The translations under genes were made by a program, and so were the position numbers. A stretch of DNA of 64,000 nt, taken from NCBI RefSeq assembly GCF_024345995.1, contig NZ_JAGQCE010000002.1:186001-250000 (forward strand). The letters run 5' to 3'. The number at the start of each line of letters is the position of its first letter. Positions within the stretch are counted from its first letter, which is position 1. The notes beneath the pieces were generated by a model. The model ran no database searches. It had not been told where the DNA came from and worked only from the letters and a program-made list of their open reading frames with translations. Source of the DNA: Synechococcus sp. Cruz-7E5. Lineage in GTDB: Bacteria > Cyanobacteriota > Cyanobacteriia > PCC-6307 > Cyanobiaceae. Below, in pieces: positions 1 through 64,000 of this stretch.

Positions 1-1
1 C

Positions 2-2122
2 CGTAAGGCGGCCAGCCGCACTGTGGACCCCAACAAGATGCGTCCCGGCGACTTCGTGGTGCACCGCAACCATGGCATCGGCCGCTTCCTGAAGCTGGAG
101 AAGCTGGCGATCAGCGGTGAGTCGCGCGACTACCTGGTGGTGCAGTACGCCGATGGGCTGCTGCGGGTGGCGGCCGACCAGCTGGGCAGTCTGGGGCGTT
201 TCCGCGCCAGCACCGACAGTCCGCCGGAGCTGAACCGCATGGGCGGGGTGGCCTGGACCAGGGCCAAGGAGCGCGCCCGCAAGGCGGTGCGCAAGGTGGC
301 GATGGACCTGGTGAAGCTCTACGCGGAGCGTCAGCAGGCGGCCGGCTTCCCGTTCCCTCCCGATGGCCCCTGGCAGGGAGAGCTCGAAGATTCCTTCCCC
401 TACGAGCCCACGCCCGATCAGGTGAAAGCGATCGCCGAAGTGAAGCGCGACATGGAGAAGCCCGAGCCGATGGACAGGCTGGTCTGCGGCGATGTGGGCT
501 TCGGCAAGACGGAAGTGGCGATCCGGGCCGTGTTCAAGGCGGTGACCGCCGGTAAGCAATGTGCCCTGCTGGCGCCCACCACCGTGCTGGCCCAGCAGCA
601 CTGGCGCACGCTCAGCGAACGCTTCGCTCCCTATCCGCTCAAGGTGGCCCTGCTCAACCGCTTCCGCACCACCACCGAGCGCAAGACGATTCTCGATGGC
701 CTCAGGAATGGAACGGTGGATGTGGTGGTGGGCACCCACCAGCTGCTGAGCAAGGGCACCCACTTCGAGAAGCTCGGTCTGCTGGTGGTGGATGAGGAGC
801 AGCGCTTCGGGGTGAACCAGAAGGAGAAGATCAAGGCGCTGCGTAAAGACGTGGATGTGCTCACTCTCTCCGCCACACCGATTCCGCGCACCCTCTACAT
901 GAGCCTCTCAGGGGTGCGGGAGATGAGCCTGATCACCACCCCACCGCCCCTGCGCCGCCCGATCAAGACCCACCTGGCCGCCCGCGATGAGGAGGCGGTG
1001 CGCAGCGCCATCCGCCAGGAGCTCGACCGCGGCGGCCAGGTGTTCTATGTCGTGCCGCGGGTGGAGGGGATCGAGGAGGTGGCGGGCCAGTTGCGCGAGA
1101 TGCTGCCGGGCCTGAAGCTGCTGGTGGCGCACGGCCAGATGGCGGAGGGGGAACTGGAGAGCGCGATGGTGGCCTTCAACGCCGGTGAGGCCGATGTGAT
1201 GCTCTGCACCACGATCATCGAATCGGGCCTCGATATACCGCGCGTGAACACGATTCTGGTGGAGGACGCCCACCGCTTCGGTCTCGCCCAGCTGTATCAG
1301 TTGCGCGGCCGGGTGGGCCGCAGCGGTATCCAGGCCCATGCCTGGCTGTTCTATCCCGGTGATGCCTCCCTGAGTGAGGCGGCGCGGCAACGGTTGCGGG
1401 CGATTCAGGAATTCGCCCAGCTGGGCAGCGGCTACCAGCTGGCCATGCGCGACATGGAGATCCGCGGCGTGGGCAACCTGCTGGGGGTGGAGCAGAGCGG
1501 CCAGATGGAGGTGATCGGCTTCGATCTCTACATGGAGATGCTGCAGGAATCGCTGGCTGAGATCCAGGGGCAGGACATCCCCGTGGTGGAAGAGACCCAG
1601 ATCGATCTGCCGATCACCGCCTTCATCCCCGCCGACTGGATTCCCGAAAGCGACGAAAAGATGGCCGCTTACCGCGCCGCCGCCGACTGCCGCGCCCGCG
1701 AGGAGCTGGTGCAGCTGGCCGCCGACTGGGTGGACCGCTACGGCGCCTTGCCCTCGCCGGTGGCGAGCCTGCTGCAGCTGATGGAGCTGAAGCTGCTGGC
1801 ACGGCGTTGCGGCTTCTCGCGCATCCGGCTGGAGAAGCCCAACCTCGTGCTGGAAACCCCGATGGAGGAACCCGCCTTCCGCCTGCTGCGCCAGGGTCTG
1901 CCCCAGCATCTGCACGGTCGGCTGGTGTATCAGGGGGGCGGCGGAAGCACCGCCAAGGTGCTGGCCCGGGGGCTGAATGTGCTGGCTGCCGACCGCCAGC
2001 TCGACACCCTCAAGGAGTGGCTCACGGCCATGGCCGAGCAGATCCCCGGAGCCGATGGCCTCACCGACGCCCAGCGGATCGAGCAGCTCAGGGTGAAGAA
2101 CGAGGCGGTGCTGGTGGTGTAA
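2..2122 (+). CDS. mfd: Transcription-repair coupling factor Mfd, C-terminal two thirds (partial at window edge)
   Basis: Mfd is an ATP-dependent translocase that pushes stalled RNA polymerase off DNA and recruits UvrA. The frame is open to the left edge, so the first visible codons are internal and the true start lies outside the window. Near the visible start is the CarD-like polymerase-interaction module ([16 protein letters not shown]). It is followed by a superfamily 2 motor with Walker [13 protein letters not shown] box, TATPIPRTL and the motif VI region LRGRVGRSG, then the C-terminal TRCF domain. About 706 residues are present of the usual roughly 1,150-1,200. It ends in TAA, 117 bp before the SemiSWEET gene. 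Confidence 0.97.
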
Positions 2123-2239
2123 CCCGGAAGGGGTGCTGCTGAAGGGTTCCTTTCCATGCGCCATCGGCTGCTGAGGGAGGGAGAAAATGCATCGGAGGAA
2201 ACTGCGTCGGAGACAATTCGCTCGGTTCCCGCCCCAGCC

Positions 2240-2527
2240 ATGACCCAGCCCCTGCCCGTGACGCTTCTGGGCTACGGAGCCGCCACCCTCACGACGTTGA
2301 GCTTCTTCCCTCAGGCGATCAAGACCGTCCGCAGCGGCGATACCCGCGGCATCTCGCTGCGCATGTACCTGCTGTTCACGCTTGGGATCACGGCTTGGGG
2401 GATCTATGGACTGATCACCGGTGATGGCCCCCTGATCGTCGCCAATGCCCTCACCCTGGTGCCGGCCTTGGTGGTGCTGGAGAGGAAGGTGCAGTCCCTG
2501 CGGCGTGGGGACGACCGGTTGTGGTGA
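2240..2527 (+). CDS. SemiSWEET-type (MtN3/PQ-loop) small sugar transporter
   Basis: This 95-residue membrane protein has three predicted transmembrane helices and the PQ-loop signature FFPQAIKTVRSGDTRGIS near residues 25-42, followed by a short loop and the third helix. That size and layout fit bacterial SemiSWEETs, which dimerise to move small sugars passively. The open frame extends upstream to 2156, but the ATG at 2240 gives MTQPLPVTLLGYGAA, the expected family N-terminus. It lies 117 bp after mfd on the same strand. The substrate cannot be read from the sequence. Confidence 0.85.
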   Translation: MTQPLPVTLLGYGAATLTTLSFFPQAIKTVRSGDTRGISLRMYLLFTLGITAWGIYGLITGDGPLIVANALTLVPALVVLERKVQSLRRGDDRLW

Positions 2528-2650
2528 AGAGCGGCTGAGCCTCTGGTGCTGGGCCTCGCCCCAACCTGGGCGGGTTAAGGAAGGCTTCAGATTGTCTTCT
2601 GTCTCATCTCCGCAAAAGTTCGTTACAGTGCGAAGAATTGAAACGCGAAC

Positions 2651-2839
2651 ATGGGTGAATTGGTGGGTGGATACGGCGGTGTCACGGCTGGTGTTCAGAG
2701 CGGGTATGCGCTCGCTTCAGCTCTGATCAGCGTGCTGGCCCTCGGCCTCTTCGCCCTGTTCCAGAACGACCAGGAGAACGACGACGACGATTCCAACCCT
2801 GGTGGCGGTCTGATGCAGCCGGTCAGCGGCGCGGCCTGA
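2651..2839 (+). CDS. Small single-helix membrane protein with acidic tail, function unknown
   Basis: This 62-residue protein has a Gly-rich N-terminus, one hydrophobic helix (about residues 20-41, ALASALISVLALGLFALFQ) and a very acidic linker (NDQENDDDDSNP). I do not recognise the family. Its size, lone helix and place in a picocyanobacterial genome would suit a photosystem- or thylakoid-associated small subunit, but no motif shows this. A possible promoter element, TACAGT, lies at 2624-2629, 22 bp before the ATG. The helix plus strongly acidic tail argues against a chance ORF. Confidence 0.6.
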   Translation: MGELVGGYGGVTAGVQSGYALASALISVLALGLFALFQNDQENDDDDSNPGGGLMQPVSGAA

Positions 2840-2965
2840 GTCTTGCCTGTTTAAGAGGCGCTGGGTCTCCAACAAGCCGGACACATCCGGTCAGAACCTG
2901 GCGGAACCCTGGTCATCTTTTGGCACTCTCTCGGCGTCATGGTTAATGGGTGATATGTCACTCCC

Positions 2966-3532
2966 GTGGCTCGTTCAACGCTCGCCCTAAGCCTTGATCG
3001 TCTGCTCCATGGCCAGTGGCCCGGATTTGTTGGTCTTGCCTGTCTTGCCGCCCCGCTGATGTGCCTGGCACCGGCACCGGCAGGAGCTCTCGATTACTGG
3101 CAGTCCATCGACGTCTTGCGACAGCGGCTTTCCGCCACCGGTGTGCGCGTGATGCAGCGAGATTGCGGGCAGCGTGGCCTCCAAGGTCTTTATCACCCGA
3201 GCAGCGACACGATCCTGGTGTGCCGCGTGCACCGGGATCCGGTCTCGGTGTGGAACACCCTGGCCCATGAAGCCACCCATCGGATGCAGGCCTGCCGCGG
3301 CGGTCTGATCACGGATCCGGGTCATCACAGAGCGATGGCGGCCACTCTGGCCAGCCGGGCGCCGCTGGAGTGGCGCTCCCTGCAGAGCTACCCAGCCCGG
3401 GAGCGCCTCAGCGAACTGGAGGCGCGCTACACCGCCCAGCTGCCTCCCGAGCAGGTGATCCAGCTGTTCGACCGCTACTGCGGTCGGCGTACCTCTGCCG
3501 GCCTCGCCCTTCGCACCCCTTCCCTGCGATGA
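2966..3532 (+). CDS. Exported protein with HEATH (HExxH-type) motif, possible metallopeptidase-like
   Basis: The 188-residue protein starts at GTG with a long hydrophobic N-terminal segment (about residues 20-42) that looks like a signal peptide ending near PAGALDY. HEATH at residues 101-105 matches the HExxH zinc-peptidase pattern (LAHEATHRMQAC). Cysteines near residues 67, 86 and 110 could form disulfides in an exported protein. A Glu further on (SELEARY) could be the third ligand, but I could not place it in a named peptidase family. Its stop overlaps the next start (ATGA), so the two genes are probably co-translated. Confidence 0.65.
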   Translation: MARSTLALSLDRLLHGQWPGFVGLACLAAPLMCLAPAPAGALDYWQSIDVLRQRLSATGVRVMQRDCGQRGLQGLYHPSSDTILVCRVHRDPVSVWNTLAHEATHRMQACRGGLITDPGHHRAMAATLASRAPLEWRSLQSYPARERLSELEARYTAQLPPEQVIQLFDRYCGRRTSAGLALRTPSLR

Positions 3533-3981
3533 ACAACGTTCTTCTTTCACTTCTGTTGAGCGCACTCGGCCAGTTCGGCGGGGTGGGAGGTCTCGGCGGG
3601 GGTTTCGGTGGTGGCTTCGGTGGCGGTCTGCCGGCACCGGGCTATGGCTCCAGCCAGGGTTCCGGTTCACTGCCGGCCGACACACTGGCCGTGGTCCAGT
3701 GCCTCTATGAGGAGGGCCGCCTCGGTGAAGGCGACGCCCGTGCCCTGATTGAGCAGCAGGGTCGCCGCCGCGGCTGGCCGGCGAGTTGGGAACGCTCGAT
3801 CGACCCTCGCCGCGTGGGGCAAGCCATCGGCGCTGCCGGCGGCTGTCGCTCCCTGATGACCCGCCTCGATCGCAGCGGCAGCCGTACCTTCCCCCGCCCT
3901 GTGCAAGTTGCCCCCTGGCCTGGAAGCTCCGGCAGGAGCCCCAGCCAGAGCGAGGGTTTCGGGCTGGCGCCCTATCGCTGA
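3529..3981 (+). CDS. Glycine-rich, probably exported protein of unknown function
   Basis: The 150-residue protein begins with a short hydrophobic stretch (MNNVLLSLLLSALGQF), then a Gly/Phe-rich repeat (GGVGGLGGGFGGGFGGG, about residues 18-34), then a globular part of about 70 residues with two cysteines. The start is the ATG overlapping the previous stop as ATGA. The reading frame stays open far upstream, but that part lies inside the previous gene. It converges with ctpA and overlaps its end by 10 bp. Function unknown; the coupling suggests it works with the HEATH-motif protein. Confidence 0.6.
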   Translation: MNNVLLSLLLSALGQFGGVGGLGGGFGGGFGGGLPAPGYGSSQGSGSLPADTLAVVQCLYEEGRLGEGDARALIEQQGRRRGWPASWERSIDPRRVGQAIGAAGGCRSLMTRLDRSGSRTFPRPVQVAPWPGSSGRSPSQSEGFGLAPYR

Positions 3982-5306
3982 ATGGGTAAGGCGGCCGGCA
4001 GATTGGCGCTGGTGGGGTTGAAGGTGGTGCGGGAGGCGCTGGTTTCACGCAACTTCTTCACCAGGGTGGATTCAGCCGCCCGGTACTGCACATCCTTGGC
4101 GGTGCCCAGATCTTCCAGCTTGAGCTTGGCGGCCTCCGCTTCGCTCAGCTTCACCGACACATCCGGGGCGATGCCGTGCTTGTGGATGTCGCGGCCGCTG
4201 GGGGTGAGGTACTTGGCGATGGTCACGGTCATGCCGGAGCCATCGGAGAGTCCCCGCACCGATTGCACCAGCCCCTTGCCGAAGGTTTTCTGGCCCACCA
4301 ATGTGGCCCGCTTGTTGTCCTGAAGAGCGCCGGAGAGAATCTCGCTGGCACTGGCCGAGCCTTCGTTGACCAGCACCACGATCGGTGATCTGGTCAGGGC
4401 GCGGCCATTGGCGCGGCGCACGTCCTGGATGCCGTCACGGGTGCGGGTGGAGACAATGATGCCCTCATCCAGCAACTGGCGGGCAATTTCCACGCTGGCC
4501 ATCAGGAGACCACCGGGGTTGCTGCGCAGGTCGAGGACGTAGCCCTGCACCCCCTTCTGCTCGAGATCGCGCAGGGCAGCGCGCATGTCCTTGGCGGCGT
4601 TGGCGTTGAACTGTTTCAGGCGGATGTAGCCCACCTTCACGCCGTCGGGGCCGGTATTGATCTGGTGCTCGACCGCATGCAGCTCGATGCGAGCGCGGGT
4701 GAGTGGCACGGTGACCACCTGGCTGCGGCGGCGCAGCTCCAGGGTGACCTTGGTGCCGGCCTGGCCGCGGATCAACTTGACTGCATCCTCGGTGCTCATC
4801 CCCTTGGTGCTCTTGCCGTCGATCGAGACGATCACGTCTTTCGGCTGCACGCCGGCTTCAGAGGCGGGGGAGCCGTCGATCGGTGAGACCACCACCAGCT
4901 CCTTGGTCTCCTTGTCGAGGCTCAGCTGGATGCCCACCCCGGAGAGTTCTCCCGAGGTGTCGATCTGCATCTCCTTGAACTCCCGCGGATCCATGAAGCG
5001 GGTGTAGGGATCATCAAGGGTGCCAAGCATCCCCCTGATCGCCTCATAGCTTTCCTTGGTGCTGCCGTAGCTCTTGGCCAGCAAGTCGCGTCGCAGCTTG
5101 CGCCATTGATCAGGCGTGTATTTGCCGGTGGTGTCGAGGTAGTCGCGGAAGACGATCTGCCAGGCCTGATCCATCACCTCCTTCGGACTGTCGGTGATCA
5201 GCGAGGCGGCGCTCGGGGATCCCAGCCAGTCGGTGCCGACGATCACGGCGGTGGCGCAGGCTCCCAGTCCGGCGAGAACGGCGATGCCGGTGCGACCCCT
5301 GCCCAT
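3972..5306 (-). CDS. ctpA: Carboxyl-terminal processing peptidase (S41 family)
   Basis: Serine endopeptidase of the CtpA/Tsp family. Cyanobacterial members act in the thylakoid lumen or periplasm, and one paralogue matures the photosystem II D1 precursor. The 444-residue protein has an N-terminal hydrophobic anchor or signal (residues 7-26), a PDZ domain (about 115-200) and the S41 core with catalytic Ser in EGSASASEI and Lys in GQKTFGKG. Length is normal. Cyanobacteria usually carry two or three paralogues, and I cannot say from sequence alone which one this is, so the symbol is a family assignment. Confidence 0.9.
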   Translation of the reverse strand: MGRGRTGIAVLAGLGACATAVIVGTDWLGSPSAASLITDSPKEVMDQAWQIVFRDYLDTTGKYTPDQWRKLRRDLLAKSYGSTKESYEAIRGMLGTLDDPYTRFMDPREFKEMQIDTSGELSGVGIQLSLDKETKELVVVSPIDGSPASEAGVQPKDVIVSIDGKSTKGMSTEDAVKLIRGQAGTKVTLELRRRSQVVTVPLTRARIELHAVEHQINTGPDGVKVGYIRLKQFNANAAKDMRAALRDLEQKGVQGYVLDLRSNPGGLLMASVEIARQLLDEGIIVSTRTRDGIQDVRRANGRALTRSPIVVLVNEGSASASEILSGALQDNKRATLVGQKTFGKGLVQSVRGLSDGSGMTVTIAKYLTPSGRDIHKHGIAPDVSVKLSEAEAAKLKLEDLGTAKDVQYRAAESTLVKKLRETSASRTTFNPTSANLPAALPIQR

Positions 5307-5407
5307 TGGCTGATTCCCTGGAGTTTGACTGTCCCTACAAACTAGCCCGAGCTGCAGGGCTGGGCGAGGGATCGGAGACGGTCACAGGCAAGTCAGGATG
5401 TGACTGG

Positions 5408-6679
5408 TCAGGGATCGACCCAGCGACCGTCCTCCTTGATCAGGGCGATCAGGGCCTCCACACCTTCGGCTTCCGGTACCCGGCGGATCTCATCGCGGCC
5501 GCGGTAGAGGGAGATGGTGCCAGGGGTTTTGCCCACGTAGCCGTAGTCGGCGTCGGCCATCTCGCCGGGACCATTCACGATGCAGCCCATCACGGCGATG
5601 TCGAGGCCGGTGAGGTGGGCGGTGGCGTTGCGCACCACGTGCAGCACCTCCTCCAGGTTGAAGAGGGTGCGGCCGCAGCTGGGGCAGGCCACGTATTCGA
5701 CCATCGTTTTGCGCAGGCCCAGGGCCTGCAGGATCGAGTAGCAGACCGGAATCTCCTTCTCGGGCGCCTCGGTGAGCGATACCCGGATCGTGTCACCCAG
5801 GCCTTCGGCCAGCAGGGTGGCGATGCCGGCGGTGCTCTTGATGCGGCCGTAGTCGCCGTCGCCAGCTTCGGTGACGCCCAGGTGCAGGGGGTAGTGGAAG
5901 CCGGCGGCGTCCATGCGGTCGGCCATCATCCGGTAGGCGGCCAGCATCACAGGCGCCCGCGAGGCTTTCATCGACACCACGATGTTGTGGAAGTCGAGGC
6001 GATCGCAGATCTGGATGAACTCCATGGCGCTCTCCACCATCCCCAGGGGGGTGTCGCCATAGGTGAACAGCATCCGCTCGGCCAGGGAGCCGTGGTTCAC
6101 GCCGATGCGCAGGCCCTTGTCCTGCTCCTTGAGCAGGCTCACCAGCGGTTCGAGTGTGGCCTGGATGCGCGCGCCGATCGCCGCCACTTCCTCGGGCGTG
6201 AACTCGGTGCGGTTTGGATCGGGCTTGTCGAACACATACAGGCCCGGGTTGATCCGCACCTTGTCGACGTGCTGGGCCACCTCCAGGGCAATCTTCATGC
6301 CGTTGTGGTGCACATCTGCCACCAGAGGAACGGGCTGGTAGCTGTCTTCGAGGCGTTTGCGGATCTCCCCCACCGCTCTGGCGTGGCCCAGGCTCGGCAC
6401 CGTGAGCCGCACGATCTCGCAGCCCGCTTCGTGCAGGCGGCGGATGCCGGCAGTGGCGCCTTCGATGTCGAGGGTGTCCTCGTTGATCATCGACTGCACC
6501 ACCACCGGGTGCTCGCTGCCCACCCAGATGTCGCCCACGCGCACGCTGCGTGTCTTGCGGCGGCGGATCAGGGTGTCGTAGCGGGGGTTGCTGGCCCAGT
6601 CGGCGGGGAGACCCGGAAGGCTGGTGTCGGGGCGGGCGAGGGTGCCGGTCATCGCCAGGGGGCCGGGAAGTGGGCTCAC
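5408..6679 (-). CDS. ispG: 4-hydroxy-3-methylbut-2-en-1-yl diphosphate synthase (IspG/GcpE)
   Basis: 4Fe-4S enzyme of the MEP isoprenoid pathway that converts MEcPP to HMBPP, feeding carotenoid, chlorophyll phytyl and quinone synthesis. The 423-residue product has the typical N-terminus ([13 protein letters not shown], then HPVVVQSM), the TIM-barrel region ([14 protein letters not shown]) and the C-terminal cluster cysteines in CPSC and GCIVNGPGE. The ATG at 6679 is the longest start. An internal Met at codon 10 (6652) would give MTGTLARP and is also plausible. It lies 11 bp downstream of the uracil-DNA glycosylase gene on the same strand and is probably co-transcribed with it. Confidence 0.97.
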
Positions 6680-6690
6680 CCTGCCACAGA

Positions 6691-7398
6691 TCAGGGGTCG
6701 CCTGACGAATCCAGAGCGGGGTCCGGGGCGGCCCTGAGTTGCTCAAGCCGACCCCTGACCGCCTTGAGGTCCTGCCAGGTGTGCCACTTGGGGGTGTCCG
6801 GTTCCCGCGAGGGATTGCGCAGGAGATAGGAGGGGTGAAAGATCGGCAGGCACCAGCGCCCCTGCCAGGACCGCCACTGGCCCCGCAGGCGGGTGATGCC
6901 GCCTTTGATTCCCAGCACCCCTTCCACCGCGGTGGCGCCAGCCAGCAGAACCACCTGCGGTTGCACCAGCTCCACCTGCTTCAGCAGCCAGGGCAGGCAC
7001 GCGGCCATCTCCTGGGGGGTGGGTTTGCGGTTATCAGGTGGACGGCACTTCACCACATTGCAGATGTAGGCGTCGCGGTTGCTGTCGATGCCGACGCTGG
7101 CGAGCATCCGATCGAGCAGCTGCCCGGCCCGGCCCACGAAGGGGGAGCCACTGGCGTCTTCCTGGGCGCCGGGCCCCTCGCCGATCACCATCAGGGCGGC
7201 ACGGGGGTACCCCCGACTCACCACCACCTGTTGGCGGCCTTCCGCCAGGGGGCAGCGGCGGCATTCGGAGCAGTCTTGGGCCAGTTGCTGCAGCGCCGCT
7301 TCCTGCAGGGCTGCATCCTGCCGTGCCGTGCCGGAATCACCCTCCACGCTGTTTCTCCCCTGTGGCTGAGCGCCCACGCTGGCCGCAGCGGGGGGCAC
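6691..7398 (-). CDS. Uracil-DNA glycosylase, family 4-like (4Fe-4S)
   Basis: The protein removes uracil from DNA to start base-excision repair. The 235 residues carry motif 1 GEGPGAQED, the [13 protein letters not shown] segment, [16 protein letters not shown] and motif 2 FHPSYLL, all typical of the family 4 group. Cysteines in ECRRCPL and CNVVKC fit the iron-sulfur cluster ligands. The N-terminal 40 residues are low-complexity and poorly conserved, so the start may be shorter. It is divergent from the aminotransferase gene across 148 bp and runs into ispG. Confidence 0.92.
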
Positions 7399-7546
7399 CT
7401 GTCCAGGTGCCTGGCGCGACGGTGCCCGCTTGAACCTTTCCCTGGAAGGGCGTCAGGCAGGATGCAAGATCTCCCAGGCGCTTCTTTCGGAGCGCCACGG
7501 CCCCAGCGGCCGCTTCGCGCTGCGGCCGTCGGCCGCGCCCCCGCCG

Positions 7547-8725
7547 ATGCCCCGTCCGTTGAAGCTCTCGGCCCGGGCCGAAGCCCTGCAGCCTTCGCTC
7601 ACCCTGGCCATAGCCGCCCGCGCCAAGCAGTTGCGCGCCGAGGGCCAGGACATCTGCAGCCTGAGCGCCGGCGAACCCGACTTCGACACACCGCCCTTCA
7701 TCCGCCAGGCGGCCATCGATGCCCTCGAGGCCGGCGCCACCCGCTATGGCCCGGCCGCCGGCGAGCCGGCCCTGCGCGAGGCGATCGCCGTAAAGCTGAG
7801 TGAGGAAAACGGGGTTGCCACCAAGGCCGAGCAGGTGCTGGTCACCAATGGCGGCAAGCAGGCTCTGTTCAACCTCTTCCAGGTGTTGCTGGGCCCCGGC
7901 GATGAGGTGCTCCTGCCAGCCCCCTACTGGCTCAGCTACCCGGAGATGGTGCAGCTGGCCGGGGCCACGGTGCGGCTGCTGCCCAGCGACGCCGAGCACG
8001 GCTTCCGCCTGGATCCCCAGCAGCTGGAGGCCGCGATCACCCCGGCTTCCCGCCTGCTGGTGCTCAACAGCCCGTCCAATCCCACCGGGATGGTGCTCAG
8101 CCGCCCGGAGCTGGAGGCCATCGCCGTGGTGCTGCGCCGTCATCCCCAGGTGGCGGTGGTCTGCGACGAGATCTACGAGTTTCTGCTGGCCCCGGGCCAT
8201 GAGCACCACAGCTTCGCGGCGGTGGCGCCCGACCTCAGCGATCGGGTGTTCATCGTCAATGGCTTCGCCAAGGGCTGGGCCATGACGGGCTGGCGGCTGG
8301 GTTTTCTGGCCGGCCCCAGTGCGGTGGTGAGTGCCGCGATCGCCCTGCAGAGCCAGAGCACGAGCAACGTCTGCTCCTTCGCCCAGTTCGGTGCCCTGGC
8401 GGCGGTGAAGGGACCGCGCGACTGCGTTGTGGAGATGGCACGGCAGTTCAGTGAACGGCGCGCCCTGCTCCATCAGGGTCTAGCCGCCCTGCCTGGGCTC
8501 ACCCTGCAGCCACCTGAGGGGGCCTTCTACGCCTTCCCGGATGTGAGCGCTCACGGGCTCGATTCGATGACCTTCTGCAACCGTCTGCTCAACGAGGTGG
8601 GCCTGGCCGTGGTGCCTGGGATCGCCTTCGGTGACGACCGCTGCGTACGCCTTTCCTGCGCCGCCTCCCCCGCCACCCTGCGCGACGGCCTGGGTCGGCT
8701 CGGCCACTTCCTCACATCCCTGTAA
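7547..8725 (+). CDS. Class I PLP-dependent aminotransferase (aspartate aminotransferase type)
   Basis: Transaminase of the AspC/prephenate-aminotransferase group that links aspartate or aromatic precursors with 2-oxoglutarate and glutamate. The 392 residues show SAGEPDFDTP, TNGGKQALFN, NSPSNPTGMVLS, VCDEIYEF and the PLP-lysine region GFAKGWAMTGWRLGF, followed by a C-terminal Arg (CVRLSCA). The frame is open back to 7430, but the ATG at 7547 (MPRPLKLSARAE) gives the family N-terminus. It lies 15 bp before the phnD-like gene, close enough for read-through. Confidence 0.92.
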   Translation: MPRPLKLSARAEALQPSLTLAIAARAKQLRAEGQDICSLSAGEPDFDTPPFIRQAAIDALEAGATRYGPAAGEPALREAIAVKLSEENGVATKAEQVLVTNGGKQALFNLFQVLLGPGDEVLLPAPYWLSYPEMVQLAGATVRLLPSDAEHGFRLDPQQLEAAITPASRLLVLNSPSNPTGMVLSRPELEAIAVVLRRHPQVAVVCDEIYEFLLAPGHEHHSFAAVAPDLSDRVFIVNGFAKGWAMTGWRLGFLAGPSAVVSAAIALQSQSTSNVCSFAQFGALAAVKGPRDCVVEMARQFSERRALLHQGLAALPGLTLQPPEGAFYAFPDVSAHGLDSMTFCNRLLNEVGLAVVPGIAFGDDRCVRLSCAASPATLRDGLGRLGHFLTSL

Positions 8726-8740
8726 ATCGAAGCACCACCG

Positions 8741-9709
8741 ATGTTCTCCTTGCCCCTCCTTCGCCCACGCCTTCCGCGTGGCGGTGTTCGCCTGGCTCTG
8801 CTGGCGGGCCTCGCCCTGGTCCTCACGCCAGCGGCCCTGCCGCCCCAGCTGCAGCAGGCCGCACCCCAGCTCGCCGGCGCCCAGGCCCAGCAGAAGCTGC
8901 TGCGCATCAGCGCCATTCCTGACCAGAAACCCGAAACCCTCAACCGCCTCTACCCCCTGCTGGCGAATGAGCTGAGCCGCAGCCTCGGCGTGCCGGTGAA
9001 GTACGTGCCGGTGACCGATTACACCGCCGCCGTGAGTGCCTTCCGCCGCGGCGATCTGGATCTGGTCTGGTTCGGAGCCCTCACCGGCGTTCAGGCCCGG
9101 CTGCAGAAGCCCGGCGCCAAGGTGATCGCCCAGCGCGACATCGACCCCTCCTTCCAGAGCTTCTTCATCGCCAACACCGCCAGTGGAATCAAGCCCATCG
9201 CCAATCAGAAGGGGCTGAGCGTGCTCAAGGGCAAGCGCTTCACCTTCGGTTCGGAGAGCTCCACCTCCGGTCGGCTGATGCCCCAGTACTTCCTCGGCCA
9301 GGCCGGCGTGCGGCTGAGTGATTTCGCCGGCGGCGCCCCGGGCTTCAGCAGCAGCCACGACGCCACGATCGCCCTCGTGCAGAGCGGCGCCTACCAGGCG
9401 GGGGTGGTGAACGAGGAGGTGTGGCAGAGCAGCCTCAGCTCCGGCAAGACCGACCCGAAGAAGGTGATCGTGATCTGGCGCACCCCCGGTTACGCCAACT
9501 ACCACTGGCTCGCCCAGCCGAATCTCGACCAGCGCTTCGGCAAGGGCTTCACCACCAGGCTTCAATCCACCTTCCTGAATCTGCGCGCCAGCAATCCCAA
9601 ACAGGCCCAGATCCTCGACCTCTTCGGAGCGAAGCGATTCATTCCTGCGCCTCCGCGTCTGTACGACCCGATCGAGAAGGTGGGCCGCGAAATCGGCAAG
9701 ATCCGCTGA
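8741..9709 (+). CDS. phnD: PhnD-like periplasmic substrate-binding protein (phosphonate, phosphite or putative selenate ABC importer)
   Basis: The binding protein of an ABC importer: 322 residues with a signal peptide (about 1-45), then a mature domain beginning LLRISAIPDQKPETLNRLYPLL. Signatures include FRRGDLDLVWFGALTGVQAR, FTFGSESSTSGRLMP and DATIALVQSGAYQAGVVNEE, as in PhnD/PtxB proteins. Relatives are annotated as phosphonate, phosphite or putative selenate binders, and the sequence alone does not decide which. It heads an importer operon with phnC- and phnE-like genes after a short ORF. Confidence 0.88.
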   Translation: MFSLPLLRPRLPRGGVRLALLAGLALVLTPAALPPQLQQAAPQLAGAQAQQKLLRISAIPDQKPETLNRLYPLLANELSRSLGVPVKYVPVTDYTAAVSAFRRGDLDLVWFGALTGVQARLQKPGAKVIAQRDIDPSFQSFFIANTASGIKPIANQKGLSVLKGKRFTFGSESSTSGRLMPQYFLGQAGVRLSDFAGGAPGFSSSHDATIALVQSGAYQAGVVNEEVWQSSLSSGKTDPKKVIVIWRTPGYANYHWLAQPNLDQRFGKGFTTRLQSTFLNLRASNPKQAQILDLFGAKRFIPAPPRLYDPIEKVGREIGKIR

Positions 9710-9758
9710 GACACGCCCCTGGGCCCCCCTTAGCGTGGGGTCTGGTCCGAGCGGTTGC

Positions 9759-9980
9759 ATGCGCTTCAACGGCAGTCTGGAGGAGCTTCAGGCCCTCGTC
9801 GCCCAGCTGGGGGAACCCGGCCACTGGGTGCATCAGGGGGCCTTTGAGATGTACGTTCTCGATGACGAGGACACCAACATCCGCCTGAACTGGTGGCCCC
9901 GCAGCGGGGAGATCCGCCTTGTGGGTGATCCGGCCGAGCGCGTGGGTCTGGAAGCTGCCCTGAAAGCCCTGCTTGCCTGA
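9759..9980 (+). CDS. Small conserved cyanobacterial protein inside the importer operon
   Basis: A 73-residue acidic soluble protein (MRFNGSLEELQALVAQLGEP..., with FEMYVLDDEDTNIRLNWWP in the middle). The frame opens at 9735, but the ATG at 9759 gives a clean start. I do not recognise a named family; Trp-rich small proteins of this kind are common in picocyanobacteria. It sits between phnD- and phnC-like genes on the same strand, so it is probably co-transcribed with the importer without evidence of a shared job. Confidence 0.7.
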   Translation: MRFNGSLEELQALVAQLGEPGHWVHQGAFEMYVLDDEDTNIRLNWWPRSGEIRLVGDPAERVGLEAALKALLA

Positions 9981-10054
9981 GGCCATGCCTGCCTGAGGTC
10001 CATGATGCCGGGTGCTGGAAGTTCCCTGTCCTGTCCCGGCCAGATTTCTCTGTC

Positions 10055-10810
10055 TTGAGCAGCTCCCCCGACCGTCTTCTGCTGGAGCTGCGCTCCGTCC
10101 GGGTGCCGGGCCGCAACGCCCCGCGGCTGGATGATGTGTCGTTGCAGCTGCGGCCGGGTGAGCGGGTGGCACTGGTGGGCCCCAGCGGTGCGGGCAAAAG
10201 CACCCTGCTGGCCGTGGCCAACGGCCTGATCAGACCTGTAGCCGGCGAGGTGCTCTGGAACGGTGCCGCCCCGGCGCGCTCCAGGCGCAGGCGCAGGCTT
10301 CAGCAGGCTTTGATCGGCACCCTCTGGCAGGACCTGCGCCTGATCGAAGAGCTGACGGTGCAGCAGAACCTCAACGCGGCGCGGCTGGCCCGCTGGGGCT
10401 GGCCGCGGGCCCTGCTCAACCTGATGCTGCCCGTCGAGACCACCGCCAACGCGGAGGTTCTCGCCCGGGTGGACCTCAGCGCCGATCTGCTGGCGCAGCC
10501 TGTGACCGCCCTCTCCGGCGGCCAGCGCCAGCGGCTGGCTCTGGCCCGCCTGCTGCGGCAGGACCCGTTGCTGCTACTGGCGGATGAACCCCTGGCCCAT
10601 CTGGATCCGCGACTGGCGCGTGACCTGCTGGATCTGCTGCTGAAGCAGGCCAGCGGCCGTCGGGCCCTGCTGCTCAGCCTGCACCGCCCCGACCTGCTCG
10701 CTGGCTTCGATCGGGTGGTGGCTCTGCGCCAGGGCCGGGTGGTGCTGGATGCCGCGCCCTCGGCGCTGGCTGGCCACCAGCTGGCGGCCCTCTACCGCTC
10801 GGAAGCATGA
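10055..10810 (+). CDS. phnC: PhnC-like ABC importer ATPase
   Basis: The nucleotide-binding subunit of the importer. The 251 residues have Walker A GPSGAGKST, a Q-loop (LWQDLRLIEELTV), ABC signature LSGGQRQRLALAR, Walker B LLLLADEPLAHLDP and the switch His in LSLHRPD. The apparent start is TTG at 10055; no ATG precedes the conserved core in frame. Its stop overlaps the permease start as ATGA, so translation is coupled. The regulatory loop after Walker A is rich in Arg (ARSRRRRRL), which is unusual. Confidence 0.92.
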   Translation: MSSSPDRLLLELRSVRVPGRNAPRLDDVSLQLRPGERVALVGPSGAGKSTLLAVANGLIRPVAGEVLWNGAAPARSRRRRRLQQALIGTLWQDLRLIEELTVQQNLNAARLARWGWPRALLNLMLPVETTANAEVLARVDLSADLLAQPVTALSGGQRQRLALARLLRQDPLLLLADEPLAHLDPRLARDLLDLLLKQASGRRALLLSLHRPDLLAGFDRVVALRQGRVVLDAAPSALAGHQLAALYRSEA

Positions 10811-12378
10811 CGGCCACGTCTGCCTGGAGCTGGCGGTCGCTGCGCCTGGCCCCGCCGCTGCTGCCGCTGCTGCCAGCTCTGGCCTGGTTGCCGGTGCTGC
10901 TGGTGCTGCCTGGCCTCAGCCACGGCGGCGGCTGGGATCTGATCGGCCAGTTCGCCTGGTCGGCCTTCAACCCCTCGCTGGATCCCCTGGTGCTGGGCTC
11001 GGTCCTCTCCGGTCTGGGGGTCACGGTGGGGATCGCCCTGCTGGGCTGGGCCCTGAGCCTGGCGCTGGGGCTGCTGGGGGGAGTGCTCAGCTCCCGCACG
11101 GTGTGGCGCACGGCCATCGGCAGCGCCCTGCCGGCGGAGTTGATCCGGCGGTTGCTGGCGGTGCCGCGGGCGATGCATGAGCTGCTCTGGGGCCTGCTGC
11201 TGCTGCAACTGCTGGGTCTGCAACCGGTTGTTGCCGTGCTGGCGATCACGATTCCCTACGCCGCCCTGGTGGCGCGGGTGGTGAGTGATCTGCTCGACGC
11301 TCTCCCCACCCAGGGACTGGAGGCCCTGCGCCTGGGTGGAGCTCCGGCGGTCCCAGCCCTGCTCACCGCCCTGGGGCCGGCACTGCAGCCCGGGGTGATC
11401 AGCTATGGCGGTTACCGGCTGGAGTGCGCTCTGCGCAGCGCCACCCTGCTGGGAGTGTTCGGTCTCGGCGGGCTGGGCACCGATCTGCGCCTCACGCTCC
11501 AGTCGCTGCAGTTCAGTGAGCTCTGGAGTGGGCTGTGGGTCCTGCTGCTGGTGATGCTGGCTCTGGAGGCCCTGCTGCGGGCGCTGCGCAAGCGCTGGGC
11601 GATGCCTGCCCGCTTCGGCCTGACGCGCCGCTCCGTCGGGCGCGGTGGCCGGGAGGTGGCTCTGGGCCTGGTGCTGTTGCTGCCGCTGCTGGTGCTGGTG
11701 GCCGCGGCCCTGGGAGTCAGCCCGCTGCAGCTGGGGCAACTCCAGCCCCTGCCCCCCTGGACGGCCGACTGGCCAGCGGTGGCGGCCTTGCCCTGGCCCT
11801 CACTGATCGGCTCCACCCTCGGGCTCACCCTGCTGGCGGCCGCCCTGGCGGTGGGCAGCGCACCGCTGCTGTTGCTGTTGCTGGCCCCCTGGCGATGGGG
11901 CCGGGTGCTGATCCAGGCCGTCTGGGCCCTGGGACGCCTCTGGCCGCCGCCGCTCACTGCCCTGCTGCTGCTGTTCGTGCTGCAGCCGGGGGTGCTCACG
12001 GCTGCCCTCGCCCTGGCGTTCCACAACCTGGGCATCCTCGGCCGCCTGCTGCTGGAGGCGGAGGAGTCGGCCCCGATGCAGGCGGAGGAAGCCCTGGCCG
12101 CAGCCGGCACTGGCCCCAGGCTGGCCCTGCTCTACGGCCGCTTCAGTGCCCTGGCCCGCTCGTACCTTGCCTACGGCGCCTACCGCGCCGATGTGATCCT
12201 GCGCGAGACGGTGGTGGTGGGCCTGGTGGGTGCCGCCGGACTGGGCAGCCTGCTGCTGGAGGCCCTCAGCTCCTTCGCGATCGATCAGCTGGTCGCCCTG
12301 GTGGGGGTCTATGTACTGCTCACCCTGATGGGGGAAGATCTCAGCGACCGCCTCCGCCGGCGCCTGCTGGCGGCCTGA
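10807..12378 (+). CDS. phnE: PhnE-like permease with two fused membrane modules
   Basis: The membrane subunit of the importer. At 523 residues it is about twice the length of a standard PhnE and holds two copies of the binding-protein-dependent permease fold. The first spans about residues 60-260, with a coupling loop near GLEALRLGGAPAVPAL. The second spans about 325-520, with a loop near AEEALAAAGTGPRLALLYGRF and the following YRADVILRETVVVGLVGAAG. A single polypeptide could therefore supply both halves of the channel. It overlaps phnC by ATGA and ends 11 bp before the SGNH hydrolase gene. Confidence 0.9.
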   Translation: MTATSAWSWRSLRLAPPLLPLLPALAWLPVLLVLPGLSHGGGWDLIGQFAWSAFNPSLDPLVLGSVLSGLGVTVGIALLGWALSLALGLLGGVLSSRTVWRTAIGSALPAELIRRLLAVPRAMHELLWGLLLLQLLGLQPVVAVLAITIPYAALVARVVSDLLDALPTQGLEALRLGGAPAVPALLTALGPALQPGVISYGGYRLECALRSATLLGVFGLGGLGTDLRLTLQSLQFSELWSGLWVLLLVMLALEALLRALRKRWAMPARFGLTRRSVGRGGREVALGLVLLLPLLVLVAAALGVSPLQLGQLQPLPPWTADWPAVAALPWPSLIGSTLGLTLLAAALAVGSAPLLLLLLAPWRWGRVLIQAVWALGRLWPPPLTALLLLFVLQPGVLTAALALAFHNLGILGRLLLEAEESAPMQAEEALAAAGTGPRLALLYGRFSALARSYLAYGAYRADVILRETVVVGLVGAAGLGSLLLEALSSFAIDQLVALVGVYVLLTLMGEDLSDRLRRRLLAA

Positions 12379-12389
12379 CGCCCGAGCCC

Positions 12390-13070
12390 ATGGCCGTGAC
12401 AGCGACGCCGCGCAAGCTGATCGTGCTGGGGGACAGCGGTGTCTATGGCTGGGGCGATCCAGATGGCGGCGGCTGGTGCGAGCGGCTGCGGCGCCACTGG
12501 ATGGGGCTGCCCGATGGACCGGTGCTCTACAACCTGGGGGTGCGCGGTGATGGCCTGGAGCGACTGGCGGCGCGACTGCATGGGGAGGTGGGCTCCCGGG
12601 GTGAGCTGCGCCGTCAGGCTCCCCAGGGGATCGTGATCAGCGTGGGCCTGAACGACACGGCCCGGGTCGGGCGGCCCGACGGTCGCCACCAGCTGGCACC
12701 GGAGGCCTTCCTGTTCGGGGTGCAGCAGCTGTTGCGGGAGGCGGTGCGGCTGGCGCCGGTGCTGGTGATCGGGCTCACGCCCGTGGACGAAGCGGTGATG
12801 CCCTTCGCGGGCTGTCTCTGGTATGAGCTGGCCGCCGTGCACCACTACGAGCGCCTGCTGGAGGAGGCATGCCTGGAGGCCGATGTGCCCTTCCTGCCCC
12901 TGCTGGAGCCCCTGCTGCAGGACCCCAACTGGAGCCGGCTGCTCGGTGCCGACGGCCTGCATCTCAATGCCGACGGCCATGTCCGGGTGTACGAGCGGGT
13001 GCGCCAGTGGCCAGCCCTGCAGAGCTGGGCGGGTCTGGAGTTGGGTCTGGCCCGCACGCTGGCCCGCTGA
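12390..13070 (+). CDS. SGNH/GDSL-family hydrolase
   Basis: The 226-residue protein starts MAVTATPRKLIVLGDSGVYGWGD, with the block I nucleophile in LGDSGVYG, block II Gly in NLGVRGDG, block III Asn in ISVGLNDTAR and the block V catalytic dyad in GADGLHLNADGH. That set defines the SGNH esterase/lipase superfamily. No signal peptide is visible, so it is probably cytoplasmic. It follows the permease by 11 bp and is probably in the same transcript. The substrate is unknown. Confidence 0.88.
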   Translation: MAVTATPRKLIVLGDSGVYGWGDPDGGGWCERLRRHWMGLPDGPVLYNLGVRGDGLERLAARLHGEVGSRGELRRQAPQGIVISVGLNDTARVGRPDGRHQLAPEAFLFGVQQLLREAVRLAPVLVIGLTPVDEAVMPFAGCLWYELAAVHHYERLLEEACLEADVPFLPLLEPLLQDPNWSRLLGADGLHLNADGHVRVYERVRQWPALQSWAGLELGLARTLAR

Positions 13071-13198
13071 GCCCGCCGGCCTGGTGTTGATCAACGACAA
13101 GTCACCCATCTGGGGGAGGGGAGTTCCCCGGTTGGGGTGAAGCGCCAGCGGTGCCGGGAGACAGAGGGTGGAAACACGGACCCACCGCTGTCCCCGCC

Positions 13199-14137
13199 AT
13201 GCCCGATTCACGCCCCCAGCCCCATCAGGACCAGGACCTGCGCAGCCTCAATGCCGAGTTGCTGCAGCGTTTCCGCAGCAGCGGCGACCACCGCCTGCGC
13301 AACCGGTTGGTGGAGCTGAATCTGCCCCTGGTGCGCCGGGTGGCCGTGCGCCAGAGCGCGAGCACTGCAGTGCCGCTCGACGACCTGGTGCAGCTGGGCT
13401 GCCTTGGGCTGATCCGGGCGATCGAGGCCTTCGATCCGTCTCGATCCACCGCCCTGAGCAGCTTTGCGGTGCCCTACATCCGCGGGGCGATGCAGCACCA
13501 CCTGCGCGATCACGGCCATCCCCTGCGCTGCTCCCGCCAGCTGCGCGAGCTGCACCGCCGCGGCCAGGACCTGCAGCAACAGCGCCAGCATCTTCAGTTG
13601 CCTGCCCTGGGGGAGGCGGAGCTGGCGGCTGCCCTGGGCTGCTCGAGCCAGCGCTGGCGCGAGGCACTGGAGCTGCATCAGGCCCTGCGGCTGCGCAGCC
13701 TCGATGCCCCCACCGCCGAAGGGGAGGAGCGGGGCGGCACGCTGCTGGATCGCCTGCCGGCCAGGGAGCGGACGGAGTCGCGCCGGGCTGAGCATGAGGG
13801 GGAGGACGAGTCGCTCTGTTGCGAAGGCGAGAACCAGCGCTGGATGAACCGCCGGCTGGATCGGCTCGATCCCTGCCAGCGCCAGCTGCTGCTGGAGCGG
13901 GTGCTGCATGGCGCCTCCTGGCGGCGGCTGGGGGCGGATCAGGGGCTGCCGGCCCGGGTCATCCAGCGGCGCTTCGATGCGCTGGTGCTGCTGTTGCGCG
14001 CAGAGATCCAGGAGCTGGTGCGGACCCGCCAGGCTCCGCCGGTCTGGCCGGTGCTCAGAGCCCCAGCAGCGGGGCCAGGCCCATCGCCAGCAGGGCGGCG
14101 ATCAAGGTCTGCAGGCCGTTCACCAGTTCATTGCTGA
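13199..14137 (+). CDS. Alternative sigma-70 family RNA polymerase sigma factor
   Basis: The 312-residue protein has a clear sigma region 2: RLVELNLPLVRRVAVRQ, LDDLVQLGCLGLIRAIEAFD, then ALSSFAVPYIRGAMQHHLRDHG with RCSRQLRELHRRG. A weaker region 3 follows, and a degenerate region 4 near RLDRLDPCQRQLLLERVL. It lacks the long region 1 of the primary factor and fits the alternative (group 3-like) sigmas of cyanobacteria. Start ATG is at 13199. The last 28 codons overlap the convergent DUF92 gene and encode a basic low-complexity tail. A perfect 10-bp palindrome, GTTGATCAAC, lies upstream at 13086-13095. Confidence 0.85.
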   Translation: MPDSRPQPHQDQDLRSLNAELLQRFRSSGDHRLRNRLVELNLPLVRRVAVRQSASTAVPLDDLVQLGCLGLIRAIEAFDPSRSTALSSFAVPYIRGAMQHHLRDHGHPLRCSRQLRELHRRGQDLQQQRQHLQLPALGEAELAAALGCSSQRWREALELHQALRLRSLDAPTAEGEERGGTLLDRLPARERTESRRAEHEGEDESLCCEGENQRWMNRRLDRLDPCQRQLLLERVLHGASWRRLGADQGLPARVIQRRFDALVLLLRAEIQELVRTRQAPPVWPVLRAPAAGPGPSPAGRRSRSAGRSPVHC

Positions 14138-14810
14138 GCCAGACCAGGCGCCCCTGCAGGGTGGCGCCGATCAGGCTCTCGATCAGCGTGGCCACCAGCC
14201 CCACCGCGGTCACCAGCAGGGCCGCGCTGGCAGTGGGCAGCAGGCCGAGGGCCAGCAGCACCGCGGCCATCACGGTGCTGCCAGCGAGGCTGGCGAGGGA
14301 GCCCTCCAGGCTGATGGCCCCTTCGCTGCCTGGGGGCACCGGCCGCAGGGTGGTGATCAGCACGGTGGTGCGGCCCCAGCGCTTGCCGATCTCGCTGCCG
14401 CAGGTGTCGGCCAATTTGGCGGCGAAGCTGGCGGCAAAGCCCAGCATCAACAGTTCATCAGGCGCCCCCGGCAGGGTGGTGAGCAGGGCCAGCACGGCGC
14501 CTGTGGCCGCCGATCCCCAGACGTTTTCAGGGCCGCGCCGGCCGCCGCGGCCCTCCGCCAGCCCCTGCTCCTGCTTGCGCCGGATTCCCAGCCGGGTCAC
14601 GGCCGAGCCCAGGGCCAGATAGAGCACCACCGCCAGCCAGCCACGCCAGCCCAGGGAGCCCCAGAGCAGGGTGCCGAGGATGCCGGCGTGCACCCAGCCG
14701 GCCCTGGTGAGCAGCGGCAGCCGCTGGACCAGGGCGATCAACACGGTGTTGATCGCGAAGGCCAGCAGCCACTGGGCCGCAGGCGGCGGGGCGGGAGGCA
14801 TGGCGGACAC
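14055..14810 (-). CDS. DUF92 / TIGR00297 membrane protein (VTE6-like phytyl-phosphate kinase family)
   Basis: A polytopic membrane protein of 251 residues with about six helices and the DUF92 hallmarks GWVHAGILGTLLWGSLGW, FAASFAAKLADTCGSEIGKRWG, and EGAISLEGSLASLAGS. In plants the family member VTE6 phosphorylates phytyl phosphate so that phytol from chlorophyll breakdown can be reused for tocopherol and phylloquinone. A similar salvage role here is inference from family membership. It converges on, and overlaps by 83 bp, the sigma factor gene. Confidence 0.85.
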   Translation of the reverse strand: MSAMPPAPPPAAQWLLAFAINTVLIALVQRLPLLTRAGWVHAGILGTLLWGSLGWRGWLAVVLYLALGSAVTRLGIRRKQEQGLAEGRGGRRGPENVWGSAATGAVLALLTTLPGAPDELLMLGFAASFAAKLADTCGSEIGKRWGRTTVLITTLRPVPPGSEGAISLEGSLASLAGSTVMAAVLLALGLLPTASAALLVTAVGLVATLIESLIGATLQGRLVWLSNELVNGLQTLIAALLAMGLAPLLGL

Positions 14811-14953
14811 ACAGCGACCACCAGTTTCCCCGGCGCCGATGGTGCTGCCGTTGCTGGCAGCGCTGCAGGCCTCTGTTGCGCTCCCCTAAGGGCTGGCGGT
14901 GGCGGAGCCGTCGCGGCGGATAATCAGCCCACACGTCCTGGCTGGCCGGCGTC

Positions 14954-15346
14954 ATGATCTTCAAGCCCAAGAAGTTCTTCCTCAACCTCGACAAGGACGC
15001 GGCCGCCAAGCCAGCGGTGGTGGCTCCCGTGGCGGCAACGCCAGCCAAGGACAAGGGTGGCAAGGGCAAGGCCGCCACGGCTGAACCAGCTGCGCCTGTG
15101 GCCGCTCCTGCAGCAGCTGCCACCTCAGCCGCTGCAGGTGCCACCTCAGCCGCCCCGGTGTTGACCACCGCCGAGGCGATCGCCGCTGAGCTGCGTCTTG
15201 AGCAGGAGAACCGTCCGGCCCCCAGCGTCATCACCTTCTCCCCCGAGCGCCTGAGCCCTTCCGGAGCGCTGCCCAGGGCCCGCCGCCGCGCCGGCGCCAA
15301 CCTGGGGATGTTCAAGGAAATGGCGAGCGGCATGCTCGGCCGCTGA
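14954..15346 (+). CDS. Ala/Pro/Lys-rich low-complexity protein, function unknown
   Basis: A 130-residue protein starting MIFKPKKFFLNLDKDAAAK, followed by a disordered Ala/Pro stretch (about residues 20-75) and a conserved-looking C-terminus (TTAEAIAAELRLEQENRP, then SVITFSPERLSPSG, then ARRRAGANLGMFKEMASGML). It has no membrane segment or known domain. The structured ends flanking a variable middle suggest a real protein rather than a chance ORF. Its last 35 bp overlap the convergent rsmE gene. Confidence 0.6.
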   Translation: MIFKPKKFFLNLDKDAAAKPAVVAPVAATPAKDKGGKGKAATAEPAAPVAAPAAAATSAAAGATSAAPVLTTAEAIAAELRLEQENRPAPSVITFSPERLSPSGALPRARRRAGANLGMFKEMASGMLGR

Positions 15347-16094
15347 GCTGTTGGCCCCTGGCATCCCGCCACTGCACCAGTGAGGCCAGACCCGCCACGG
15401 CCGCTGTGGAGGTGCGCAGGATGTGGGGGCCGAGGCTCACGGCCTGCCAGCCGGCAGCCTGAGCTGCCGCTGTTTCGGGGGTGCTCCAGCCGCCCTCCGC
15501 TCCGATCGCCAGCGCCACTCCAGCTGCGGCAAATGATGCTCCTTGTGCCAGGGCAGCACCCACCAAAGGCAACTGCGCGTCGCGGGTGCTGGCCAGCAGC
15601 GATAGCCCTGAGCGCAGTTCGCTCAGGTAGGTGATCGCCTCCAGCGGCTCCAGCAGCTGGGGCAGCCAGAGGCGTTCGCACTGCTCGCAGGCCTCCCGCA
15701 GGATCGTCTGCCAGCGGTTTGCCTTCCAGCTGCCGCGGTTTGCCCCATGCTCGGCAACAAGGGGCTGGAGGCGGTCCACCCCCAGCTCGCAGGCCATGCG
15801 GACCACCACATCGAAATCCAGCCGGGGCACAGCCACCGCCAGCTCCAGCCAGGGGCTGGCGGCTTCCTGGCGCTGCAGGGGCTGGTCGAGCGGTTGCTCA
15901 AGCCGGGCCTCGGACCCAGCGAGCAGCACGGCGCTCCAGAGCTGCCCCCGGCCATCGGCCACGGCGAAGCGCTGGCCGGGGCCGTAGCGCAGCACGCGGC
16001 TGAGGTAGCGGCTCTCTTCAGCGACCAGCGCCAGGGTGGGGCCAGCCGCCAGCCGCTCGGGGGCGATCAGCAGGCGGCGCAGCTCACGCACCAC
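15312..16094 (-). CDS. rsmE: 16S rRNA (uracil1498-N3)-methyltransferase RsmE
   Basis: SPOUT-class methyltransferase that modifies U1498 of 16S rRNA with S-adenosylmethionine. The 260 residues include RRLLIAPER, the PUA-like N-domain, KANRWQTILREACEQCERLWLPQL, the knot motif ALAIGAEGGWS and LGPHILRTSTAAVAGLA. Length is normal for the family. It starts 5 bp after the end of the DUF3531 gene on the same strand, so the two are probably co-transcribed. Confidence 0.93.
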   Translation of the reverse strand: MVRELRRLLIAPERLAAGPTLALVAEESRYLSRVLRYGPGQRFAVADGRGQLWSAVLLAGSEARLEQPLDQPLQRQEAASPWLELAVAVPRLDFDVVVRMACELGVDRLQPLVAEHGANRGSWKANRWQTILREACEQCERLWLPQLLEPLEAITYLSELRSGLSLLASTRDAQLPLVGAALAQGASFAAAGVALAIGAEGGWSTPETAAAQAAGWQAVSLGPHILRTSTAAVAGLASLVQWRDARGQQLSGRACRSPFP

Positions 16095-16099
16095 CGGCT

Positions 16100-16552
16100 T
16101 CAGTTGGCCCCGTGGGGAAAGAGGGCCTCGGGCACCTCCTCCACGGGCCAGTCGTCATTGACGCCGCCGATCACGATCTCCTCGATCTCCACCACGTCGT
16201 TGTCGAGCTGACGCAGGGCGTTGATGAGTACATCGAGGGCCACCCCATCGCTGGTGCCCAGGTCGACCCAGCAACGGCACCAGTCGTCGCGGTATTCCGG
16301 TTCACCCATGCTGTGCATCAGCGCGGGGAGGGTCGCCTCGGCGGCCTCGATGTCGTAGTTCATGGCGCTGAGGTCGATCCCCTCCTCATGCACCTGCAGG
16401 CTTTCGGCGTTGAAGCCACCCAGCTTGCCCAGGAAGAACCAGCTGTCGAACACGGTGTCGACATAGCCCCGCTCCCCCTGACCGGGGGGATTGGGGAAGC
16501 GCAGCCAGATCCAGCAGTTGAACGGATCAACCTCGCGGAAGCGTATTTCCAT
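16100..16552 (-). CDS. DUF3531 family cyanobacterial protein
   Basis: A 150-residue acidic soluble protein (MEIRFREVDPFNCWIWLRFP..., YVDTVFDSWFFLGKLGGFN, DDWCRCWVDLGTSDGVALDVL). It belongs to the DUF3531 family, found in cyanobacteria and plastids, whose function is unknown. The frame is open to 16639, but the internal ATG at 16552 gives the family N-terminus. It lies immediately before rsmE. Confidence 0.83.
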   Translation of the reverse strand: MEIRFREVDPFNCWIWLRFPNPPGQGERGYVDTVFDSWFFLGKLGGFNAESLQVHEEGIDLSAMNYDIEAAEATLPALMHSMGEPEYRDDWCRCWVDLGTSDGVALDVLINALRQLDNDVVEIEEIVIGGVNDDWPVEEVPEALFPHGAN

Positions 16553-16637
16553 GGGCGTTGCTCCTTCCAGCATCGACTGGTGACCCCCATCAAACACGGT
16601 GGCGGCTGCTGCAAGCTGGTGCGGTCCGTAGTCCCCC

Positions 16638-17285
16638 ATGCTGGAGCTCCGATCGGTCCGCTACCACCCGGCCACCACGCCTGAGCCGGTGCTGCGCGAC
16701 GTCACTCTGACGCTGCCCATGGGTGAGCCGGTGCTGGTGGCGGGCCGCAGCGGCAGTGGCAAGAGCACCCTGCTGGAGCTGATCAGCGGGCTGGCGGAAC
16801 CCAGTGGCGGCAAGATCCTCTGGCAGGGCCAGCCGGTGACGGCCCGCCAGCGGCGCTGGCTCAGCGGCTTGGTGTTCCAGTTCCCCGAACGCCATTTCCT
16901 CGGATTGAGTGTGGGCCAGGAGCTGAAGCTGGGGCAGCGCCGGCTGGGCAGCGAGCGGTTGGAAGCGGTGCTGGGCCAGGTGGGCCTGCAGGGGGTGTCG
17001 TTGCAGCAGGCGCCGGAGCGGCTCAGCGGTGGCCAGCAGCGGCGCCTGGCGCTGGCGGTGCAGCTGCTGCGCGACCCGAAGGTGCTGCTGCTGGATGAGC
17101 CCACCGCTGGGCTGGACTGGTCGGTGCGCCACGAGGTGCTGCAGCTGATCGCCCAGCTCGGCCGCCAGCGGGCCCTGCTGGTGGTCACCCATGAGCCGGA
17201 GGTGTTCCAGGGGGTGGTGGGGCAGGCCTGGCGGCTGAGCGACGGGGGCCTTCAGGCCCTGCCGGCACTCCGTACGATGCCCTGA
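16638..17285 (+). CDS. ABC transporter ATPase, energy-coupling-factor (CbiO/EcfA)-like
   Basis: The 215-residue nucleotide-binding domain has Walker [11 protein letters not shown]-loop [14 protein letters not shown], signature [15 protein letters not shown], Walker [13 protein letters not shown] and switch VVTHEPE. The Q-loop FQFPE form is typical of ECF-type ATPases. No membrane partner is adjacent, so the cargo cannot be told. It is divergent from the DUF3531 gene and followed within 20 bp by hslO. Confidence 0.87.
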
Positions 17286-17304
17286 GTTGGCGGAGGGCGC
17301 AGCG

Positions 17305-18219
17305 ATGCCCGATCAGTTGGTGCGGGCCACGGCGGCCGATGGGGGAATCCGCCTGGTGGCGGCGCTCACCACGGTCACCAGCCGCTATGCCCGGCGGCGT
17401 CATGGGCTCTCGTACCTGACCACAGCCCTGCTCGGGCGGGCGATGACGGCCGGCTTGCTGCTGGCCAGCTCGATGAAGGTGGCCCACGGGCGGGTGAACC
17501 TGCGCATCCAGTCGGACGGACCCCTGCGCGGGCTGATGGTTGATGCGGGCCGCGACGGCAGCGTGCGCGGCTACGTGGGCAATCCCGGCCTGGAACTCGA
17601 CCTGATCGAGGAGGACGACGGCCAGCATCAGTTCGACTTCCGCCAGGCCACCGGCACCGGCTACCTGCACGTGGTGCGCGACCAGGGCAAGGGGGAGCCG
17701 TTCAGCAGCACGGTGGAACTGGTGAGCGGCGGCATCGGCGACGACGTGGCCTCCTACCTGCTCCATTCCGAGCAGACCCCCTCGGCGGTGTTCGTGGGCG
17801 AGCAGATCGACAGCAGCGGGGTGCGTTGCGCCGGCGGCGTGCTGGTGCAGGTGCTGCCCAAGGCGGCGAGAGAGCCTGCGCTGGTGGCGCTGCTGGAGGA
17901 TCGTTGCCGGGAGATCAGCGGCTTCAGCGCTCGCCTGGCCGCCTGCAAGGACGACCTCAAACTGCTGCTGGAAGACATCTTCCCCGACCTCGATCCCCAG
18001 CTGCTGGAGGACGCCGAGGCCCGTCAGGATGTGACCTTCCATTGCCCCTGCACCCGCCGCCGCAGCGTCAATGCGCTGCGAATGCTGGGTGAGCAGGAGC
18101 TCGCCTCGATCCTGCGCGAGGACGGCCGCGCTGAACTCACCTGCCACTTCTGCAATGAGGTGTATGGAGTGGAGGAAGGAGAGCTGCGGGAGCTGATCGC
18201 CGAGTTCTCGCTGGCTTAG
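17305..18219 (+). CDS. hslO: Redox-regulated chaperone Hsp33
   Basis: Holdase chaperone activated by oxidation and zinc loss. The 304-residue product begins [20 protein letters not shown], has the family core GHYV-type region (RGYVGNPG), and ends with the C-terminal zinc module CPC...CHFC. All four zinc cysteines are present. The ATG at 17305 is preferred over upstream in-frame starts. It ends overlapping the convergent CPP1-like gene by 4 bp. Confidence 0.95.
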
Positions 18220-18905
18220 GCGATCAGCAGTGCACCGAGCAGCAGCAGGATCAGGGCCGGCAGGCTCTGCACCTGCTGCAATGACAGGGGCAGCCCGAGC
18301 GGCAGGGCCGGATCAAGCCCCAGGGTGAGCAGACCGCCCAGGAGCAGGCCAACGCTCAGCAAGGCGAAACTCCAGCCAACAGCGGCAAGGAAGCGACCGT
18401 TGCGGCGCCTGAGATTGACCACCGTGACGCCGGTGGCCAGGGCCAGCAGCACTTCGGCTGAGCCAGGCGGCGTGACCAGCAGCAGCAGCAGGAGCAAGCC
18501 ATCCGCCACCAGGGGAAACCAGCGCTCACGGCCTTCGGCCAGGGAGAAGCTGGGCATGGAGAAGCTGGGTGCCTGCAGCTTGTTGCCGCCGCTGAACTGG
18601 GGCAGTGAGGGCAACTGGGGCAGGGAAGGCCGGGAGGGGACCCTCGCCGCCGGTGGTTTGATCTCCTCCCGCTTGGAGGCGGTGGCCGCAGCGCTGCTCA
18701 CCTTGCCCTGCTGCCGCTCCCGCAGCCGCTCCATCAGCACCGCGTCGTAGGCGGCTTCCACCTGGGCGCGGGCCTGGGGGTCGTCAGCGACCGCATCGAG
18801 CTGATGCTGGCGAGCCGCCTGCACCTCATCGAAGCTGGCGTCGGGGGTGACACCGAGCCTTTCGTAGGGACTGCCGCTGGGGGCAGGTTCAGAACCGATG
18901 GTCAT
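18216..18905 (-). CDS. CPP1-like (DUF3353) J-like membrane protein
   Basis: The 229-residue protein has a J-like N-terminal domain ([21 protein letters not shown], about 12-60), a Pro/Ser-rich linker, and four hydrophobic helices in the C-terminal half. This is the architecture of cyanobacterial relatives of plant CPP1, a chaperone-like protein that stabilises light-dependent protochlorophyllide reductase. The HPD motif of true DnaJ proteins is absent. The role in chlorophyll synthesis is inference from the plant homologue. Confidence 0.82.
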
Positions 18906-19011
18906 GGCCTCCGCTGCGTGGGGCTGGGTCGTGGCCCGAGCGTATCGAGGCGCGGGGCGAGGCGCTGTGCATCAGGGGCTTAATGAGACCTGACGGCCCG
19001 GTGGCGGCGGC

Positions 19012-19236
19012 TCAGAACAGGGGTTCGCTGCAGTGGTAGCCCGCGTCCTGCTGCAGCTCAAGGCGCCGGGCTTCCGCTTCCTCGATCGCCAGCCAGTGAC
19101 GGCGCTTGAGCAGAGGCATCTGGGGGGGCAGGTGGCTGCCTTCGCGGATCTCCACGGCTTCATGGCTGGGCAGGAAGCGGACGTAATCAGACCCTCCATC
19201 CCGGCGGGGGCGAACCAGCCAGATCGGCTGAGGCAT
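19012..19236 (-). CDS. Small conserved protein, possibly DUF1651-like
   Basis: A 74-residue protein (MPQPIWLVRPRRDGGSDYVRF, LPPQMPLLKRRHWLAIEEAEARRLELQQDAGY). The layout W-L-V ... V-R-F ... L-P-P ... K-R-R ... E-E-A ... G-Y recalls the small DUF1651 proteins of marine picocyanobacteria, but the match is by eye only. The start at 19236 is preferred; a longer in-frame start exists at 19263. It lies 60 bp after the end of prfC on the same strand. Confidence 0.6.
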   Translation of the reverse strand: MPQPIWLVRPRRDGGSDYVRFLPSHEAVEIREGSHLPPQMPLLKRRHWLAIEEAEARRLELQQDAGYHCSEPLF

Positions 19237-19296
19237 GGCCGTCACCTTGACCTTTCGTTGCAATTGATTCTGGCGAGGCCAGCGGCGGGCTGTGGC

Positions 19297-20961
19297 TCAG
19301 ATCGCGATCGGCTCCACGCCGCTCACCACCGGCGCCACGGCGCTGAGTTCGAGTTCGGGGTGATCCTCCTTGAGCTGGTTGAGGTTCCACTCGTTCTTGA
19401 ACAGCAGCACCGGCCGGTCCCAGGCATCGCGCACGGTCTTGCAGTTGAAGATGCGGCCCACCTTCTCCAGCGCCGGCCAGCCGCCCGCCACCCAGCGCGC
19501 CACGCTGAAGCCAAGCGGTTCCAGGCGTGTCTCCACCCCGTATTCGTTCTCCAGCCGGTACTGCACCACCTCCATCTGCAGCTGACCGACGGCCGCCAGG
19601 ATCGGATCGCGCTTGCTGGCGTCGGTGTCGTAGAGGATCTGCACCGCCCCCTCCTCGCGCAGCTCATTGACCCCCTTGCGGAAGCTCTTGAAGGCCGAAG
19701 GGTTGGGGTTGCGCAACCAGGCGAAGATTTCCGGGCTGAAGCAGGGAATGCCCTCGTATTCCACCTTCTGGCCCACGTAGAGGGTGTCGCCGATGGCGAA
19801 CATGCCGGGGTTGTTCAGGCCGATCACATCACCGGGGTAGGCGGTTTCGACCACCTCGCGGTCCTGGCCGAACAGCTTCTGGGGGCGTGAGAGGCGGATG
19901 GTGCGGCCGCTGCGGGCATGGCGCACACTCATGTCCTTGTCGAAGCGGCCTGAGCAGACCCGCACGAAGGCGATGCGGTCGCGGTGGCGGGGGTCCATGT
20001 TGGCCTGCAGCTTGAACACGAAGCCGCTGAACTCGGGCCGCAGCGGATCGACGGGGCCGTCGTGGCTGGTGCGGGCCACCGGCCGCTGGGCCAGCTCAAG
20101 GAAGGCATCGAGGAAGGGATGCACACCGAAGTTGGTCATCGCCGAACCGAAGAACACCGGGCTGAGCTCACCTGCATGCACCAGCTCCAGGTCGAGGTCG
20201 GCACCGGCGCCATCCAGCAGCTCCAGTTCCTCAAGGGCCTGAGCCAGGAGTTCCGGCTCCACCAGGTCGGCCAGTTCGGGGCTGCCGGCAGCCAGGCGCC
20301 GCTCGGCGGCCTGTCGACCCCTCTCGGCCCGGGTGAACAGGATCACGTCGCGGCTGCGGCGATCGATCACACCGCGGAAGCGGTCGCCGCTGCCGATCGG
20401 CCAGTTCACCGGCCAGCAGGTGAGGCCCAGCTCGCTCTCGATCTCATCGATCAGCTCCAGCGGGTCACGCCCGGGCCGATCCATCTTGTTGATGAAGGTG
20501 AAGATCGGAATCCGCCGCATGCGGCAGACCTCGAACAGCTTGCGGGTCTGGGGCTCGAGGCCCTTGGCGGCGTCTTCCAGCATCACCGCGTTATCGGCGG
20601 CGGCCAGGGTGCGGTAGGTGTCTTCCGAGAAGTCCTGGTGGCCGGGGGTATCGAGCAGGTTGATCGTGCTGCCGTCGTAGTCGAACTGGAGCACGGTGGA
20701 GGTGATCGAGATGCCGCGCTGCTTCTCCAGCTCCATCCAGTCGGAGGTCACCTTGCGCTGTTCGCCCTTGGCCTTCACCGCCCCGGCCTGCTGAATGGCA
20801 CCGCCGTAGAGCAACAGCTTCTCGGTGAGGGTGGTCTTGCCCGCGTCGGGGTGGGAAATGATCGCGAAATTGCGGCGCCGGGCCACGGCATCAGCCAGGG
20901 CCTGCTGCTCGGGGTCCACGGCCCCGCTCTGTGGTGCCCTGGTGCTGGTGCTGCTGGTCAT
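19297..20961 (-). CDS. prfC: Peptide chain release factor 3
   Basis: GTPase that recycles RF1/RF2 after translation termination. The 554 residues include G1 [14 protein letters not shown], the [12 protein letters not shown] switch [17 protein letters not shown] and [18 protein letters not shown], followed by the RF3 C-terminal domains ([42 protein letters not shown]-type segment). The frame is open to 21081, but the ATG at 20961 matches the family; the extra codons run into a hairpin. Length is near the usual 530. Confidence 0.94.
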
Positions 20962-21073
20962 GGAGCCAGCCTGACAGGCCACGCCAGGGCGCTGCCACTG
21001 GTGGCCGCCAGAGCTTGCAGACCCCATTGGTGGCGGTAGCCTTGATGATGCGTTTGGGGGAACCCACGCGAAA

Positions 21074-21103
21074 AAGCTCAAGGCGCTGCAACGCCTTGAG
21101 CTT
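21074..21103 (-). terminator. Perfect 12-bp hairpin with T-run on the minus strand
   Basis: AAGCTCAAGGCG (21074-21085) is the exact reverse complement of CGCCTTGAGCTT (21092-21103), with the 6-nt loop CTGCAA. On the minus strand the stem ends in and is followed by five T residues, as in an intrinsic terminator. No clear minus-strand gene lies just to its right, so it may instead be a leader attenuator or insulating element upstream of prfC. On the plus strand it would sit in the leader of the small ORF at 21131. Confidence 0.55.
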
Positions 21104-21130
21104 GAAACTGTTTCTTGGAGGTCAAACCAA

Positions 21131-21337
21131 GTGGATCAAAGCTTCTTCCTCAGCCCAGACCAATCCAAATTATCATCCCAAAATCTTCCAATCGATGGGA
21201 AGGAAAGCAGCCATTTTGAAAATCGACACAAAGACCAAGCTCAGCTGTTCACGACTGAAGAGCGTAATCTCATTATGATTCTTGAACGGTTTCGCTTAGA
21301 CCCCTCAAGTGATGAGCATCCTGCCTGCCCAGGTTGA
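21131..21337 (+). CDS. Possible small protein, unknown
   Basis: A 68-codon frame starting with GTG, preceded by a good GGAGG at 21117-21121 (9-nt spacing). The product is polar ([38 protein letters not shown] near the C-terminus) and its codons are AT-richer than neighbours. I recognise no family. The ribosome-binding site and helical C-terminus are in its favour; the base composition and short length are against. It could be a foreign or decaying gene. Confidence 0.35.
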
Positions 21338-21434
21338 AAGAGGTGTGGATTCCCCTTGGCGATAGGGGCTTGTTGCGCGAATGGCCAGTTCGATGGAGGC
21401 CCACCAGCTTCTCGAATGGAACGGTAAGGCTGGC

Positions 21435-21440
21435 TACAAT
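21435..21440 (+). promoter_or_regulatory. Likely -10 element of the nrdJ promoter
   Basis: TACAAT lies 82 bp before the nrdJ start in a locally AT-rich stretch. It matches TATAAT at five of six positions. No strong -35 hexamer sits 16-18 bp upstream, which is common for cyanobacterial promoters. A near-palindrome, CACACAATCTGTGG, follows at about 21443-21456 and could be an operator over the transcription start. Confidence 0.4.
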
Positions 21441-21521
21441 TCACACAATCTGTGGGGTTAGCCCCTGGTCTGGCCGCTAGCCCTGGCGTAAGTTGCCGCT
21501 CAAGCTCCGAGATTCTTTGTT

Positions 21522-23933
21522 GTGACCCTCTCAGCCAAGCCGCTTCCAAAGGTCGAACAAGTTGATTTTGTAAATCTCGTGGCAACGCATGCCAGTGGCA
21601 CCGGCTCGGGCCGGCTGCAGGGCGGCCAGATCGGCGCCAACGGCCTGCTGGAGCCTGATTTCCCGCCCACGGCCCCGGCGGCTAACCCCGTTTTTTACCG
21701 CACCTATTCCCGCCGCACCCCAGGCGGCCGCGAGAGCTGGCTCCAGGTGGCCGAGCGCAACCTGGAGGGTCTGCGCCAGCTGGGCCAGCTCAATGCCGAG
21801 GAAGTGGAGCTGATCCGGCGCATGCAGAAGCACCAGCAGGCGCTGCCGTCGGGGCGCTGGCTGTGGATTGGTGGCACCCCCTGGATCGAGCAGCGCCATA
21901 ACTTCTCCGGCGCCTACAACTGCACCTCCACCAACCTGATCGACTGGGAAGCCTTCGGTCTGATGATGGACCTGGCGATGATGGGCTGCGGAACCGGCGC
22001 CATCATCGAGCCGCACCTGATCGAGCGGCTGCCGCTGGTGCGCAACCGGCTGGTGATCGAGAGCGTCAGCCCGATCGGCCTCACCCCCGCCGGAGCGCGC
22101 CAGGAGGCCACCAGCCACAGCATCGATGGCAACCGGGTGTCGATCAAGGTGGGCGACACCCGCCGCGGCTGGGTCGACAGCTACCAGCTGCTGCTGGAGC
22201 TCAGCAGTGATGAGCGCTTCGACGCCGAGACGCCGATCACGGTGAGCGTGGACCTTTCCGATGTGCGGCCGGTGGGCGAAACGCTCAAGGGCTTCGGCGG
22301 CATGGCCAACCCCGTGAAGCTGGGCGACCTGTACGGCCGCGTGGCCCAGATCCTCAACAAGGCGATCGGCCGCCGGCTCAGCTCGGTGGAGTGCTGCCTG
22401 CTGATCGATGAGGCGGCGGTCACGATCGTGGCCGGCAATATCCGCCGCAGCGCCGGCATGCGCCAGTTCTCCGCGGAGGATTCCTCTGCTGCCGGCGCCA
22501 AGGAGAACCTCTGGCAACAGGACGCCGAGGGCAACTGGAGCATTGACCCCGAGCGCGATGCGCTGCGGATGGCCAACCACACCCGGGTGTTCCACAGCCG
22601 CCCTTCAAAAGAAGTGGTGCTGGAGGCGGTGGTCAAGCAGTTCCAGAGCGGCGAAGGGGCAATCCAGTTCGCGCCCGAAGCGATTGCCCGCTCCAATGCC
22701 GACCTGCTGACCACCCCGGAGCTGCGCAGCGAGTTCATCGACATCTATGTGGACCAGGGCCGCGAGGAAGCCGGCCGCTGGTTGCAGCTGAATCATCCAG
22801 AGATCAGTGCCGCCGAGCTGGAGCACCGTCTAGGGCGCTATGGGCTGAATCCATGCGGTGAAATATTGGGTGCTGATTTCCACTGCAACCTGGCGGAAGT
22901 TCATCTGAACCGGATCGATCCGGCTGACCACCAGGCCCAGGCCGATGCGTTCAAGGCTGGCGGCCTGGCGGTGGCCTGCCTGCTCAACCACGACTTCGAA
23001 GTGGAGCGCTACCGCCAGAGCCGCGCCTGGGATCCGATTGTGGGGGTGAGCTTCACCGGCCTGTTCGACTTCTTCGTGCATGCCTTCGGCACCCCTTGGT
23101 TGAACTGGTGGGAGCAGGGCCGCCCTGAAACGGAGCAGGGGCTGAAGTTCAAGGCCCAGGAAGCGGAGTATCTGGGCCGCTGGAAGCAGATCGTGAATGA
23201 AGCGGTGTGGGACTACTGCGACCGCCACGGTCTGCGTCGCCCCAACCGCTGCACCACCGTGCAACCGGCCGGCACCAAGAGCCTGCTCACGGGCGCCAGC
23301 CCCGGCTGGCATCCGCCCAAGGCGCAGCGCTTCATCCGCCGCATCACCTTCCGCAAGAACGATCCGGTGGCGCTGGCCTGTATGGACTACGGCTACACGA
23401 TCGTTCCCAGCCAATCCGACAAGGACGAGCAGGGGCGATTGCTGGATGATCCCTTTGATCCCCGCTGCGGCGAATGGCTGGTGGAGATTCCCACTGAGGT
23501 GAGCTGGGCGAACATCCCGGGCGCCGATGCGGTGGAGATCAACAACTTCTCGGCCCTGGCCCAGTTCGACTTCTACATGCAGGTGCAGAAGCACTACACG
23601 GCCCATAACACCTCCGCCACGGTGGAGTTCCGCGAGAACGAGATCGAGCCACTGGCCGAGGCGATCCACCAGGCGATCGATGGAGGGGAGGGTTACATCT
23701 CGGCGGCGCTGCTGGCCCGCTTCGATGCCAATGCCACCTTCCCGCGGCTGCCGTTCGAGCCGATCGACCAGGCCACTTACACGCGCCTGCAGCAGGAAGT
23801 GGCCGCCCGCTGCCGCACCGCAGATTTCTTTGAAGCGCTGCAGCGTTACGACCAGGGCGAACTGGTGGAAGCTGGACCCGCCGGCTGTGATTCCGACAAG
23901 TGCCTGATGCCCCTGGCCAAACCCGCCTCATGA
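21522..23933 (+). CDS. nrdJ: Class II (adenosylcobalamin-dependent) ribonucleoside-triphosphate reductase
   Basis: A monomeric RTPR-type reductase makes dNTPs using a cobalamin-generated thiyl radical, needing no oxygen-dependent subunit. The 803 residues include GRWLWIGGTPWIEQRHNFSGAYNCTSTN, here cited only by its ends GRWLWIGG and NCTS, the substrate-site NPCGEILGADFHCNL, and the C-terminal cysteine pair in GCDSDKCLMP used for re-reduction. No intein interrupts it. The start is GTG at 21522. Picocyanobacteria typically rely on this B12-dependent enzyme. It is translationally coupled (ATGA) to a small secreted protein. Confidence 0.96.
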   Translation: MTLSAKPLPKVEQVDFVNLVATHASGTGSGRLQGGQIGANGLLEPDFPPTAPAANPVFYRTYSRRTPGGRESWLQVAERNLEGLRQLGQLNAEEVELIRRMQKHQQALPSGRWLWIGGTPWIEQRHNFSGAYNCTSTNLIDWEAFGLMMDLAMMGCGTGAIIEPHLIERLPLVRNRLVIESVSPIGLTPAGARQEATSHSIDGNRVSIKVGDTRRGWVDSYQLLLELSSDERFDAETPITVSVDLSDVRPVGETLKGFGGMANPVKLGDLYGRVAQILNKAIGRRLSSVECCLLIDEAAVTIVAGNIRRSAGMRQFSAEDSSAAGAKENLWQQDAEGNWSIDPERDALRMANHTRVFHSRPSKEVVLEAVVKQFQSGEGAIQFAPEAIARSNADLLTTPELRSEFIDIYVDQGREEAGRWLQLNHPEISAAELEHRLGRYGLNPCGEILGADFHCNLAEVHLNRIDPADHQAQADAFKAGGLAVACLLNHDFEVERYRQSRAWDPIVGVSFTGLFDFFVHAFGTPWLNWWEQGRPETEQGLKFKAQEAEYLGRWKQIVNEAVWDYCDRHGLRRPNRCTTVQPAGTKSLLTGASPGWHPPKAQRFIRRITFRKNDPVALACMDYGYTIVPSQSDKDEQGRLLDDPFDPRCGEWLVEIPTEVSWANIPGADAVEINNFSALAQFDFYMQVQKHYTAHNTSATVEFRENEIEPLAEAIHQAIDGGEGYISAALLARFDANATFPRLPFEPIDQATYTRLQQEVAARCRTADFFEALQRYDQGELVEAGPAGCDSDKCLMPLAKPAS

Positions 23934-24199
23934 GCTGCCGCAGCTGGCCTGCGGGCGTGGTGATCAGTCTGCTGTGCCTGAGCCTGCCTGCCCGGGCCAG
24001 CAGTGATCTCAACCCTGACATCGAGAAGATGTGCCAGGGGCTGGCGGTGATCAACACCGAGCTGGGGGCTACTGCAGCCCCGGGCACACCGATGGGCAAG
24101 CGCATGCAGAACGAGTTGTCGCTCAGCCAGGCTCAATACGGCGCGCTGTGGTCGCTGATGAAGCTCACGCCCACCAGCACCTGCTCCTCTTTGTATTGA
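23930..24199 (+). CDS. Small secreted protein of unknown function, coupled to nrdJ
   Basis: The 89-residue protein starts at the ATG overlapping the nrdJ stop. It has a signal peptide (MSCRSWPAGVVISLLCLSLP, cleavage near ARA-SS) and a mature part of about 65 residues with cysteines at CQGL and TSTCSS, and a helical middle (NELSLSQAQYGALWSLMKL). The coupling to nrdJ may only reflect a compact transcript. I do not recognise the family. It is the last host-like gene before base composition changes. Confidence 0.65.
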   Translation: MSCRSWPAGVVISLLCLSLPARASSDLNPDIEKMCQGLAVINTELGATAAPGTPMGKRMQNELSLSQAQYGALWSLMKLTPTSTCSSLY

Positions 24200-24410
24200 G
24201 TGAATATCTGCTGGGAGGTGGGTTTGCAGACCACGGCTACGGTTGAATAGTCGGTAACTAAAACCTTCGCCCCAGAGGGATTCTTATCTCATCATCCAAA
24301 CCGCCATCGACTGGTTCACGGGAAGGAAAGCCCGTCAGGGATGGTTCACGGAAACCATCCAATATCAAGGTAGGCCTATATTGAGCAATGCTCATCGCAA
24401 CAGAGTGAAG
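24200..24410. repeat. Spacer at the island's left edge with hairpins and a short direct repeat
   Basis: Gene-free 210 bp. It contains a perfect 8-bp stem, GGATGGTT/AACCATCC (24339-24346 and 24353-24360, 6-nt loop), a 5-bp stem ACGGG/CCCGT (24318-24335) and TGGTTCACGG repeated directly at 24312-24321 and 24342-24351. GGTAGGC at 24369-24375 differs by one base from the attC R-box GTTAGGC, but no matching partner box is clear, so I do not call an attC site here. A promoter for the next gene is expected but not obvious. Confidence 0.5.
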
Positions 24411-25241
24411 ATGTCAGCGAATCCCCTCCAGGATGCAAAAGACGGGCTTGTACTGGCTGGGGAGCTGATCAGGCTTGCCGGCGAGGACCCAAAGGCACGT
24501 GAAGCGGCTGCGCATCTAGGCGAAGCGGCAGTAACAATTTCACAAACGATCAACAATGCACTTCTGCCACTCGCGGCTGTAAACTTCGCAATCGAAAAGG
24601 CACGAATATACTTTTCAGAAAGATTTGGAGATGAGCTTTCTGCAAAGGCAGCAAATATACCTGTTGATCAGCTTGTCGAGCCCAAGGCGTCAATTGCTGG
24701 ACCAGCGCTTCAAGGCCTCGCATTTTGCTTTGAAGAAGCAGATCTTAAGGAGATGTATCTGAATCTCCTTGCTACTTCCATGGACAAGCAAGTTGCTTCA
24801 AACGCACACCCAGCTTTTGTAGAAGTCATAAGGCAGTTAAGTGCTGAAGATGCAGCGCTTCTTAAGTCGGTGCTTGCTGGAAAAGCTGGCTCAATCGGTA
24901 TTGTTCGGGCAATTCTTAAAACCGAAGGTAAAGATGGATTTAGTGTACTTCAGAATCATATTCTTAGAACAGCTGATTCTGATGATGATGCTCTAGTGGC
25001 AATTCCTGGCTTAGCGGCAATCGTCGAGAACTGGCAGCGGCTGGGGTTGATCGTGGTTGACTATGCAATAATGCTCGTCGGTGACACGTTGTATGACTGG
25101 GCTGATGACCACCCAGACGTCATACGGTTGAGGGAGGGCAACACACAGAGTGGAAAGGTTGTTGAGTTGGGATTAGGCGTGATGTATCGCACTGATTGGG
25201 GAGAACGATTCGCTAAGGCAGTTGGCCTTTCTGATTCATAA
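24411..25241 (+). CDS. Abi-alpha (DUF4393) family protein, putative abortive-infection gene
   Basis: The 276-residue protein matches the DUF4393/Abi_alpha family. Its central signature runs from VEPKASIAGPALQGLAF through LKEMYLNLLATSMDK to HPAFVEVIRQLSAEDAALL, preceded by an amphipathic helical part (QTINNALLPLAAVNFAIEKA) and followed by a divergent C-terminus. Family members occur in phage-defence loci and prophages; the mechanism is not established. The start at 24411 (MSANPLQDAKDGLVLAGEL) is preferred to a TTG at 24381. GC is visibly lower than in host genes, showing transfer. A 9-bp inverted repeat (25221-25229 and 25247-25255) spans its stop codon. Confidence 0.85.
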   Translation: MSANPLQDAKDGLVLAGELIRLAGEDPKAREAAAHLGEAAVTISQTINNALLPLAAVNFAIEKARIYFSERFGDELSAKAANIPVDQLVEPKASIAGPALQGLAFCFEEADLKEMYLNLLATSMDKQVASNAHPAFVEVIRQLSAEDAALLKSVLAGKAGSIGIVRAILKTEGKDGFSVLQNHILRTADSDDDALVAIPGLAAIVENWQRLGLIVVDYAIMLVGDTLYDWADDHPDVIRLREGNTQSGKVVELGLGVMYRTDWGERFAKAVGLSDS

Positions 25242-25248
25242 GAAGCAA

Positions 25249-25348
25249 GGCCAACCAGTCCACTCCAGCAGGCGGGAAATGCCACTTTCCGGAACCTAGG
25301 AGGAGATCCTCCAAAACACTTTCGCCCGCTGCTGAGAGAGCGTTAGGC
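25249..25348 (+). other. attC-like recombination site after the Abi-alpha gene
   Basis: The 100-bp segment ends in GTTAGGC (25342-25348), a perfect R-box of the integron attC consensus GTTRRRY. It begins with GGCCAAC (25249-25255), a fair match to the partner box. Inside, CTCCAGCAG (25263-25271) pairs with CTGCTGAGAG (25329-25338) with one extrahelical base, and the stem continues through GCGGGAAA against TTTCGCCCG. One bulged base in the L-box and unpaired spacers are hallmarks of folded attC sites. The next gene starts 35 bp later. I did this by eye, without a covariance model. Confidence 0.5.
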
Positions 25349-25383
25349 TTCACAAAAAAACCGCCCGTCAGAGAGGCACGCCA

Positions 25384-27141
25384 ATGGCAATCTTGCTTGA
25401 TTCGGTCGAGATCTCGAACTTCAGATCGGTCTCTAGTTGCGCCCTTCCGCTAAGCACTTACACGCCGATCATCGGCTATAACAACTCGGGCAAGAGCAAC
25501 TCAATCACCGCTATTCAGTGGCTGCTTCGGCGATCGTTGCTTGCGAAAGCAGATTTTCATAGTGCCGCACTGCCCATCGAGGTCGTTGGAACAATCACTG
25601 GCGTTACGGCGGCGCATGTGGCGGAAATGCCTCCCCCTCAGCAGCGGCAGATCACACCTTACATAGCAGGAGAGACGCTGAAGGTGAAGCGCACACAGCC
25701 ACCTACTGCTAGCAAAGCCGGCGAGATCACCCTATCGGTATGGGATCCGACAACATTGTCTTGGAACGCCAATCCAACAGGAATCGACAACGCGCTGGGC
25801 GCCCTACTTCCAGAGCCAATCCGTATTGGCGCGATGGAGAACGCTGCAGAAGACGCGGCAAAGTCGAAGACAACGACCACTATCGGCAAGTTGCTCGCTG
25901 AGTTCATTGCACCGGTCAGAGCGGCCCACGCCGTAGAGCTGTCCGGCTTCCTTCAGGAGATCTCCCGTCGTGTCAGCGCAGATGGCGACATGCGCTTTGC
26001 CGAGCTAGTCACGATCGAGAATCAGATCACAGTCAAGGTCAACGACCTCTTTCCTGGTATTGGCGCGAAGCTGCACTTTCCGGTCCCCGAGCTTGAAGAC
26101 CTCGTCAAGGGCGGCACACTGCGACTTCAAGAGGGCACAAACTCTCCCCGTGACTTTGGCTCGTATGGTCACGGAACCCAGCGTTCAGTGCAGATGGCAT
26201 TGGTCCGGCACTTGGCAGAGGTCCGCCGTGGCGCTGGACCTGGGCTTGGCACGACGCTTCTACTTATCGATGAACCAGAGCTCTACCTCCACCCGTTCGC
26301 TGTAGAGCAAATTCGTGCCGCACTCAAGTCTCTTGGAAGGACAGGATACCAAGTTATCTTTTCGACGCACTCGGCTCAGCTCGTGCCTGCGTCCGATGCG
26401 CAGTTCGCCCTGCTCATGAGGAAAGATGCTGCGCGGGGTACGTATGCCAGGAGTAGGTTGCGTGACGCCATCCAGAGAGCAGTGCCGAACTCGGTTCATC
26501 AGATGGAGCAACTCTTCACTCTTGGGAACTCAAGCCAAGTTCTCTTTGCCGACCGAGTGTTGCTAACTGAAGGAAAGACCGAATTGCGCCTGCTTCCTGC
26601 CATCTATGAGGCCATAGCCGGCCGCAGCCTCGGCCAAGAGCGCTGCGCGCTTGTTGCTCAGAGCGGCGTCAACGACACTAGGAAGTCGACTGAAATCCTC
26701 GCCGCAATGGACGTACCTTGCAAAGCAATTGTCGACTTGGACTACGCGTTCAGTGGAGCAGTCCGCGATGGATACCTGGTAGCTACCGATCCCGACATAT
26801 CTGCATTGAAGCTGGAGTTGGCGTCACTAGCCGCCGCCGGTAGGGTCTCGGTTGGCCCTAACGGCCTGCCTCAGGGCGGAGTCGTTACCTCGGCGCAGGC
26901 ATTCGTTCTTTTAGCACAACATATCGGCGCTCAGCCGCACATAGTTTCTCTTCACTCGAAACTTCTCGCGCAGAACATCTGGCTTTGGCAGCTCGGCGAC
27001 ATTGAGGCGCACTTGGGCCTTGCCGAAAAGTCAGAGCGTGAGTGGGCGCGTTTCAACGTCGATCTAAATACAAGAGGACTGCATGCGGCATGTCCACACC
27101 CTGCATCTATCCAACAAATGCTCGCGTGGGCAATTATGTGA
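25384..27141 (+). CDS. OLD-family ATPase-TOPRIM nuclease (defence-type)
   Basis: The 585-residue protein has an SMC/ABC-like ATPase half with Walker A GYNNSGKS (31-38), a GSYGHGTQRSVQMAL signature-like loop and Walker B LLLIDEPELYLHP (Asp296, Glu297), then FSTHSAQL. The C-terminal half is a TOPRIM domain with Glu396 in LLTEGKTE and DxD at 451-453 (VDLDYAF). This is the plan of OLD nucleases, which cut DNA in phage defence; class 2 members are Gabija GajA, paired with a UvrD-like helicase. No helicase or reverse transcriptase is adjacent, so it is a standalone type or works with its Abi-alpha neighbour. All catalytic motifs look intact. Confidence 0.88.
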   Translation: MAILLDSVEISNFRSVSSCALPLSTYTPIIGYNNSGKSNSITAIQWLLRRSLLAKADFHSAALPIEVVGTITGVTAAHVAEMPPPQQRQITPYIAGETLKVKRTQPPTASKAGEITLSVWDPTTLSWNANPTGIDNALGALLPEPIRIGAMENAAEDAAKSKTTTTIGKLLAEFIAPVRAAHAVELSGFLQEISRRVSADGDMRFAELVTIENQITVKVNDLFPGIGAKLHFPVPELEDLVKGGTLRLQEGTNSPRDFGSYGHGTQRSVQMALVRHLAEVRRGAGPGLGTTLLLIDEPELYLHPFAVEQIRAALKSLGRTGYQVIFSTHSAQLVPASDAQFALLMRKDAARGTYARSRLRDAIQRAVPNSVHQMEQLFTLGNSSQVLFADRVLLTEGKTELRLLPAIYEAIAGRSLGQERCALVAQSGVNDTRKSTEILAAMDVPCKAIVDLDYAFSGAVRDGYLVATDPDISALKLELASLAAAGRVSVGPNGLPQGGVVTSAQAFVLLAQHIGAQPHIVSLHSKLLAQNIWLWQLGDIEAHLGLAEKSEREWARFNVDLNTRGLHAACPHPASIQQMLAWAIM

Positions 27142-27142
27142 A

Positions 27143-27268
27143 TTCTAACCCTTCGTAGGAGTCGACTCGCATCAGCATGGCAATTGGCCCACCTCTCGGA
27201 GTGGTCCTTCATCCGTCCAGCGGGCCGAGCGCCACACCGGCGCTCGCGCCTCAGCTCAATCGTTCGGC
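27143..27268 (+). other. Second attC-like site, after the OLD-family gene
   Basis: Starting one base after the stop codon, TTCTAAC (27143-27149) resembles an R-box and the segment ends in GTTCGGC (27262-27268), which departs from GTTRRRY at one position. Between them GAGTCGACTCGC pairs imperfectly with GCGCCTCAGCTC, and a perfect 7-bp stem GAGCGCC/GGCGCTC lies further in. A length of 126 bp suits large attC sites. A ribosome-binding site and the next start codon follow within 10 bp, as in gene cassettes. The match is weaker than at 25249-25348. Confidence 0.4.
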
Positions 27269-27277
27269 AGGAGGACG

Positions 27278-27661
27278 ATGAAAACTCATGCTGGTTTCCG
27301 CTCGGCAAAGTTTGCGCCCTACGAAGGCGAGGAAGAGAAGATCAATCCGGGTCTCTGGGACCAACGACTTGCCGAATATCTCCTGGCAAAGCTCAAGGAC
27401 CATGGAATCGAAACTCATGAGATGATCCCATAAGACTGGGGACTGTACATCCCCATCAAGAACGACGGATTCCGTCTTGCTCTTTGCTGTGGCCACCAGA
27501 GCGGAGACGCTGACGAGTTCCTGTGTTTTACTAATCCTTGCAAATCGACAATCAGGAAATGGTTCAAAAAGATTGACACGACATCCCAGGTCCGGCGCGT
27601 GGCGGAAGCACTTGAGAAGATTCTTGGGTCCGACCCGGATATCCGAGACGTCAATTGGTGA
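27278..27661 (+). pseudogene. Small conserved gene broken by a single in-frame TAA
   Basis: From ATG 27278, with CAGGAGG just upstream, the frame reads MKTHAGFRSAKFAPYEGEEE and continues for 51 codons to MIP, then TAA at 27431-27433. The same frame then reads DWGLYIPIKNDGFRLALCCG and GDADEFLCFTNPCKSTIRKW and ends at a TGA (27659-27661). Read through the stop it is one coherent 127-codon protein, in a family I know only as uncharacterised. A Glu codon (GAA) changed to TAA would explain the break. No frameshift is needed. The first half could still be made as a 51-residue peptide. Confidence 0.75.
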
Positions 27662-27902
27662 ACAGAACAATCAAACTGATTCTCGATGAACCGCCTGGAA
27701 TGCTATGGCTCGTTCCATGCCAGTGTCTAGGCGGGGATAAACACATTTCAATTCCCCGAAACCCAGACTGCTGATCTACTCCGAGAAGCTCAAGCCTGCG
27801 TGCATCTCCTTGCCGCAACCTCTGGGCGGAGTTCATCGTCGATCAGCCTTGCCCAGCTCGTAAGCCTGCTGGCATCCTGAGAGAACAGAACTCCTCTCCC
27901 CG
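27662..27902. other. 241-bp spacer before hsdM
   Basis: No gene found. It holds an imperfect hairpin with outer stem CCGCCT/AGGCGG (27691-27696 and 27729-27734) and inner GGAA/TTCC. I looked for a third attC-like site after the broken gene and did not find matching R-boxes. A promoter for the restriction-modification operon is expected here but no convincing hexamers stand out. Confidence 0.5.
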
Positions 27903-29693
27903 TTGACCTACGCCGCTGAGAACCCACTGAGCGACGCCGGACGCAACGACGACCTCGCCGACGAGTTCCTCGGCGCCCTCGAAGCCCTGGGCGGATCCGC
28001 TGGCAACGGCCGCCTCCGCGAAACCCTGGAGTGGGACGAAGCCAGCTACGAAGCGGTGAAGGCTGATCTGTTGAGCCGACGGCTGATCGTGCCTGGCCGG
28101 GGTCGCGGTGGCTCGGTGGCCCTGGCGGATGGGTCGGCAGTGGAAGCCTCAGGCAACGGCCAAGCCGCCAGCCGCGCCCCCCGCACCCGCGCTCCCAACG
28201 GTTCCCGCGCCGCCTCGGCCCCCAGCTCCTTCGAGCAGGCGTTCCGCGCCATCGACGACTGCCTGCGCAAGGAGGCCGGCTGCGGCACCGAGCTCGACTA
28301 CACCGAGCAGACCTCCTGGCTGCTGTTCCTCAAGTACCTCGACGGGCTCGAAGACGACAAGGCCGCCGTGGCTGCCCTGGAGGGCCGCAGCTACGCTCCC
28401 ATCCTGGAAGAGCCCTACCGCTGGAACAGCTGGGCGGCACCGAAGACCGCCAGCGGCCAGCTGGATCACCACGCCGCCCTCACCGGCGACGACCTGCGCG
28501 ACTTCGTGAACCAGCGCCTGTTCCCTTACCTGGAGCGCTTCAAGCAGCGCGCCAGCGGGCCGAACACGATTGAGTACAAGATCGGCGAGATCTTCGGTGA
28601 ACTGCGCAACAAGATCAGCAGCGGCTACAACCTGCGCGAAATCATCGATGTGATCGATGGTCTGCGCTTCCGCTCCCAGGCCGAGAAGCACGAGCTCTCG
28701 ATGCTCTATGAGGAAAAGATCAAGCGCATGGGCAACGCCGGCCGCAACGGCGGTGAGTACTACACGCCCCGGCCGCTGATTCGCGCCATCGTGCAGGTGG
28801 TGAACCCGCAGATCGGCGAGTCGGTCTACGACCCGGCGGTGGGTTCCGCCGGCTTCCTGTGCGAAGCGTTTGAGTTCATGCGCAAGGGCGGTGCCGAGGG
28901 GCGCGAACTGAGCACGGAGGATCTGGAGACGCTGCAGTCGCGCACCTTCACCGGCAAGGAGAAGAAGAGCCTCGCCTATGTGATCGCGATCATGAACATG
29001 ATCCTCCATGGCATCGAGGCGCCCAAGGTGCTGCACACCAACACCCTCACCGAAAACCTCAGCGATGTGCAGGAGCGCGACCGCTTCGATGTGATCCTCG
29101 CCAATCCGCCGTTTGGCGGCAGTGAACGCAAGGAGGTGCAGCAGAACTTCGAGATCCGCACCGGCGAAACCGCTTTTTTATTTTTGCAGCACTTCATCCG
29201 CCTGTTGCGCGCGGGCGGCCGCGCCGGCGTGGTGATCAAAAACACGTTTCTCTCCAACACCGACAACGCCTCGGTGGCCCTGCGCCAGAAGCTGCTGTCC
29301 GATTGCAACCTGCACACGGTGCTCGACTGCCCCGGCGGCACCTTCCAGGGCGCGGGTGTGAAAACGGTGGTGCTGTTCTTCGAGAAGGGTGCGCCCAGCC
29401 ACAAGGTGTGGTTCTACCAGCTCGATCCCGGCCGCAACCTTGGCAAAACGAACCCCCTTAACGACCGCGACCTGGCGGAGTTCGTGGAGCTGCAGAAGTC
29501 GTTTGCCGACTCGCCCAAGAGTTGGAGCGTGGCGATGGACTCCATTGATCCAGAGAGCTGGGATCTTTCGGTGAAGAACCCCCATGGGGGAGAGGCGGTG
29601 GCGCTGCGGAGCCCGCAGGAGATCATGGCAGAGATCGTGTCGCTGGATGCGGAAAGTGCGGAGGTGCTGGGGAGGATCAGGGCGTGGGTATGA
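27903..29693 (+). CDS. hsdM: Type I restriction-modification system DNA methyltransferase subunit HsdM
   Basis: N6-adenine methyltransferase that pairs with HsdS to protect host DNA. The 596 residues have a winged-helix-like N-terminal extension (about 15-75), an Ala/Pro-rich linker, the HsdM N-domain (SFEQAFRAIDDCLRKEAGC, TSWLLFLKYLDGLE) and the methyltransferase domain with GEYYTPRPLIRAIVQVV, the SAM-site DPAVGSAGFL and catalytic NPPF (401-404). The likely start is TTG at 27903. It overlaps hsdS by ATGA. GC is higher than in the cassette-like part to its left, so the locus was probably acquired separately. Confidence 0.95.
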   Translation: MTYAAENPLSDAGRNDDLADEFLGALEALGGSAGNGRLRETLEWDEASYEAVKADLLSRRLIVPGRGRGGSVALADGSAVEASGNGQAASRAPRTRAPNGSRAASAPSSFEQAFRAIDDCLRKEAGCGTELDYTEQTSWLLFLKYLDGLEDDKAAVAALEGRSYAPILEEPYRWNSWAAPKTASGQLDHHAALTGDDLRDFVNQRLFPYLERFKQRASGPNTIEYKIGEIFGELRNKISSGYNLREIIDVIDGLRFRSQAEKHELSMLYEEKIKRMGNAGRNGGEYYTPRPLIRAIVQVVNPQIGESVYDPAVGSAGFLCEAFEFMRKGGAEGRELSTEDLETLQSRTFTGKEKKSLAYVIAIMNMILHGIEAPKVLHTNTLTENLSDVQERDRFDVILANPPFGGSERKEVQQNFEIRTGETAFLFLQHFIRLLRAGGRAGVVIKNTFLSNTDNASVALRQKLLSDCNLHTVLDCPGGTFQGAGVKTVVLFFEKGAPSHKVWFYQLDPGRNLGKTNPLNDRDLAEFVELQKSFADSPKSWSVAMDSIDPESWDLSVKNPHGGEAVALRSPQEIMAEIVSLDAESAEVLGRIRAWV

Positions 29694-30886
29694 AGGAAGG
29701 ATGGCAGACAAGGCAGCTGGGTGAAATCTGCGAAATCGAACGGGGAGGTTCACCTCGCCCAATTCAGAATTACCTATCTGCTGACTCGAATGGCATCAAC
29801 TGGATCAAGATTGGAGACGCGACAGCGAGCGGCAAATACATCTACAAAACAGAAGAGAAGATAAAGCCTGAGGGCGCTAGGCGTTCGCGAGTTGTTTACG
29901 AAGGCGATTTCATCCTATCGAACTCGATGAGTTTCGGCCGGCCATACATCATGAAAACCACGGGTTGCATTCATGATGGATGGCTTGTGTTGCGCCAACC
30001 AAAAGTCGATCCAGAATACCTTTATTACGTTCTTAGTTCTGATCTGGTGTTTAGCCAGTTTGATCGACTTGCGGCGGGCAGCACCGTTAGGAATCTCAAC
30101 ATCGGATTGGCAATGTCCGTTGAGATTCCATACCCCCCACTTCCCGAACAGCAGCGAATCGTCGCCCTGCTCGACGAAGCGTTTGCGGGCCTCGCCACCG
30201 CCAAAGCCAACGCCGAGCGGAACCTTCAGAACGCCCGCGCGCTCTTTGAGAGCCATCTTCAATCCGTATTCAGCCGGCGCGGGGAGGGGTGGGAGGAGAA
30301 ACAACTTAGAAACTTCTGTGCTTTTGAGAATGGAGATAGAGGCTCGAACTATCCATCAAAGAAGGCCAGAAGTGCAACGGGGATTCCCTTCATTAATGCA
30401 GGCCATCTGACAGACGATGGACTTGATCTCGCAAATATGGACTACATTCCGAGAGAGCGTTTCGACCTGCTGAGCAATGGCAAGATACGTGCAGGAGACA
30501 TCCTCTTCTGCCTGCGCGGTTCGCTCGGAAAGTTTGCATGCGTCGGTGATTTGACCGAAGGCGCAATCGCCTCATCTTTGGTTATCGTGCGCCCTGATGA
30601 AACAGCCTTGAATGAGTATCTCATCGCATACTTCAGAAGCTCACTTTGTGCAAGTATGATCAATGAATTTAAGAATGGTACTGCTCAGCCTAATTTGTCC
30701 GCCCGAAGCCTTGGCGATTTCGTTGCGCCCCTTCCACCACTTGCCGACCAGAAGTTGATTGTTAAGGAGCTCGCCGACCTCCGTCAAGAAACCCAGCGCC
30801 TCGCCAGCATCTACGAACTCAAACTCGCCGCCCTGGAGGAACTCAAGAAGACCCTCCTGCACCAGGCGTTCAACGGCGAACTCTGA
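29690..30886 (+). CDS. hsdS: Type I restriction-modification specificity subunit HsdS
   Basis: DNA-recognition subunit. The 398 residues hold two target-recognition domains, each starting with the usual motif: WQTRQLGEICEIERGGSPRP (about 5-24) and WEEKQLRNFCAFENGDRG (about 202-219). Each is followed by a conserved helical spacer, PLPEQQRIVALLDEAFAGL and PPLADQKLIVKELADL. Both half-site modules are complete, so the enzyme should recognise a bipartite sequence that cannot be predicted here. AT-richer target-recognition domains between GC-rich helices suggest swapping of specificity segments. Confidence 0.94.
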   Translation: MKEGWQTRQLGEICEIERGGSPRPIQNYLSADSNGINWIKIGDATASGKYIYKTEEKIKPEGARRSRVVYEGDFILSNSMSFGRPYIMKTTGCIHDGWLVLRQPKVDPEYLYYVLSSDLVFSQFDRLAAGSTVRNLNIGLAMSVEIPYPPLPEQQRIVALLDEAFAGLATAKANAERNLQNARALFESHLQSVFSRRGEGWEEKQLRNFCAFENGDRGSNYPSKKARSATGIPFINAGHLTDDGLDLANMDYIPRERFDLLSNGKIRAGDILFCLRGSLGKFACVGDLTEGAIASSLVIVRPDETALNEYLIAYFRSSLCASMINEFKNGTAQPNLSARSLGDFVAPLPPLADQKLIVKELADLRQETQRLASIYELKLAALEELKKTLLHQAFNGEL

Positions 30887-30992
30887 GCCCCAGGCTTTGG
30901 CCTCCAGTTCATCGCGCCTTCAGCCCTCCAACCAGTTCAGACGCTGCCATGACGGCTGCGTAGGCGACCTGCTGGCACCTCGCCGCGCTGTC

Positions 30993-31262
30993 TTACCGGT
31001 CGTGAACCCTGCAGGCCAGGATCACAAGAAGCTCGCCATCCAACCGATAAACCAGCCGGCGCTCTTCATCGATGCGGCGCGACCAGCAGCCGGCCAGGTT
31101 TTCCCGCAGGGGCTCGGGTTTGCCGATGCCAGCGAAGGGATCGCGCAGGCAAGCCTGGATCAGCTGGTTGATGCGTCGCAGCTGCCTGCGGTCCTGGCTC
31201 TGCCAGTGGAGGGTGTCGTCCCAGGCGGCAGCCGTCCAGGCCAGCCGCTCAATCGCCGGCAT
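30993..31262 (-). CDS. yoeB: YoeB/Txe-family toxin
   Basis: RelE-superfamily, ribosome-dependent mRNA endonuclease of 89 residues. Family features are WQSQDRRQLRRINQLIQ, the PEPLRENLAGCWSRRIDEE segment with catalytic Glu and Arg, RRLVYRL, and the C-terminal ACRVHDR. The active-site His is kept, but the Tyr that usually follows it is Asp here, so activity may be reduced. It overlaps the upstream yefM by 14 bp on the same strand, the normal antitoxin-toxin order. The pair lies opposite in direction to the flanking hsd genes. Confidence 0.88.
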   Translation of the reverse strand: MPAIERLAWTAAAWDDTLHWQSQDRRQLRRINQLIQACLRDPFAGIGKPEPLRENLAGCWSRRIDEERRLVYRLDGELLVILACRVHDR

Positions 31263-31524
31263 CGGCCAGATCCGGATCGATCAGCCCATGGGAAAGGAGC
31301 TCCCCACGCCCGGCCTGCTCCAGCGACCGCTGCAGATGGGCCGCATTGGCCGGGGAACGCAGCAGGTGCACGGTTTCCATCAGGCTGTTGTATGTGTCGA
31401 GCGACATCACCACCGCCCCCTTGGCGTGCCGCCGGGTGATCAGGGTCACGTCTGCATCGGCCTCCACCCGATCCAGCACGGCCTTGAAGCTCTCCCGGGC
31501 CTCCGAAAAGCTGACCACCTGCAT
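31249..31524 (-). CDS. yefM: YefM/Phd-family antitoxin
   Basis: The 91-residue antitoxin starts MQVVSFSEARESFKAVLDRV and has the Phd/YefM DNA-binding fold with ITRRHAKGAVVMSLDTYNSL, then a flexible C-terminal tail that would wrap the toxin. The ATG at 31524 is preferred. An in-frame Met at 31548 and a far longer frame exist, but they do not match the family. Such proteins usually repress their own promoter, here within 31525-31560, which is shared with the divergent DUF429 remnant. Confidence 0.88.
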   Translation of the reverse strand: MQVVSFSEARESFKAVLDRVEADADVTLITRRHAKGAVVMSLDTYNSLMETVHLLRSPANAAHLQRSLEQAGRGELLSHGLIDPDLADAGD

Positions 31525-31560
31525 GGTGTTGTCCAATAACCTGTACATCAGGCTAGCTGG

Positions 31561-31689
31561 GTGGAGGGCGTGGCCGCTGTGACCGTCCCCACCCTGACCG
31601 TCCCCACCGTGATCGGCATCGACGTGGGCGGCCCCCGCAAGGGCTTCCACGCCGTGGCACTCACCGCTGGCGCCTATGGCGGCCAGAAG
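31561..31689 (+). pseudogene. Remnant of a DUF429 (RNase H-like) gene
   Basis: The frame beginning at GTG 31561 contains PTVIGIDVGGPRKGFHAVAL then TAGAYGG, which is the N-terminal strand-loop of DUF429 proteins (normally IGID-G-GKRKGFHAV...). After about 43 codons the similarity stops and the frame runs on meaninglessly into the next gene. Intact members have over 200 residues, so this is a 5-prime fragment. A 12-bp direct repeat CTTTTCCTGCAT (31701-31712 and 31724-31735) sits right at the breakpoint and may mark the deletion or insertion. Confidence 0.6.
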
Positions 31690-31796
31690 CGCGGGCTCGG
31701 CTTTTCCTGCATCCGCCGGCCTACTTTTCCTGCATTGGAGGTGCCACATCCCTGGGCTGAACTGCCTTGGGGCGATGTTCTCCCTAGCCTGAGTCG

Positions 31797-32219
31797 ATGG
31801 CCGATGCAGACGTCCGCTGGCGCCAGCGGTTCGACAACTTCGAGCGGGCCCTCCAGGTGCTGGAGCGTGGCGTGGCTCTGGCGCGCCAACGGCCGCTGAC
31901 TGAGCTGGAGCAGCAGGGCCTGATCCAGAGTTTTGAGTTCACCCATGAACTCGCCTGGAATCTGCTGAAGGACTATCTGCAGCACCAGGGGATCACCGGC
32001 CTCATCGGCTCGCGGGATGCCACCCGTCTGGCGTTCCAGAACGCACTGATCAGCGACGGCGAGGGTTGGATGGCGATGATCAAGGCCCGCAATCAGTCTT
32101 CGCACACCTACAACCTCGAGCAGGCCCAGGCGATCGCCCGCGATGTGATCGATTGCTATGCGCCGTTGTTCGGTGCCCTACGGAATCGGTTCTCGGCCTT
32201 GAGCCAGCTGCCGTCATGA
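31797..32219 (+). CDS. HepT-like HEPN-family toxin (HI0074 type)
   Basis: An all-helical 140-residue protein of the group called nucleotidyltransferase substrate-binding. It carries RNQSSHTY at residues 98-105, exactly the RX4HXY motif of HepT RNases, where the Tyr is the site of AMPylation by the partner MntA in characterised pairs. EFTHELAWNLLKDYLQ is a second family hallmark. It overlaps the MNT gene by ATGA. Toxin activity is inferred from family and motif. Confidence 0.85.
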   Translation: MADADVRWRQRFDNFERALQVLERGVALARQRPLTELEQQGLIQSFEFTHELAWNLLKDYLQHQGITGLIGSRDATRLAFQNALISDGEGWMAMIKARNQSSHTYNLEQAQAIARDVIDCYAPLFGALRNRFSALSQLPS

Positions 32220-32563
32220 CCGTGCGTCCTCCCCCGGCCACAGCGCAGGCGATCGGCCTGCCGGAAGCGGCGGTTGGGGCCATCCAACAGGTGCTCGCCA
32301 GCCACCCCGAGGTGGAAGCCGCGATCCTCTACGGCTCCCGCGCCCTCGCTCGCCACCGCCCCGCCTCCGACATCGATCTCACCCTGATCGGCCCCGCCAT
32401 CAACGCCGCCGCCCTGGCCCGCATCGATGCCGATCTCGACGACCTGCTGCTGCCCTGGATGATCGATCTCTCCGCTTACAGCGCGATTCGTCATCCCGCC
32501 CTGCTGGAGCACATCCAGCGGGCCGGCCTGGAGCTATACCGCCGGCCGGATGGGCCAGACTGA
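32216..32563 (+). CDS. MntA-like minimal nucleotidyltransferase antitoxin (HI0073 type)
   Basis: The 115-residue protein has the nucleotidyltransferase motif GS at 40-41 and DxD at 52-54 (GSRALARHRPASDIDL), i.e. GSX10DXD, as in MntA antitoxins that neutralise HepT by adding AMP. Its start overlaps the HepT-like stop. The metal-binding Asp residues are intact. It ends 30 bp before hsdR, so this pair and hsdR probably share a transcript. Confidence 0.87.
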   Translation: MTVRPPPATAQAIGLPEAAVGAIQQVLASHPEVEAAILYGSRALARHRPASDIDLTLIGPAINAAALARIDADLDDLLLPWMIDLSAYSAIRHPALLEHIQRAGLELYRRPDGPD

Positions 32564-32593
32564 TCCCATGGCGCCCTCGGCCTCCCTGCTGCC

Positions 32594-34939
32594 ATGAACG
32601 AGGCCGAAACCCGCGCCGAGCTGATTGATCCGCTGCTCGCTGCCGCTGGTTGGGGCGTGGTGGAGGGCAGCCGCATCCGCCGCGAGTTTTCGATCACCCA
32701 GGGGCGCCTGCAGGGCGGTGGCCGGCGCGGTAAGTCCCTCAGCGCCGACTACGTGCTGATCCACCGCAACACCAAGCTGGCGGTGGTGGAGGCCAAGGCC
32801 GATTCCCTGCCGCTCAGCGAAGGCGTGGGCCAGGCCAAGGAGTATGCCGCCAAGCTCCAGATCCGCTTCACCTACGCCAGCAACGGCAAGGGCGTCTACG
32901 CCATCGATCGCGCCACGGGCGAGGAGGGGGAAGTCGATGGCTTCCCCAGCCCCCAGGAGCTGTGGCAGCGCACCTTCGCGGTCGAGAACGCCTGGCGCGA
33001 TCGCTTCGCCGCCATCCCCTACCCCGACAAGGGCGGCAGCTGGCAGATCCGCTTCTACCAGGAGATCGCCGTCACCCAGGTGCTGGAGGCGATCGCCGCC
33101 GGCCGCAACCGCATCCTGCTCACCCTGGCCACCGGCACCGGCAAAACCTCGATCGCCTTCCAGATCCTCTGGAAGCTGTTTGCCGCCCGCTGGAACCTCT
33201 CCGGCGCACCCACGCGCCGACCCCGCATCCTGTTTCTGGCCGATCGCAACAACCTCGCCGATCAGGCCTTCAACGACTTCACCGCCTTTGCCGCCTTCGA
33301 AGAGAACGCCCTGGCGCGGATCGAACCGGGCGACCTGCGCAAGAGGGGCCGCGTGCCCACCAACGCCAGCGTGTTCCTCACCATCTTCCAGACCTTCATG
33401 AGCGGCCCGCCGGTGGACGGCAAGCCCTCCCCCTGGTTCGGCCAGTACCCGCCCGATTTCTTCGACTTCATCGTGATCGACGAATGCCATCGTGGCGGTG
33501 CCAACAACGAATCCACCTGGCGCGGCATCCTCGAATACTTCGCCCCCGCCGTGCAGCTGGGCCTCACCGCCACCCCCCGCCGCCAAGGCAACACAGACAC
33601 CTACGCCTACTTCGGCGAGCCGGTGTACAGCTACTCGCTCAAGGAGGGCATCAACGACGGCTTCCTCACGCCCTTCCGCGTCAAGCAGATCAGCACCACC
33701 CTCGATGAATACATCTACACCCCCGACGACACGGTGGTGGAAGGGGAGATCGAGGCCGGCAAGCTCTACAAGGAGGCCGATTTCAACAAGATCATCGAGA
33801 TCGAGCGGCGCGAGCGGGAACGGGTGCGCATCTTCATGGAGCAGATCGATCAGCGCCAGAAGGCGATCGTGTTCTGCGCCACCCAGGACCACGCCCTGGC
33901 GATCCGCGACCTGATCAACCAGCTCAAAAGCAGCACGGATCCCAACTACTGCCAGCGGGTCACTGCCAACGACGGCGAGCTGGGCAACACCTGGCTGCGC
34001 GCCTTCCAGGACAACGAAAAGACGATCCCCACCATCCTCACCACCTCTCAGAAGCTCTCCACCGGTGTGGACGCCCGCAATGTGCGCGCCATCGTGCTGC
34101 TGCGGCCCGTGAACTCGATGATCGAGTTCAAGCAGATCATCGGCCGCGGCACCCGCCTGTTCGATGGCAAGGACTATTTCACGATCTACGACTTCGTGAA
34201 GGCCCATCACCACTTCAGCGATCCGGAGTGGGATGGGGTGGTGGAGCCTGATGTGATTGATCGCCGTTCGCCGTCTCCTGCTGATCCCACTGAGGCCAAG
34301 GCGGACGTCAGCGCGGAGACCGAGGAACCCGAGGGGCGCCCGCCCCGCCCCGCCAAGGTCTGCATCAAACTCGGCGATGGCAAGGAGCGCTCGATCCAGC
34401 ACATGCTGGTCACCTCCTTCTGGCATCCCGATGGCCGGCCGATGAGCTCCCAGCAGTTCATCGAGTGCCTCTATGGCCAGCTGCCGGAATTCGTGAAGGA
34501 TGAGGCCGAGCTGCGTGAGCTCTGGAGTGCGCCCGACACCCGCCGCCGCCTGCTGCAGGGGCTGGAGGAAAAGGGCTTCGGCGCCGAGCAGCTGGCGGAG
34601 ATGCAGCGCATCATCGATGCCGAAAACAGCGATCTGTTCGATGTGCTCGCCCACGTGGCCTATGCCCTGCCGCCCATTCCCCGCGAGCAGCGGGCCGGCA
34701 ACGCCCGCCTCTACATCCACTCCCGTTTCACCAGCAAGCAGCAGGTGTTCCTCAACTTCGTGCTGCAGCACTACGTGAGCACGGGGGTGCAGGAGCTGGC
34801 CCAGGAAAAGCTCACGCCATTGCTGCGTCTCCGCTATCAGAACAGCATCGCCGATGCCGTTGCAGATCTCGGCAGGCCAGAAGACATCGGCCAGCTCTTT
34901 TCAGGCTTCCAGAGGTATCTTTATGAGGCCACTGCCTGA
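32594..34939 (+). CDS. hsdR: Type I restriction enzyme R subunit HsdR (EcoEI-type)
   Basis: Motor and nuclease subunit. The 781 residues have an N-terminal PD-(D/E)xK nuclease with Asp52, Glu66 and Lys68 (VVEAKAD), a superfamily 2 motor with TGTGKT (180-185), DECH at 296-299, LTATPRR and IIGRGTRLF, and a C-terminal domain of the EcoEI R type. It is shorter than EcoR124-type HsdR but normal for this group. It is separated from hsdM-hsdS by 1.7 kb holding two toxin-antitoxin pairs. The nuclease and motor residues look functional. Confidence 0.94.
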   Translation: MNEAETRAELIDPLLAAAGWGVVEGSRIRREFSITQGRLQGGGRRGKSLSADYVLIHRNTKLAVVEAKADSLPLSEGVGQAKEYAAKLQIRFTYASNGKGVYAIDRATGEEGEVDGFPSPQELWQRTFAVENAWRDRFAAIPYPDKGGSWQIRFYQEIAVTQVLEAIAAGRNRILLTLATGTGKTSIAFQILWKLFAARWNLSGAPTRRPRILFLADRNNLADQAFNDFTAFAAFEENALARIEPGDLRKRGRVPTNASVFLTIFQTFMSGPPVDGKPSPWFGQYPPDFFDFIVIDECHRGGANNESTWRGILEYFAPAVQLGLTATPRRQGNTDTYAYFGEPVYSYSLKEGINDGFLTPFRVKQISTTLDEYIYTPDDTVVEGEIEAGKLYKEADFNKIIEIERRERERVRIFMEQIDQRQKAIVFCATQDHALAIRDLINQLKSSTDPNYCQRVTANDGELGNTWLRAFQDNEKTIPTILTTSQKLSTGVDARNVRAIVLLRPVNSMIEFKQIIGRGTRLFDGKDYFTIYDFVKAHHHFSDPEWDGVVEPDVIDRRSPSPADPTEAKADVSAETEEPEGRPPRPAKVCIKLGDGKERSIQHMLVTSFWHPDGRPMSSQQFIECLYGQLPEFVKDEAELRELWSAPDTRRRLLQGLEEKGFGAEQLAEMQRIIDAENSDLFDVLAHVAYALPPIPREQRAGNARLYIHSRFTSKQQVFLNFVLQHYVSTGVQELAQEKLTPLLRLRYQNSIADAVADLGRPEDIGQLFSGFQRYLYEATA

Positions 34940-34966
34940 TGCGCCTGACGCGCCAGCCATGGCTTG

Positions 34967-34983
34967 CTTACACTTACATGTAG
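34967..34983 (+). promoter_or_regulatory. Palindrome/tandem hexamer upstream of the DJ-1/PfpI gene
   Basis: CTTACA occurs twice in tandem (34967-34978) and runs into the 8-bp palindrome TACATGTA (34975-34982), 18 bp before the ATG at 35001. The AT-rich palindrome in a GC-rich setting looks like a repressor site for a transferred gene whose regulator stayed behind. No regulator gene is adjacent. Confidence 0.35.
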
Positions 34984-35000
34984 ACAGAATCGAGCAGAAC

Positions 35001-35690
35001 ATGAACAGAATCCTTGTCGTTCTCACGTCACACAACCAGCTTGGAGACACGGGCCGCCCCACGGGGTTCTGGCTGGAAGAACTTGCAGCTCCCTACTACG
35101 TGTTCAAAGACGCAGGAGCAGAGCTCACATTGGCTTCCCCCAACGGCGGGCAGCCGCCGCTCGACCCCAAGAGTGACGATCCCGACGCTCAGACCGAAGC
35201 GACCCGTCGGTTCAAGGCTGACAGCGCCGCGAATGCTGCTCTTGCCGCCACCGTCAGGCTCGACTCGCTCTCGCCTGGCGACTTTGACGCGGTCTTCTAC
35301 CCCGGAGGCCACGGTCCGCTCTGGGACCTTGTCGACAGCAAAGTGTCCATTCAGCTGATTGAAGACTTCTGGGCGACAAACAAGATCGTATCCGCCGTCT
35401 GCCATGCTCCGATTGCTCTCGTCAATGCAATTGACGAAAACGGTGAGCACATTGTGAAGGGGCGAGAAGTTACTGGCTTCACGAACTCTGAAGAGGAAGC
35501 TGTCGGCCTCACCAAGGTTGTTCCTCTCCTCGTTGAGGACACGATGATTGCTCGTGGCGCCAAGTACTCCAAAGCCGACGACTGGCAGCCCTACACATGC
35601 CAGGACGGCAATCTCATCACCGGTCAGAACCCGGCCTCGTCAGAGGCGGTGGCAAAACTCGTTCTCACAGCGCTTGAGAAGCGGCGCTGA
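35001..35690 (+). CDS. DJ-1/PfpI (type 1 glutamine amidotransferase-like) family protein
   Basis: The 229-residue protein (MNRILVVLTSHNQLGDTGRP, AAPYYVFKDAGAELTLASPNGG) has the nucleophile elbow VSAVCHAPIAL with Cys followed by His, and FYPGGHGPLWDL, as in Hsp31/YDR533C-like glyoxalase III or chaperone proteins. GC is lower than in the host genes either side. The ATG at 35001 is preferred over upstream in-frame codons. It is the last gene of the island and abuts dnaG, which is convergent, by 5 bp. Confidence 0.9.
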   Translation: MNRILVVLTSHNQLGDTGRPTGFWLEELAAPYYVFKDAGAELTLASPNGGQPPLDPKSDDPDAQTEATRRFKADSAANAALAATVRLDSLSPGDFDAVFYPGGHGPLWDLVDSKVSIQLIEDFWATNKIVSAVCHAPIALVNAIDENGEHIVKGREVTGFTNSEEEAVGLTKVVPLLVEDTMIARGAKYSKADDWQPYTCQDGNLITGQNPASSEAVAKLVLTALEKRR

Positions 35691-35695
35691 GCGGA

Positions 35696-37768
35696 TCAGC
35701 TGGCCAGCCGCGCCGCAGCCAGGGGATCGGCGCAGCGCTGCTGGTCGAGGTGGCTGATGTGTCGACGTTCGTTGTAGTACAGCTCCTGGAAGCGCAGGGC
35801 ATCGCCGTTCAGTTCGGCAAACATCAGGTCGATCCGGCTTTCCATGCTCAGGGCGGCGGCGGCGCTGGCTTCCGCCTCGCTTTCTTCCAGCAGCCGGGCG
35901 ATGCAGCGCTCCAGTGTTTCCAGCCGCTGGGAGCCCCAGGCATCGAGCAGGTGGCGGCAGCGCTTGAGGCTGCGCTGACGTTCCAGCACGGCCGTGGTGC
36001 CGCGCAGCTGGAGCAGGGGTTCAGCCAGGGCCATGCGCTGCAGTTCGCTTGGCTCCAGCAGCGGGGTGAGCCGGTTGAGCAGGTCGCTTTCCTCCACCAG
36101 CAGGCGGTCGCTCAACAGTCGCGGCAGGTCCAGATCGGCCAGGTCGTCGCCCGGATCACTGCCCCGGTTGATCGCTTCCAGCCGTCCCACGCCCAGGTTG
36201 TCCTCCTCCAGGTCGCTGATGCTCGCCCAGAGCAGACGGTGGTGGGCGATGGCGAAATCCTCCAGCTCCCGCTGGCGCAGTTCCCGCCGGATCGCGCCCC
36301 GGTGGCGGCCTGCATGCAGGTAAAGCCGCAGCAGCTCCGCTTCGGCGCGCTCACGCAGGCCGATCTCGCCGGGTTGCTCCCAGCGGCTTGCCCTGCCATG
36401 CCAGCGCTCGCCCTTCACCTGCTGGCGCAGGTCTTCCTCCAGCTTCTGCGCCAACCGCGCCTGACCGCCACTCAGCCGCTCGGCCACCTGCTGCAGGTAG
36501 TGGCTGCGCACAGCGCTCTGGGGCAGCTTGCCCAGCAGTTCCACCAGCGATGCCACCGCCTGCTGGAACTGGTCGGAGCGGGCCAGATCCTTGCCTTCCA
36601 GCGCCTGCTCGATCTGCCAGTCGAGCCAGACGGGCGCCTGATCCAGCAGGGCCCGGTACTCCCCGGCGCCGTGCTGCCGCAGGAACTCATCGGGGTCCTT
36701 GCCGGCGGGCAGGTGCAGCACCCGCAGCTCCAGCTGGCCCTGCAGCGCCAGCTGCTCCACCTCGCCGATCGCCCGCTGGGCGGCGCGCACGCCCGCACCG
36801 TCGGTGTCGAAATTGAGCACCAGGCGGCGGCTGTCGCAGCAGCGGCACAGCTGGGTGATCTGCTGGCTGCTCAGGGCCGTGCCCAGCGACGCCACCGCAT
36901 TGGTGATGCCGGCGGCATGGAGGGCGATCACATCGAAGTAGCCCTCCACCACCACCGCCCGGTCGTCCTTGCGGATGGCGTTGCTGGCCCGATCCAGGCC
37001 GAACAGGTGCTTGCCCTTCTCGAACACCTCCGTTTCCGGGGAGTTGAGGTATTTCGGTTCGCCGCCATCAAGGCTGCGGCCGCCGAAGCCGATCACCCGG
37101 CCCTGGCGGTCGCGGATCGGCACCATCACCCGGTGACGAAAGCGGTCGTAGAAGCCATCTCCGCCCTTGCGCGGCACCACCAACCCGGCCGCTTCCAGCA
37201 GTTCCGGCGCCAGGTTCTCCACCTGGCCGAGGTGATTGAGCAGTCCATCCCAGCGCTCGGGCGCATAGCCCAGGTCGAAGGCATCGATCGTGCCTTCGCT
37301 CAAGCCCCGCTCAGCGGTGAGGTAGGCCAGGGCGCCGGCGCCTTCGGGGCTGCGCAGCTGGCTGCGGAACCAACCCGCCGCCAGGCCCAGGGCGCGCAGC
37401 AGCGCCTCGCGGCGGGAGAGCTGCTTGCGCAGCCGCTCCTGCTGGGGCCCATCCACCGTTTCCACCGGCAGCTGGTACTTCCTCGCCAGATCCAGCACCA
37501 CCTCGCTGAAGCTGGTGCGCTGAAGTTCCATCAGGAACTTGATGGCGTTGCCGCCGGCTCCGCAGGAGAAGCAGTAGTAGAACTGCTTGGCGGGTGACAC
37601 CGTCATCGACGGCGATTTGTCGTCGTGGAAGGGGCAGATCCCCACGAACTCCCGCCCCTTCTTCTTGAGCACCACGTGCTCGCCCACCACATCAACGATG
37701 TCAGCGCGCTCCTTCACCGCTTCGATCGTGCGGGGATGGAGGCGCGCGTGGGGCTGGGACTGGCTCAA
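35696..37768 (-). CDS. dnaG: DNA primase
   Basis: Makes RNA primers at the replication fork. The 690 residues have the N-terminal zinc ribbon (Cys45, His48, Cys66, Cys69; CPFHDD and CFSCGAGG), the catalytic TOPRIM core with VVVEGYFDVIAL and FDTDGAG, and a C-terminal helicase-interaction region. The Glu and DxD metal ligands are present. An NrdR-box-like palindrome lies 49 bp upstream of its ATG, in the region shared with the divergent EamA gene. Confidence 0.97.
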   Translation of the reverse strand: MSQSQPHARLHPRTIEAVKERADIVDVVGEHVVLKKKGREFVGICPFHDDKSPSMTVSPAKQFYYCFSCGAGGNAIKFLMELQRTSFSEVVLDLARKYQLPVETVDGPQQERLRKQLSRREALLRALGLAAGWFRSQLRSPEGAGALAYLTAERGLSEGTIDAFDLGYAPERWDGLLNHLGQVENLAPELLEAAGLVVPRKGGDGFYDRFRHRVMVPIRDRQGRVIGFGGRSLDGGEPKYLNSPETEVFEKGKHLFGLDRASNAIRKDDRAVVVEGYFDVIALHAAGITNAVASLGTALSSQQITQLCRCCDSRRLVLNFDTDGAGVRAAQRAIGEVEQLALQGQLELRVLHLPAGKDPDEFLRQHGAGEYRALLDQAPVWLDWQIEQALEGKDLARSDQFQQAVASLVELLGKLPQSAVRSHYLQQVAERLSGGQARLAQKLEEDLRQQVKGERWHGRASRWEQPGEIGLRERAEAELLRLYLHAGRHRGAIRRELRQRELEDFAIAHHRLLWASISDLEEDNLGVGRLEAINRGSDPGDDLADLDLPRLLSDRLLVEESDLLNRLTPLLEPSELQRMALAEPLLQLRGTTAVLERQRSLKRCRHLLDAWGSQRLETLERCIARLLEESEAEASAAAALSMESRIDLMFAELNGDALRFQELYYNERRHISHLDQQRCADPLAAARLAS

Positions 37769-37816
37769 GGGCTGGCGCTACCGCTGGGGTCGCTATGGCC
37801 GCCATTCTGCCGCACC

Positions 37817-37832
37817 ACACCAGAAGTGGTGC
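37817..37832 (-). promoter_or_regulatory. NrdR-box-like palindrome upstream of dnaG
   Basis: ACACCAGAAGTGGTGC follows the NrdR core CAC-N-A-N-AT-N-T-N-GTG with one departure (A for T in the centre) and is nearly identical to the element at 44378-44393 upstream of dnaE. It extends to a 7-bp perfect stem, GCACCAC/GTGGTGC (37812-37818 and 37826-37832). It could equally regulate the divergent EamA gene 13 bp to its right. Confidence 0.45.
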
Positions 37833-37844
37833 AACTCCGATCAG

Positions 37845-38747
37845 GTGCAGCCCCCGGCCTGGCGGGCGGGCCTGTGGATGGTCGCCAGTGCCCTGGCCTT
37901 CAGCCTGATGGGCGTGTGCGTCAAGGCCCTGGGCGGCCGCCTGCCGGTGGCGGAGGTGGTGCTGGCCCGGTCGGTGGTGAGCCTGCTGATCAGCTGGTGG
38001 ATGCTGCGGCGTGCCGGTCTCAATCCCTGGGGTCAACGGCGGGGATTGCTGGTGGGGCGCGGCATCCTCGGCACCGCCGGTCTCTACTGCGTCTATCTGG
38101 CCCTGATCGGACTGCCGCTGGCGGTGGCCACGGTGCTGCAGTACCTCCACCCCACCTTCACGGCCCTGCTGGCCTGGCCGCTGCTGGCCGAGAGGCCGGG
38201 CTGGCGGGTATGGGGCGCTGTGCTGCTCGGCTTTATGGGGGTGGCGGTGCTGGCCGCCCCGGGCGGATTGGGCGCGGCGGCTGGAGCTGGCGCTGGCCTG
38301 CCGGCCCTGCCGCTGCTGTTCGCCCTGGCCGGTGCCCTGCTCTCGGCCCTGGCCTACGTGAGTGTGCGCGCCCTTCGCAACAGCGAGCATCCCCTGGTGG
38401 TGGTGTTCTATTTCCCGCTGATGGCCCTGCCGCTCAGCCTGCCGCTGGTGCTGCTGCAACCGGTGGCCCCCACGGCCGCTGAGTTCGGCTGGTTGCTGGG
38501 GGTGGGGGTCTTCACCCAGCTGGGGCAGATCGCCCTCACCTACGGATTGATGGGAATGGCGGCCGCCCGGGCCACGGCAATCAGCTACGTGCAGGTGCCG
38601 CTGGCGGCGCTGTGGGGTGTGTGGTGGTTCGGGGAGTCCGTGCCGGCCCTTGCCGGGCTGTCGGCGCTGCTGGTGCTGCTGGCCACGCTCTTGAGCCTGC
38701 GGGCCGGCGTTGCCCCGGCCGTTGCAGGCCCCAGACCCACGCAATAA
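37845..38747 (+). CDS. EamA-family (DMT superfamily) transporter
   Basis: A ten-helix inner-membrane permease of 300 residues with two EamA repeats (first from WMVASALAFSLMGVCVKALG, second from LLFALAGALLSALAYVSVRAL). Signature pieces are VLQYLHPTFTALLAWPLLAERP and ISYVQVPLAALWGVWWFGES. The frame is open to 37587, but that part overlaps dnaG; GTG 37845 or ATG 37878 are the likely starts. The substrate is unknown; relatives export amino acids or metabolites. Confidence 0.87.
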   Translation: MQPPAWRAGLWMVASALAFSLMGVCVKALGGRLPVAEVVLARSVVSLLISWWMLRRAGLNPWGQRRGLLVGRGILGTAGLYCVYLALIGLPLAVATVLQYLHPTFTALLAWPLLAERPGWRVWGAVLLGFMGVAVLAAPGGLGAAAGAGAGLPALPLLFALAGALLSALAYVSVRALRNSEHPLVVVFYFPLMALPLSLPLVLLQPVAPTAAEFGWLLGVGVFTQLGQIALTYGLMGMAAARATAISYVQVPLAALWGVWWFGESVPALAGLSALLVLLATLLSLRAGVAPAVAGPRPTQ

Positions 38748-38790
38748 CAATCAGCCGAACATTGAGCCCCGCCGGTTGTTGAGCCGATGT

Positions 38791-39300
38791 TCAGCTGGCG
38801 CGGTCGCCCTTCAGCGGCAGGGGATCCACCAGCCACTCCTGGCTGAGGCTGTCGTCGTCGCCGCCGATCGGGCGGGCCAGCCGCCAGCTCTCGCCCCTCT
38901 CTCCCCGCAGCAGGTACAGCTCGAAGGGGCTGTCCACCCGGTAGGGGTCCTCCGCCAGCCGCCAGTCGAACTGGCCGGTGAGGTGCAGGCCCTTGCCCAG
39001 GCCGATCGGAATCGCCTCCTGCCGATCGACACGCACCCGGCTGACCTGGGGCCGTCCAGCGCTGCTCTCCAGATCGAGGGCCTCGGCGATCGCCTGCTGG
39101 GTGAGCTCGATCTGCAGGCCCAGAGCCTGCAGCAGCACGGCCCGGGGCGGCTGGCCCGCCGCCTGGCAGCCGCCCAGGCCCAGCAGGCCCAGCCCGATCG
39201 ACACCACCAGCAGCATGGAGAGCAGGGGGCGCTGCCAGGCAGGTTGCGGCCGGCTGATGGTCGCAGACCGGCTGGCGGGGGTTGGCGGACCGGGCAGCAT
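38791..39300 (-). CDS. Putative lipoprotein of unknown function
   Basis: The 169-residue frame has a hydrophobic signal (MLLVVSIGLGLLGLGGC) with lipobox LGGC, so the mature protein would be anchored by its Cys. A start at Met29 (39216) would give a normal-length lipoprotein signal; the longer start adds a basic 28-residue lead. The mature part has an acidic, helix-plus-strand look (ALGLQIELTQQAIAEALDL, FDWRLAEDPYRVDSPFELYL). No family recognised. Its 5-prime end faces ruvA divergently. Confidence 0.7.
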   Translation of the reverse strand: MLPGPPTPASRSATISRPQPAWQRPLLSMLLVVSIGLGLLGLGGCQAAGQPPRAVLLQALGLQIELTQQAIAEALDLESSAGRPQVSRVRVDRQEAIPIGLGKGLHLTGQFDWRLAEDPYRVDSPFELYLLRGERGESWRLARPIGGDDDSLSQEWLVDPLPLKGDRAS

Positions 39301-39323
39301 GGGTCGGATCGGTAGTGATCTCC

Positions 39324-39989
39324 ATGATCGGCTGGCTGCAAGGCCATGTGGCGGAGCCGTGGCAGCAGGGCACCCGTTGCGGGCTGCTGCTGGCCTGCGC
39401 CGGCGTGGGCTACGAAGTCCAACTGACCCGTCGCCACTGGGAGCTGCTGCCCCCGGCGGGCAGCCCGCTGTGCCTGTACACGCACCAGTCGATCCGTGAG
39501 GACGGCTGGACCCTGTTCGGCTTCGGGGCCCGCCACGAGCGGGATCTGTTCCGCCTGCTGGTGGCTGTGAGCGGTGTGGGCCCGCAGATGGCCCTGGCCC
39601 TGCTCGGGACCATGCCCTGCGAGGAGCTGGTGCGGGCGATCGTGCAGGCCGACCTGCGCCGCCTCTGCCGGGCGCCTGGGGTGGGCAAGCGCACGGCCGA
39701 GCGGCTGGCCGTGGAGCTGCGCGGCAAATTGGCGGAAAGTTTCGGGGCGGCCGCCAGCGGTTTCGACGACGACAGCCTCGATGGCTCGGCTGACGGCTCC
39801 AGCGGCGATCCCGGCCCGGCCGCCTCCACCCGGGAGGAGGTGCAGCTCACTCTCACCGCCCTGGGCTACGAGCCCCTGGAGATCAGCCGGGCCCTGCGTG
39901 CCCTTGGCCGTGAGGGCATCGAGCCGAGCCTCGATGCCGAGGCCTGGCTGAGTGCCTGCCTGCGCTGGCTCTCGCGTGAGGTGGTCTGA
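39324..39989 (+). CDS. ruvA: Holliday junction branch-migration subunit RuvA
   Basis: Tetrameric Holliday-junction-binding protein that loads RuvB. The 221 residues have domain I ([23 protein letters not shown]), the two helix-hairpin-helix motifs [13 protein letters not shown] and [19 protein letters not shown], an acidic Gly/Ser linker (about 145-170) and the C-terminal domain III ([19 protein letters not shown]). The linker is longer than in the E. coli protein. Start ATG at 39324 is supported by the family N-terminus. Confidence 0.96.
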
Positions 39990-40053
39990 GCTTGGAGGCC
40001 AGCACCCCGAGGCGTTAGGTTGTCTGTTTGCACCGTCAGGGCCCGACGCCGGC

Positions 40054-40323
40054 ATGCCGCTCGATACCACCAAGAAGCAGGAACTGATCAATTCCCACCA
40101 GACCCACGGCACCGACACTGGTTCGGTCGAGGTTCAGGTGGCGATGCTGAGCGAGCGGGTGACCCAGCTCACCGGCCACCTGCAGAAGAACAAGCACGAC
40201 TTCTCCTCCCGCCAGGGGCTGCTGAAGATGATCGGTCGCCGCAAGCGGTTGCTCGGTTACCTGCGCGCCGAGAGCGAGGAGCGCTACGGCCAGCTGATCG
40301 CCAAGCTCGGCATCCGGGGCTGA
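40054..40323 (+). CDS. rpsO: 30S ribosomal protein S15
   Basis: The 89-residue S15 binds the central domain of 16S rRNA. The sequence [36 protein letters not shown] and [20 protein letters not shown] is textbook for the family and the length is exact. It lies 64 bp after ruvA and 8 bp before the PAM68-like gene on the same strand. Confidence 0.98.
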
Positions 40324-40331
40324 TCACAGCC

Positions 40332-40802
40332 ATGGCGGCCAAGCGCAAGCCCCTGGCATTCGAGCCTGAGCATTCGCCCAAGGCTGGCGCCAAAGCCAAA
40401 GCAAAAGACAAGCCGAAGGCCAGCGACAAGCCAAAGGCCACTGCCAAGCCAAAGCCCGGCTCAAAGCCCAGGGGATCTCAGGTCATTCCAAGGGAGGTGG
40501 CCAACCGCATGGCCCGTCGTATCGGTGTGGCCACCGGGGTTCCTTCCGTGCTGGGCATGGGTGTGTTCATCGGCAGCTATCTGCTGGTGAGCCGCGGCAT
40601 CCTCGATGTTCCCCCCGTGGTCACCCTGGCCTGTTCCGGTGGCCTGTTTCTGCTGGGCGTGCTCGGTCTTACCTACGGCGTGCTCTCCGCCAGCTGGGAG
40701 CCGGCGCCAGGCAGCCTGCTTGGCTCCGAGCAGATCGGCGTCAACATCGCCCGCATGAAGGCCTCGATCAGGGCGATCCGTCAGGGCGGCAGCGGCGCCT
40801 GA
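40332..40802 (+). CDS. PAM68-like photosystem II assembly protein
   Basis: The 156-residue protein has a Lys/Ala/Pro-rich disordered N-terminus with repeats of the type KAKAKDKPKA and then two transmembrane helices (about 72-92 and 98-120, GVPSVLGMGVFIGSYLLV and VVTLACSGGLFLLGVLGL), ending in a conserved YGVLSASWEP and GVNIARMKAS. This is the PAM68 (DUF3464) plan; PAM68 assists early photosystem II and chlorophyll-protein assembly in thylakoids. It abuts convergent dnaE. Confidence 0.87.
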   Translation: MAAKRKPLAFEPEHSPKAGAKAKAKDKPKASDKPKATAKPKPGSKPRGSQVIPREVANRMARRIGVATGVPSVLGMGVFIGSYLLVSRGILDVPPVVTLACSGGLFLLGVLGLTYGVLSASWEPAPGSLLGSEQIGVNIARMKASIRAIRQGGSGA

Positions 40803-40806
40803 CGCT

Positions 40807-43800
40807 TCAGGCGTTCTGCAGCGCCGAGTGCAGCCTGGCGGTGAAGTCGGCCTCGGTAAGCGTGGTCAGGGCGGCGGCCCCGTCGCGCACGCAGAACTGG
40901 TGTCCGAGGCGCACGTAGCGGGCCTGATCGTGGAGCCGCACCTTGGCCACCACCGGCACCCGCACCCCGGCTTCCTCCTGCTCCGGCCGATGCCGCACCA
41001 GGCATTCGCGCAGGCGGTGCTGCACCGTGATGTCGCTGGCCTGATCGGCCATCAGCTCCACCAGCAGCACATCGAGATCGTCGATGGCGCGGCAATCATC
41101 CAGGATCAGCTGCACCCGGTCGTCGCGCCGGTCCACCGATCCCCAGATCATCAGCCTGGCATCCACCATCAGGTGGTCACTGAGGCGGGCGAAGGCCTTG
41201 GGGAACACCACGCACTCGGCGCTGCCGCTGAGGTCTTCGAGCTGCAGCACGGCCATCCGATCGCCCTTGCGCGTGGTCACCTGGCGCACCTCCGGCAGCA
41301 TGGCCACCACACTCACCCTGGCCTTGTCGGCCTGCTCCTCCAGCCGCCCCAGGCTGATCGGCGAGAGCATCTGGATGGGGCGGGCCAGTTGCCGCAGGGG
41401 GTGATCCGAGAGGTAGAAGCCCACCAGTTCCTTTTCCAGGCGCAGCTTTTCCTTGGGCGGATAGTCGGCCACCGGAGCAGCCTTCGGGGCCGTGCTCTGA
41501 ACGGCAGGGGTTGATCCGGCGGTTTCTGTGGGGGCGGCGAAGAGATCGAAGAGGTTGCCCTGGCCGTTCAGCCGGTCCCTGGCACGGGAGCTGGCCCAGT
41601 CGAGCACCAGATCGAGGTCGGCCATCAGCTGGGCGCGGTTGGCGTTGGGCTCCAGCCCATCAAGGGCACCGCAGTGGATCAGCGACTCCAGGGCCCGCCG
41701 GTTCATCAGCGTGGTGGGGATCCGGTCACAGAGATCGGCCAGGGAGGCGAAGGCACCGTCCTGGACGCGGGCCTCCAGCAGCTGGCGAATGGCGCCGTCG
41801 CCGAGGTTGCGCACGGCTGAAAGTCCGAAGAGAATCTTTTCTCCTTTCGGGGTGAAATCAATGCCGGAGGCATTGAGATCGGGGGGCATCACCTCGATGC
41901 CCATCGCCTGGCAGTTGGCGATGTAACGCTGCACCTTCTCCGTACTGCTGGCATTCACCGTCAGCAGGGCGGCCATGTACGCCACCGGGTAATGGGCCTT
42001 GAGGTAGGCCGTCTGATACGTCACCGCGCCGTAGGCGGTGGAGTGGCTCTTGTTGAAGCAGTATTCGGCGAACAGCACCATCTGCTCAAACAGTGCTTCG
42101 GCCACCGTGGCAGTCACACCCCGCGCCGTGGCACCTTCCACGAACTGGTGGCGATGCTTTTGCATCTCCGACACCTTCTTCTTACCCATCGCCCGCCGCA
42201 GCAGATCCGCTTCTCCGAGCGAATAGCCGGCCAGATCCTGCGCGATGCGCATGATCTGTTCCTGGTACACCATGATCCCGTAGGTTTCCTTCAGGATCGG
42301 CTCCAGGGCCGGGCAGGCGAAGTCGATCGCTTCGCGGCCATGCTTGCGGTTGATGAATTTCGGGATCAGCCCGGCATCGAGCGGCCCTGGCCGGTAAAGC
42401 GCCAGGATCGAGGAGATGTCCTCCAGCGACGAGGGTTTGAGGTCGCGCACGATCTGGCGCATGCCGCTGGATTCCAGCTGAAAGATGCCCTCGAGATCAC
42501 CGCGGGCCAGCAGCTCGTAGGTGCCTGGATCGTTGGCCGGCAATGTATCGGGGTCGATGCGTTCACCGCTTCCCTGCTCCACCAGATCCACGGTCTTGTC
42601 GATCATCGTCAGGTTCTTGAGGCCGAGGAAGTCCATCTTCAGCAGCCCCATCGCCTCCACGTCCTCCATGAAGTACTGGGTGATCACCTGGCCGTCGTTG
42701 TTGCGTTGCAGCGGTACCAGTGAATCCAGCGGTTCAGCCGCAATCACCACACCGGCGGCGTGCACACCAAAGGTCTTGTTGGTGCCCTCAATGCGGCGGG
42801 CCATGTCGACCCAGCGGCGCACCTGCTCATCATTCTCGTATTTCTCGCGGAATTCAGCTGCCGGCGAATCGGGGCCGATCATCTCCGCCAGCTTGGCGGG
42901 CTTGCCCCGCACGACGGGAATCAGCTTGGCCAGGCGGTCGGCATCGCCGTAGGGGATGTCCAGCACGCGGGCCACATCCTTGAGCACCGCCTTGGAGGTC
43001 ATCCGGTTGAAGGTGATGATCTGCGCCACCTTGTCCTCGCCGTAGCGCTGGGTGACGTACTCGATCACCTCGCCGCGGCGCTCGATGCAGAAATCGGTGT
43101 CGATGTCAGGCATCGACTTGCGTTCCGGGTTGAGGAAGCGCTCGAACAGCAGCCCGTGCTCCACCGGATCGAGGGCGGTGATGCCGAGCGCGTAGGCCAC
43201 CAGGGAGCCGGCAGCCGAGCCCCGGCCAGGCCCCACCGGAATGCCCTGCTCCCGGGCGAAGCGGATGTAGTCCCACACCACCAGGAAGTAGGTGGGGAAG
43301 CCCATCTGCTCCATCACCTGCAGCTCGAAGGCCAGCCGCTCGCCATAGAGCGGATCGATCGGATCACTGCTGCCAAGGTGCAGGCGCTGGCGCAGCCCCG
43401 CCTCCGACACCTCAGCCAGATAGCTCACGGCCGTGTGCCCATCCGGGATGGGGAAACGGGGCATCTGCTGGCGGCCGAGGATGTCGTAGGCCTCCACCTT
43501 CTCGGCCACCGACGCCGTGTTGGCGATCGCTGCGGCCACCACTTCCGGCTCGAGGTGATCGGCGAAGAGGCGGCCCATCTCCGCCTCGCTCTTGATGTAT
43601 TCGGTGCCGGTGTACCGCAGCCGTTTCTCGTCGGTCACGAGCTTGCCGGTGAGCACGCAGAGCAGGGCGTCATGGGCCTCCACATCGGCGCTGCTGAGGT
43701 AGTGGGCATCGTTGGTGGCGATCAGCTCGATGCCCAGCTCCCGGGCGATCCGCACCAGCTCCACGTTCACGATCCGGTCTTCCGGCGAGCCGTGGTCCTG

Positions 43801-44331
43801 GATCTCCAGGTAGAAGTCGGCGCCGAAACGCTCCTGATACCAGCGGGCCACGTCGCGGGCCACATCGGGGCGGCCCCGCAGGATCGCCTGGGGAATCTCA
43901 CCGCCCAGACAGGCGGTGGCCAGGATCAGTCCCTCGCGGTGCTGCTCCAGCAGCTGCTTGTCGATGCAGGCCCGCGAGAAGATGCCGCGGCCGCGCATGC
44001 CGCGCAGGTGGCTGAGGCTGGTGAGCTTCACCAGATTGCGGTAACCGGTGTCGTTCTTGGCGAGCACCACCAGGTGATATCGCCGCTCGCCCTTGACCCA
44101 CGGATCGTCGATCGTGCCGTTGATCACGTACATCTCATTGCCGATGATCGGCTTGATGCCGGCTGCGGTGCAGAGCTTCAGCAGCTCGATCGCGCCATAC
44201 ATCACGCCGTGATCGGTGAGTGCCAGGGCCGGCATGCCCAGTGCCACGGCCCGCTTCACCATCTGCGGCAGCTGGCTGGCGCCGTCGAGAAGGCTGTAAT
44301 CGCTGTGGTTGTGGAGGGGGACGAAGGCCAA
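40807..44331 (-). CDS. dnaE: DNA polymerase III alpha subunit, uninterrupted
   Basis: Replicative polymerase of 1,174 residues: PHP domain ([28 protein letters not shown]), palm with [18 protein letters not shown] and [12 protein letters not shown], a helix-hairpin-helix region, OB fold and C-terminal domain. It is a single continuous gene without intein, unlike the split-intein dnaE of many cyanobacteria, which supports an alpha-cyanobacterial host. An NrdR-box-like element lies 47 bp upstream of the ATG, and a small hairpin (GGCGT/ACGCC, 44339-44351) lies in the leader. Confidence 0.98.
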
Positions 44332-44377
44332 AGGCTCAGGCGTCAGACGCCACCACGGGGTGATGCCACGTTACCGG

Positions 44378-44393
44378 CCACCAGATGTGGTGT
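44378..44393 (-). promoter_or_regulatory. NrdR-box-like palindrome upstream of dnaE
   Basis: CCACCAGATGTGGTGT fits the NrdR box core CAC-N-A-N-AT-N-T-N-GTG at every conserved position and matches 11 of 16 bases of ACACTATATATAGTGT. It lies 47 bp before the dnaE ATG in the 77-bp gap after gatA. The same element lies 49 bp before dnaG. NrdR boxes normally come in pairs one-and-a-half to three helical turns apart; I see no clear second box, only a weak half-site at about 44347. Confidence 0.5.
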
Positions 44394-44408
44394 CAGCTGG
44401 CCGCTGGC

Positions 44409-45869
44409 TCAGGGCACCAGGGCCGCGGTTGGCCTGGTGTCCATCACCCGGGCGGCCTGCTCGTAGTTGTGGGCCACCTGCAGGAGGAGGGGCTCCTCGA
44501 GCACGCCGGTGATCAGCTGCAGACCGATCGGCAGGCCGCTGTCGTCGAAGCCGCAGGGCAGGCTGATCGCCGGCAGGCCGGCCATGTTCGCCGGGATCGT
44601 CAGCAGATCGGCCAGGTACATCGCCAGAGGATCCTCGGCGTGGGCGCCGAAGCGGAAGGCGGTGGTGGGGGAGGTCGGCGTGAGCAGCACGTCCACCTTG
44701 GTGAAGGCGGCGTCGAAGTCGCGCCGGATCAGGGTGCGCACCTGCTGGGCTTTCTTGTAGTAGGCATCCACATAGCCAGCCGAGAGGGCATAGGTGCCGA
44801 TCAGGATGCGGCGCTGCACCTCATCACCGAAGCCCTCGGCGCGGCTGCGGGCCGTCATCTCCGCCAGGCTGCCGGCCTGCTCGGAGCGGTAGCCGTATTT
44901 CACGCCGTCGTATCGGGCCAGGTTGGCCGACGCCTCCGAGGGGGCGATCACGTAGTACGTGGCGATGCCGTCGTTGAAGCGGGGGCAGCTCACCTCCACC
45001 AGCTCGCAGCCCATGGCCTCCAGCTGGGCGGCGGCCGCCAGCACCGAGGCCTTCACCTGGGGATCGAGACCGTCGGCCTCGAAGCATTCCTTCACCAGCC
45101 CCACCCGCAGGCCCTTCACAGGCTTCTGGAGCGCAGCGCGGTAGTCGGGAACCGGTGCCTTGAGGCAGGTGCCATCACGGCGGTCCTCACCGGCAATCAC
45201 CTGCAGCAGCTCGGCGGCATCGGCCACGCTGGTGCTGAATGGCCCCACCTGATCCAGGGAGCTGGCGAAGGCCACCAGGCCCCAGCGGCTCACCCGGCCG
45301 TAGGTGGGTTTGAGGCCCACCACACCGCAGAAGGCGGCCGGCTGACGGATCGAGCCGCCGGTGTCGGAGCCCAGCGAGGCGACGCATTCGCCGGCGGCCA
45401 CGGCCGCGGCACTGCCACCGGAACTGCCGCCCGGCACCCGCTCAGGGTTCCAGGGGTTGCGGCTGGGACCGAAGGCGGAGGTTTCCGTCGAGCTGCCCAT
45501 GGCGAACTCGTCGAGGTTGGTCTTGCCGATCAGGATTCCGCCGGCCTGCCAGAGCCGCTCGGTGACGGTGGACTCATACGGGGGCACGAAGTGCTCCAGC
45601 ATCCGGCTGGAGCAGGTGGTGCGGATGCCCTTGGTGCAGAGGTTGTCCTTGATCGCCAGGGGGACGCCGGCCAGGGGCGGCAGGGTGTCGCCAGCCGCCC
45701 GGGCTGCATCGATGCGGTCAGCATCAGCGCGGGCCCGCTCCGCGGTCACTTCCAGGAAGGAATGCAGCTCTGCGTCGACGGCCTCGATCCGGGCCAGATG
45801 CTGGTCGGTGAGCTCCCGGGCCGACACCTCGCCACGCACCAGTTGCCCACGCCACTCGGCGATCCCCAT
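44409..45869 (-). CDS. gatA: Glutamyl/aspartyl-tRNA(Gln/Asn) amidotransferase subunit A
   Basis: Amidase subunit that releases ammonia from glutamine for transamidation of misacylated tRNA. The 486 residues carry the Lys of the Ser-cisSer-Lys triad in [12 protein letters not shown] and the Gly/Ser-rich amidase signature from [20 protein letters not shown] to [14 protein letters not shown]. Length is normal. gatB and gatC are elsewhere, as usual in cyanobacteria. It lies 77 bp upstream of dnaE on the same strand. Confidence 0.97.
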
Positions 45870-45898
45870 CAGCCCTTGCCTTGCATCGAGCGACGCTA

Positions 45899-46147
45899 TC
45901 AGCCAGGGTCCAGGTCTTCGGTGAGGGGTTCGCCGCGGCGGACCTGCAGCAGTTGGTGCTCCATCGAGCCCGGTTGCTCATTGCTCACATCGCCCAGAAA
46001 AACAGGAAGCTTCGCCTCCAGATCCTCCCGGCGCACGAACGGCCCGAACCAGTAGACGACGTGCGGTGCCTGGGTTTCCACCCGTGCCCACCAGGCCACC
46101 CCAAGACCGTTGGCCATGCCTCTGAGCAGCCGAATCAAGGGGTTCAT
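45899..46147 (-). CDS. DUF1816 domain protein
   Basis: An 82-residue protein ([39 protein letters not shown]) of the DUF1816 family, short cyanobacterial proteins of unknown function that some annotations place near phycobilisome components. There is no membrane segment. It sits 29 bp upstream of gatA in the same direction. Confidence 0.8.
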
Positions 46148-46229
46148 CGAACCGTGGCGAACCGCACCATTGTGCCGATCGAAGGGCCCCGTTCCCGTAT
46201 CGAATCCGGCGCATGCAGGGGCCGATGCA

Positions 46230-48167
46230 TCACAGGCGGATGTCCCCCTGGAACGGCGAGCCAGGGGCGGGGGTGAAGCCCAGCTCGATCGCCTCCGGGA
46301 GGGACACCCGCAGGTCCAGCTCAGGTGCGGGTTCCTCTGCAGCAGCCTCCGGACTCTCGTCCTGGATCACGTCCTCGGTTAGCTCCTGAATCAAGCCTTC
46401 GGTTGCTTCCTGGAGCACTTGTTGTATCTCCGCCTGAATCTCCTGACCAGTCACGTCCTCGACGACATCCTTGGTTACCTCCTCGGTCTCGCCCACGCTG
46501 CTCGCATCCGGAGCTGGATTGAAGGAGTCGTCGGGCTCCGCGGTTGGCTGGAAAGAAGCGTCGGCCTGAGGGGTTGGCTCAAACGCAGTGTCGGCCTCTG
46601 CGGTTGGAACGATCTGAGCTTCTGGTTCCGGATCTGGGCTTGTGGTGGAGGGTGCTGGTTCGATCGAGGCATCGGTTGTGGTGCCTGATTCGCTGTCGCT
46701 CAGGGCGGCCTCCAGCTCCTGAGATGTTTCCAGGGCCGGGCTGCTGCTGGCGGCTGCGGTGGTGGGCACCTGGGGCCGCACCAGCCGCGGAGCCGGGGCG
46801 TTGCCGCGGATGGTCTTCATCCAGCCCCGTCGGGCGATTTCGTAGAGCAGCAGCGCGGTGGCTACCGAGGCATTCAGGCTGGGGGTGGCGCCGCGCAGGG
46901 GGATGCGGATCAGCTGATCGCAGTGTTTGCGGGTGAGCATCGAGAGGCCATCGGCCTCCGAGCCGGTGACCACCACCAGGGGGCCATCGAGATCCGCTTC
47001 GATCAGGCTCACATTGCCTTCCTCGGCCAGACCCACCACGCGGTAGCCCGCGTCCTTGAGCTGCTCGATCGAGCGGTTGAGATTCACTACCCGGGCCACG
47101 GGCAGGTGCTCAAGGGCGCCTGCCGCCACCTTGGCCACCGAGCCTGTGAGGCCCGCGTTGCGCCGCTGGGGCAGCACCAAGCCATGGGCACCAAGGGCCT
47201 CGGCGCTGCGCACGATTGCCCCCAGGTTGTGGGGATCGGTGAGGCCGTCCACCGCCATCAGCAGCGGCGCTTCGCCGATGGCGCTGCAGCCGTCGATCAG
47301 GCTGGCCAGATCCAGGGTTTCTGCCGCCGCGGCCTGCAGCACGATCCCCTGGTGGACGGCGCCGCCGCTGATCTGTCCCAGGCGCGCCCAGGTGACTTCC
47401 TCCACCAGCACGCCACTGGCCTTGGCATCGCGCAGCAGTTGCAGGAAGCGTGGAGCGAAGCGCAGCTCCGGGGTACACCAGATGCGGTGGATCGGACGAT
47501 CACCCTCCAGGGCGGCCTGGGTGGAGTGGCGGCCCCAGATCAGGTCGTCGGCGGGCTCGGCGCCGAACCGCTCGGAGCTGCCGCTGCTCTCGGGTCCTGG
47601 CGCCTCCGGTTCGCTGAAGCGGGCCGTGCGGGCTGGGGGTCGCCCCGGCTGAAAGCGGGGCCTGTCCCCATCTGGTCGGCTGAAGCGCGGTGCTCCGAAG
47701 CTGGGGCGACGGCCTTCAGGGCGGCCCTCTGGACGACCCTCCGGGCGCCCTTCAGGACGGCCCGAGGGCGATGGGCGGCGCTCGGGTTTGCCTTCGTAGC
47801 GACCCTCAGGCCGCCGTCCTGCTCCCGGGCGCTGGTCGTCGAAGCGCCGTGCCGCGGGGCGGGTGCCGATCACGCGAGTGGGACGGCCGGATGGACGTGC
47901 TTCCCCCTGGGGGCGCTGGAAACTCTCACGCCGTGGGGCGTCCGGCCGGTAGCCGCCACGGCTGTCCTGGGGCTGCCCCGCACGCCCGTCACGGCTGTCG
48001 CGCTCGGAGCTGCCACCGGAGCCTCCCCCGGAGCCGCTGCCGGCGTTACCGCGCCATTCGGGGCGGGGACTGCCGAAGCGGGAGGGTTTGCCTCCCCTGG
48101 CTCCGCCGGAAGGGCGATCACCGGAGCCGGCACCCTTTGGCCTGCGGCCCTCAAAACGTTGGCTCAT
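46230..48167 (-). CDS. TrmH/RlmB-type rRNA 2-O-ribose methyltransferase with long disordered tails
   Basis: The folded SpoU core lies at residues 208-455: an L30e-like substrate domain (LIWGRHSTQAALEGDRPIHR) then the SPOUT knot with motif 1 DPHNLGAIVRSAEALGAHG, motif 2 TGSEADGLSML and motif 3 IPLRGATPSLNASVATALLL. This group usually methylates a 23S rRNA guanosine. The N-terminal 207 residues are Arg/Gly/Pro-rich, including four tandem RPEG units at about 137-153 (nucleotides 47709-47762). The C-terminal 190 residues are strongly acidic and repetitive. Standard RlmB has about 250 residues. Its start overlaps the mrnC stop by ATGA. Confidence 0.88.
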   Translation of the reverse strand: MSQRFEGRRPKGAGSGDRPSGGARGGKPSRFGSPRPEWRGNAGSGSGGGSGGSSERDSRDGRAGQPQDSRGGYRPDAPRRESFQRPQGEARPSGRPTRVIGTRPAARRFDDQRPGAGRRPEGRYEGKPERRPSPSGRPEGRPEGRPEGRPEGRRPSFGAPRFSRPDGDRPRFQPGRPPARTARFSEPEAPGPESSGSSERFGAEPADDLIWGRHSTQAALEGDRPIHRIWCTPELRFAPRFLQLLRDAKASGVLVEEVTWARLGQISGGAVHQGIVLQAAAAETLDLASLIDGCSAIGEAPLLMAVDGLTDPHNLGAIVRSAEALGAHGLVLPQRRNAGLTGSVAKVAAGALEHLPVARVVNLNRSIEQLKDAGYRVVGLAEEGNVSLIEADLDGPLVVVTGSEADGLSMLTRKHCDQLIRIPLRGATPSLNASVATALLLYEIARRGWMKTIRGNAPAPRLVRPQVPTTAAASSSPALETSQELEAALSDSESGTTTDASIEPAPSTTSPDPEPEAQIVPTAEADTAFEPTPQADASFQPTAEPDDSFNPAPDASSVGETEEVTKDVVEDVTGQEIQAEIQQVLQEATEGLIQELTEDVIQDESPEAAAEEPAPELDLRVSLPEAIELGFTPAPGSPFQGDIRL

Positions 48168-48619
48168 GGGTCGCTCGGCAAAGGGTCAGAAAGGTCGGTC
48201 TCGTCCAGATGATCCAGAAGCTGGGCAAGCCGCTCGGGATTCCGCAAAAAGAGCCAGCCCACCATTGTCTCAAATCCCGTGGCCCGGCCGTAGCTGGCCG
48301 GATCACCGCCGCGAGGGCCGCGGCCGGCCCGGTTGCGGCCGCGGCGTACCAGTTCCCGTTCCCGTTCATCCAGCAGCGGCTCCAGCCGCTCCAGTGCGCG
48401 GGCCTGGGCGCGGGCCCGCACCTGGGCCACCACCGCCTGGTGCAGCTCATCGGGGCGCCCCGCCTGGTGGCAGTGGCGCAGGCGCTGGTGCAGCTCCCAC
48501 ACCGCATCCCCCAGCCAGGCGAGCTGGAGGGCACCGAGGCGCTCGGGCTGGAGCTGATGCCGGGGATCGGGTTGGATCTGGCGCAGCCAGGCCCGGCCTT
48601 CGGGGTCAGGGTTTGGCAA
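48164..48619 (-). CDS. mrnC: Mini-ribonuclease III
   Basis: RNase III-fold enzyme without the dsRNA-binding domain, involved in 23S rRNA maturation in Gram-positives and cyanobacteria. The 151 residues show ALQLAWLGDAVWELHQRLR with the catalytic acidic residue, HQAVVAQVRARAQARAL, a long basic loop RRGRNRAGRGPRG and YGRATGFETMVGWLFL with the second metal-ligand Glu. It overlaps the STAS gene upstream by 14 bp and the rRNA methyltransferase gene downstream by 4 bp; all three are probably co-transcribed. Confidence 0.9.
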   Translation of the reverse strand: MPNPDPEGRAWLRQIQPDPRHQLQPERLGALQLAWLGDAVWELHQRLRHCHQAGRPDELHQAVVAQVRARAQARALERLEPLLDERERELVRRGRNRAGRGPRGGDPASYGRATGFETMVGWLFLRNPERLAQLLDHLDETDLSDPLPSDP

Positions 48620-48998
48620 GGGCGGCCAGGGCCGTCTCCAGATCGGGTTGGAGGTGCAGGAACTGCTCCAACCGCACCAGTTTCACCGTCTGGATCACCC
48701 GGGCATTGCCCACCATCACAAAGGCGACCTTGGCATCGGCGCACTGCTTGGCCAGTTGGACCAGCACACCCAGTCCGGAGGAATCGATGAAATCGATGTG
48801 GGTGAGATCCAGCAGCACCGCCCGCTGATCGCTGCCGCGGTGTTCGGTGATGAACTCGCGGAACTGCTTGTCGGAGTAGGCGTCGAGTTGGCCGGTGAAG
48901 CTGAACAGCAGACAATTCTCCCGTCGCTCGAAGCCGCCCCGCAGGGATACGGTCAACCGTTGCAGTTCAGGAATCGTTCCAGCCCTCGCGGGAATCAA
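48606..48998 (-). CDS. STAS-domain anti-sigma factor antagonist-like protein
   Basis: A single STAS domain of 130 residues. The conserved DLTHIDFIDSSGLGVLVQLA holds the Ser (73/74) that is phosphorylated in SpoIIAA/RsbV-type partner-switching proteins. The core starts near LTVSLRGGF; the first 10-15 residues may not belong to it. The position ahead of RNA-processing genes may be chance. No anti-sigma kinase or sigma gene is adjacent; the alternative sigma at 13.2 kb is a possible but unproven target pathway. Confidence 0.88.
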   Translation of the reverse strand: MIPARAGTIPELQRLTVSLRGGFERRENCLLFSFTGQLDAYSDKQFREFITEHRGSDQRAVLLDLTHIDFIDSSGLGVLVQLAKQCADAKVAFVMVGNARVIQTVKLVRLEQFLHLQPDLETALAALAKP

Positions 48999-49048
48999 GA
49001 CGCTGAAGTGTAAGCAGTGATGGGAGCTTCAACACCTGGGCCCTGAGT

Positions 49049-50263
49049 TCAGGGGCGCCGCTCGGCCATCAGGCGCACGAACCGGCCGAAGTGGTGATCC
49101 GCGTCGTGGGGGCCGGGGCTGGCCTCGGGGTGGTACTGCACTCCGAATACCGGCTGATGGCGATGGCGCAGGGCCGCCACGGTGCGGTCGTTGAGGTTGT
49201 GGTGGGTGATCTCCACCAGGTCCTGGGGCAGGGAGCTGGCATCGAGCGCGAAGCCGTGGTTCTGGCTGGTGATCTCCACCAGGCCATCGCCGCCACAGGG
49301 ATGGTTCAGGCCGCGGTGTCCGTAGGCGAGCTTGAAGGTGCGCCCGCCCAGGGCCAGGCCCAGAATCTGGTGGCCCAGGCAGATGCCGAACACCGGCAGA
49401 TCGGCGTGCCCGAGCAGATCCCTGGCCAGGGCGATGCCTTCCGCCACCGCCGCCGGATCGCCAGGGCCATTGGAGAGGAACACCCCCTCCGGCTCCAGCG
49501 CCAGTACTTCGCAGAGGCTGGCGCTGGCTGGAAGCACCGTGACCGCGCAGCCATGGGCCGTGAGCCGCTCGAGGATGGCCCGTTTGATGCCGAAATCGAT
49601 GGCCACCACCTGATAGGGCTTCTCCGGCGAGGGTTGCAGGCGCTGATCGAAACCGGTGGCGCAGAGTTGCTGCCAGGGGTAGGCGCTGGGGGTGCTCACC
49701 TGCGCAGCCAGGTTGAGTCCCTCCATCGAGGGGCTGCGCCGCACCAGCTCCAGCAGCTCGCGGGCAGAGGTGCCATCGCTGCAGATCACGCCGTTCATGG
49801 CACCCCGCTCACGCAGGTGGCGCACCAGGGCGCGGGTGTCCACCCCGGCGATGCCCACCACCCCGTGGGAGGCGAGCCAGCTGGGCAGGTCACCCCGGCT
49901 GCGCCAGCTGCTGGGGGTGGGCGCCAGCTGGCGGGCGATCACGCCGCGCACGTGGGGGGCATCGGCCTCCTGATCCTCCGGGTTGACGCCGGTGTTGCCC
50001 AGTTCCGGGTAGGTGAAAGTCACCAGCTGACCGGAGTAGCTGGGATCGGTCATCACCTCCTGATACCCCGTCATGCCGGTGTTGAACACCACTTCGCCGA
50101 TGGCGGTGCCCCGCGCCCCGAAGGCCGTGCCCCGCAGCAGGGTGCCATCGGCCAGCACCAGCACGGCCTCGTTGGCAGCCGGGCTGGCGCCGGCAGGGTC
50201 GGTGGTGCTGGCCGAAGCCGGGGCTGCAGCGCTCAAGGGGGAATGCTCAGGTGAATCGATCAT
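49049..50263 (-). CDS. carA: Carbamoyl-phosphate synthase small (glutaminase) subunit
   Basis: Supplies ammonia from glutamine to CarB for arginine and pyrimidine synthesis. The 404 residues include the CPSase small-chain N-domain ([20 protein letters not shown]) and the class I amidotransferase triad: Cys in [11 protein letters not shown], and His and Glu in GVQYHPEAS. The N-terminal 30 residues are Ala/Ser-rich and non-conserved. It follows trpD by 14 bp, so tryptophan and carbamoyl-phosphate genes may share a transcript. Confidence 0.97.
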
Positions 50264-50277
50264 CTCCCAGGCGGCGC

Positions 50278-51324
50278 TCAGCTGTCTGAAGACGGCCCCT
50301 GCAGGGCCGCTCTGAGCTGCTCGAGCCGTTGCCAGGGGGCCTCGCCGCTGAGGGCCACGAGGGCCTGCTCCAGCCCCTCCGGCACTGAGTCGGCCAGCCC
50401 GGCAGCCCAGAGCACCAGGGCCGTGTTCAGGGCCACCACCTCACGTTGGGGGGCGCTGCCCTGGCCGCGCAGCACGGCTTCGAGGATGCGGCGGTTGGTC
50501 TCGAGATCTCCGCCGGCCAGTGCCGAGAGCGGGGCCAGCTCCAGGCCCAGCTCCTGGGGGTCGACCTCCAGGGCACGCACCGTGCCCCCCTCCACCAGCC
50601 GCAGCTGATTGACCCCCGCCAGGGAGGCCTCATCCAGGCCGCCGTGGCCATGCACCACCACCGCTCGCTCCAGCCCCAGCCGCGCGAGGGCATCGGCCAT
50701 CGGCTCCAGCAACTCCGCTTTGGCCACCCCCAGCACCTGCGCTTCCGGCCGCATGGGATTCACCAGCGGGCCGAGCAGGTTGAAGACGGTGCGCACTCCC
50801 AGGCGCCGGCGCACGGGGGCAAGTTCCACCAGCGCCGGATGCCAGCCAGGGGCAAACAGGAAGGTGACCCCGCTGCTGGGCAGGGCGGCCACCACCGTAT
50901 GGGGATCGGCCTTGAGATTGAGGCCGATCGCTTCGAGCACATCGGCCGAGCCCACCTTGCCGCTGGCACTGCGGTTGCCATGCTTGGCCACCGTCGCGCC
51001 ACAGGCAGCCGCTACGAACGCCACGGCCGTGGAGATATTGAAGGTGTCGGCCCCGTCGCCGCCGGTGCCGCAGGTGTCGACCAGCTTCAGGGGCGGGCGC
51101 TCGCCGGGCAGGCAGGCGGCCTCCCGCAGCACCCGTGCCATCGCCGCCAGTTCCTCGCCGCTCAGCCCCTTGCAGCGCAGCGCCGCCAGCAGGGCACCGG
51201 TGAGTTCGGGTTCCAGGCTCCCCGACAACCAGCCCTGCATCAAGGCCGTGGCCTGCGGCTCCGAGAGCGCCTGGCCCTGCAGCAGCTGCTCCAGCAGGGT
51301 GGGCCAGGGGGAGGGAGCAGCCAT
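50278..51324 (-). CDS. trpD: Anthranilate phosphoribosyltransferase
   Basis: Second step of tryptophan synthesis, joining anthranilate and PRPP. The 348 residues show the PRPP/anthranilate site [39 protein letters not shown] and [11 protein letters not shown]. Length is normal. The structured region upstream (51362-51474), with its intrinsic terminator, raises the possibility of leader control, though no Trp-rich leader peptide was seen. Confidence 0.96.
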
Positions 51325-51361
51325 CGGTGCGAGAGGGAGGTAAAAGAGGCGCGGTTAGGGA

Positions 51362-51474
51362 GGCCCGGTCAGAAAAAAGCCCGGGTGCGAGGCACGCCGG
51401 GCCGGGTGATGGGGAATCTCCACTATCTCCCCCTGCGCCGCTCGGTTGCGGCCAGCCACGGCACTGACCGGGCC
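51362..51474. ncRNA. Candidate structured RNA closed by an 11-bp perfect stem
   Basis: GGCCCGGTCAG (51362-51372) is the exact reverse complement of CTGACCGGGCC (51464-51474). Between them lie the terminator hairpin (51379-51402), a GGGGA/TCCCC stem (51411-51415 with 51428-51432) and a GCCGC/GCGGC stem with 6-nt loop (51437-51441 with 51448-51452). The whole could fold as a multibranch junction of 113 nt. On the minus strand it is the 3-prime region of the DUF3288 transcript and the far leader of trpD. It matches no class I recognise. Strand is not decided. Confidence 0.4.
51373..51402 (-). terminator. Intrinsic terminator after the DUF3288 gene
   Basis: On the minus strand GCCCGGCGTGC and GCACCCGGGC form a stem of about 10 bp with one bulged base and a CTC loop, followed directly by six T residues (A-run at 51373-51378 on the plus strand). 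It lies 88 bp after the DUF3288 stop and 49 bp before the trpD start. Confidence 0.75.
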
Positions 51475-51489
51475 CTTGCTCACCGTTCG

Positions 51490-51819
51490 TTACCCCTCGG
51501 TCGAGGCGGTGTCGAAGCCACTGCCCACCGCCTCGGCACCCACCACGGCTCCAGGCCTGTAGCCCTTCGCCCAGATGGCGCGAGTGCGCTGATGCAGCTC
51601 CTCCAGGCTCAGGCCCCAGAGACGCAGGGTCTTGCTGAGATCCTCCTGCAGGTCATCGGCGCCGGGAAAGCCGTCGTATCGGTTCAGCAGCCTGGCCAGA
51701 TCCGTCAGCTGGCCGTCGCTGGGCTGCTGGGCCGCCAGCAGGCCGTCCACCAGCTCACGGTCGGTGGCATAGAGGGGATGGGCCTGGGAGCGGGCGGCGG
51801 AGCCGTCGGACGGGGCCAT
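51490..51819 (-). CDS. DUF3288 family cyanobacterial protein
   Basis: A 109-residue soluble helical protein (AHPLYATDRELVDGLLAAQ, LARLLNRYDGFPGADDLQED, LRLWGLSLEELHQRTRAIW). It fits the small cyanobacterial DUF3288 family of unknown function. It is divergent from the ABC exporter gene and ends before an intrinsic terminator. Confidence 0.78.
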   Translation of the reverse strand: MAPSDGSAARSQAHPLYATDRELVDGLLAAQQPSDGQLTDLARLLNRYDGFPGADDLQEDLSKTLRLWGLSLEELHQRTRAIWAKGYRPGAVVGAEAVGSGFDTASTEG

Positions 51820-51857
51820 GAGGCAAATCCTTAGGTTGGGTCCATCTGCTCCGCATC

Positions 51858-53609
51858 ATGGCCGCCATTCGTCTGGGCCTGATCTGGCGCTACCTCCGCC
51901 CCCACCGGCGCGAGGTCTACTTCGGTGTCATCGCCCTGGTGGTGGTGAACCTGCTGAGCGTCAGTATTCCGCTGCTTGTCAGAGGCGTCATCGACGACCT
52001 CCAGGACGGTTTCGCCGCCTCGATGGTGCTGCGTCAGGCAGGGCTGATCGTGCTGCTCGCCAGCGTGATGGCGGCCGCCCGCCAGACCTCGCGCATGCTG
52101 GTTTTCGGCGTCGGCCGGCAGGTGGAGGCCAACCTGCGCCAGCGCCTGTTCGATCACATGCTGCGCCAGGAGCCGGGCTGGGTTCAGGCCACCGGCAGCG
52201 GTGAAGTGATCAGCCGCGCCACCAGCGATGTGGAGAACGTGCGCCGGCTGCTGGGCTTCGCCGTGCTCAGCCTCTCCAACACGGCTCTGGCCTATGCCCT
52301 CACCCTGCCGGCGATGCTGGCGATCGACCCTTTGCTCACCCTGGCGGCGGTTGGGCTCTATCCGGTGATGCTGATGGTGGTGCGCCTGTTCGGCGGCCGG
52401 ATGATGCGTCAGCAGAGGCGCCAGCAGGAGGCGCTCGGCAGCCTCAGCGACCTGATCCAGGAAGACCTCTCCGGCATCAGCGCCATCAAGATCTATGGGC
52501 AGGAGGACCACGAGCAGGGGGCCTTCTCCCGCCGCAACGACCTCTACCGCGATGCGGCGTTGTCCCTGGCCCGGACCCGCAGCACGCTCTTCCCGCTGCT
52601 GGAGGGCATTTCCTCGATCAGCCTGCTGCTGTTGCTGGCCCTCGGCAGCGGCCAGCTCGAGAGCGGTCGGCTCAGCATCGGCAATCTGGTGGCCCTGATC
52701 CTGTTCGTGGAGCGGCTGGTGTTCCCAACCGCCCTGCTGGGCTTCACTCTCAACACCTTCCAGACCGGCCAGGTGAGCCTGGAGCGGGTGGAGGAGCTGC
52801 TGGCGCGGCAGCCGCGGGTGGTTTCGCCGCCCGTGCCCCAGGCGCCGGCCAGGGTCGGCCGCGGGGCGGTGGAGGCCCGGGGGCTGAGCGTGCGCTACGA
52901 CGGCGCCCAGCGCGATGCCATCAAGGAGGTGAGTTTCCAGTTGCGGCCAGGAGAACTGGTGGCGCTGGTGGGCCCGGTGGGCTGCGGCAAGACCACCCTG
53001 GCCCGGGCCCTGGGGCGGATGGTGGAGGTGCCCGAGGGGCAGCTGTTCCTCGATGGGGTCGATGTCACGGCCCTCAGCCTCGATGACCTCCGCCGCCAGG
53101 TGGCTCTGGTGCCCCAGGAGGGCTATCTGTTCACCGCCACCCTGGCCGACAACCTGCGCTACGGCGACCCGGAGGCCGACGACGCCCGGGTGGAGGCGGC
53201 CGCCCAGCAGGCCCGCCTCGCCGGCGACATCCGCGGGTTCCCCGATGGCTACCAGACCCTGGTGGGGGAGCGGGGCATCACCCTCAGCGGCGGTCAACGC
53301 CAGCGGGCGGCTCTTGGCCGGGCCCTGCTGGTCTCAGCTCCCCTGCTGGTGCTTGACGACGCCCTGGCCAGCGTCGATAACAACACGGCCGCAGCGATTC
53401 TTGATTCGATCCGTGCAGAAAAAGGGCGCACGATTCTGATGATCAGCCACCAGCTCTCAGCCGCCGCCGCCTGTGACCGGGTGCTGGTGATGGAGGACGG
53501 CCGTCTGGTGCAGCAGGGCCATCACCAGGAGCTGGTGGCGATCCCCGGCACTTACCGGCGCCTGTGGGAGCGGGAGCAGGCGGAGGAGAGGCTGCAGCAG
53601 GTGGTCTGA
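51858..53609 (+). CDS. ABC exporter, fused membrane and ATPase half-transporter
   Basis: A 583-residue type IV (MsbA/lipid-drug type) half-transporter: six transmembrane helices (about 10-310), then an ATPase domain with Walker A GPVGCGKTT, Q-loop LVPQEGYLFTATLADNLRYG, signature ITLSGGQRQRAALGRAL, Walker B LLVLDDALASVD and the switch His in MISHQLS. Glu next to Walker B is Asp in LLVLDDA, a known variant in half-transporters that work as heterodimers. No partner half-transporter is adjacent. The substrate is unknown. Confidence 0.9.
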   Translation: MAAIRLGLIWRYLRPHRREVYFGVIALVVVNLLSVSIPLLVRGVIDDLQDGFAASMVLRQAGLIVLLASVMAAARQTSRMLVFGVGRQVEANLRQRLFDHMLRQEPGWVQATGSGEVISRATSDVENVRRLLGFAVLSLSNTALAYALTLPAMLAIDPLLTLAAVGLYPVMLMVVRLFGGRMMRQQRRQQEALGSLSDLIQEDLSGISAIKIYGQEDHEQGAFSRRNDLYRDAALSLARTRSTLFPLLEGISSISLLLLLALGSGQLESGRLSIGNLVALILFVERLVFPTALLGFTLNTFQTGQVSLERVEELLARQPRVVSPPVPQAPARVGRGAVEARGLSVRYDGAQRDAIKEVSFQLRPGELVALVGPVGCGKTTLARALGRMVEVPEGQLFLDGVDVTALSLDDLRRQVALVPQEGYLFTATLADNLRYGDPEADDARVEAAAQQARLAGDIRGFPDGYQTLVGERGITLSGGQRQRAALGRALLVSAPLLVLDDALASVDNNTAAAILDSIRAEKGRTILMISHQLSAAAACDRVLVMEDGRLVQQGHHQELVAIPGTYRRLWEREQAEERLQQVV

Positions 53610-53682
53610 TTCGCACGAGTTGTTGAACAGCACAGACAAGCTCACGGGGAGGGGCTTAGCTGAGGCAGATCCCGCGAGGACG

Positions 53683-53946
53683 ATGGAGAACCCCAAGGGC
53701 TACAACCTGCGCTGCACGCTCACCTTCGGCGACATCTACGGCCAGGTGCTGGTCTGGATGCTGGTGATTTTCGTGAGTCTGGCGGCGGGGCTGGCTCTGA
53801 TGGGCTCCAGCAAGCCGATCTTCGCCCTGGTGGGGGTGGGCGTGATCCTGGTGCTCTCTCTGCCCTTCCTGCTGTTCGCTTTCACCACCACCCTGCTCAA
53901 CCACATCGCCCTCGATCCTTCACCGGCCACGGATCGCGCTGCTTAG
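53683..53946 (+). CDS. Small two-helix membrane protein, conserved-looking
   Basis: An 87-residue protein starting MENPKGYNLRCTLTFGDIYGQ with two transmembrane helices (about 22-41 and 46-70) and a short polar tail. The start at 53683 has a GAGGA ribosome-binding site 4-5 bp upstream; the frame extends to 53620 without support. I do not recognise a named family. It lies between an ABC exporter and msrA, all on the plus strand. Confidence 0.7.
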   Translation: MENPKGYNLRCTLTFGDIYGQVLVWMLVIFVSLAAGLALMGSSKPIFALVGVGVILVLSLPFLLFAFTTTLLNHIALDPSPATDRAA

Positions 53947-53970
53947 GCTCTGAGTCTTGATCAAGCGGCA

Positions 53971-54729
53971 ATGTTCGGACTCTTCAACCAGGCCCTCGGC
54001 GGGGCCAAGGGCCGAATCGTTTCGGCTGATGAGGCCCTGCCGGGGCGCGACACCCCGATCCCCACGGCCCGCACGCACGTAGTCCTGGGAACCCCCCTGC
54101 AGGCGCCGCTGCAGCCCGGCCAGGAGGAGGCCTTTTTCGGCTGCGGTTGCTTCTGGGGGGCGGAAAAGGGCTTCTGGCGACTGCCCGGTGTGATCACCAC
54201 AGCCGTGGGCTACTGCGGCGGCCACACCCCCAATCCCACCTATGAGGAGGTCTGCTCCGGCCGGACCGGCCATACCGAAGCGGTGCGGGTGGTGTGGGAC
54301 ACCGATCAGGTGGGCTTCGCCGATCTGCTCAAGCTGTTCTGGGAATGTCACGACCCAACCCAGGGCATGGCCCAGGGGAACGACAGCGGCAGCCAGTACC
54401 GCTCGGCGATCGTGACCAGCACCGAGGCCCAGGCCGAGCTGGCCCGCGCCAGCCGCGATCACTACCAGCAGCAGCTCAGCGCCGCCGGCTTCCCGGCGAT
54501 CACCACCGAACTGCTGGCCGGCAAACCCTTCTACTTCGCCGAAACCCACCACCAGCAGTACCTGGCCCGCCCCGGCTGCCGTCCTTACTGCTCCGCCCGC
54601 CCCAGTGGTGTGCGCCTCACCCCCTTCCCTGGTGCCAGCTTCCTGTTGCCCGAAACGGTCTGGGCGCAGTACGACTGGAGCATTCAGCACTGCGTGCTGC
54701 GCAGCTCCAACGAACCGATCCTGGTCTGA
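53971..54729 (+). CDS. msrA: Peptide-methionine (S)-S-oxide reductase MsrA
   Basis: Repairs oxidised methionine. The 252 residues include the catalytic motif as FGCGCFWGAEKGF, YCGGHTPNPTYEEVCSG, GHTEAVRVVWD, FWECHDPTQ, NDSGSQYRSAI and HHQQYLARPGCRPYC, where the C-terminal cysteines act in recycling. An N-terminal extension of about 45 residues precedes the domain, as in other cyanobacterial members. It converges with the cNMP-binding gene, 9 bp apart. Confidence 0.95.
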   Translation: MFGLFNQALGGAKGRIVSADEALPGRDTPIPTARTHVVLGTPLQAPLQPGQEEAFFGCGCFWGAEKGFWRLPGVITTAVGYCGGHTPNPTYEEVCSGRTGHTEAVRVVWDTDQVGFADLLKLFWECHDPTQGMAQGNDSGSQYRSAIVTSTEAQAELARASRDHYQQQLSAAGFPAITTELLAGKPFYFAETHHQQYLARPGCRPYCSARPSGVRLTPFPGASFLLPETVWAQYDWSIQHCVLRSSNEPILV

Positions 54730-54738
54730 GCTAAGGAA

Positions 54739-55149
54739 TCACCCCCCCCTGGCGTCGCGCAGCATCATCGCCATCCGCTGCAGCAGCTTCCAGCCGATCA
54801 CGCCGTTGGCTTCCACGAGCGGCCTGAAGTCCCAGTAAGTGAGCCCCCAGCAATCGAGGCGGCTGGCGGCGGTGATGGTCGCCATGCGCGGGCCCTCGTC
54901 GATCAGGGCGATTTCACCGAAGTAATCCCCCTGCCGCAGGACCGAATGGGGTTTGCCCCGAATCGTGACGCTGGCCTCGCCCGCCTCGATCACGTAGAAG
55001 GCTGCGCCGCCCGAGCCCTCCTGGATGATCGTTTCCCCGGCCTCGAAATCCCGTTCCTTGAACAGCAGGGCGATCTGGCCGATCTCGCCTTGGTCGAGGT
55101 CGTGGAACAGGGGGACGCGCTTGAGCACATCGATCGGGGCACCGCGCAT
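54739..55149 (-). CDS. Cyclic nucleotide-binding domain protein, last gene of a three-gene operon
   Basis: A lone cNMP-binding domain of 136 residues (VPLFHDLDQGEIGQIALLF, GETIIQEGSGGAAFYVIEAG) with an intact phosphate-binding cassette, GDYFGEIALIDEGPRMATITA by its ends GDYFGEIAL and PRMATITA. Glu and Arg that hold the cyclic phosphate are present. There is no DNA-binding domain, so it is a sensor rather than a Crp-type regulator. Its ATG directly follows the stop of the ATP-grasp gene (TGAATG), so the two are tightly coupled and may form one complex. Confidence 0.88.
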   Translation of the reverse strand: MRGAPIDVLKRVPLFHDLDQGEIGQIALLFKERDFEAGETIIQEGSGGAAFYVIEAGEASVTIRGKPHSVLRQGDYFGEIALIDEGPRMATITAASRLDCWGLTYWDFRPLVEANGVIGWKLLQRMAMMLRDARGG

Positions 55150-55968
55150 TCAGGATCCGGCTGTGGTGATCGCACGGCACTGAAGCAGATGGAGCGTGCC
55201 GCGCTCGAAGGCCCACTCCAGATCGCGTCCGGGCCCGAACACCTGCTCGCAGAGGCCGGCCAGGCGGCTGAGGGCCTCCAGCTGGCTGTCCTCAAGGCAG
55301 AAGCGCTCCACCAGCTCGGGAGGAAGTTCCACCTCCACGGTGCCGCCGCCGGCGACGGGACGGATCGCCACTGTCTTGTATCCCGCTCGGCGCTCGCGCA
55401 CCTGGCCCTGACGGCTCAGGCAGACGTGGTCGGGAATCACCAGGCCGGCCACCACCGCTTCCCCCAGACCCCAGCTCGCCTCGATCACCCGTTCATCGGC
55501 ACCGCTGATGGGATTGCGTGTGAACAGCACACCGGCCGTGTCGGGGGCCAGCAGCTTCTGCACCACCACCCCCACGCTCGGGCGGGAGAACAGCCCCACC
55601 TTCTTGCGGTATGTGATGGCGGCGTCGGAATTCGCCGACCACCAGATCTCGCGCAGAGCCTCCACCAGCTCGCCCACTGAGGGCACATTGAGCAGGGTCT
55701 GGTGCTGGCCGGCAAAACTGGCGGAGGCTCCGTCCTCGTCGATGGCGGAGGAGCGCACCGCCAGCGGACCGGTCAACGGCGCCAGGTCCCGCACCAGTGT
55801 GGCGATGGCGGTGTCATCGGCGGCGGCCACCGCATCCACGAACGCTCCGGAGAGGGCGAAGCCCGGGGGCACCGGCAGGCCATCCCGCAGGGCCTGACCC
55901 AGGCTCACGGCCTTGGCACCGAAGGCGGCCAGCTCGCTGGCCTGCTCGAGCGCGACGACTCCGTTCAT
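55150..55968 (-). CDS. PEP/pyruvate-dikinase-type ATP-grasp domain protein
   Basis: The 272-residue protein is a stand-alone version of the nucleotide-binding domain of PEP synthase, pyruvate phosphate dikinase and rifampin phosphotransferase. Features are ELAAFGAKAVSLGQALRDGLPVPPGF, cited by its ends ELAAFGAKA and PVPPGF, then LAVRSSAIDEDGASASFAGQ, GVLFTRNPISGADE, VIEASWGLGEAVVAGLVIPD and LEWAFERGTLHLLQCRAIT. All nucleotide-binding motifs are kept. It lacks the swivelling His domain, which is encoded by the preceding gene; the two overlap by 4 bp (ATGA). Confidence 0.88.
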   Translation of the reverse strand: MNGVVALEQASELAAFGAKAVSLGQALRDGLPVPPGFALSGAFVDAVAAADDTAIATLVRDLAPLTGPLAVRSSAIDEDGASASFAGQHQTLLNVPSVGELVEALREIWWSANSDAAITYRKKVGLFSRPSVGVVVQKLLAPDTAGVLFTRNPISGADERVIEASWGLGEAVVAGLVIPDHVCLSRQGQVRERRAGYKTVAIRPVAGGGTVEVELPPELVERFCLEDSQLEALSRLAGLCEQVFGPGRDLEWAFERGTLHLLQCRAITTAGS

Positions 55969-57653
55969 GGCAGGACCGTGACCTCGCCGGCCGTGCCGTC
56001 GACCCGCACCCGCTGGCCATCGTTGAGGCGCCGGCTGGCTTCGCGGGTTCCGACCACCCCGGGGATTCCGTACTCCCGTGCCACGATCGCCGAGTGGGAC
56101 AGCAGTCCGCCCCTGTCGGTCACGATCCCGCCGAGCAGGGGCAGCAGGATGTTGAAGGCCTCCGTGGTGGATTGGGTCACAAGCACGTCACCCTTCTGGA
56201 TCCGATCGAACTCCGAGGGGTGCGACACCCGCCGGACCGGGCCCTCGTAGATGCCGGGACTGGCAGCCAGGCCCCGTAGCAGGTGCTGCTCGTGGCTGGC
56301 CTCGGAACTTCCGAACAAGGCCTGCAGCGCCAGGCCGCTGGCCTGCATCATCCGTGCGGCGGCCGGTGGCAGGGTGGAGGGATCCGGCGGTGGCGGTGGC
56401 GTGGGCCCCAGGCTGGGGGGAGCATCGTGCGCGTCGTGGGCCCCGCGATAGGCAGCGCGCTCCGCCAGGTCATCAGCCGACGGAGCGCCGTCGCCCTCGG
56501 CTGAAGGCGCTCCCAGGAGGGCAAGCATCTCGGTGAAACCGGCATCCACGATATGGCCCGGATCGTGCAGCAGCCCCCTTTCCGCCAGGCGGCGTCCGGC
56601 CGCCTGGGCGGCCCGGCGCATCAGTCCCGACGCCCAGATGTCGCTGAACACGCCCCGTTCATCCCGGATCGGATAGGTGAGGCGAGCCTCGGCCAGCAGC
56701 GCATCGAATGCGTCGCGGTGGGCTTCAGGCACCAGGGCGCGCACCTCGGCGCTGCGATCGGTGCGGGTGGACGGGGAGGCAGCGGCCGTCAGGGCGGCGC
56801 GGATGGCCCGCAGCAGCACGTCGGGCAACTCCAGAGCACGGGGGTTGGTGATGTCGAAGCCATCGAGCAGGCGATTGCCCACCAGATCCAGATAGGCCGC
56901 CATCGCGAGGCCCGTACGCCCATCGCGCGTCCGCAGTGCCGCCATGGTGGCGGTGGGATCGTCCGTGGACTCGAGGGCTTCGCGGGCCGGGGGATCCAGT
57001 TGCAGCGCGGCGATCAGCTCGGCCAGCTCATCGGACGCCCCGGCCGACACTGGCGAGCTGCCACGCATCAGTCCGAGCAGTTCCCCGGCGGGCAGTCCGG
57101 TCCAGGCTCCGGCGTGGGCCAGGAAGTCGCCGGTGGGAACGATGGCTGCCGCTGTGTAGCGCATGTGCTGGGCCAGCATCGCGGCGTGGTGGTCGCGGCA
57201 GCGCTGCAGGTACCCGGCGAGGTCGTCGTCGCTGAGCGCGTCCGGGTCCACCGTCTGGATCTGTCGGTGGGCCGCGATCGCCGCCGGCTTCACGGTGTCG
57301 TTCCACTCCTCCAGCTGCTGGCGCCAGAACTTCTCTCCGAACACCTCCTCGGCGCGCCGGAAACGTCCTGGCAGCTCGGCTTCGGCCAGGGGGGTCACCC
57401 TCCGGTAGGCGAAGCCATGCACATAGGCCATCTCCAGAGCCTCGAACAGCAGGCCGTAGGCGCTGGCGAAGTCGGCGGTGCCGCTGCGGAATGCGGCCGG
57501 ATGGATCTCCCTCCAGTAGCGGCTCACGGGGCGGGGGAAATGAACGGGGTCGAGTTCCCAGAACCCTTCCCCCGGCAGCGAGAAGACAAGCTCTCTGGCG
57601 TGTGCTGGAGACATCGGTGAACCGGTTGGATCAGGCGAAGGCATCAGTTTCAC
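55965..57653 (-). CDS. PEP-utilising mobile (phosphohistidine) domain protein with long N-terminal region
   Basis: A 562-residue protein, first in the operon. Its C-terminus (about 455-562) is the swivelling domain with the phosphorylatable His520 in GGLLSHSAIVAREYGIPGVV, preceded by GDVLVTQSTTEAFNILLPLL. The N-terminal 400 residues (FWELDPVHFPRPVSRYWREI, ARRLAERGLLHDPGHI type segments) resemble the central substrate domain of rifampin phosphotransferase-like enzymes, followed by a Pro-rich linker near 415-430. With the next gene it makes a complete dikinase or phosphotransferase in reverse domain order. The substrate is unknown. Confidence 0.8.
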   Translation of the reverse strand: MKLMPSPDPTGSPMSPAHARELVFSLPGEGFWELDPVHFPRPVSRYWREIHPAAFRSGTADFASAYGLLFEALEMAYVHGFAYRRVTPLAEAELPGRFRRAEEVFGEKFWRQQLEEWNDTVKPAAIAAHRQIQTVDPDALSDDDLAGYLQRCRDHHAAMLAQHMRYTAAAIVPTGDFLAHAGAWTGLPAGELLGLMRGSSPVSAGASDELAELIAALQLDPPAREALESTDDPTATMAALRTRDGRTGLAMAAYLDLVGNRLLDGFDITNPRALELPDVLLRAIRAALTAAASPSTRTDRSAEVRALVPEAHRDAFDALLAEARLTYPIRDERGVFSDIWASGLMRRAAQAAGRRLAERGLLHDPGHIVDAGFTEMLALLGAPSAEGDGAPSADDLAERAAYRGAHDAHDAPPSLGPTPPPPPDPSTLPPAAARMMQASGLALQALFGSSEASHEQHLLRGLAASPGIYEGPVRRVSHPSEFDRIQKGDVLVTQSTTEAFNILLPLLGGIVTDRGGLLSHSAIVAREYGIPGVVGTREASRRLNDGQRVRVDGTAGEVTVLP

Positions 57654-58116
57654 CCAGTCATCAACCCTTCATGCCGGTGACGCCAGCATGAGCCACGGTC
57701 GGTTGGTAGCCCCACGTTGAGCTTGAGTTCCGGGCGCACCCACAGCTGTTCCCTCTCCCGGCAGATCCCAGAGCAGGTGCCAGAGCTCCGCCGGTGCCGC
57801 TGCCCGAGGAATCGGTAGACAGTCCGGACACCAGCAGTTGGAGAATGCGTCCCGGCACCTGGGCCATGGCCTGCAGGAGAGTCAGGGCGCTACTTCCTCC
57901 CTTTTTGCTGTTCAGCAGGCGGACGATCAGCACCACCCCGAAGCTCAGCCGGATCAATCTCGTCATGAGAAAGACGCCACGCCGTGCTGCAGCCAGCAGC
58001 TGTCACCGCCAGAAGCGGGCCAGCAGCCGACCTCCGGCTTCCACAGCCAGAGCCAGCAGCTATGTGGTGATGCTCACGCAACATGCTTTCAGAACGAAGC
58101 CAGATCTGGAGTCCGA
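57654..58116. other. 463-bp region between divergent operons, no firm gene
   Basis: Separates the PEP-domain operon (minus) from the P-type ATPase (plus). Several frames are open, but none looks like a real protein. A 101-codon minus frame (57661-57966) begins with a hydrophobic stretch, MTRLIRLSFGVVLIVRLL, then turns into Ser/Gly-rich low complexity, and has no ribosome-binding site. The plus frame leading into the ATPase is Gln/His-rich and does not resemble the missing ATPase N-terminus. Promoters for both operons must lie here; none is clear by eye. Confidence 0.5.
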
Positions 58117-60483
58117 ATGAGCTGGCTGGAGCCAAGCAACCTGCTGCTGCTGGCCTGCGCCCTGATCTACGCCCTGATCGGGGAATGGGTCGACGCCGGC
58201 ATCCTGCTGGTGTTCGTGCTGGGCATCAGCCTGCTCGATGCCGTCCAGCAGCAACGCAGCAGCCGCGCCCTGGCTGAACTGGCCAGGCTTTCGGCGCCCC
58301 GCGCCCGGGTGCTCCGGGCTGGCAGGACGCTCGAGCTGCCGGTCGAGCAGGTGCGTCTGGGTGATCTGCTCCGCCTTGAGGAAGGCGATCGGGTGGCAGC
58401 CGATGCCGAGCTCACCGAGGGGGTGGGGTTGTGGCTGGATGAGTCCCTGCTGACGGGTGAATCCCTGCCGGTCGCCCGCTCCATTCCCGGTGAGCGGATC
58501 CTGGCGGGTTCACTGGTGGCGGGCGGCCGCGGCTGGGCGGAGGTGACGGCCGTGGCCGATGCCACCGAACTGGGCCGGCTCGGCAGCAGCCTGGCCACGG
58601 TGCAACCGCCGCCGACCCGTCTGCAGCGCCAGACCCGTCGCCTCACCGGGCGCCTCACGGTTCTGGCGCTGGGGCTCTGCGCGGCCCTGGCGGTGATCCA
58701 GGGAGCGATCAGCGGCGACTGGCCCCAGGCCCTGCTCGCAGCCCTGGCCCTGGCCCTGGCGGTGCTGCCCAACGAAATTCCCGTGGTGCTGGCTCTGTTC
58801 CTGGCCCTCGGCGCCCTGCGCCTGGCCCGGATCGGGGTGCTGGCCCGCTGGCCGGCGGCGGTGGAGAGCCTCGGCAGCGCCACGGTGCTCGCCGTCGACA
58901 AGACCGGCACCCTCACCGAGAACCGGATGGGGGTGCAGCAACTTCTTACCTGGCCAGGGCTGGAGGGCTGGAGTGCCGGGGAGACCCTGGAGGAACCCTT
59001 TCACGGTCTGGTGGAACTGGCGGTGCTGGCCAGCCGCGGCGATCCTGTGGATGCGATGGAACTGGCGATCCAGCGCCTGGCTGCCTACCATCTCGGCGGC
59101 ACCGAACACCTCCATCCCGACTGGCCCCTAGAGCGCGAATACCCGCTGCAGAGTGATCTGCTGGTGTTCTCCCGCCTGTGGCGGGACGGCAAGGGCTGCC
59201 TGCAGCTGGCGGCCAAGGGGGCACCCGAGGCGATCGCCGATCTCTGCCACCTCGATGGTGGGCAGAGCTCCGCACTGCTGGCCGCTGCCGATGCACTCGC
59301 CGCCAGGGGGCTGCGGGTGCTGGCGGTGGCACGAGGGCTCGATGGCGCGCCGGTGCACGACGGGCAGCCGTTGGCGAGCAGCGGTGCTCTGCCAGACGAT
59401 GCGCATGGCTACCTGTTCGAGCCGGTGGGGTTTCTGGCTCTGGCGGACCCGCTGCGCTCGGATGTGCCGGCGGCGATCGCCACCGCGCGGAGTGCCGGCG
59501 TTCGCGTGGTGATGATCACGGGAGACAGCCCCGTGACGGCCCGCTCGATCGCCGATCAGGCTGGCTTGCCGCGGGGTCCGGTGCTGAGTGGTCAGGAACT
59601 GGAAGCCCTTTCACCGCAGGCGCTGGCTGCCTCCATCCGCGAGGTGTCGGTGTTTGCCCGGGTGATGCCCCAGCAGAAGCTGCAGCTGGTGCGCGCCCTG
59701 CAGGCTGCCGGTGAGGTGGTGGCGATGACCGGCGATGGCGTCAATGACGCTTCGGCCCTCAAGGCCGCCGACATCGGCGTGGCGATGGGCAAACGCGGCA
59801 CCGCCGTAGCGCGTGAATCCGCCGATCTGGTGCTGCTGGGCGACGACTTCAGCGATCTGGTTGGGGCCCTGGAACTGGGCCGCCGCGTCGACGCCAACCT
59901 GCACCGGGCCCTCGGCTACACCCTCGCCATTCACCTGCCGATCGCAGCCCTGGGCCTTGTGCCGCTGCTCAGTGGCCAGGCGCTGATCCTGCTGCCGGTG
60001 CACATCGCCCTGCTGCATCTGGTGATCGATCCGGCCTGCACGGTGGTGTTCGAGGCGCTGCCGCCCGCTCCGGGCCTGATGCGGCAACCGCCCCGCCCGC
60101 CGGAGGCGCCCCTGTTCGGTCCTGAGATCTGGCACCGGGCCCTCAGCCAGGGAACGGTGCTGGTGGTGGCCGCCCTGGTGCTGGCCTTCTGGCCCGACAC
60201 CGACGCCGAATCACGCCGCAGCCTGGTGTTCTCGCTGCTGCTGCTCGCCGGTGGGGGTCTGGTGTGGCTCAACGGTGATCCCAGTGAAGCGATCACCGCC
60301 GTCGGTCCCTGCATCGGCATCGGCCTGTGGCTGTTGGTGCTGGCTCTCCCGAGCCTTCAGCAGCTGCTGAACCTGGCGCCCCTGCTGCCGGCCCAGATCC
60401 TCATACTGTTGGCCATCACGGTGATCGCCCTGCTGCTGGCCTGGCAGCTGGCCCCCCATCCAGCCGCTGAGCATTCGCCTTGA
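58117..60483 (+). CDS. P-type cation ATPase (P2-like) lacking the usual N-terminal domain
   Basis: The 788-residue ion pump has the actuator loop LDESLLTGES, DKTGTLTENRMG with the phosphorylated Asp, VMITGDSPVTA, and MTGDGVNDASALKAADIGVAMG. The M4 motif is LAVLPNEIPVVLAL, here PNEIP, in place of the PEGLP-type motif of calcium pumps. It begins straight at helix M1 (MSWLEPSNLLLLACALIYAL), so the roughly 70-residue cation-ATPase N-domain is absent. GGAG lies 5 bp before the ATG at 58117, supporting this start over the open frame from 57838. The ion is not evident. Confidence 0.9.
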   Translation: MSWLEPSNLLLLACALIYALIGEWVDAGILLVFVLGISLLDAVQQQRSSRALAELARLSAPRARVLRAGRTLELPVEQVRLGDLLRLEEGDRVAADAELTEGVGLWLDESLLTGESLPVARSIPGERILAGSLVAGGRGWAEVTAVADATELGRLGSSLATVQPPPTRLQRQTRRLTGRLTVLALGLCAALAVIQGAISGDWPQALLAALALALAVLPNEIPVVLALFLALGALRLARIGVLARWPAAVESLGSATVLAVDKTGTLTENRMGVQQLLTWPGLEGWSAGETLEEPFHGLVELAVLASRGDPVDAMELAIQRLAAYHLGGTEHLHPDWPLEREYPLQSDLLVFSRLWRDGKGCLQLAAKGAPEAIADLCHLDGGQSSALLAAADALAARGLRVLAVARGLDGAPVHDGQPLASSGALPDDAHGYLFEPVGFLALADPLRSDVPAAIATARSAGVRVVMITGDSPVTARSIADQAGLPRGPVLSGQELEALSPQALAASIREVSVFARVMPQQKLQLVRALQAAGEVVAMTGDGVNDASALKAADIGVAMGKRGTAVARESADLVLLGDDFSDLVGALELGRRVDANLHRALGYTLAIHLPIAALGLVPLLSGQALILLPVHIALLHLVIDPACTVVFEALPPAPGLMRQPPRPPEAPLFGPEIWHRALSQGTVLVVAALVLAFWPDTDAESRRSLVFSLLLLAGGGLVWLNGDPSEAITAVGPCIGIGLWLLVLALPSLQQLLNLAPLLPAQILILLAITVIALLLAWQLAPHPAAEHSP

Positions 60484-60490
60484 ACCGGCC

Positions 60491-60835
60491 ATGGCCCGTC
60501 CCTACCAACCCTCCCTGCTGCGGCTGCTGCATGGAACCACCGCCGCCGGCGTGCTGCTGCCGCTGGCCATGGCGATCGGCACCGGCAAGCTGATGCAGGA
60601 GGACTGGTTGCGGCAGGGAAACCTGAGCCAGCTCGTCTACAGCCTCCATCTGATCGCCTGGGGCGTGATGGCGATGGCGGTTCTGGCCCATCTGGCCGGG
60701 GTGCTGGCCCGAGGTGGTTGGCCGCTGGCCGGCTCGATGGCCAGCCTGAGGCTCAAGGCCGGTGATCGACCCGCTGACTGGCCCCGTCAGCTGGCGAAGG
60801 CAGTTCGGCGCTCTGACCCACCAGCTCGGCGCTGA
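60491..60835 (+). CDS. Small cytochrome b561-like membrane protein
   Basis: The 114-residue protein has two or three helices with His residues at positions that suit heme b ligation in cytochrome b561/Ni-hydrogenase cytochrome families: LLRLLHGTTAAG, VYSLHLIAWGVM and VLAHLAGVLA. It is shorter than a full four-helix cytochrome. It follows the P-type ATPase by 7 bp. Its last 83 bp overlap the convergent short-chain dehydrogenase gene. The heme role is inference. Confidence 0.65.
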   Translation: MARPYQPSLLRLLHGTTAAGVLLPLAMAIGTGKLMQEDWLRQGNLSQLVYSLHLIAWGVMAMAVLAHLAGVLARGGWPLAGSMASLRLKAGDRPADWPRQLAKAVRRSDPPARR

Positions 60836-61808
60836 TCTCCCAGAGTGCCTCGGCCAGGCTGTCATCTAGGGCTTCAGCGCTTGGTTCGGTCAACTCGAAG
60901 CGCAGGCGGCCCAGACCCACCACCCGGTTGCTGCGGTAGCTGAAGCCTGGGCTGCTGTGGACATCAGCGCTGGCGAGCTCTGCCAGCAGCCCTCCGGCGA
61001 GCTCAACCGTTGCGGTGATGCGCAGCAGGTCACGGGCCACCAGGGCAAACAGGCGTTGGCCCCATTCGTTATGGCGGCGGCTGTAGCGGAAAAAGCCGCC
61101 GCTCCCTGGCGGGATCACCAGGCCCGGGCTCCAGGCAAGCACCGGCATCGGTGTGCCGCGCCCCCGCAGGCGCCGCTCCAGTTCGCGCGCGAACAGGAGG
61201 TTGCAGAGCTTGCTGTCCTTGTAGGCCTTGTCCGCATCAAACGGCAGGCCGCCAGCCACCATCTCGAAGCCCGAGCCAGCCCTGAGGCCGGCCAGATCGC
61301 CCAGGCCAGCTGGCTGGCCGACCCGGCCACCGGCTGCGGCGGGGTCATGCACCTCCGAGGCGGTGACCACCAGCCGAGGGGCCTGGCTGCCATCGAGCAG
61401 GGGAAGCAGCTGCTGGGCAAGGGCCTGGTGGGCGAGGTGGTTCACCGCGATGGTGAGTTCATGGCCCTGGGCCGATCGCCTCGGCTCGGAGCCGCCGCTG
61501 TACTGGAGACCGGCGTTGAGCACGAGGCTGTCGATCGGTTCACCGAGCCCGAGCAGTTCGGCGGCGCAGCGCTCGACGCTGGCCAGATCGGCCAGGTCAC
61601 AGACCGGCGTGCGCGGTGATGGCCCCGCAGGCTCGTCTTGCTCGAGTCGCGCCAGCGTGGCCTCAGCCGTGGCCGGATCCCGGCACGGCAAGGTGAGCTG
61701 GTGGCCGGCGCGGCGCAGCTGCAGGGCAGCCTGATAGCCGATGCCGGAGCTGGCGCCGGTTAGCAGGATGCGCCTGGAGGTGTGGGCGGGAGTGGAGCTG
61801 GGCGTCAT
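60753..61808 (-). CDS. Short-chain dehydrogenase/reductase (protochlorophyllide reductase/retinol dehydrogenase-like)
   Basis: The 351-residue oxidoreductase has the NADP(H) motif LLTGASSGIGYQAA, Asp in CDLADLASV, NAGLQYSG, ITVNH-type IAVNHLAHQALAQ, Ser in VVTASEVHD and the catalytic YKDSK. The long substrate loop and C-terminus are as in POR-like and retinol-dehydrogenase-like members. It is probably not the light-dependent POR itself. Start ATG at 61808 is preferred to 61946. Confidence 0.88.
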   Translation of the reverse strand: MTPSSTPAHTSRRILLTGASSGIGYQAALQLRRAGHQLTLPCRDPATAEATLARLEQDEPAGPSPRTPVCDLADLASVERCAAELLGLGEPIDSLVLNAGLQYSGGSEPRRSAQGHELTIAVNHLAHQALAQQLLPLLDGSQAPRLVVTASEVHDPAAAGGRVGQPAGLGDLAGLRAGSGFEMVAGGLPFDADKAYKDSKLCNLLFARELERRLRGRGTPMPVLAWSPGLVIPPGSGGFFRYSRRHNEWGQRLFALVARDLLRITATVELAGGLLAELASADVHSSPGFSYRSNRVVGLGRLRFELTEPSAEALDDSLAEALWEISAELVGQSAELPSPADGASQRVDHRP

Positions 61809-61963
61809 GCCTTTCACCCTATGCAGATCATGCCGCGGGCTCCGCCGCACGCAGCGATCGAGCCTGCTGGAGTGATCAGCTCTCAGTGATCGGTGCCATC
61901 CCGATAGCGTTGATTGAGGGGTTGCTTTCGCCCTGTTCGGTGCCATCCTCCGTTCGCTGATCC

Positions 61964-62359
61964 ATGGCTGAACCTGCCCTCACCCTCCTTTTCGACGGGG
62001 CCTGCCCCCTCTGCCGGCGCGAGGTGGAGAGCCTGCGGGCCCGTGATCAGGGGCGGGGCCTGATCCGCTTCGTCGATATCGATGCGGCCGACTACGACCC
62101 GGTGGCCCATGCAGGGATCAGCTACCGGGAGGCCATGGGACGCATCCGCGCCATCAGCGCTGACGGCCGTGTGATCAAGGATGTGGCCGTCTTCCGGGAG
62201 GCCTACCGGGTGGTGGGCTGGGGCTGGCTTTACGCCCCCACCGCCTGGCCGTTGATCGGGCCGCTGGTCGATGCGCTCTATGGGCTCTGGGCCCATTGGC
62301 GGCTGCGGCTGACCGGCCGGGGCGACCTCAACGCGCTCTGCGATCTGCGGGGGTGCTGA
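61964..62359 (+). CDS. DCC-family (DUF393) thiol-disulfide oxidoreductase-like protein
   Basis: The 131-residue protein has the DxxCxxC signature near its N-terminus ([18 protein letters not shown]), followed by [32 protein letters not shown] and [20 protein letters not shown]. That defines the DUF393/DCC family. The two Cys suggest a thiol role, but no function is established. It overlaps the start of the photolyase gene. Confidence 0.9.
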
Positions 62360-63909
62360 AGCGCTTCAATCCCGTGCTCGAGCCGGTGCAGATCGTCTGG
62401 TTCAAACGGGATCTGCGGGTGGCCGATCACCAGCCGCTGCTCCAGGCCAGCCGCCTTGGTCCGGTGCTGCCGCTGCTGGTGGTGGAACCAGAGCTGTGGC
62501 AGCAGAGCGATGCCTCGGCGCGCCAGTGGGCCTTCTGCGCCGAGAGCCTGGCGGAGCTCAGGCAGGCCCTGGCGGAGCTGGGTCAGCCGCTGGTGGTGAG
62601 GATCGGGCCGGCGCTGGAAGTGCTGGAGCGGGCCCGCCGCCAGTTCGCCATTGCCGGGCTCTGGAGCCATCAGGAAACCGGCAACGGCTGGACCTATGCC
62701 CGCGACCGGCAGGTGGCCCAGTGGGCCCTGAGCCATGGCATCACCTGGACCCAGATTCCCCCATTCGGTGTGATCCGCCGCTTGCGCAGCCGCAACGGCT
62801 GGGCGCGCCGCTGGGAGGAGCGCATGGCCGAGCCGCTGGCGCCGCCGCCGCCGGATCTGCCGTGCCTGGGGGGCCTGGATCCCGGTCCCATTCCCGCCGC
62901 CGCCGAGCTGGGTCTGGCGCCTGACCCCTGCCCGGGCCGTCAGCTCGGGGGGCGGCAGCAGGGACTGGCCGTTCTGGAGAGTTTTCTGAGCGAGCGCGGC
63001 TCTCGCTACCACCGTGAGCTCTCCAGCCCGCTCACGGCCTATGAGAGCTGCTCGCGCCTGTCGCCCCACCTCAGCTGGGGCACCCTGTCGATGCGGGAGG
63101 TGGTGCAGCGCAGCCGCCGCCTCCGCAAGGCGCCCCTGGGCTTCGAGGCGCGGCTGCACTGGCACTGCCATTTCATCCAGAAGCTCGAATGCCAGCCGGA
63201 TCTGGAGTTTCGCGAGCTCCATCCGCTCACCGCCGGCCTGCGCAGCAGCGACCCCGAGCGCCTGGCGGCCTGGGCCGAGGGGCGTACCGGACTGCCGTTC
63301 GTGGATGCCTGCATGCGGGCCCTGATCGCCAGCGGCTGGATCAATTTCCGCATGCGGGCGATGCTGATGTCGGTGGCCAGCTACCAGCTGTGGTTGCCGT
63401 GGCGCCAGAGCGGGCTGCACCTGGCCCGCCTGTTCGTCGATTACGAACCGGGCATCCACTGGAGCCAGTGCCAGATGCAGTCGGGCACAACGGGCATCAA
63501 CACGATCCGGATCTACAACCCGATCAAGCAGGGTCTCGAGCACGATCCCAACGGTGATTTCATCCGCCGCTGGCTGCCGGAACTGCGCAACGTGCCGGCC
63601 GTTCACATTCATGAGCCGTGGACGATGGCGCTGGTCACCCAGCAGCGCGTCGGCTGCGTGCTCGGGCTGCACTACCCGCTGCCGATCGTGGAGCCCGCCG
63701 CCGCAGCCCGCCAGGCCAGGGAGAGGATCTGGGCGCGGCGTCAGGAGCAGGGCTTCAAGGAGCTGGCCGATGCGATCCAGAGCAGGCACGGCTCCCGCCG
63801 CTCCGGCCTGGCGGCCAGTGGCGGGCGGCGGCAGCGGCCAGTGGCGGCCAATGCCGCCGGTGATCAACAGCTGCAGCTCAGCCTGCAGCTCGAACCTGAT
63901 TCGGCCTGA
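62353..63909 (+). CDS. Cryptochrome/photolyase-family FAD flavoprotein
   Basis: The 518-residue product has the N-terminal Rossmann-like antenna domain ([20 protein letters not shown] by its start [12 protein letters not shown]) and the helical FAD domain with [38 protein letters not shown] and [20 protein letters not shown]. It fits light-driven DNA repair or blue-light sensing. The GTG at 62353 overlaps the DCC gene stop and is the likely start, giving coupling; later GTG codons are possible. A basic, low-complexity tail follows the domain. Confidence 0.88.
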
Positions 63910-63945
63910 CCCTGTGCAGCTGAAGCGGCCGTCGCTTCGCCGGGA

Positions 63946-64000
63946 TCAGCCCAGAAAGGGATCCAGGAAGCTGAGCGGCCTGGCCATCGTTTCGGAGAAT
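63946..64000 (-). CDS. C-terminal end of an unrecognised minus-strand gene (partial)
   Basis: From the right edge leftwards one frame reads FSETMARPLSFLDPFLG and then TGA (63946-63948). The frame is open to the edge but only 17 codons are visible. The sequence is compatible with a real protein end converging on the photolyase gene 36 bp away. No family can be named. Confidence 0.35.
   Translation of the reverse strand, partial: FSETMARPLSFLDPFLG

Follow-up and report, generated by a model that had tools for sequence, protein, structure and literature searches.

Three consecutive genes on one strand of a Synechococcus contig raised the question of whether they form an array of integron gene cassettes with no integrase gene beside it, and how such an array would have been loaded. 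The window analysed was a 64-kb stretch (64,000 nucleotides; G000:C12:186001-250000) of a picocyanobacterium-sized genome, G000, of 3.16 Mb in 31 contigs. The reading preferred here, with a probability of about 0.93, is that the locus is an integron cassette array of the chromosome without its intI gene and with its attI site retained.

Genes of the array and their surroundings

The array is preceded by a gene for an adenosylcobalamin-dependent ribonucleoside-triphosphate reductase (21522-23933, plus strand; TIGR02505, 914 bits) and by a 99-aa ORF on the same strand that overlaps this gene and runs to 24199. This flank (21522..24199) is conserved, with DNA 85-95% identical up to 24199-24204 in G001-G008, and anchors the locus in the genus. 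The downstream, non-cassette flank carries HsdM of a type I restriction-modification system (27903..29693, plus strand; N6_Mtase, 203 bits), and sequence from 27761 onward was conserved in G001. Between the end of the 99-aa ORF and HsdM lie three consecutive units, all on the plus strand. The original prediction had described single-gene units in one direction, the first two each followed by a palindrome with the next start codon close behind, and this description held: the palindromes end in GTTAGGC (25342-25348) and GTTCGGC (27262-27268), and an ATG follows 35 and 9 bases beyond them.

Unit 1 carries an intact Abi_alpha gene (24411-25241, plus strand; PF14337, 134.7 bits over residues 68-271 of the protein; PADLOC candidate PDC-S47, 134 bits). 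Unit 2 carries an intact 585 aa OLD-type ATPase/TOPRIM gene (25384-27141, plus strand; PADLOC Old, 730.7 bits over 5-582). Its protein has an N-terminal ATPase (AAA_15, 79.7 bits) and an OLD-like TOPRIM domain (OLD-like_TOPRIM, 52.6 bits), the single-gene arrangement of an AAA_15-type ATPase and then an OLD-like TOPRIM seen in the OLD family (PADLOC Old; PF20469), from which it differs in being an integron cassette in a cyanobacterium. Judged by these matches both genes belong to annotated or candidate defence families, and phage defence is the likely role of the two units. The frame of the unit 3 gene (27278-27661, plus strand) contains one internal in-frame TAA, and the unit gave no family match.

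GC content was 49.5, 56.9 and 51.3% in units 1, 2 and 3 vs 66.7% in the surroundings, and third-position GC was 41% in gene 1 and 61% in gene 2 vs 84-86% in the neighbours, which points to a probably foreign origin of the cassette genes. Searches with the array sequence found nothing in plasmids at the DNA level and only distant relatives at the protein level. Rfam gave no relevant match at either the gathering or a relaxed threshold. The cassettes are presumably expressed; matches in a promoter scan were no more frequent than in shuffles, and no promoter was identified.

attC sites and cassette edges

A covariance model (R1) was built from 20 attC sites of sister genomes and of one other locus of G000, with none taken from the window. 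The training sites were aligned as the folded (minus) strand and the pairs expected from the attC structure were counted; 88.6% of cells pair in this alignment, and its covariation score was higher than those of all 500 shuffles and well above those of all slid versions. An alignment of attC sites from other genera was also made but not turned into a model, because the L boxes aligned poorly. Matches to a strict GCCTAAC...GTTRRRY pattern were no more frequent in the whole genome than those to its reversed control, which shows simple patterns to be too coarse a tool.

R1 was run over both strands of the window with all filters off and matched 25249-25348 on the minus strand with 32.7 bits (E 6e-6; genome-wide E 3e-4), the next best place scoring 11.7 bits. 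On the whole G000 genome 22 matches at E < 0.01 were obtained, on 11 contigs, and each of nine genus genomes gave 6 to 27. There were zero matches in 12 genomes of the same family that have no real intI (G009-G012, G016-G018, G021, G025, G029, G032 and G034); a few distant genomes that lack a strong intI do match, among them G053 with three matches. Because of the R1 match and the clean intI-free family controls, the site at 25249-25348 (attC1) is, on sequence grounds, a real attC site. Its folded minus strand has the boxes R'' GGCCAAC and R' GTTAGGC and the L arms CAGCAgGCGGG/CCCGCTGCTG. The predicted L-box pairing with one extrahelical base is thus present as a helix (CAGCAgGCGGG/CCCGC-TGCTG) with an extrahelical G. 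The left arm, CCAGCAGGCGGG, has a letter-for-letter copy in an attC of the sister species G005 (L088:3587-3673).

The second site, attC2 (27143..27268, minus strand), had been called the weaker one, and it is: TTCTAAC (R'', 27143-27149) read against GTTCGGC (27262-27268) pairs weakly. An attC covariance search had been proposed as the check on both sites; run with R1, not with IntegronFinder's model, it found 25249-25348 and gave no match to 27143-27268 in the filter-off search of the window. This miss is expected because the right box found in place belongs to the next cassette. The two ends of the OLD cassette itself, GTTAGGCTTCACA (start, 25342) and TGTGAATTCTAAC (end, 27149), are complementary at 11 of 13 positions, the best non-self pairing when all 1122 GTT sites of the window, both strands included, were compared. 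In the circular form attC2 adopts a single long hairpin whose R boxes are paired, at -60.0 kcal/mol vs -53.3 in place. This gain from the cassette's own start is modest to moderate and counts against the preferred reading, since 19 of 615 control starts did equally well; in the same control for cassette 1 the number was 23 of 615. The array is therefore supported by one attC through R1 and by a second through the complementary cassette ends. It might escape IntegronFinder, which has a threshold of two attC, because only one site fits the model well.

Cassette 1 (24370..25342, plus strand) starts at the attI crossover, contains the Abi_alpha gene and attC1 and ends at the G of GTTAGGC. Cassette 2 (25343..27262, plus strand) contains the OLD-type nuclease gene and attC2, and cassette 3 (27263..27712, plus strand) contains the 127-codon gene and ends in a short putative attC. 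At the same locus in G002 (C5) unit 3 is present at 85% identity over 27259-27715 only, without units 1 and 2, and is preceded by a CPBP-protease cassette and a cupin cassette. The homology is bounded by the GTT boxes of 27262 and 27712, where the G|TT points had been predicted, so the comparison of strains for precise gain or loss of single units came out as proposed. The three genes were not seen to move together with other boundaries in related genomes. The G002 copy of the unit 3 gene is also interrupted, at a different place.

G000 is the sole carrier of the OLD gene among the 60 relatives searched. OLD relatives in Gammaproteobacteria are cassettes flanked by attC ends, clearly so in the MAG 28-57-27 and in Shewanella, Neiella, Cocleimonas, Salinivibrio and Ferrimonas. 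The nearest relative found, in MAG 28-57-27, is 66% identical and cassette-borne too. Among the 291 cyanobacterial-class genomes searched, G000 is the sole carrier of Abi_alpha. It also has another Abi_alpha gene, a broken one, which lies on C28 with an intI relic on one side and an attC on the other. Unlike the known cases of this family (PF14337; PDC-S47), G000 has two divergent copies, each of them an integron cassette. The single occurrence of unit 3, the exact edges, the attC-flanked OLD relatives and the Abi_alpha gene on C28 settle, as far as sequence comparison can, that the units are integron cassettes.

The attI site and the integrase genes

A leader at 24200..24369 (plus strand) is homologous to intI-attI intergenic regions, with direct repeats TGGTTCACGG, and has no intI gene. 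It was aligned with the regions behind intI in G006:C13, G007:C17 and G000:C29 and behind intI relics in G001 and G002; the alignment covers ~170 bp, direct repeats included. The aligned intergenic regions share an inverted repeat, the same direct repeats and a core, GGTTCACGGAAACCATCCAATAACAAG. In the window the attI core is GGTTCACGGAAACCATCCAATATCAAG (24343..24369, plus strand), with crossover expected after G24369, and is identical, bar one ambiguous position, to the cores beside intI in G006:C13, G002:C84 and G001:C19. The stretch 24312-24375 matches sequence just 3' of intI, which is a relic in G001:C19 and G002:C84 and intact in G006:C13. Similarity among the attI regions stops at CAAG|TT, the expected crossover. 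The intI genes of this clade share the orientation of the cassettes, and attI follows their 3' end. A 26-nt attI variant adjoins other intI genes, intact or truncated (G007:C17, G000:C29). A 27-nt attI pattern with three mismatches returned one identical sequence in G004, G005 and G007, which was set aside as probably unrelated. One point counts against the preferred reading: the junction at attI in the window reads GGTAGGC and not GTTRRRY, one position having decayed.

An integrase-free cluster of attC sites in a picocyanobacterium had been predicted. Gene cassettes, attC and the lack of an adjacent intI were found as stated; the attI at the head had been overlooked. Of the features of a complete integron, attI at the head of the array is thus present and the adjacent intI is absent. 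Because a recognisable attI heads the array, the locus would be a decayed integron and not a stray attC cluster.

The absence of an integrase holds locally. No intI was found by tblastn at the reductase attI, in G000 or in any genome readable at this locus; elsewhere in G000 there are several truncated intI genes and ~22 attC sites. The best of these intI genes (C29) lacks about the first 55 residues, the remaining ones are shorter and none is full length, with relics of every length. In G001-G008 a full-length IntI (~330 aa, intact) is encoded elsewhere in the same genome, and in G000 all IntI found are truncated. The array in G000 is probably frozen now, because every intI found there is truncated. 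Two further apparent attI copies in G000, at C2:56.7 kb and on C30, were considered as integrase-free sites and rejected, as intI 3' relics are present.

Origin of the array

Delivery in trans is judged from a comparison of six arrays, and in two genomes of the genus the contig breaks off near the locus; both points count against the preferred reading. In seven species an attI without intI lies behind the same reductase gene, and the cassettes differ from one species to the next. In G002, G004, G005 and G007 alignment is continuous from the gene before attI into attI without intI, and G003 has a shortened version of this junction; in G005 the gene before attI is TMEM175-like (PF06736). Because this junction is orthologous, the intI-less state most likely predates the split of G002, G003, G004, G005 and G007. 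G006:C12 is 90% identical to the window from the reductase gene up to 24373, four bases past the attI crossover, where it diverges into other cassettes that include a MazEF pair and a predicted nuclease. Between species the cassettes behind attI share attC letters only, with unit 3 (window and G002) as the exception. Sister cassettes at this attI encode MazEF, an Xre/RES toxin-antitoxin pair, predicted nucleases, a RelA/SpoT-domain protein matching a PADLOC candidate, and metabolic genes.

According to the preferred reading, each unit would consist of a gene and one attC, inserted head to tail behind attI (24343-24369). An integron integrase would recombine the folded minus strand of the attC of a circular cassette with attI, cutting at G|TT; recombination activity of these sites is predicted. 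With intI already absent at the locus before the species split, the cassettes would have been supplied in trans by IntI from other loci of the same genomes. An intI-less attI platform that bears different cassettes in each of seven species suggests such insertion in trans at the reductase attI. Even odds are given to the wider proposal that this attI is an integrase-free dock, kept through speciation and loaded in trans, so that one integrase would serve several platforms. Somewhat lower stands the proposal that a large ancestral array lost intI by deletion and left different remnants in each species with no insertion in trans. In its favour, integrons usually decay by losing intI while their cassettes stay, integrase activity in Xanthomonas has been progressively lost (PMC12444791), cassette 3 is broken in the window and in G002 alike, as is seen in old arrays, and the intI relics in G000 come in every length. 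Against it, some cassettes inherited from such a large array should still be shared. The window and G002 have cassette 3 in common and nothing else is shared, and the five orthologous intI-less junctions have no cassettes common to each other.

Two further explanations are very unlikely. The neighbouring HsdM, the clustering typical of defence genes and the low GC, indicating foreign origin, would suit an ordinary defence island acquired through homologous recombination or by way of another element, its palindromes merely resembling attC; the covariance match with empty controls, the attI head, the exact cassette edges and the occurrence of OLD in attC-flanked cassettes elsewhere speak against it. 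Equally improbable is off-target insertion, in which an integrase encoded elsewhere would have used a random attG-like site and left a stray cluster of attC sites with no attI. This is one proposed origin of CALINs (PMC8618304), and G000 has ~22 attC matches on 11 contigs, for others of which it may account; cassette 1, though, begins at a proper attI, recognised over an alignment of ~170 bp with direct repeats, whose position is conserved in seven species.

Integrons in Cyanobacteria and CALINs, that is, clusters of attC sites without an integron-integrase, are already established (PMC8618304, PMC2426708, PMC12444791). No report of a picocyanobacterial integron was found in the open-access library searched, subscription papers lying outside the search, and integrons go unmentioned in the papers on picocyanobacteria listed there. 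The array preferred here resembles a CALIN in having attC cassettes with no adjacent intI and differs in that an attI remains at its head, at one chromosomal position in seven species. The occurrence of defence genes as integron cassettes has been described (Darracq 2025, Kieffer 2025, Getz 2025; summary in PMC12409362). Sedentary and mobile integrons are similar in carrying antiphage genes, predicted here, in cassettes; this array is small and cyanobacterial, in contrast to a large Vibrio array or a mobile integron.

Picocyanobacteria are important phage hosts, and this clade is rich in integrons. The cassettes of the locus often encode defence or toxin-antitoxin functions, which would make integrons stores of defence genes beyond Proteobacteria. 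The conserved, genus-wide integrase-less attI is the part of most specialist interest; seven species with one attI and no integrase offer a natural test of the loading of a distant attI in trans. In Xanthomonas, CALINs occur at fixed loci and their mobilisation in trans by a functional IntI has been stated (PMC12444791). Both systems have a platform at a conserved gene, decay of the integrase in many strains and CALINs at recurrent loci away from intI. The present clade is picocyanobacterial and differs in that its integrase-free locus has an attI core of its own, its intI genes are co-oriented with the cassettes and each genome has several intI loci or relics.

Integrase genes and relics elsewhere in the Synechococcus sp. 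Cruz-7E5 genome

Outside the window locus, the genome (G000) contains seven or more intI copies, counting both genes and relics, on contigs C29, C13, C2 (at 7.7 kb, 73.6 kb and 56.7 kb), C30 (at 94.4 kb) and C28 and covered by stretches L015, L016, L017, L018, L097, L124 and L020, respectively. Every stage of decay is represented among them: the longest is a truncated ORF of ∼310 aa, the shortest retains only the last 40 codons, and most are followed by attI and attC. A decayed integron was located on C28 at about 159219-161650 (L020:9220-11650), in the order intI relic, attI, Abi_alpha gene, attC, small toxin-antitoxin-like pair and attC. Its attI is a third variant, and its Abi_alpha gene, a second copy in this genome, is 35% identical to that of the window and has a broken frame.

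A 55-bp attC-like palindrome, GTCCAACCACCGGATAAGATCGTGG...CCTTGTTCGTTAGRC, recurs close to contig ends, with copies in sister genome G001 (L083:75-129, L094:4636-4690 and L133:7869-7923) and a variant on C30 of G000 (L124:5085-5138). This element might represent a short attC, or else one terminus of a mobile repeat.

The orthologous locus in sister genomes

The attI at window 24343-24369 was compared with the same locus in stretches L082 and L085-L089. The 27-nt kind is present in G000 and G006 and the 26-nt kind in G002, G003, G004, G005 and G007, a distribution at odds with the similarity of the flanks; strains may have exchanged the leader. The G003 array contains an IS21-type transposase and helper (contig C1, L086:3913-6125) with an rve/Mu-type domain and IstB, respectively.

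Integrons outside the genus

Plasmid pB of the cyanobacterium Kovacikia minuta (NZ_CP083584.1, L150) encodes an integron integrase with 60% identity to those of the sister genomes, and three attC matches were obtained on it with covariance model R1. An OLD homologue is encoded on a Candidatus Eisenbacteria MAG contig (L162), where near-identical attC-like sequences on either side suggest that this MAG carries an integron.

Follow-up and report, generated by a model that had tools for sequence, protein, structure and literature searches.

We found that the Abi-alpha (DUF4393) gene and the OLD nuclease gene of this genome are, with a probability of roughly 0.87, two independent gene cassettes standing in tandem at an attI-type site behind nrdJ, with no integrase adjacent. 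The predicted sites show the array order attI, gene, attC, gene, and the edges of the inserted DNA fall at predicted core sites. The earlier note had suggested either a two-gene system or two independent defense cassettes lying together, and the second of these is supported literally, as integron gene cassettes.

Layout of the locus

The window, i.e., the whole stretch of 64 kb that was analyzed, lies on contig 12 of a draft genome of 3.155 Mb in 31 contigs. Judged by its genes, among them those for a ferredoxin-thioredoxin reductase beta chain on contig 29 and for a CPP1-like protein in the window, the genome looks cyanobacterial. On the plus strand, an nrdJ-like gene for a B12-dependent ribonucleotide reductase (21522 to 23933, with the Pfam RNR-II insertion domain), present in all nine same-genus genomes, forms the left flank and is followed by a small ORF and by the attI-type site (24312 to 24373). 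Both genes named in the earlier note are present on this strand, each with family matches: Abi-alpha, the first gene after attI, at 24411 to 25241 or from a possible alternative TTG start at 24381, and a Class 1 (P2-type) OLD ATPase-nuclease of 585 amino acids at 25384 to 27141. The gap between them is 142 nt and holds an attC site (25249 to 25348). Judged from the core sites, the first cassette would span 24370 to 25342 and the second 25343 to 27262, with a putative decayed attC of the OLD cassette (27143 to 27268) recognizable by its ends only.

Outside the insert, a small ORF (27278 to 27658) that is interrupted by a single TAA at 27431 is shared with the array of the relative G002 at the same address, where two parts of it have 78% and 85% amino-acid identity (L091); it has no Pfam family over the cutoff. 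Type I restriction-modification genes follow at 27903 to 34939. The description of Abi-alpha as the only neighbor of OLD in the same direction had thus omitted these genes, the small ORF, and the att sites. Between hsdS and hsdR (30993 to 32563), we also observed genes for a YoeB-like toxin and a Phd/YefM-like antitoxin on the minus strand, as well as a nucleotidyltransferase and its substrate-binding partner.

Third-position G+C was 0.42 in Abi-alpha and 0.61 in OLD against 0.84 in nrdJ, so that both genes look foreign, and unlike each other. An Rfam scan of 23000 to 35000 returned one chance match only, and a promoter scan of 23900 to 25500 gave no excess over shuffles.

An attC site separates the two genes

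The attC collection was drawn from integron integrase loci, an integrase match at E 1e-40 being found in 34 of the 99 genomes searched, the present one included. The covariance model built from it, R1, comprises 25 attC sites, 17 from the same genus (one from this genome) and eight from other genera of the family. RNAalifold predicted 12 stem pairs on these sites, nine of them with a compensatory change; the R-box pairs were added by hand when R1 was built. Its sole significant match in the 64 kb was at 25249 to 25348 on the plus strand (24.7 bits, E 1.4e-4, equivalent to 0.007 at whole-genome scale), with the only other match at E 3.7 and with 7.9 bits for the opposite strand of the same site. 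The boxes are R'' GGCCAAC (25249 to 25255) and R' GTTAGGC (25342 to 25348), with L boxes CTCCAGCAG and CTGCTGAG assigned by script. The single-strand fold was no better than those of shuffles (z -0.28).

Across the genome, the R1 search, which scored 150 of 2,795 candidates and lacked at least two locally found sites, gave 21 matches up to E 0.007, the next one having 15.2 bits. Among the 21, the window site scores lowest, the other 20 ranging from 30.0 to 64.1 bits. A further site, L095:5317-5417 (33.9 bits), was found by the local R1 search only, and a palindrome at L100:2284-2341 scored 24.2 bits on one strand and 23.4 on the other in a local search, so that 24.7 bits is not decisive by itself. 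The window site was recovered at 5/7 complementarity as well as by R1. A regular-expression finder requiring 6/7 R-box complementarity was discarded, as it missed this site, which pairs at 5/7.

The first bases of a cassette complement its own R'' box at the 3' end. At the 3' end of OLD, TTCTAAC stands 1 nt after the stop and GTTCGGC at 27262 to 27268, and the cassette ends match at 5/7; R1 with its filters off found nothing significant there (fold z -0.95). The partial match and the undetected stem suggest that the attC of OLD itself has probably decayed. Just past the stop, the first bases are similar to those in L046, which at 66% is the closest relative.

Among 13 OLD relatives from a genome scan, complementary cassette ends at 7/7 were found by script in four (L046, L047, L049, and L055) and by eye in a fifth (L050), in which a frameshift near the end moves the stop. 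Four to five of the 13 therefore look like single-gene cassettes. By script and eye, the other eight have cassette ends in part (L048), at the 3' site only (L056), or below 6/7 (L051 to L054, L057, and L058). Control ORFs from the same loci reached 7/7 in none of 169 cases and 6 in three, and 27 of 5,200 random frames reached 6 or more. An integrase lies near OLD in L047. Four OLD relatives on IMG/VR contigs had no evident cassette ends by eye. The L055 relative (192 to 1937), in a Candidatus Eisenbacteria metagenome-assembled genome, is flanked on either side by complementary cassette ends; OLD cassettes may therefore reach beyond Proteobacteria.

Genes standing directly before other attC sites of the own genome include a NucS-like nuclease (L011:6061-6807, PADLOC PDC-S02), an Mrr-like endonuclease (L013:5984-6820), a protein kinase whose best PADLOC match is mad6, followed by PD-T4-6 (L101:3422-4459), a protein with weak DACNV/DAC-domain matches (L097:1057-2334), and one with no match (L094:5021-6343). 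These are possible further anti-phage genes.

The attI-type site and the nrdJ address

The window attI consists of the direct repeats TGGTTCACGG at 24312 and 24342, a small hairpin, and then a core at 24369 to 24375. A sequence model from 11 attI sites, R2, from which the window was excluded, matched the 64 kb only once, at 24312 to 24373, just before Abi-alpha (32.8 bits, E 3e-9). A pair of direct repeats followed by a core also stands just after integrase genes. In the own genome, six R2 sites lie below E 1e-6 and the next at 0.056 (150 of 2,001 candidates scored). For each of the five that could be tested, an attC follows on the same strand within 1.5 kb, one of these attC sites having been in the R1 training set, and the sixth attI lies about 300 nt from a contig end.

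Comparison with relatives places the edges of the insert. Homology with the nrdJ locus of the relative G006 runs to 24373, the end of the attI match, while that with G002 is lost at 24203 and restarts at 27259, 3 nt before the core-like GTTCGGC at 27262; the left and right junctions thus come from two different relatives, no single one giving both. As these edges fall at predicted core sites, the extra DNA comprises Abi-alpha, attC, and OLD.

An attI lies downstream of nrdJ in seven of the nine same-genus genomes, six of these sites having been in the R2 training set and the window site not. G008 has no attI within 1.5 kb after nrdJ, and in G001 only about 580 nt of contig remain beyond nrdJ, too few for a decision. 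The roughly 1.5 kb upstream of each of the seven sites yielded no detectable integrase remnant. An attC follows in all six loci where the sequence continues, and the first gene is different in each: Abi-alpha in the window, MazE/MazF-like genes and then a predicted pPIWI-associated nuclease in G006, an Rce1-like (CPBP-type) membrane protease in G002, a methyltransferase in G003 (with a weak attC of 25.8 bits more than 300 nt after the gene), an HSDR_N-like protein in G004, and a RelA/SpoT-domain protein matching PADLOC PDC-S33 in G005. This variety suggests continued turnover at the address.

The OLD nuclease is of the single-gene class

The OLD protein has AAA and OLD-like TOPRIM domains and a full-length match to PADLOC Old (730.7 bits). 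Among phage proteins it matches P2 Old best (37.3% identity over 95%), and its best PDB match is 6p74, an OLD-family endonuclease that excerpts of two papers describe as the Class 1 OLD of Thermus scotoductus (PMC7049728, PMC10568477). All 11 residues given as required for P2 Old killing in the available text of PMC7049728 have the same letter here in one MAFFT alignment, the last three (P2 D541, E543, and K550) lying near the C terminus, where the alignment is less certain; at the D541 position, four OLD relatives in the alignment differ from P2. The earlier claim that the ATPase and TOPRIM residues are retained holds with that qualification for the last three.

The earlier note was also right that no UvrD-like helicase or reverse transcriptase adjoins OLD, at least among the proteins scanned. 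Its remark that OLD lacks the partners of known systems does not point to an anomaly, given the likeness to P2 Old: P2 Old is the archetype of Class 1, whose members PMC10568477 describes as single genes, so that neither a helicase nor a reverse transcriptase would be expected beside it. According to that review, Class 1 genes do not lie near other candidate defense genes, which is a description rather than a strict criterion and from which the window OLD departs with Abi-alpha before it and restriction-modification genes after it. The window OLD thus resembles phage P2 Old and Class 1 OLD in length, domains, the 11 residues, and the lack of a dedicated partner, but differs in its 37% identity and in being cassette-borne and near other defense genes.

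At E 1e-60, PADLOC Old was found in one of 400 genomes of the family, the present one. A search at E 1e-100 through 369 genomes from the class to which the Salinivibrio record belongs found it in that genome alone, which makes such OLD genes rare in that sample, and PLSDB plasmids had no OLD match at E 1e-20. A 2026 report, as far as its available text goes, describes anti-phage phenotypes for the isolated Escherichia coli OLD gene ybjD (PMC13261556); beside it, cassette-borne OLD genes that travel singly would be natural further candidates.

Abi-alpha as a probable cassette gene

The Abi-alpha protein matches PF14337 (Abi_alpha) with 134.7 bits against a curated cutoff of 29 (E 5e-39), as well as PADLOC PDC-S47. 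A single-sequence AlphaFold prediction was uninformative (mean pLDDT, 39). The earlier note had called this a family with an anti-phage association and no known mechanism. This stands for the mechanism, but a phenotype had already been published: in Enterococcus, according to the accessible part of PMC6356687, a single gene of this family is enough to abort infection, with cells lysing prematurely and phage Idefix being blocked. The window protein and that of Enterococcus faecalis prophage 6 share the Pfam family and the single-gene state and are similar in length (276 and 272 amino acids), and differ in that the present one would belong to another phylum, is cassette-borne, and is known from sequence.

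PF14337 at E 1e-10 occurred in three of 201 family genomes, and three of the four copies in the family are followed by attC. In the window, attC begins 7 nt after the stop; in G214, the stop lies inside the attC edge; and in G056, no attC was found after the gene. IMG/VR contigs contained one relative, and PLSDB plasmids gave three distant matches at E 1e-5. The own genome has a second, truncated Abi-alpha of 212 amino acids on contig 28 (7768 to 8406, in L015:7226-9639), which stands after an integrase C-terminal remnant and has an attC of 61.6 bits 168 nt downstream. Beyond that attC lie a small ORF pair recalling VapBC and another attC of 46.2 bits.

Independent cassettes, a defense pair, or chance neighbors

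The two genes are adjacent, on one strand, and from defense-linked families, as they would be in a true two-gene system in which Abi-alpha senses or sets the trigger and OLD cuts DNA; yet we consider such a system highly improbable. An attC lies within the gap of 142 nt, the base compositions differ, and relatives of each gene act alone in print (Enterococcus Abi-alpha in PMC6356687, and P2 Old in PMC7049728 and PMC10568477, as far as these texts were available). PF14337 was found in none of the 13 genomes with OLD relatives, although the profile was also silent in 14 control genomes, while it finds both copies in the own genome; no Abi-alpha was present in the 17 OLD loci examined. PADLOC Old and PF14337 occur together in the own genome only (400 and 201 family genomes searched, respectively). 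The DUF4393/OLD adjacency, whose conservation the earlier note had proposed to check, was therefore seen here only, within the genomes searched, an outcome that the note itself had named as refuting. The genes might instead be chance neighbors in a defense island and the att-like sites meaningless repeats, a reading that fits the restriction-modification genes downstream, the nonsignificant attC fold, and the palindromes reaching similar R1 scores. It is improbable, however, in view of the strand-specific attC match (24.7 against 7.9 bits), the expected order of attI and attC, the junctions with two relatives at core sites, and the near-fixed distance of the attI motif behind integrase genes.

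On the preferred reading of two independent cassettes, Abi-alpha and OLD would be neighbors because both were captured at the same site, and not because they work together. The integrase that inserted them would have been encoded at another place, either in this strain or in an ancestor, and each gene would act alone. OLD would most likely work like P2 Old, as a dimeric ABC ATPase coupled with a TOPRIM nuclease that uses two metals, which by analogy with P2 may attack DNA once the RecBCD pathway of the host is disturbed by an invader; the host genome encodes RecC (E 2e-66). Abi-alpha would most likely abort infection by premature lysis, as in Enterococcus. The two could still be co-transcribed or mutually helpful.

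Candidate docking sites without an adjacent integrase

At E 0.001, R2 found 26 attI-type sites in the nine same-genus genomes. In 12 of them, an integrase or its C-terminal piece ends 100 to 118 nt before the R2 match, nine of these 12 being outside the R2 training set. No integrase was detected within about 1.5 kb upstream of the other 14, four of which (L124, L125, L129, and L130) are weak, with less than 28 bits; L124 does have an integrase on its contig, 4.4 kb upstream. If the four are set aside, 12 sites have an integrase and 10 do not. An attC follows on the same strand within the locus at 14 of the 26 sites, some of these attC sites having been in the R1 training set, and the loci L110, L126, and L128 end within 300 nt of attI. 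In G008 (C39), the attI-type site behind an integrase gene is touched by an opposite-strand attC (L071:14093-14184, 51.5 bits).

At the window locus (L134), no integrase was detected within about 1.5 kb on each side. The integrase matches over the cutoff in the own genome are on contigs 29 and 13, and integrase fragments are common. The contig 29 integrase has about 48 residues fewer than an aligned relative of 362 amino acids, and the window attI core begins with GGT where the 11 training sites have GTT; both suggest, as does the undetected 3' attC of OLD, that the window array may be frozen.

Two views of these sites seem conceivable, neither of which we rate as high as even odds. The genus may run a distributed integron, with attI docking sites scattered over the chromosome, many of them without an adjacent integrase and used by one or a few integrases that act in trans, and with defense cassettes at several fixed addresses, one of them behind nrdJ in most species, rather than in one long array; we propose this tentatively. 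As a variant of the cassette reading, the window array may be a relic of an ordinary integron that lost its integrase long ago and whose attI was never used in trans, which is a similarly doubtful prospect: it agrees with the altered attI core and the common integrase fragments, but the seven nrdJ-side sites show no integrase remnant within about 1.5 kb upstream, yet the first gene is a different one in each of the six readable sites.

Relation to known integrons

CALINs are attC clusters lacking an integrase. The present locus resembles them in its attC sites without an integrase beside them, but differs in having an attI-type site, at the same chromosomal place in seven of the nine same-genus genomes. 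Integrons in cyanobacteria are known in general, as the available parts of PMC2426708 and PMC3108266 indicate. Chromosomal and mobile integrons with anti-phage cassettes, including those of Vibrio, have been described (Darracq 2025, Kieffer 2025, and Getz 2025, via excerpts of the review PMC12409362). These likewise have attC-bearing single defense genes next to attI, whereas here the genome looks cyanobacterial, no integrase lies beside attI, the cassette gene encodes a 585-amino-acid OLD nuclease, and several small arrays are scattered over one genome. The titles and abstracts among the literature matches listed contained no report of OLD as an integron cassette or of dispersed integrase-less attI sites, which is not proof of novelty.

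What had been supposed to be a new defense pair thus becomes a case of defense genes travelling as single cassettes, with docking sites genome-wide in the genus. If integrases act on these attI sites in trans, the usual model of a single integrase next to a single array would have to be broadened.
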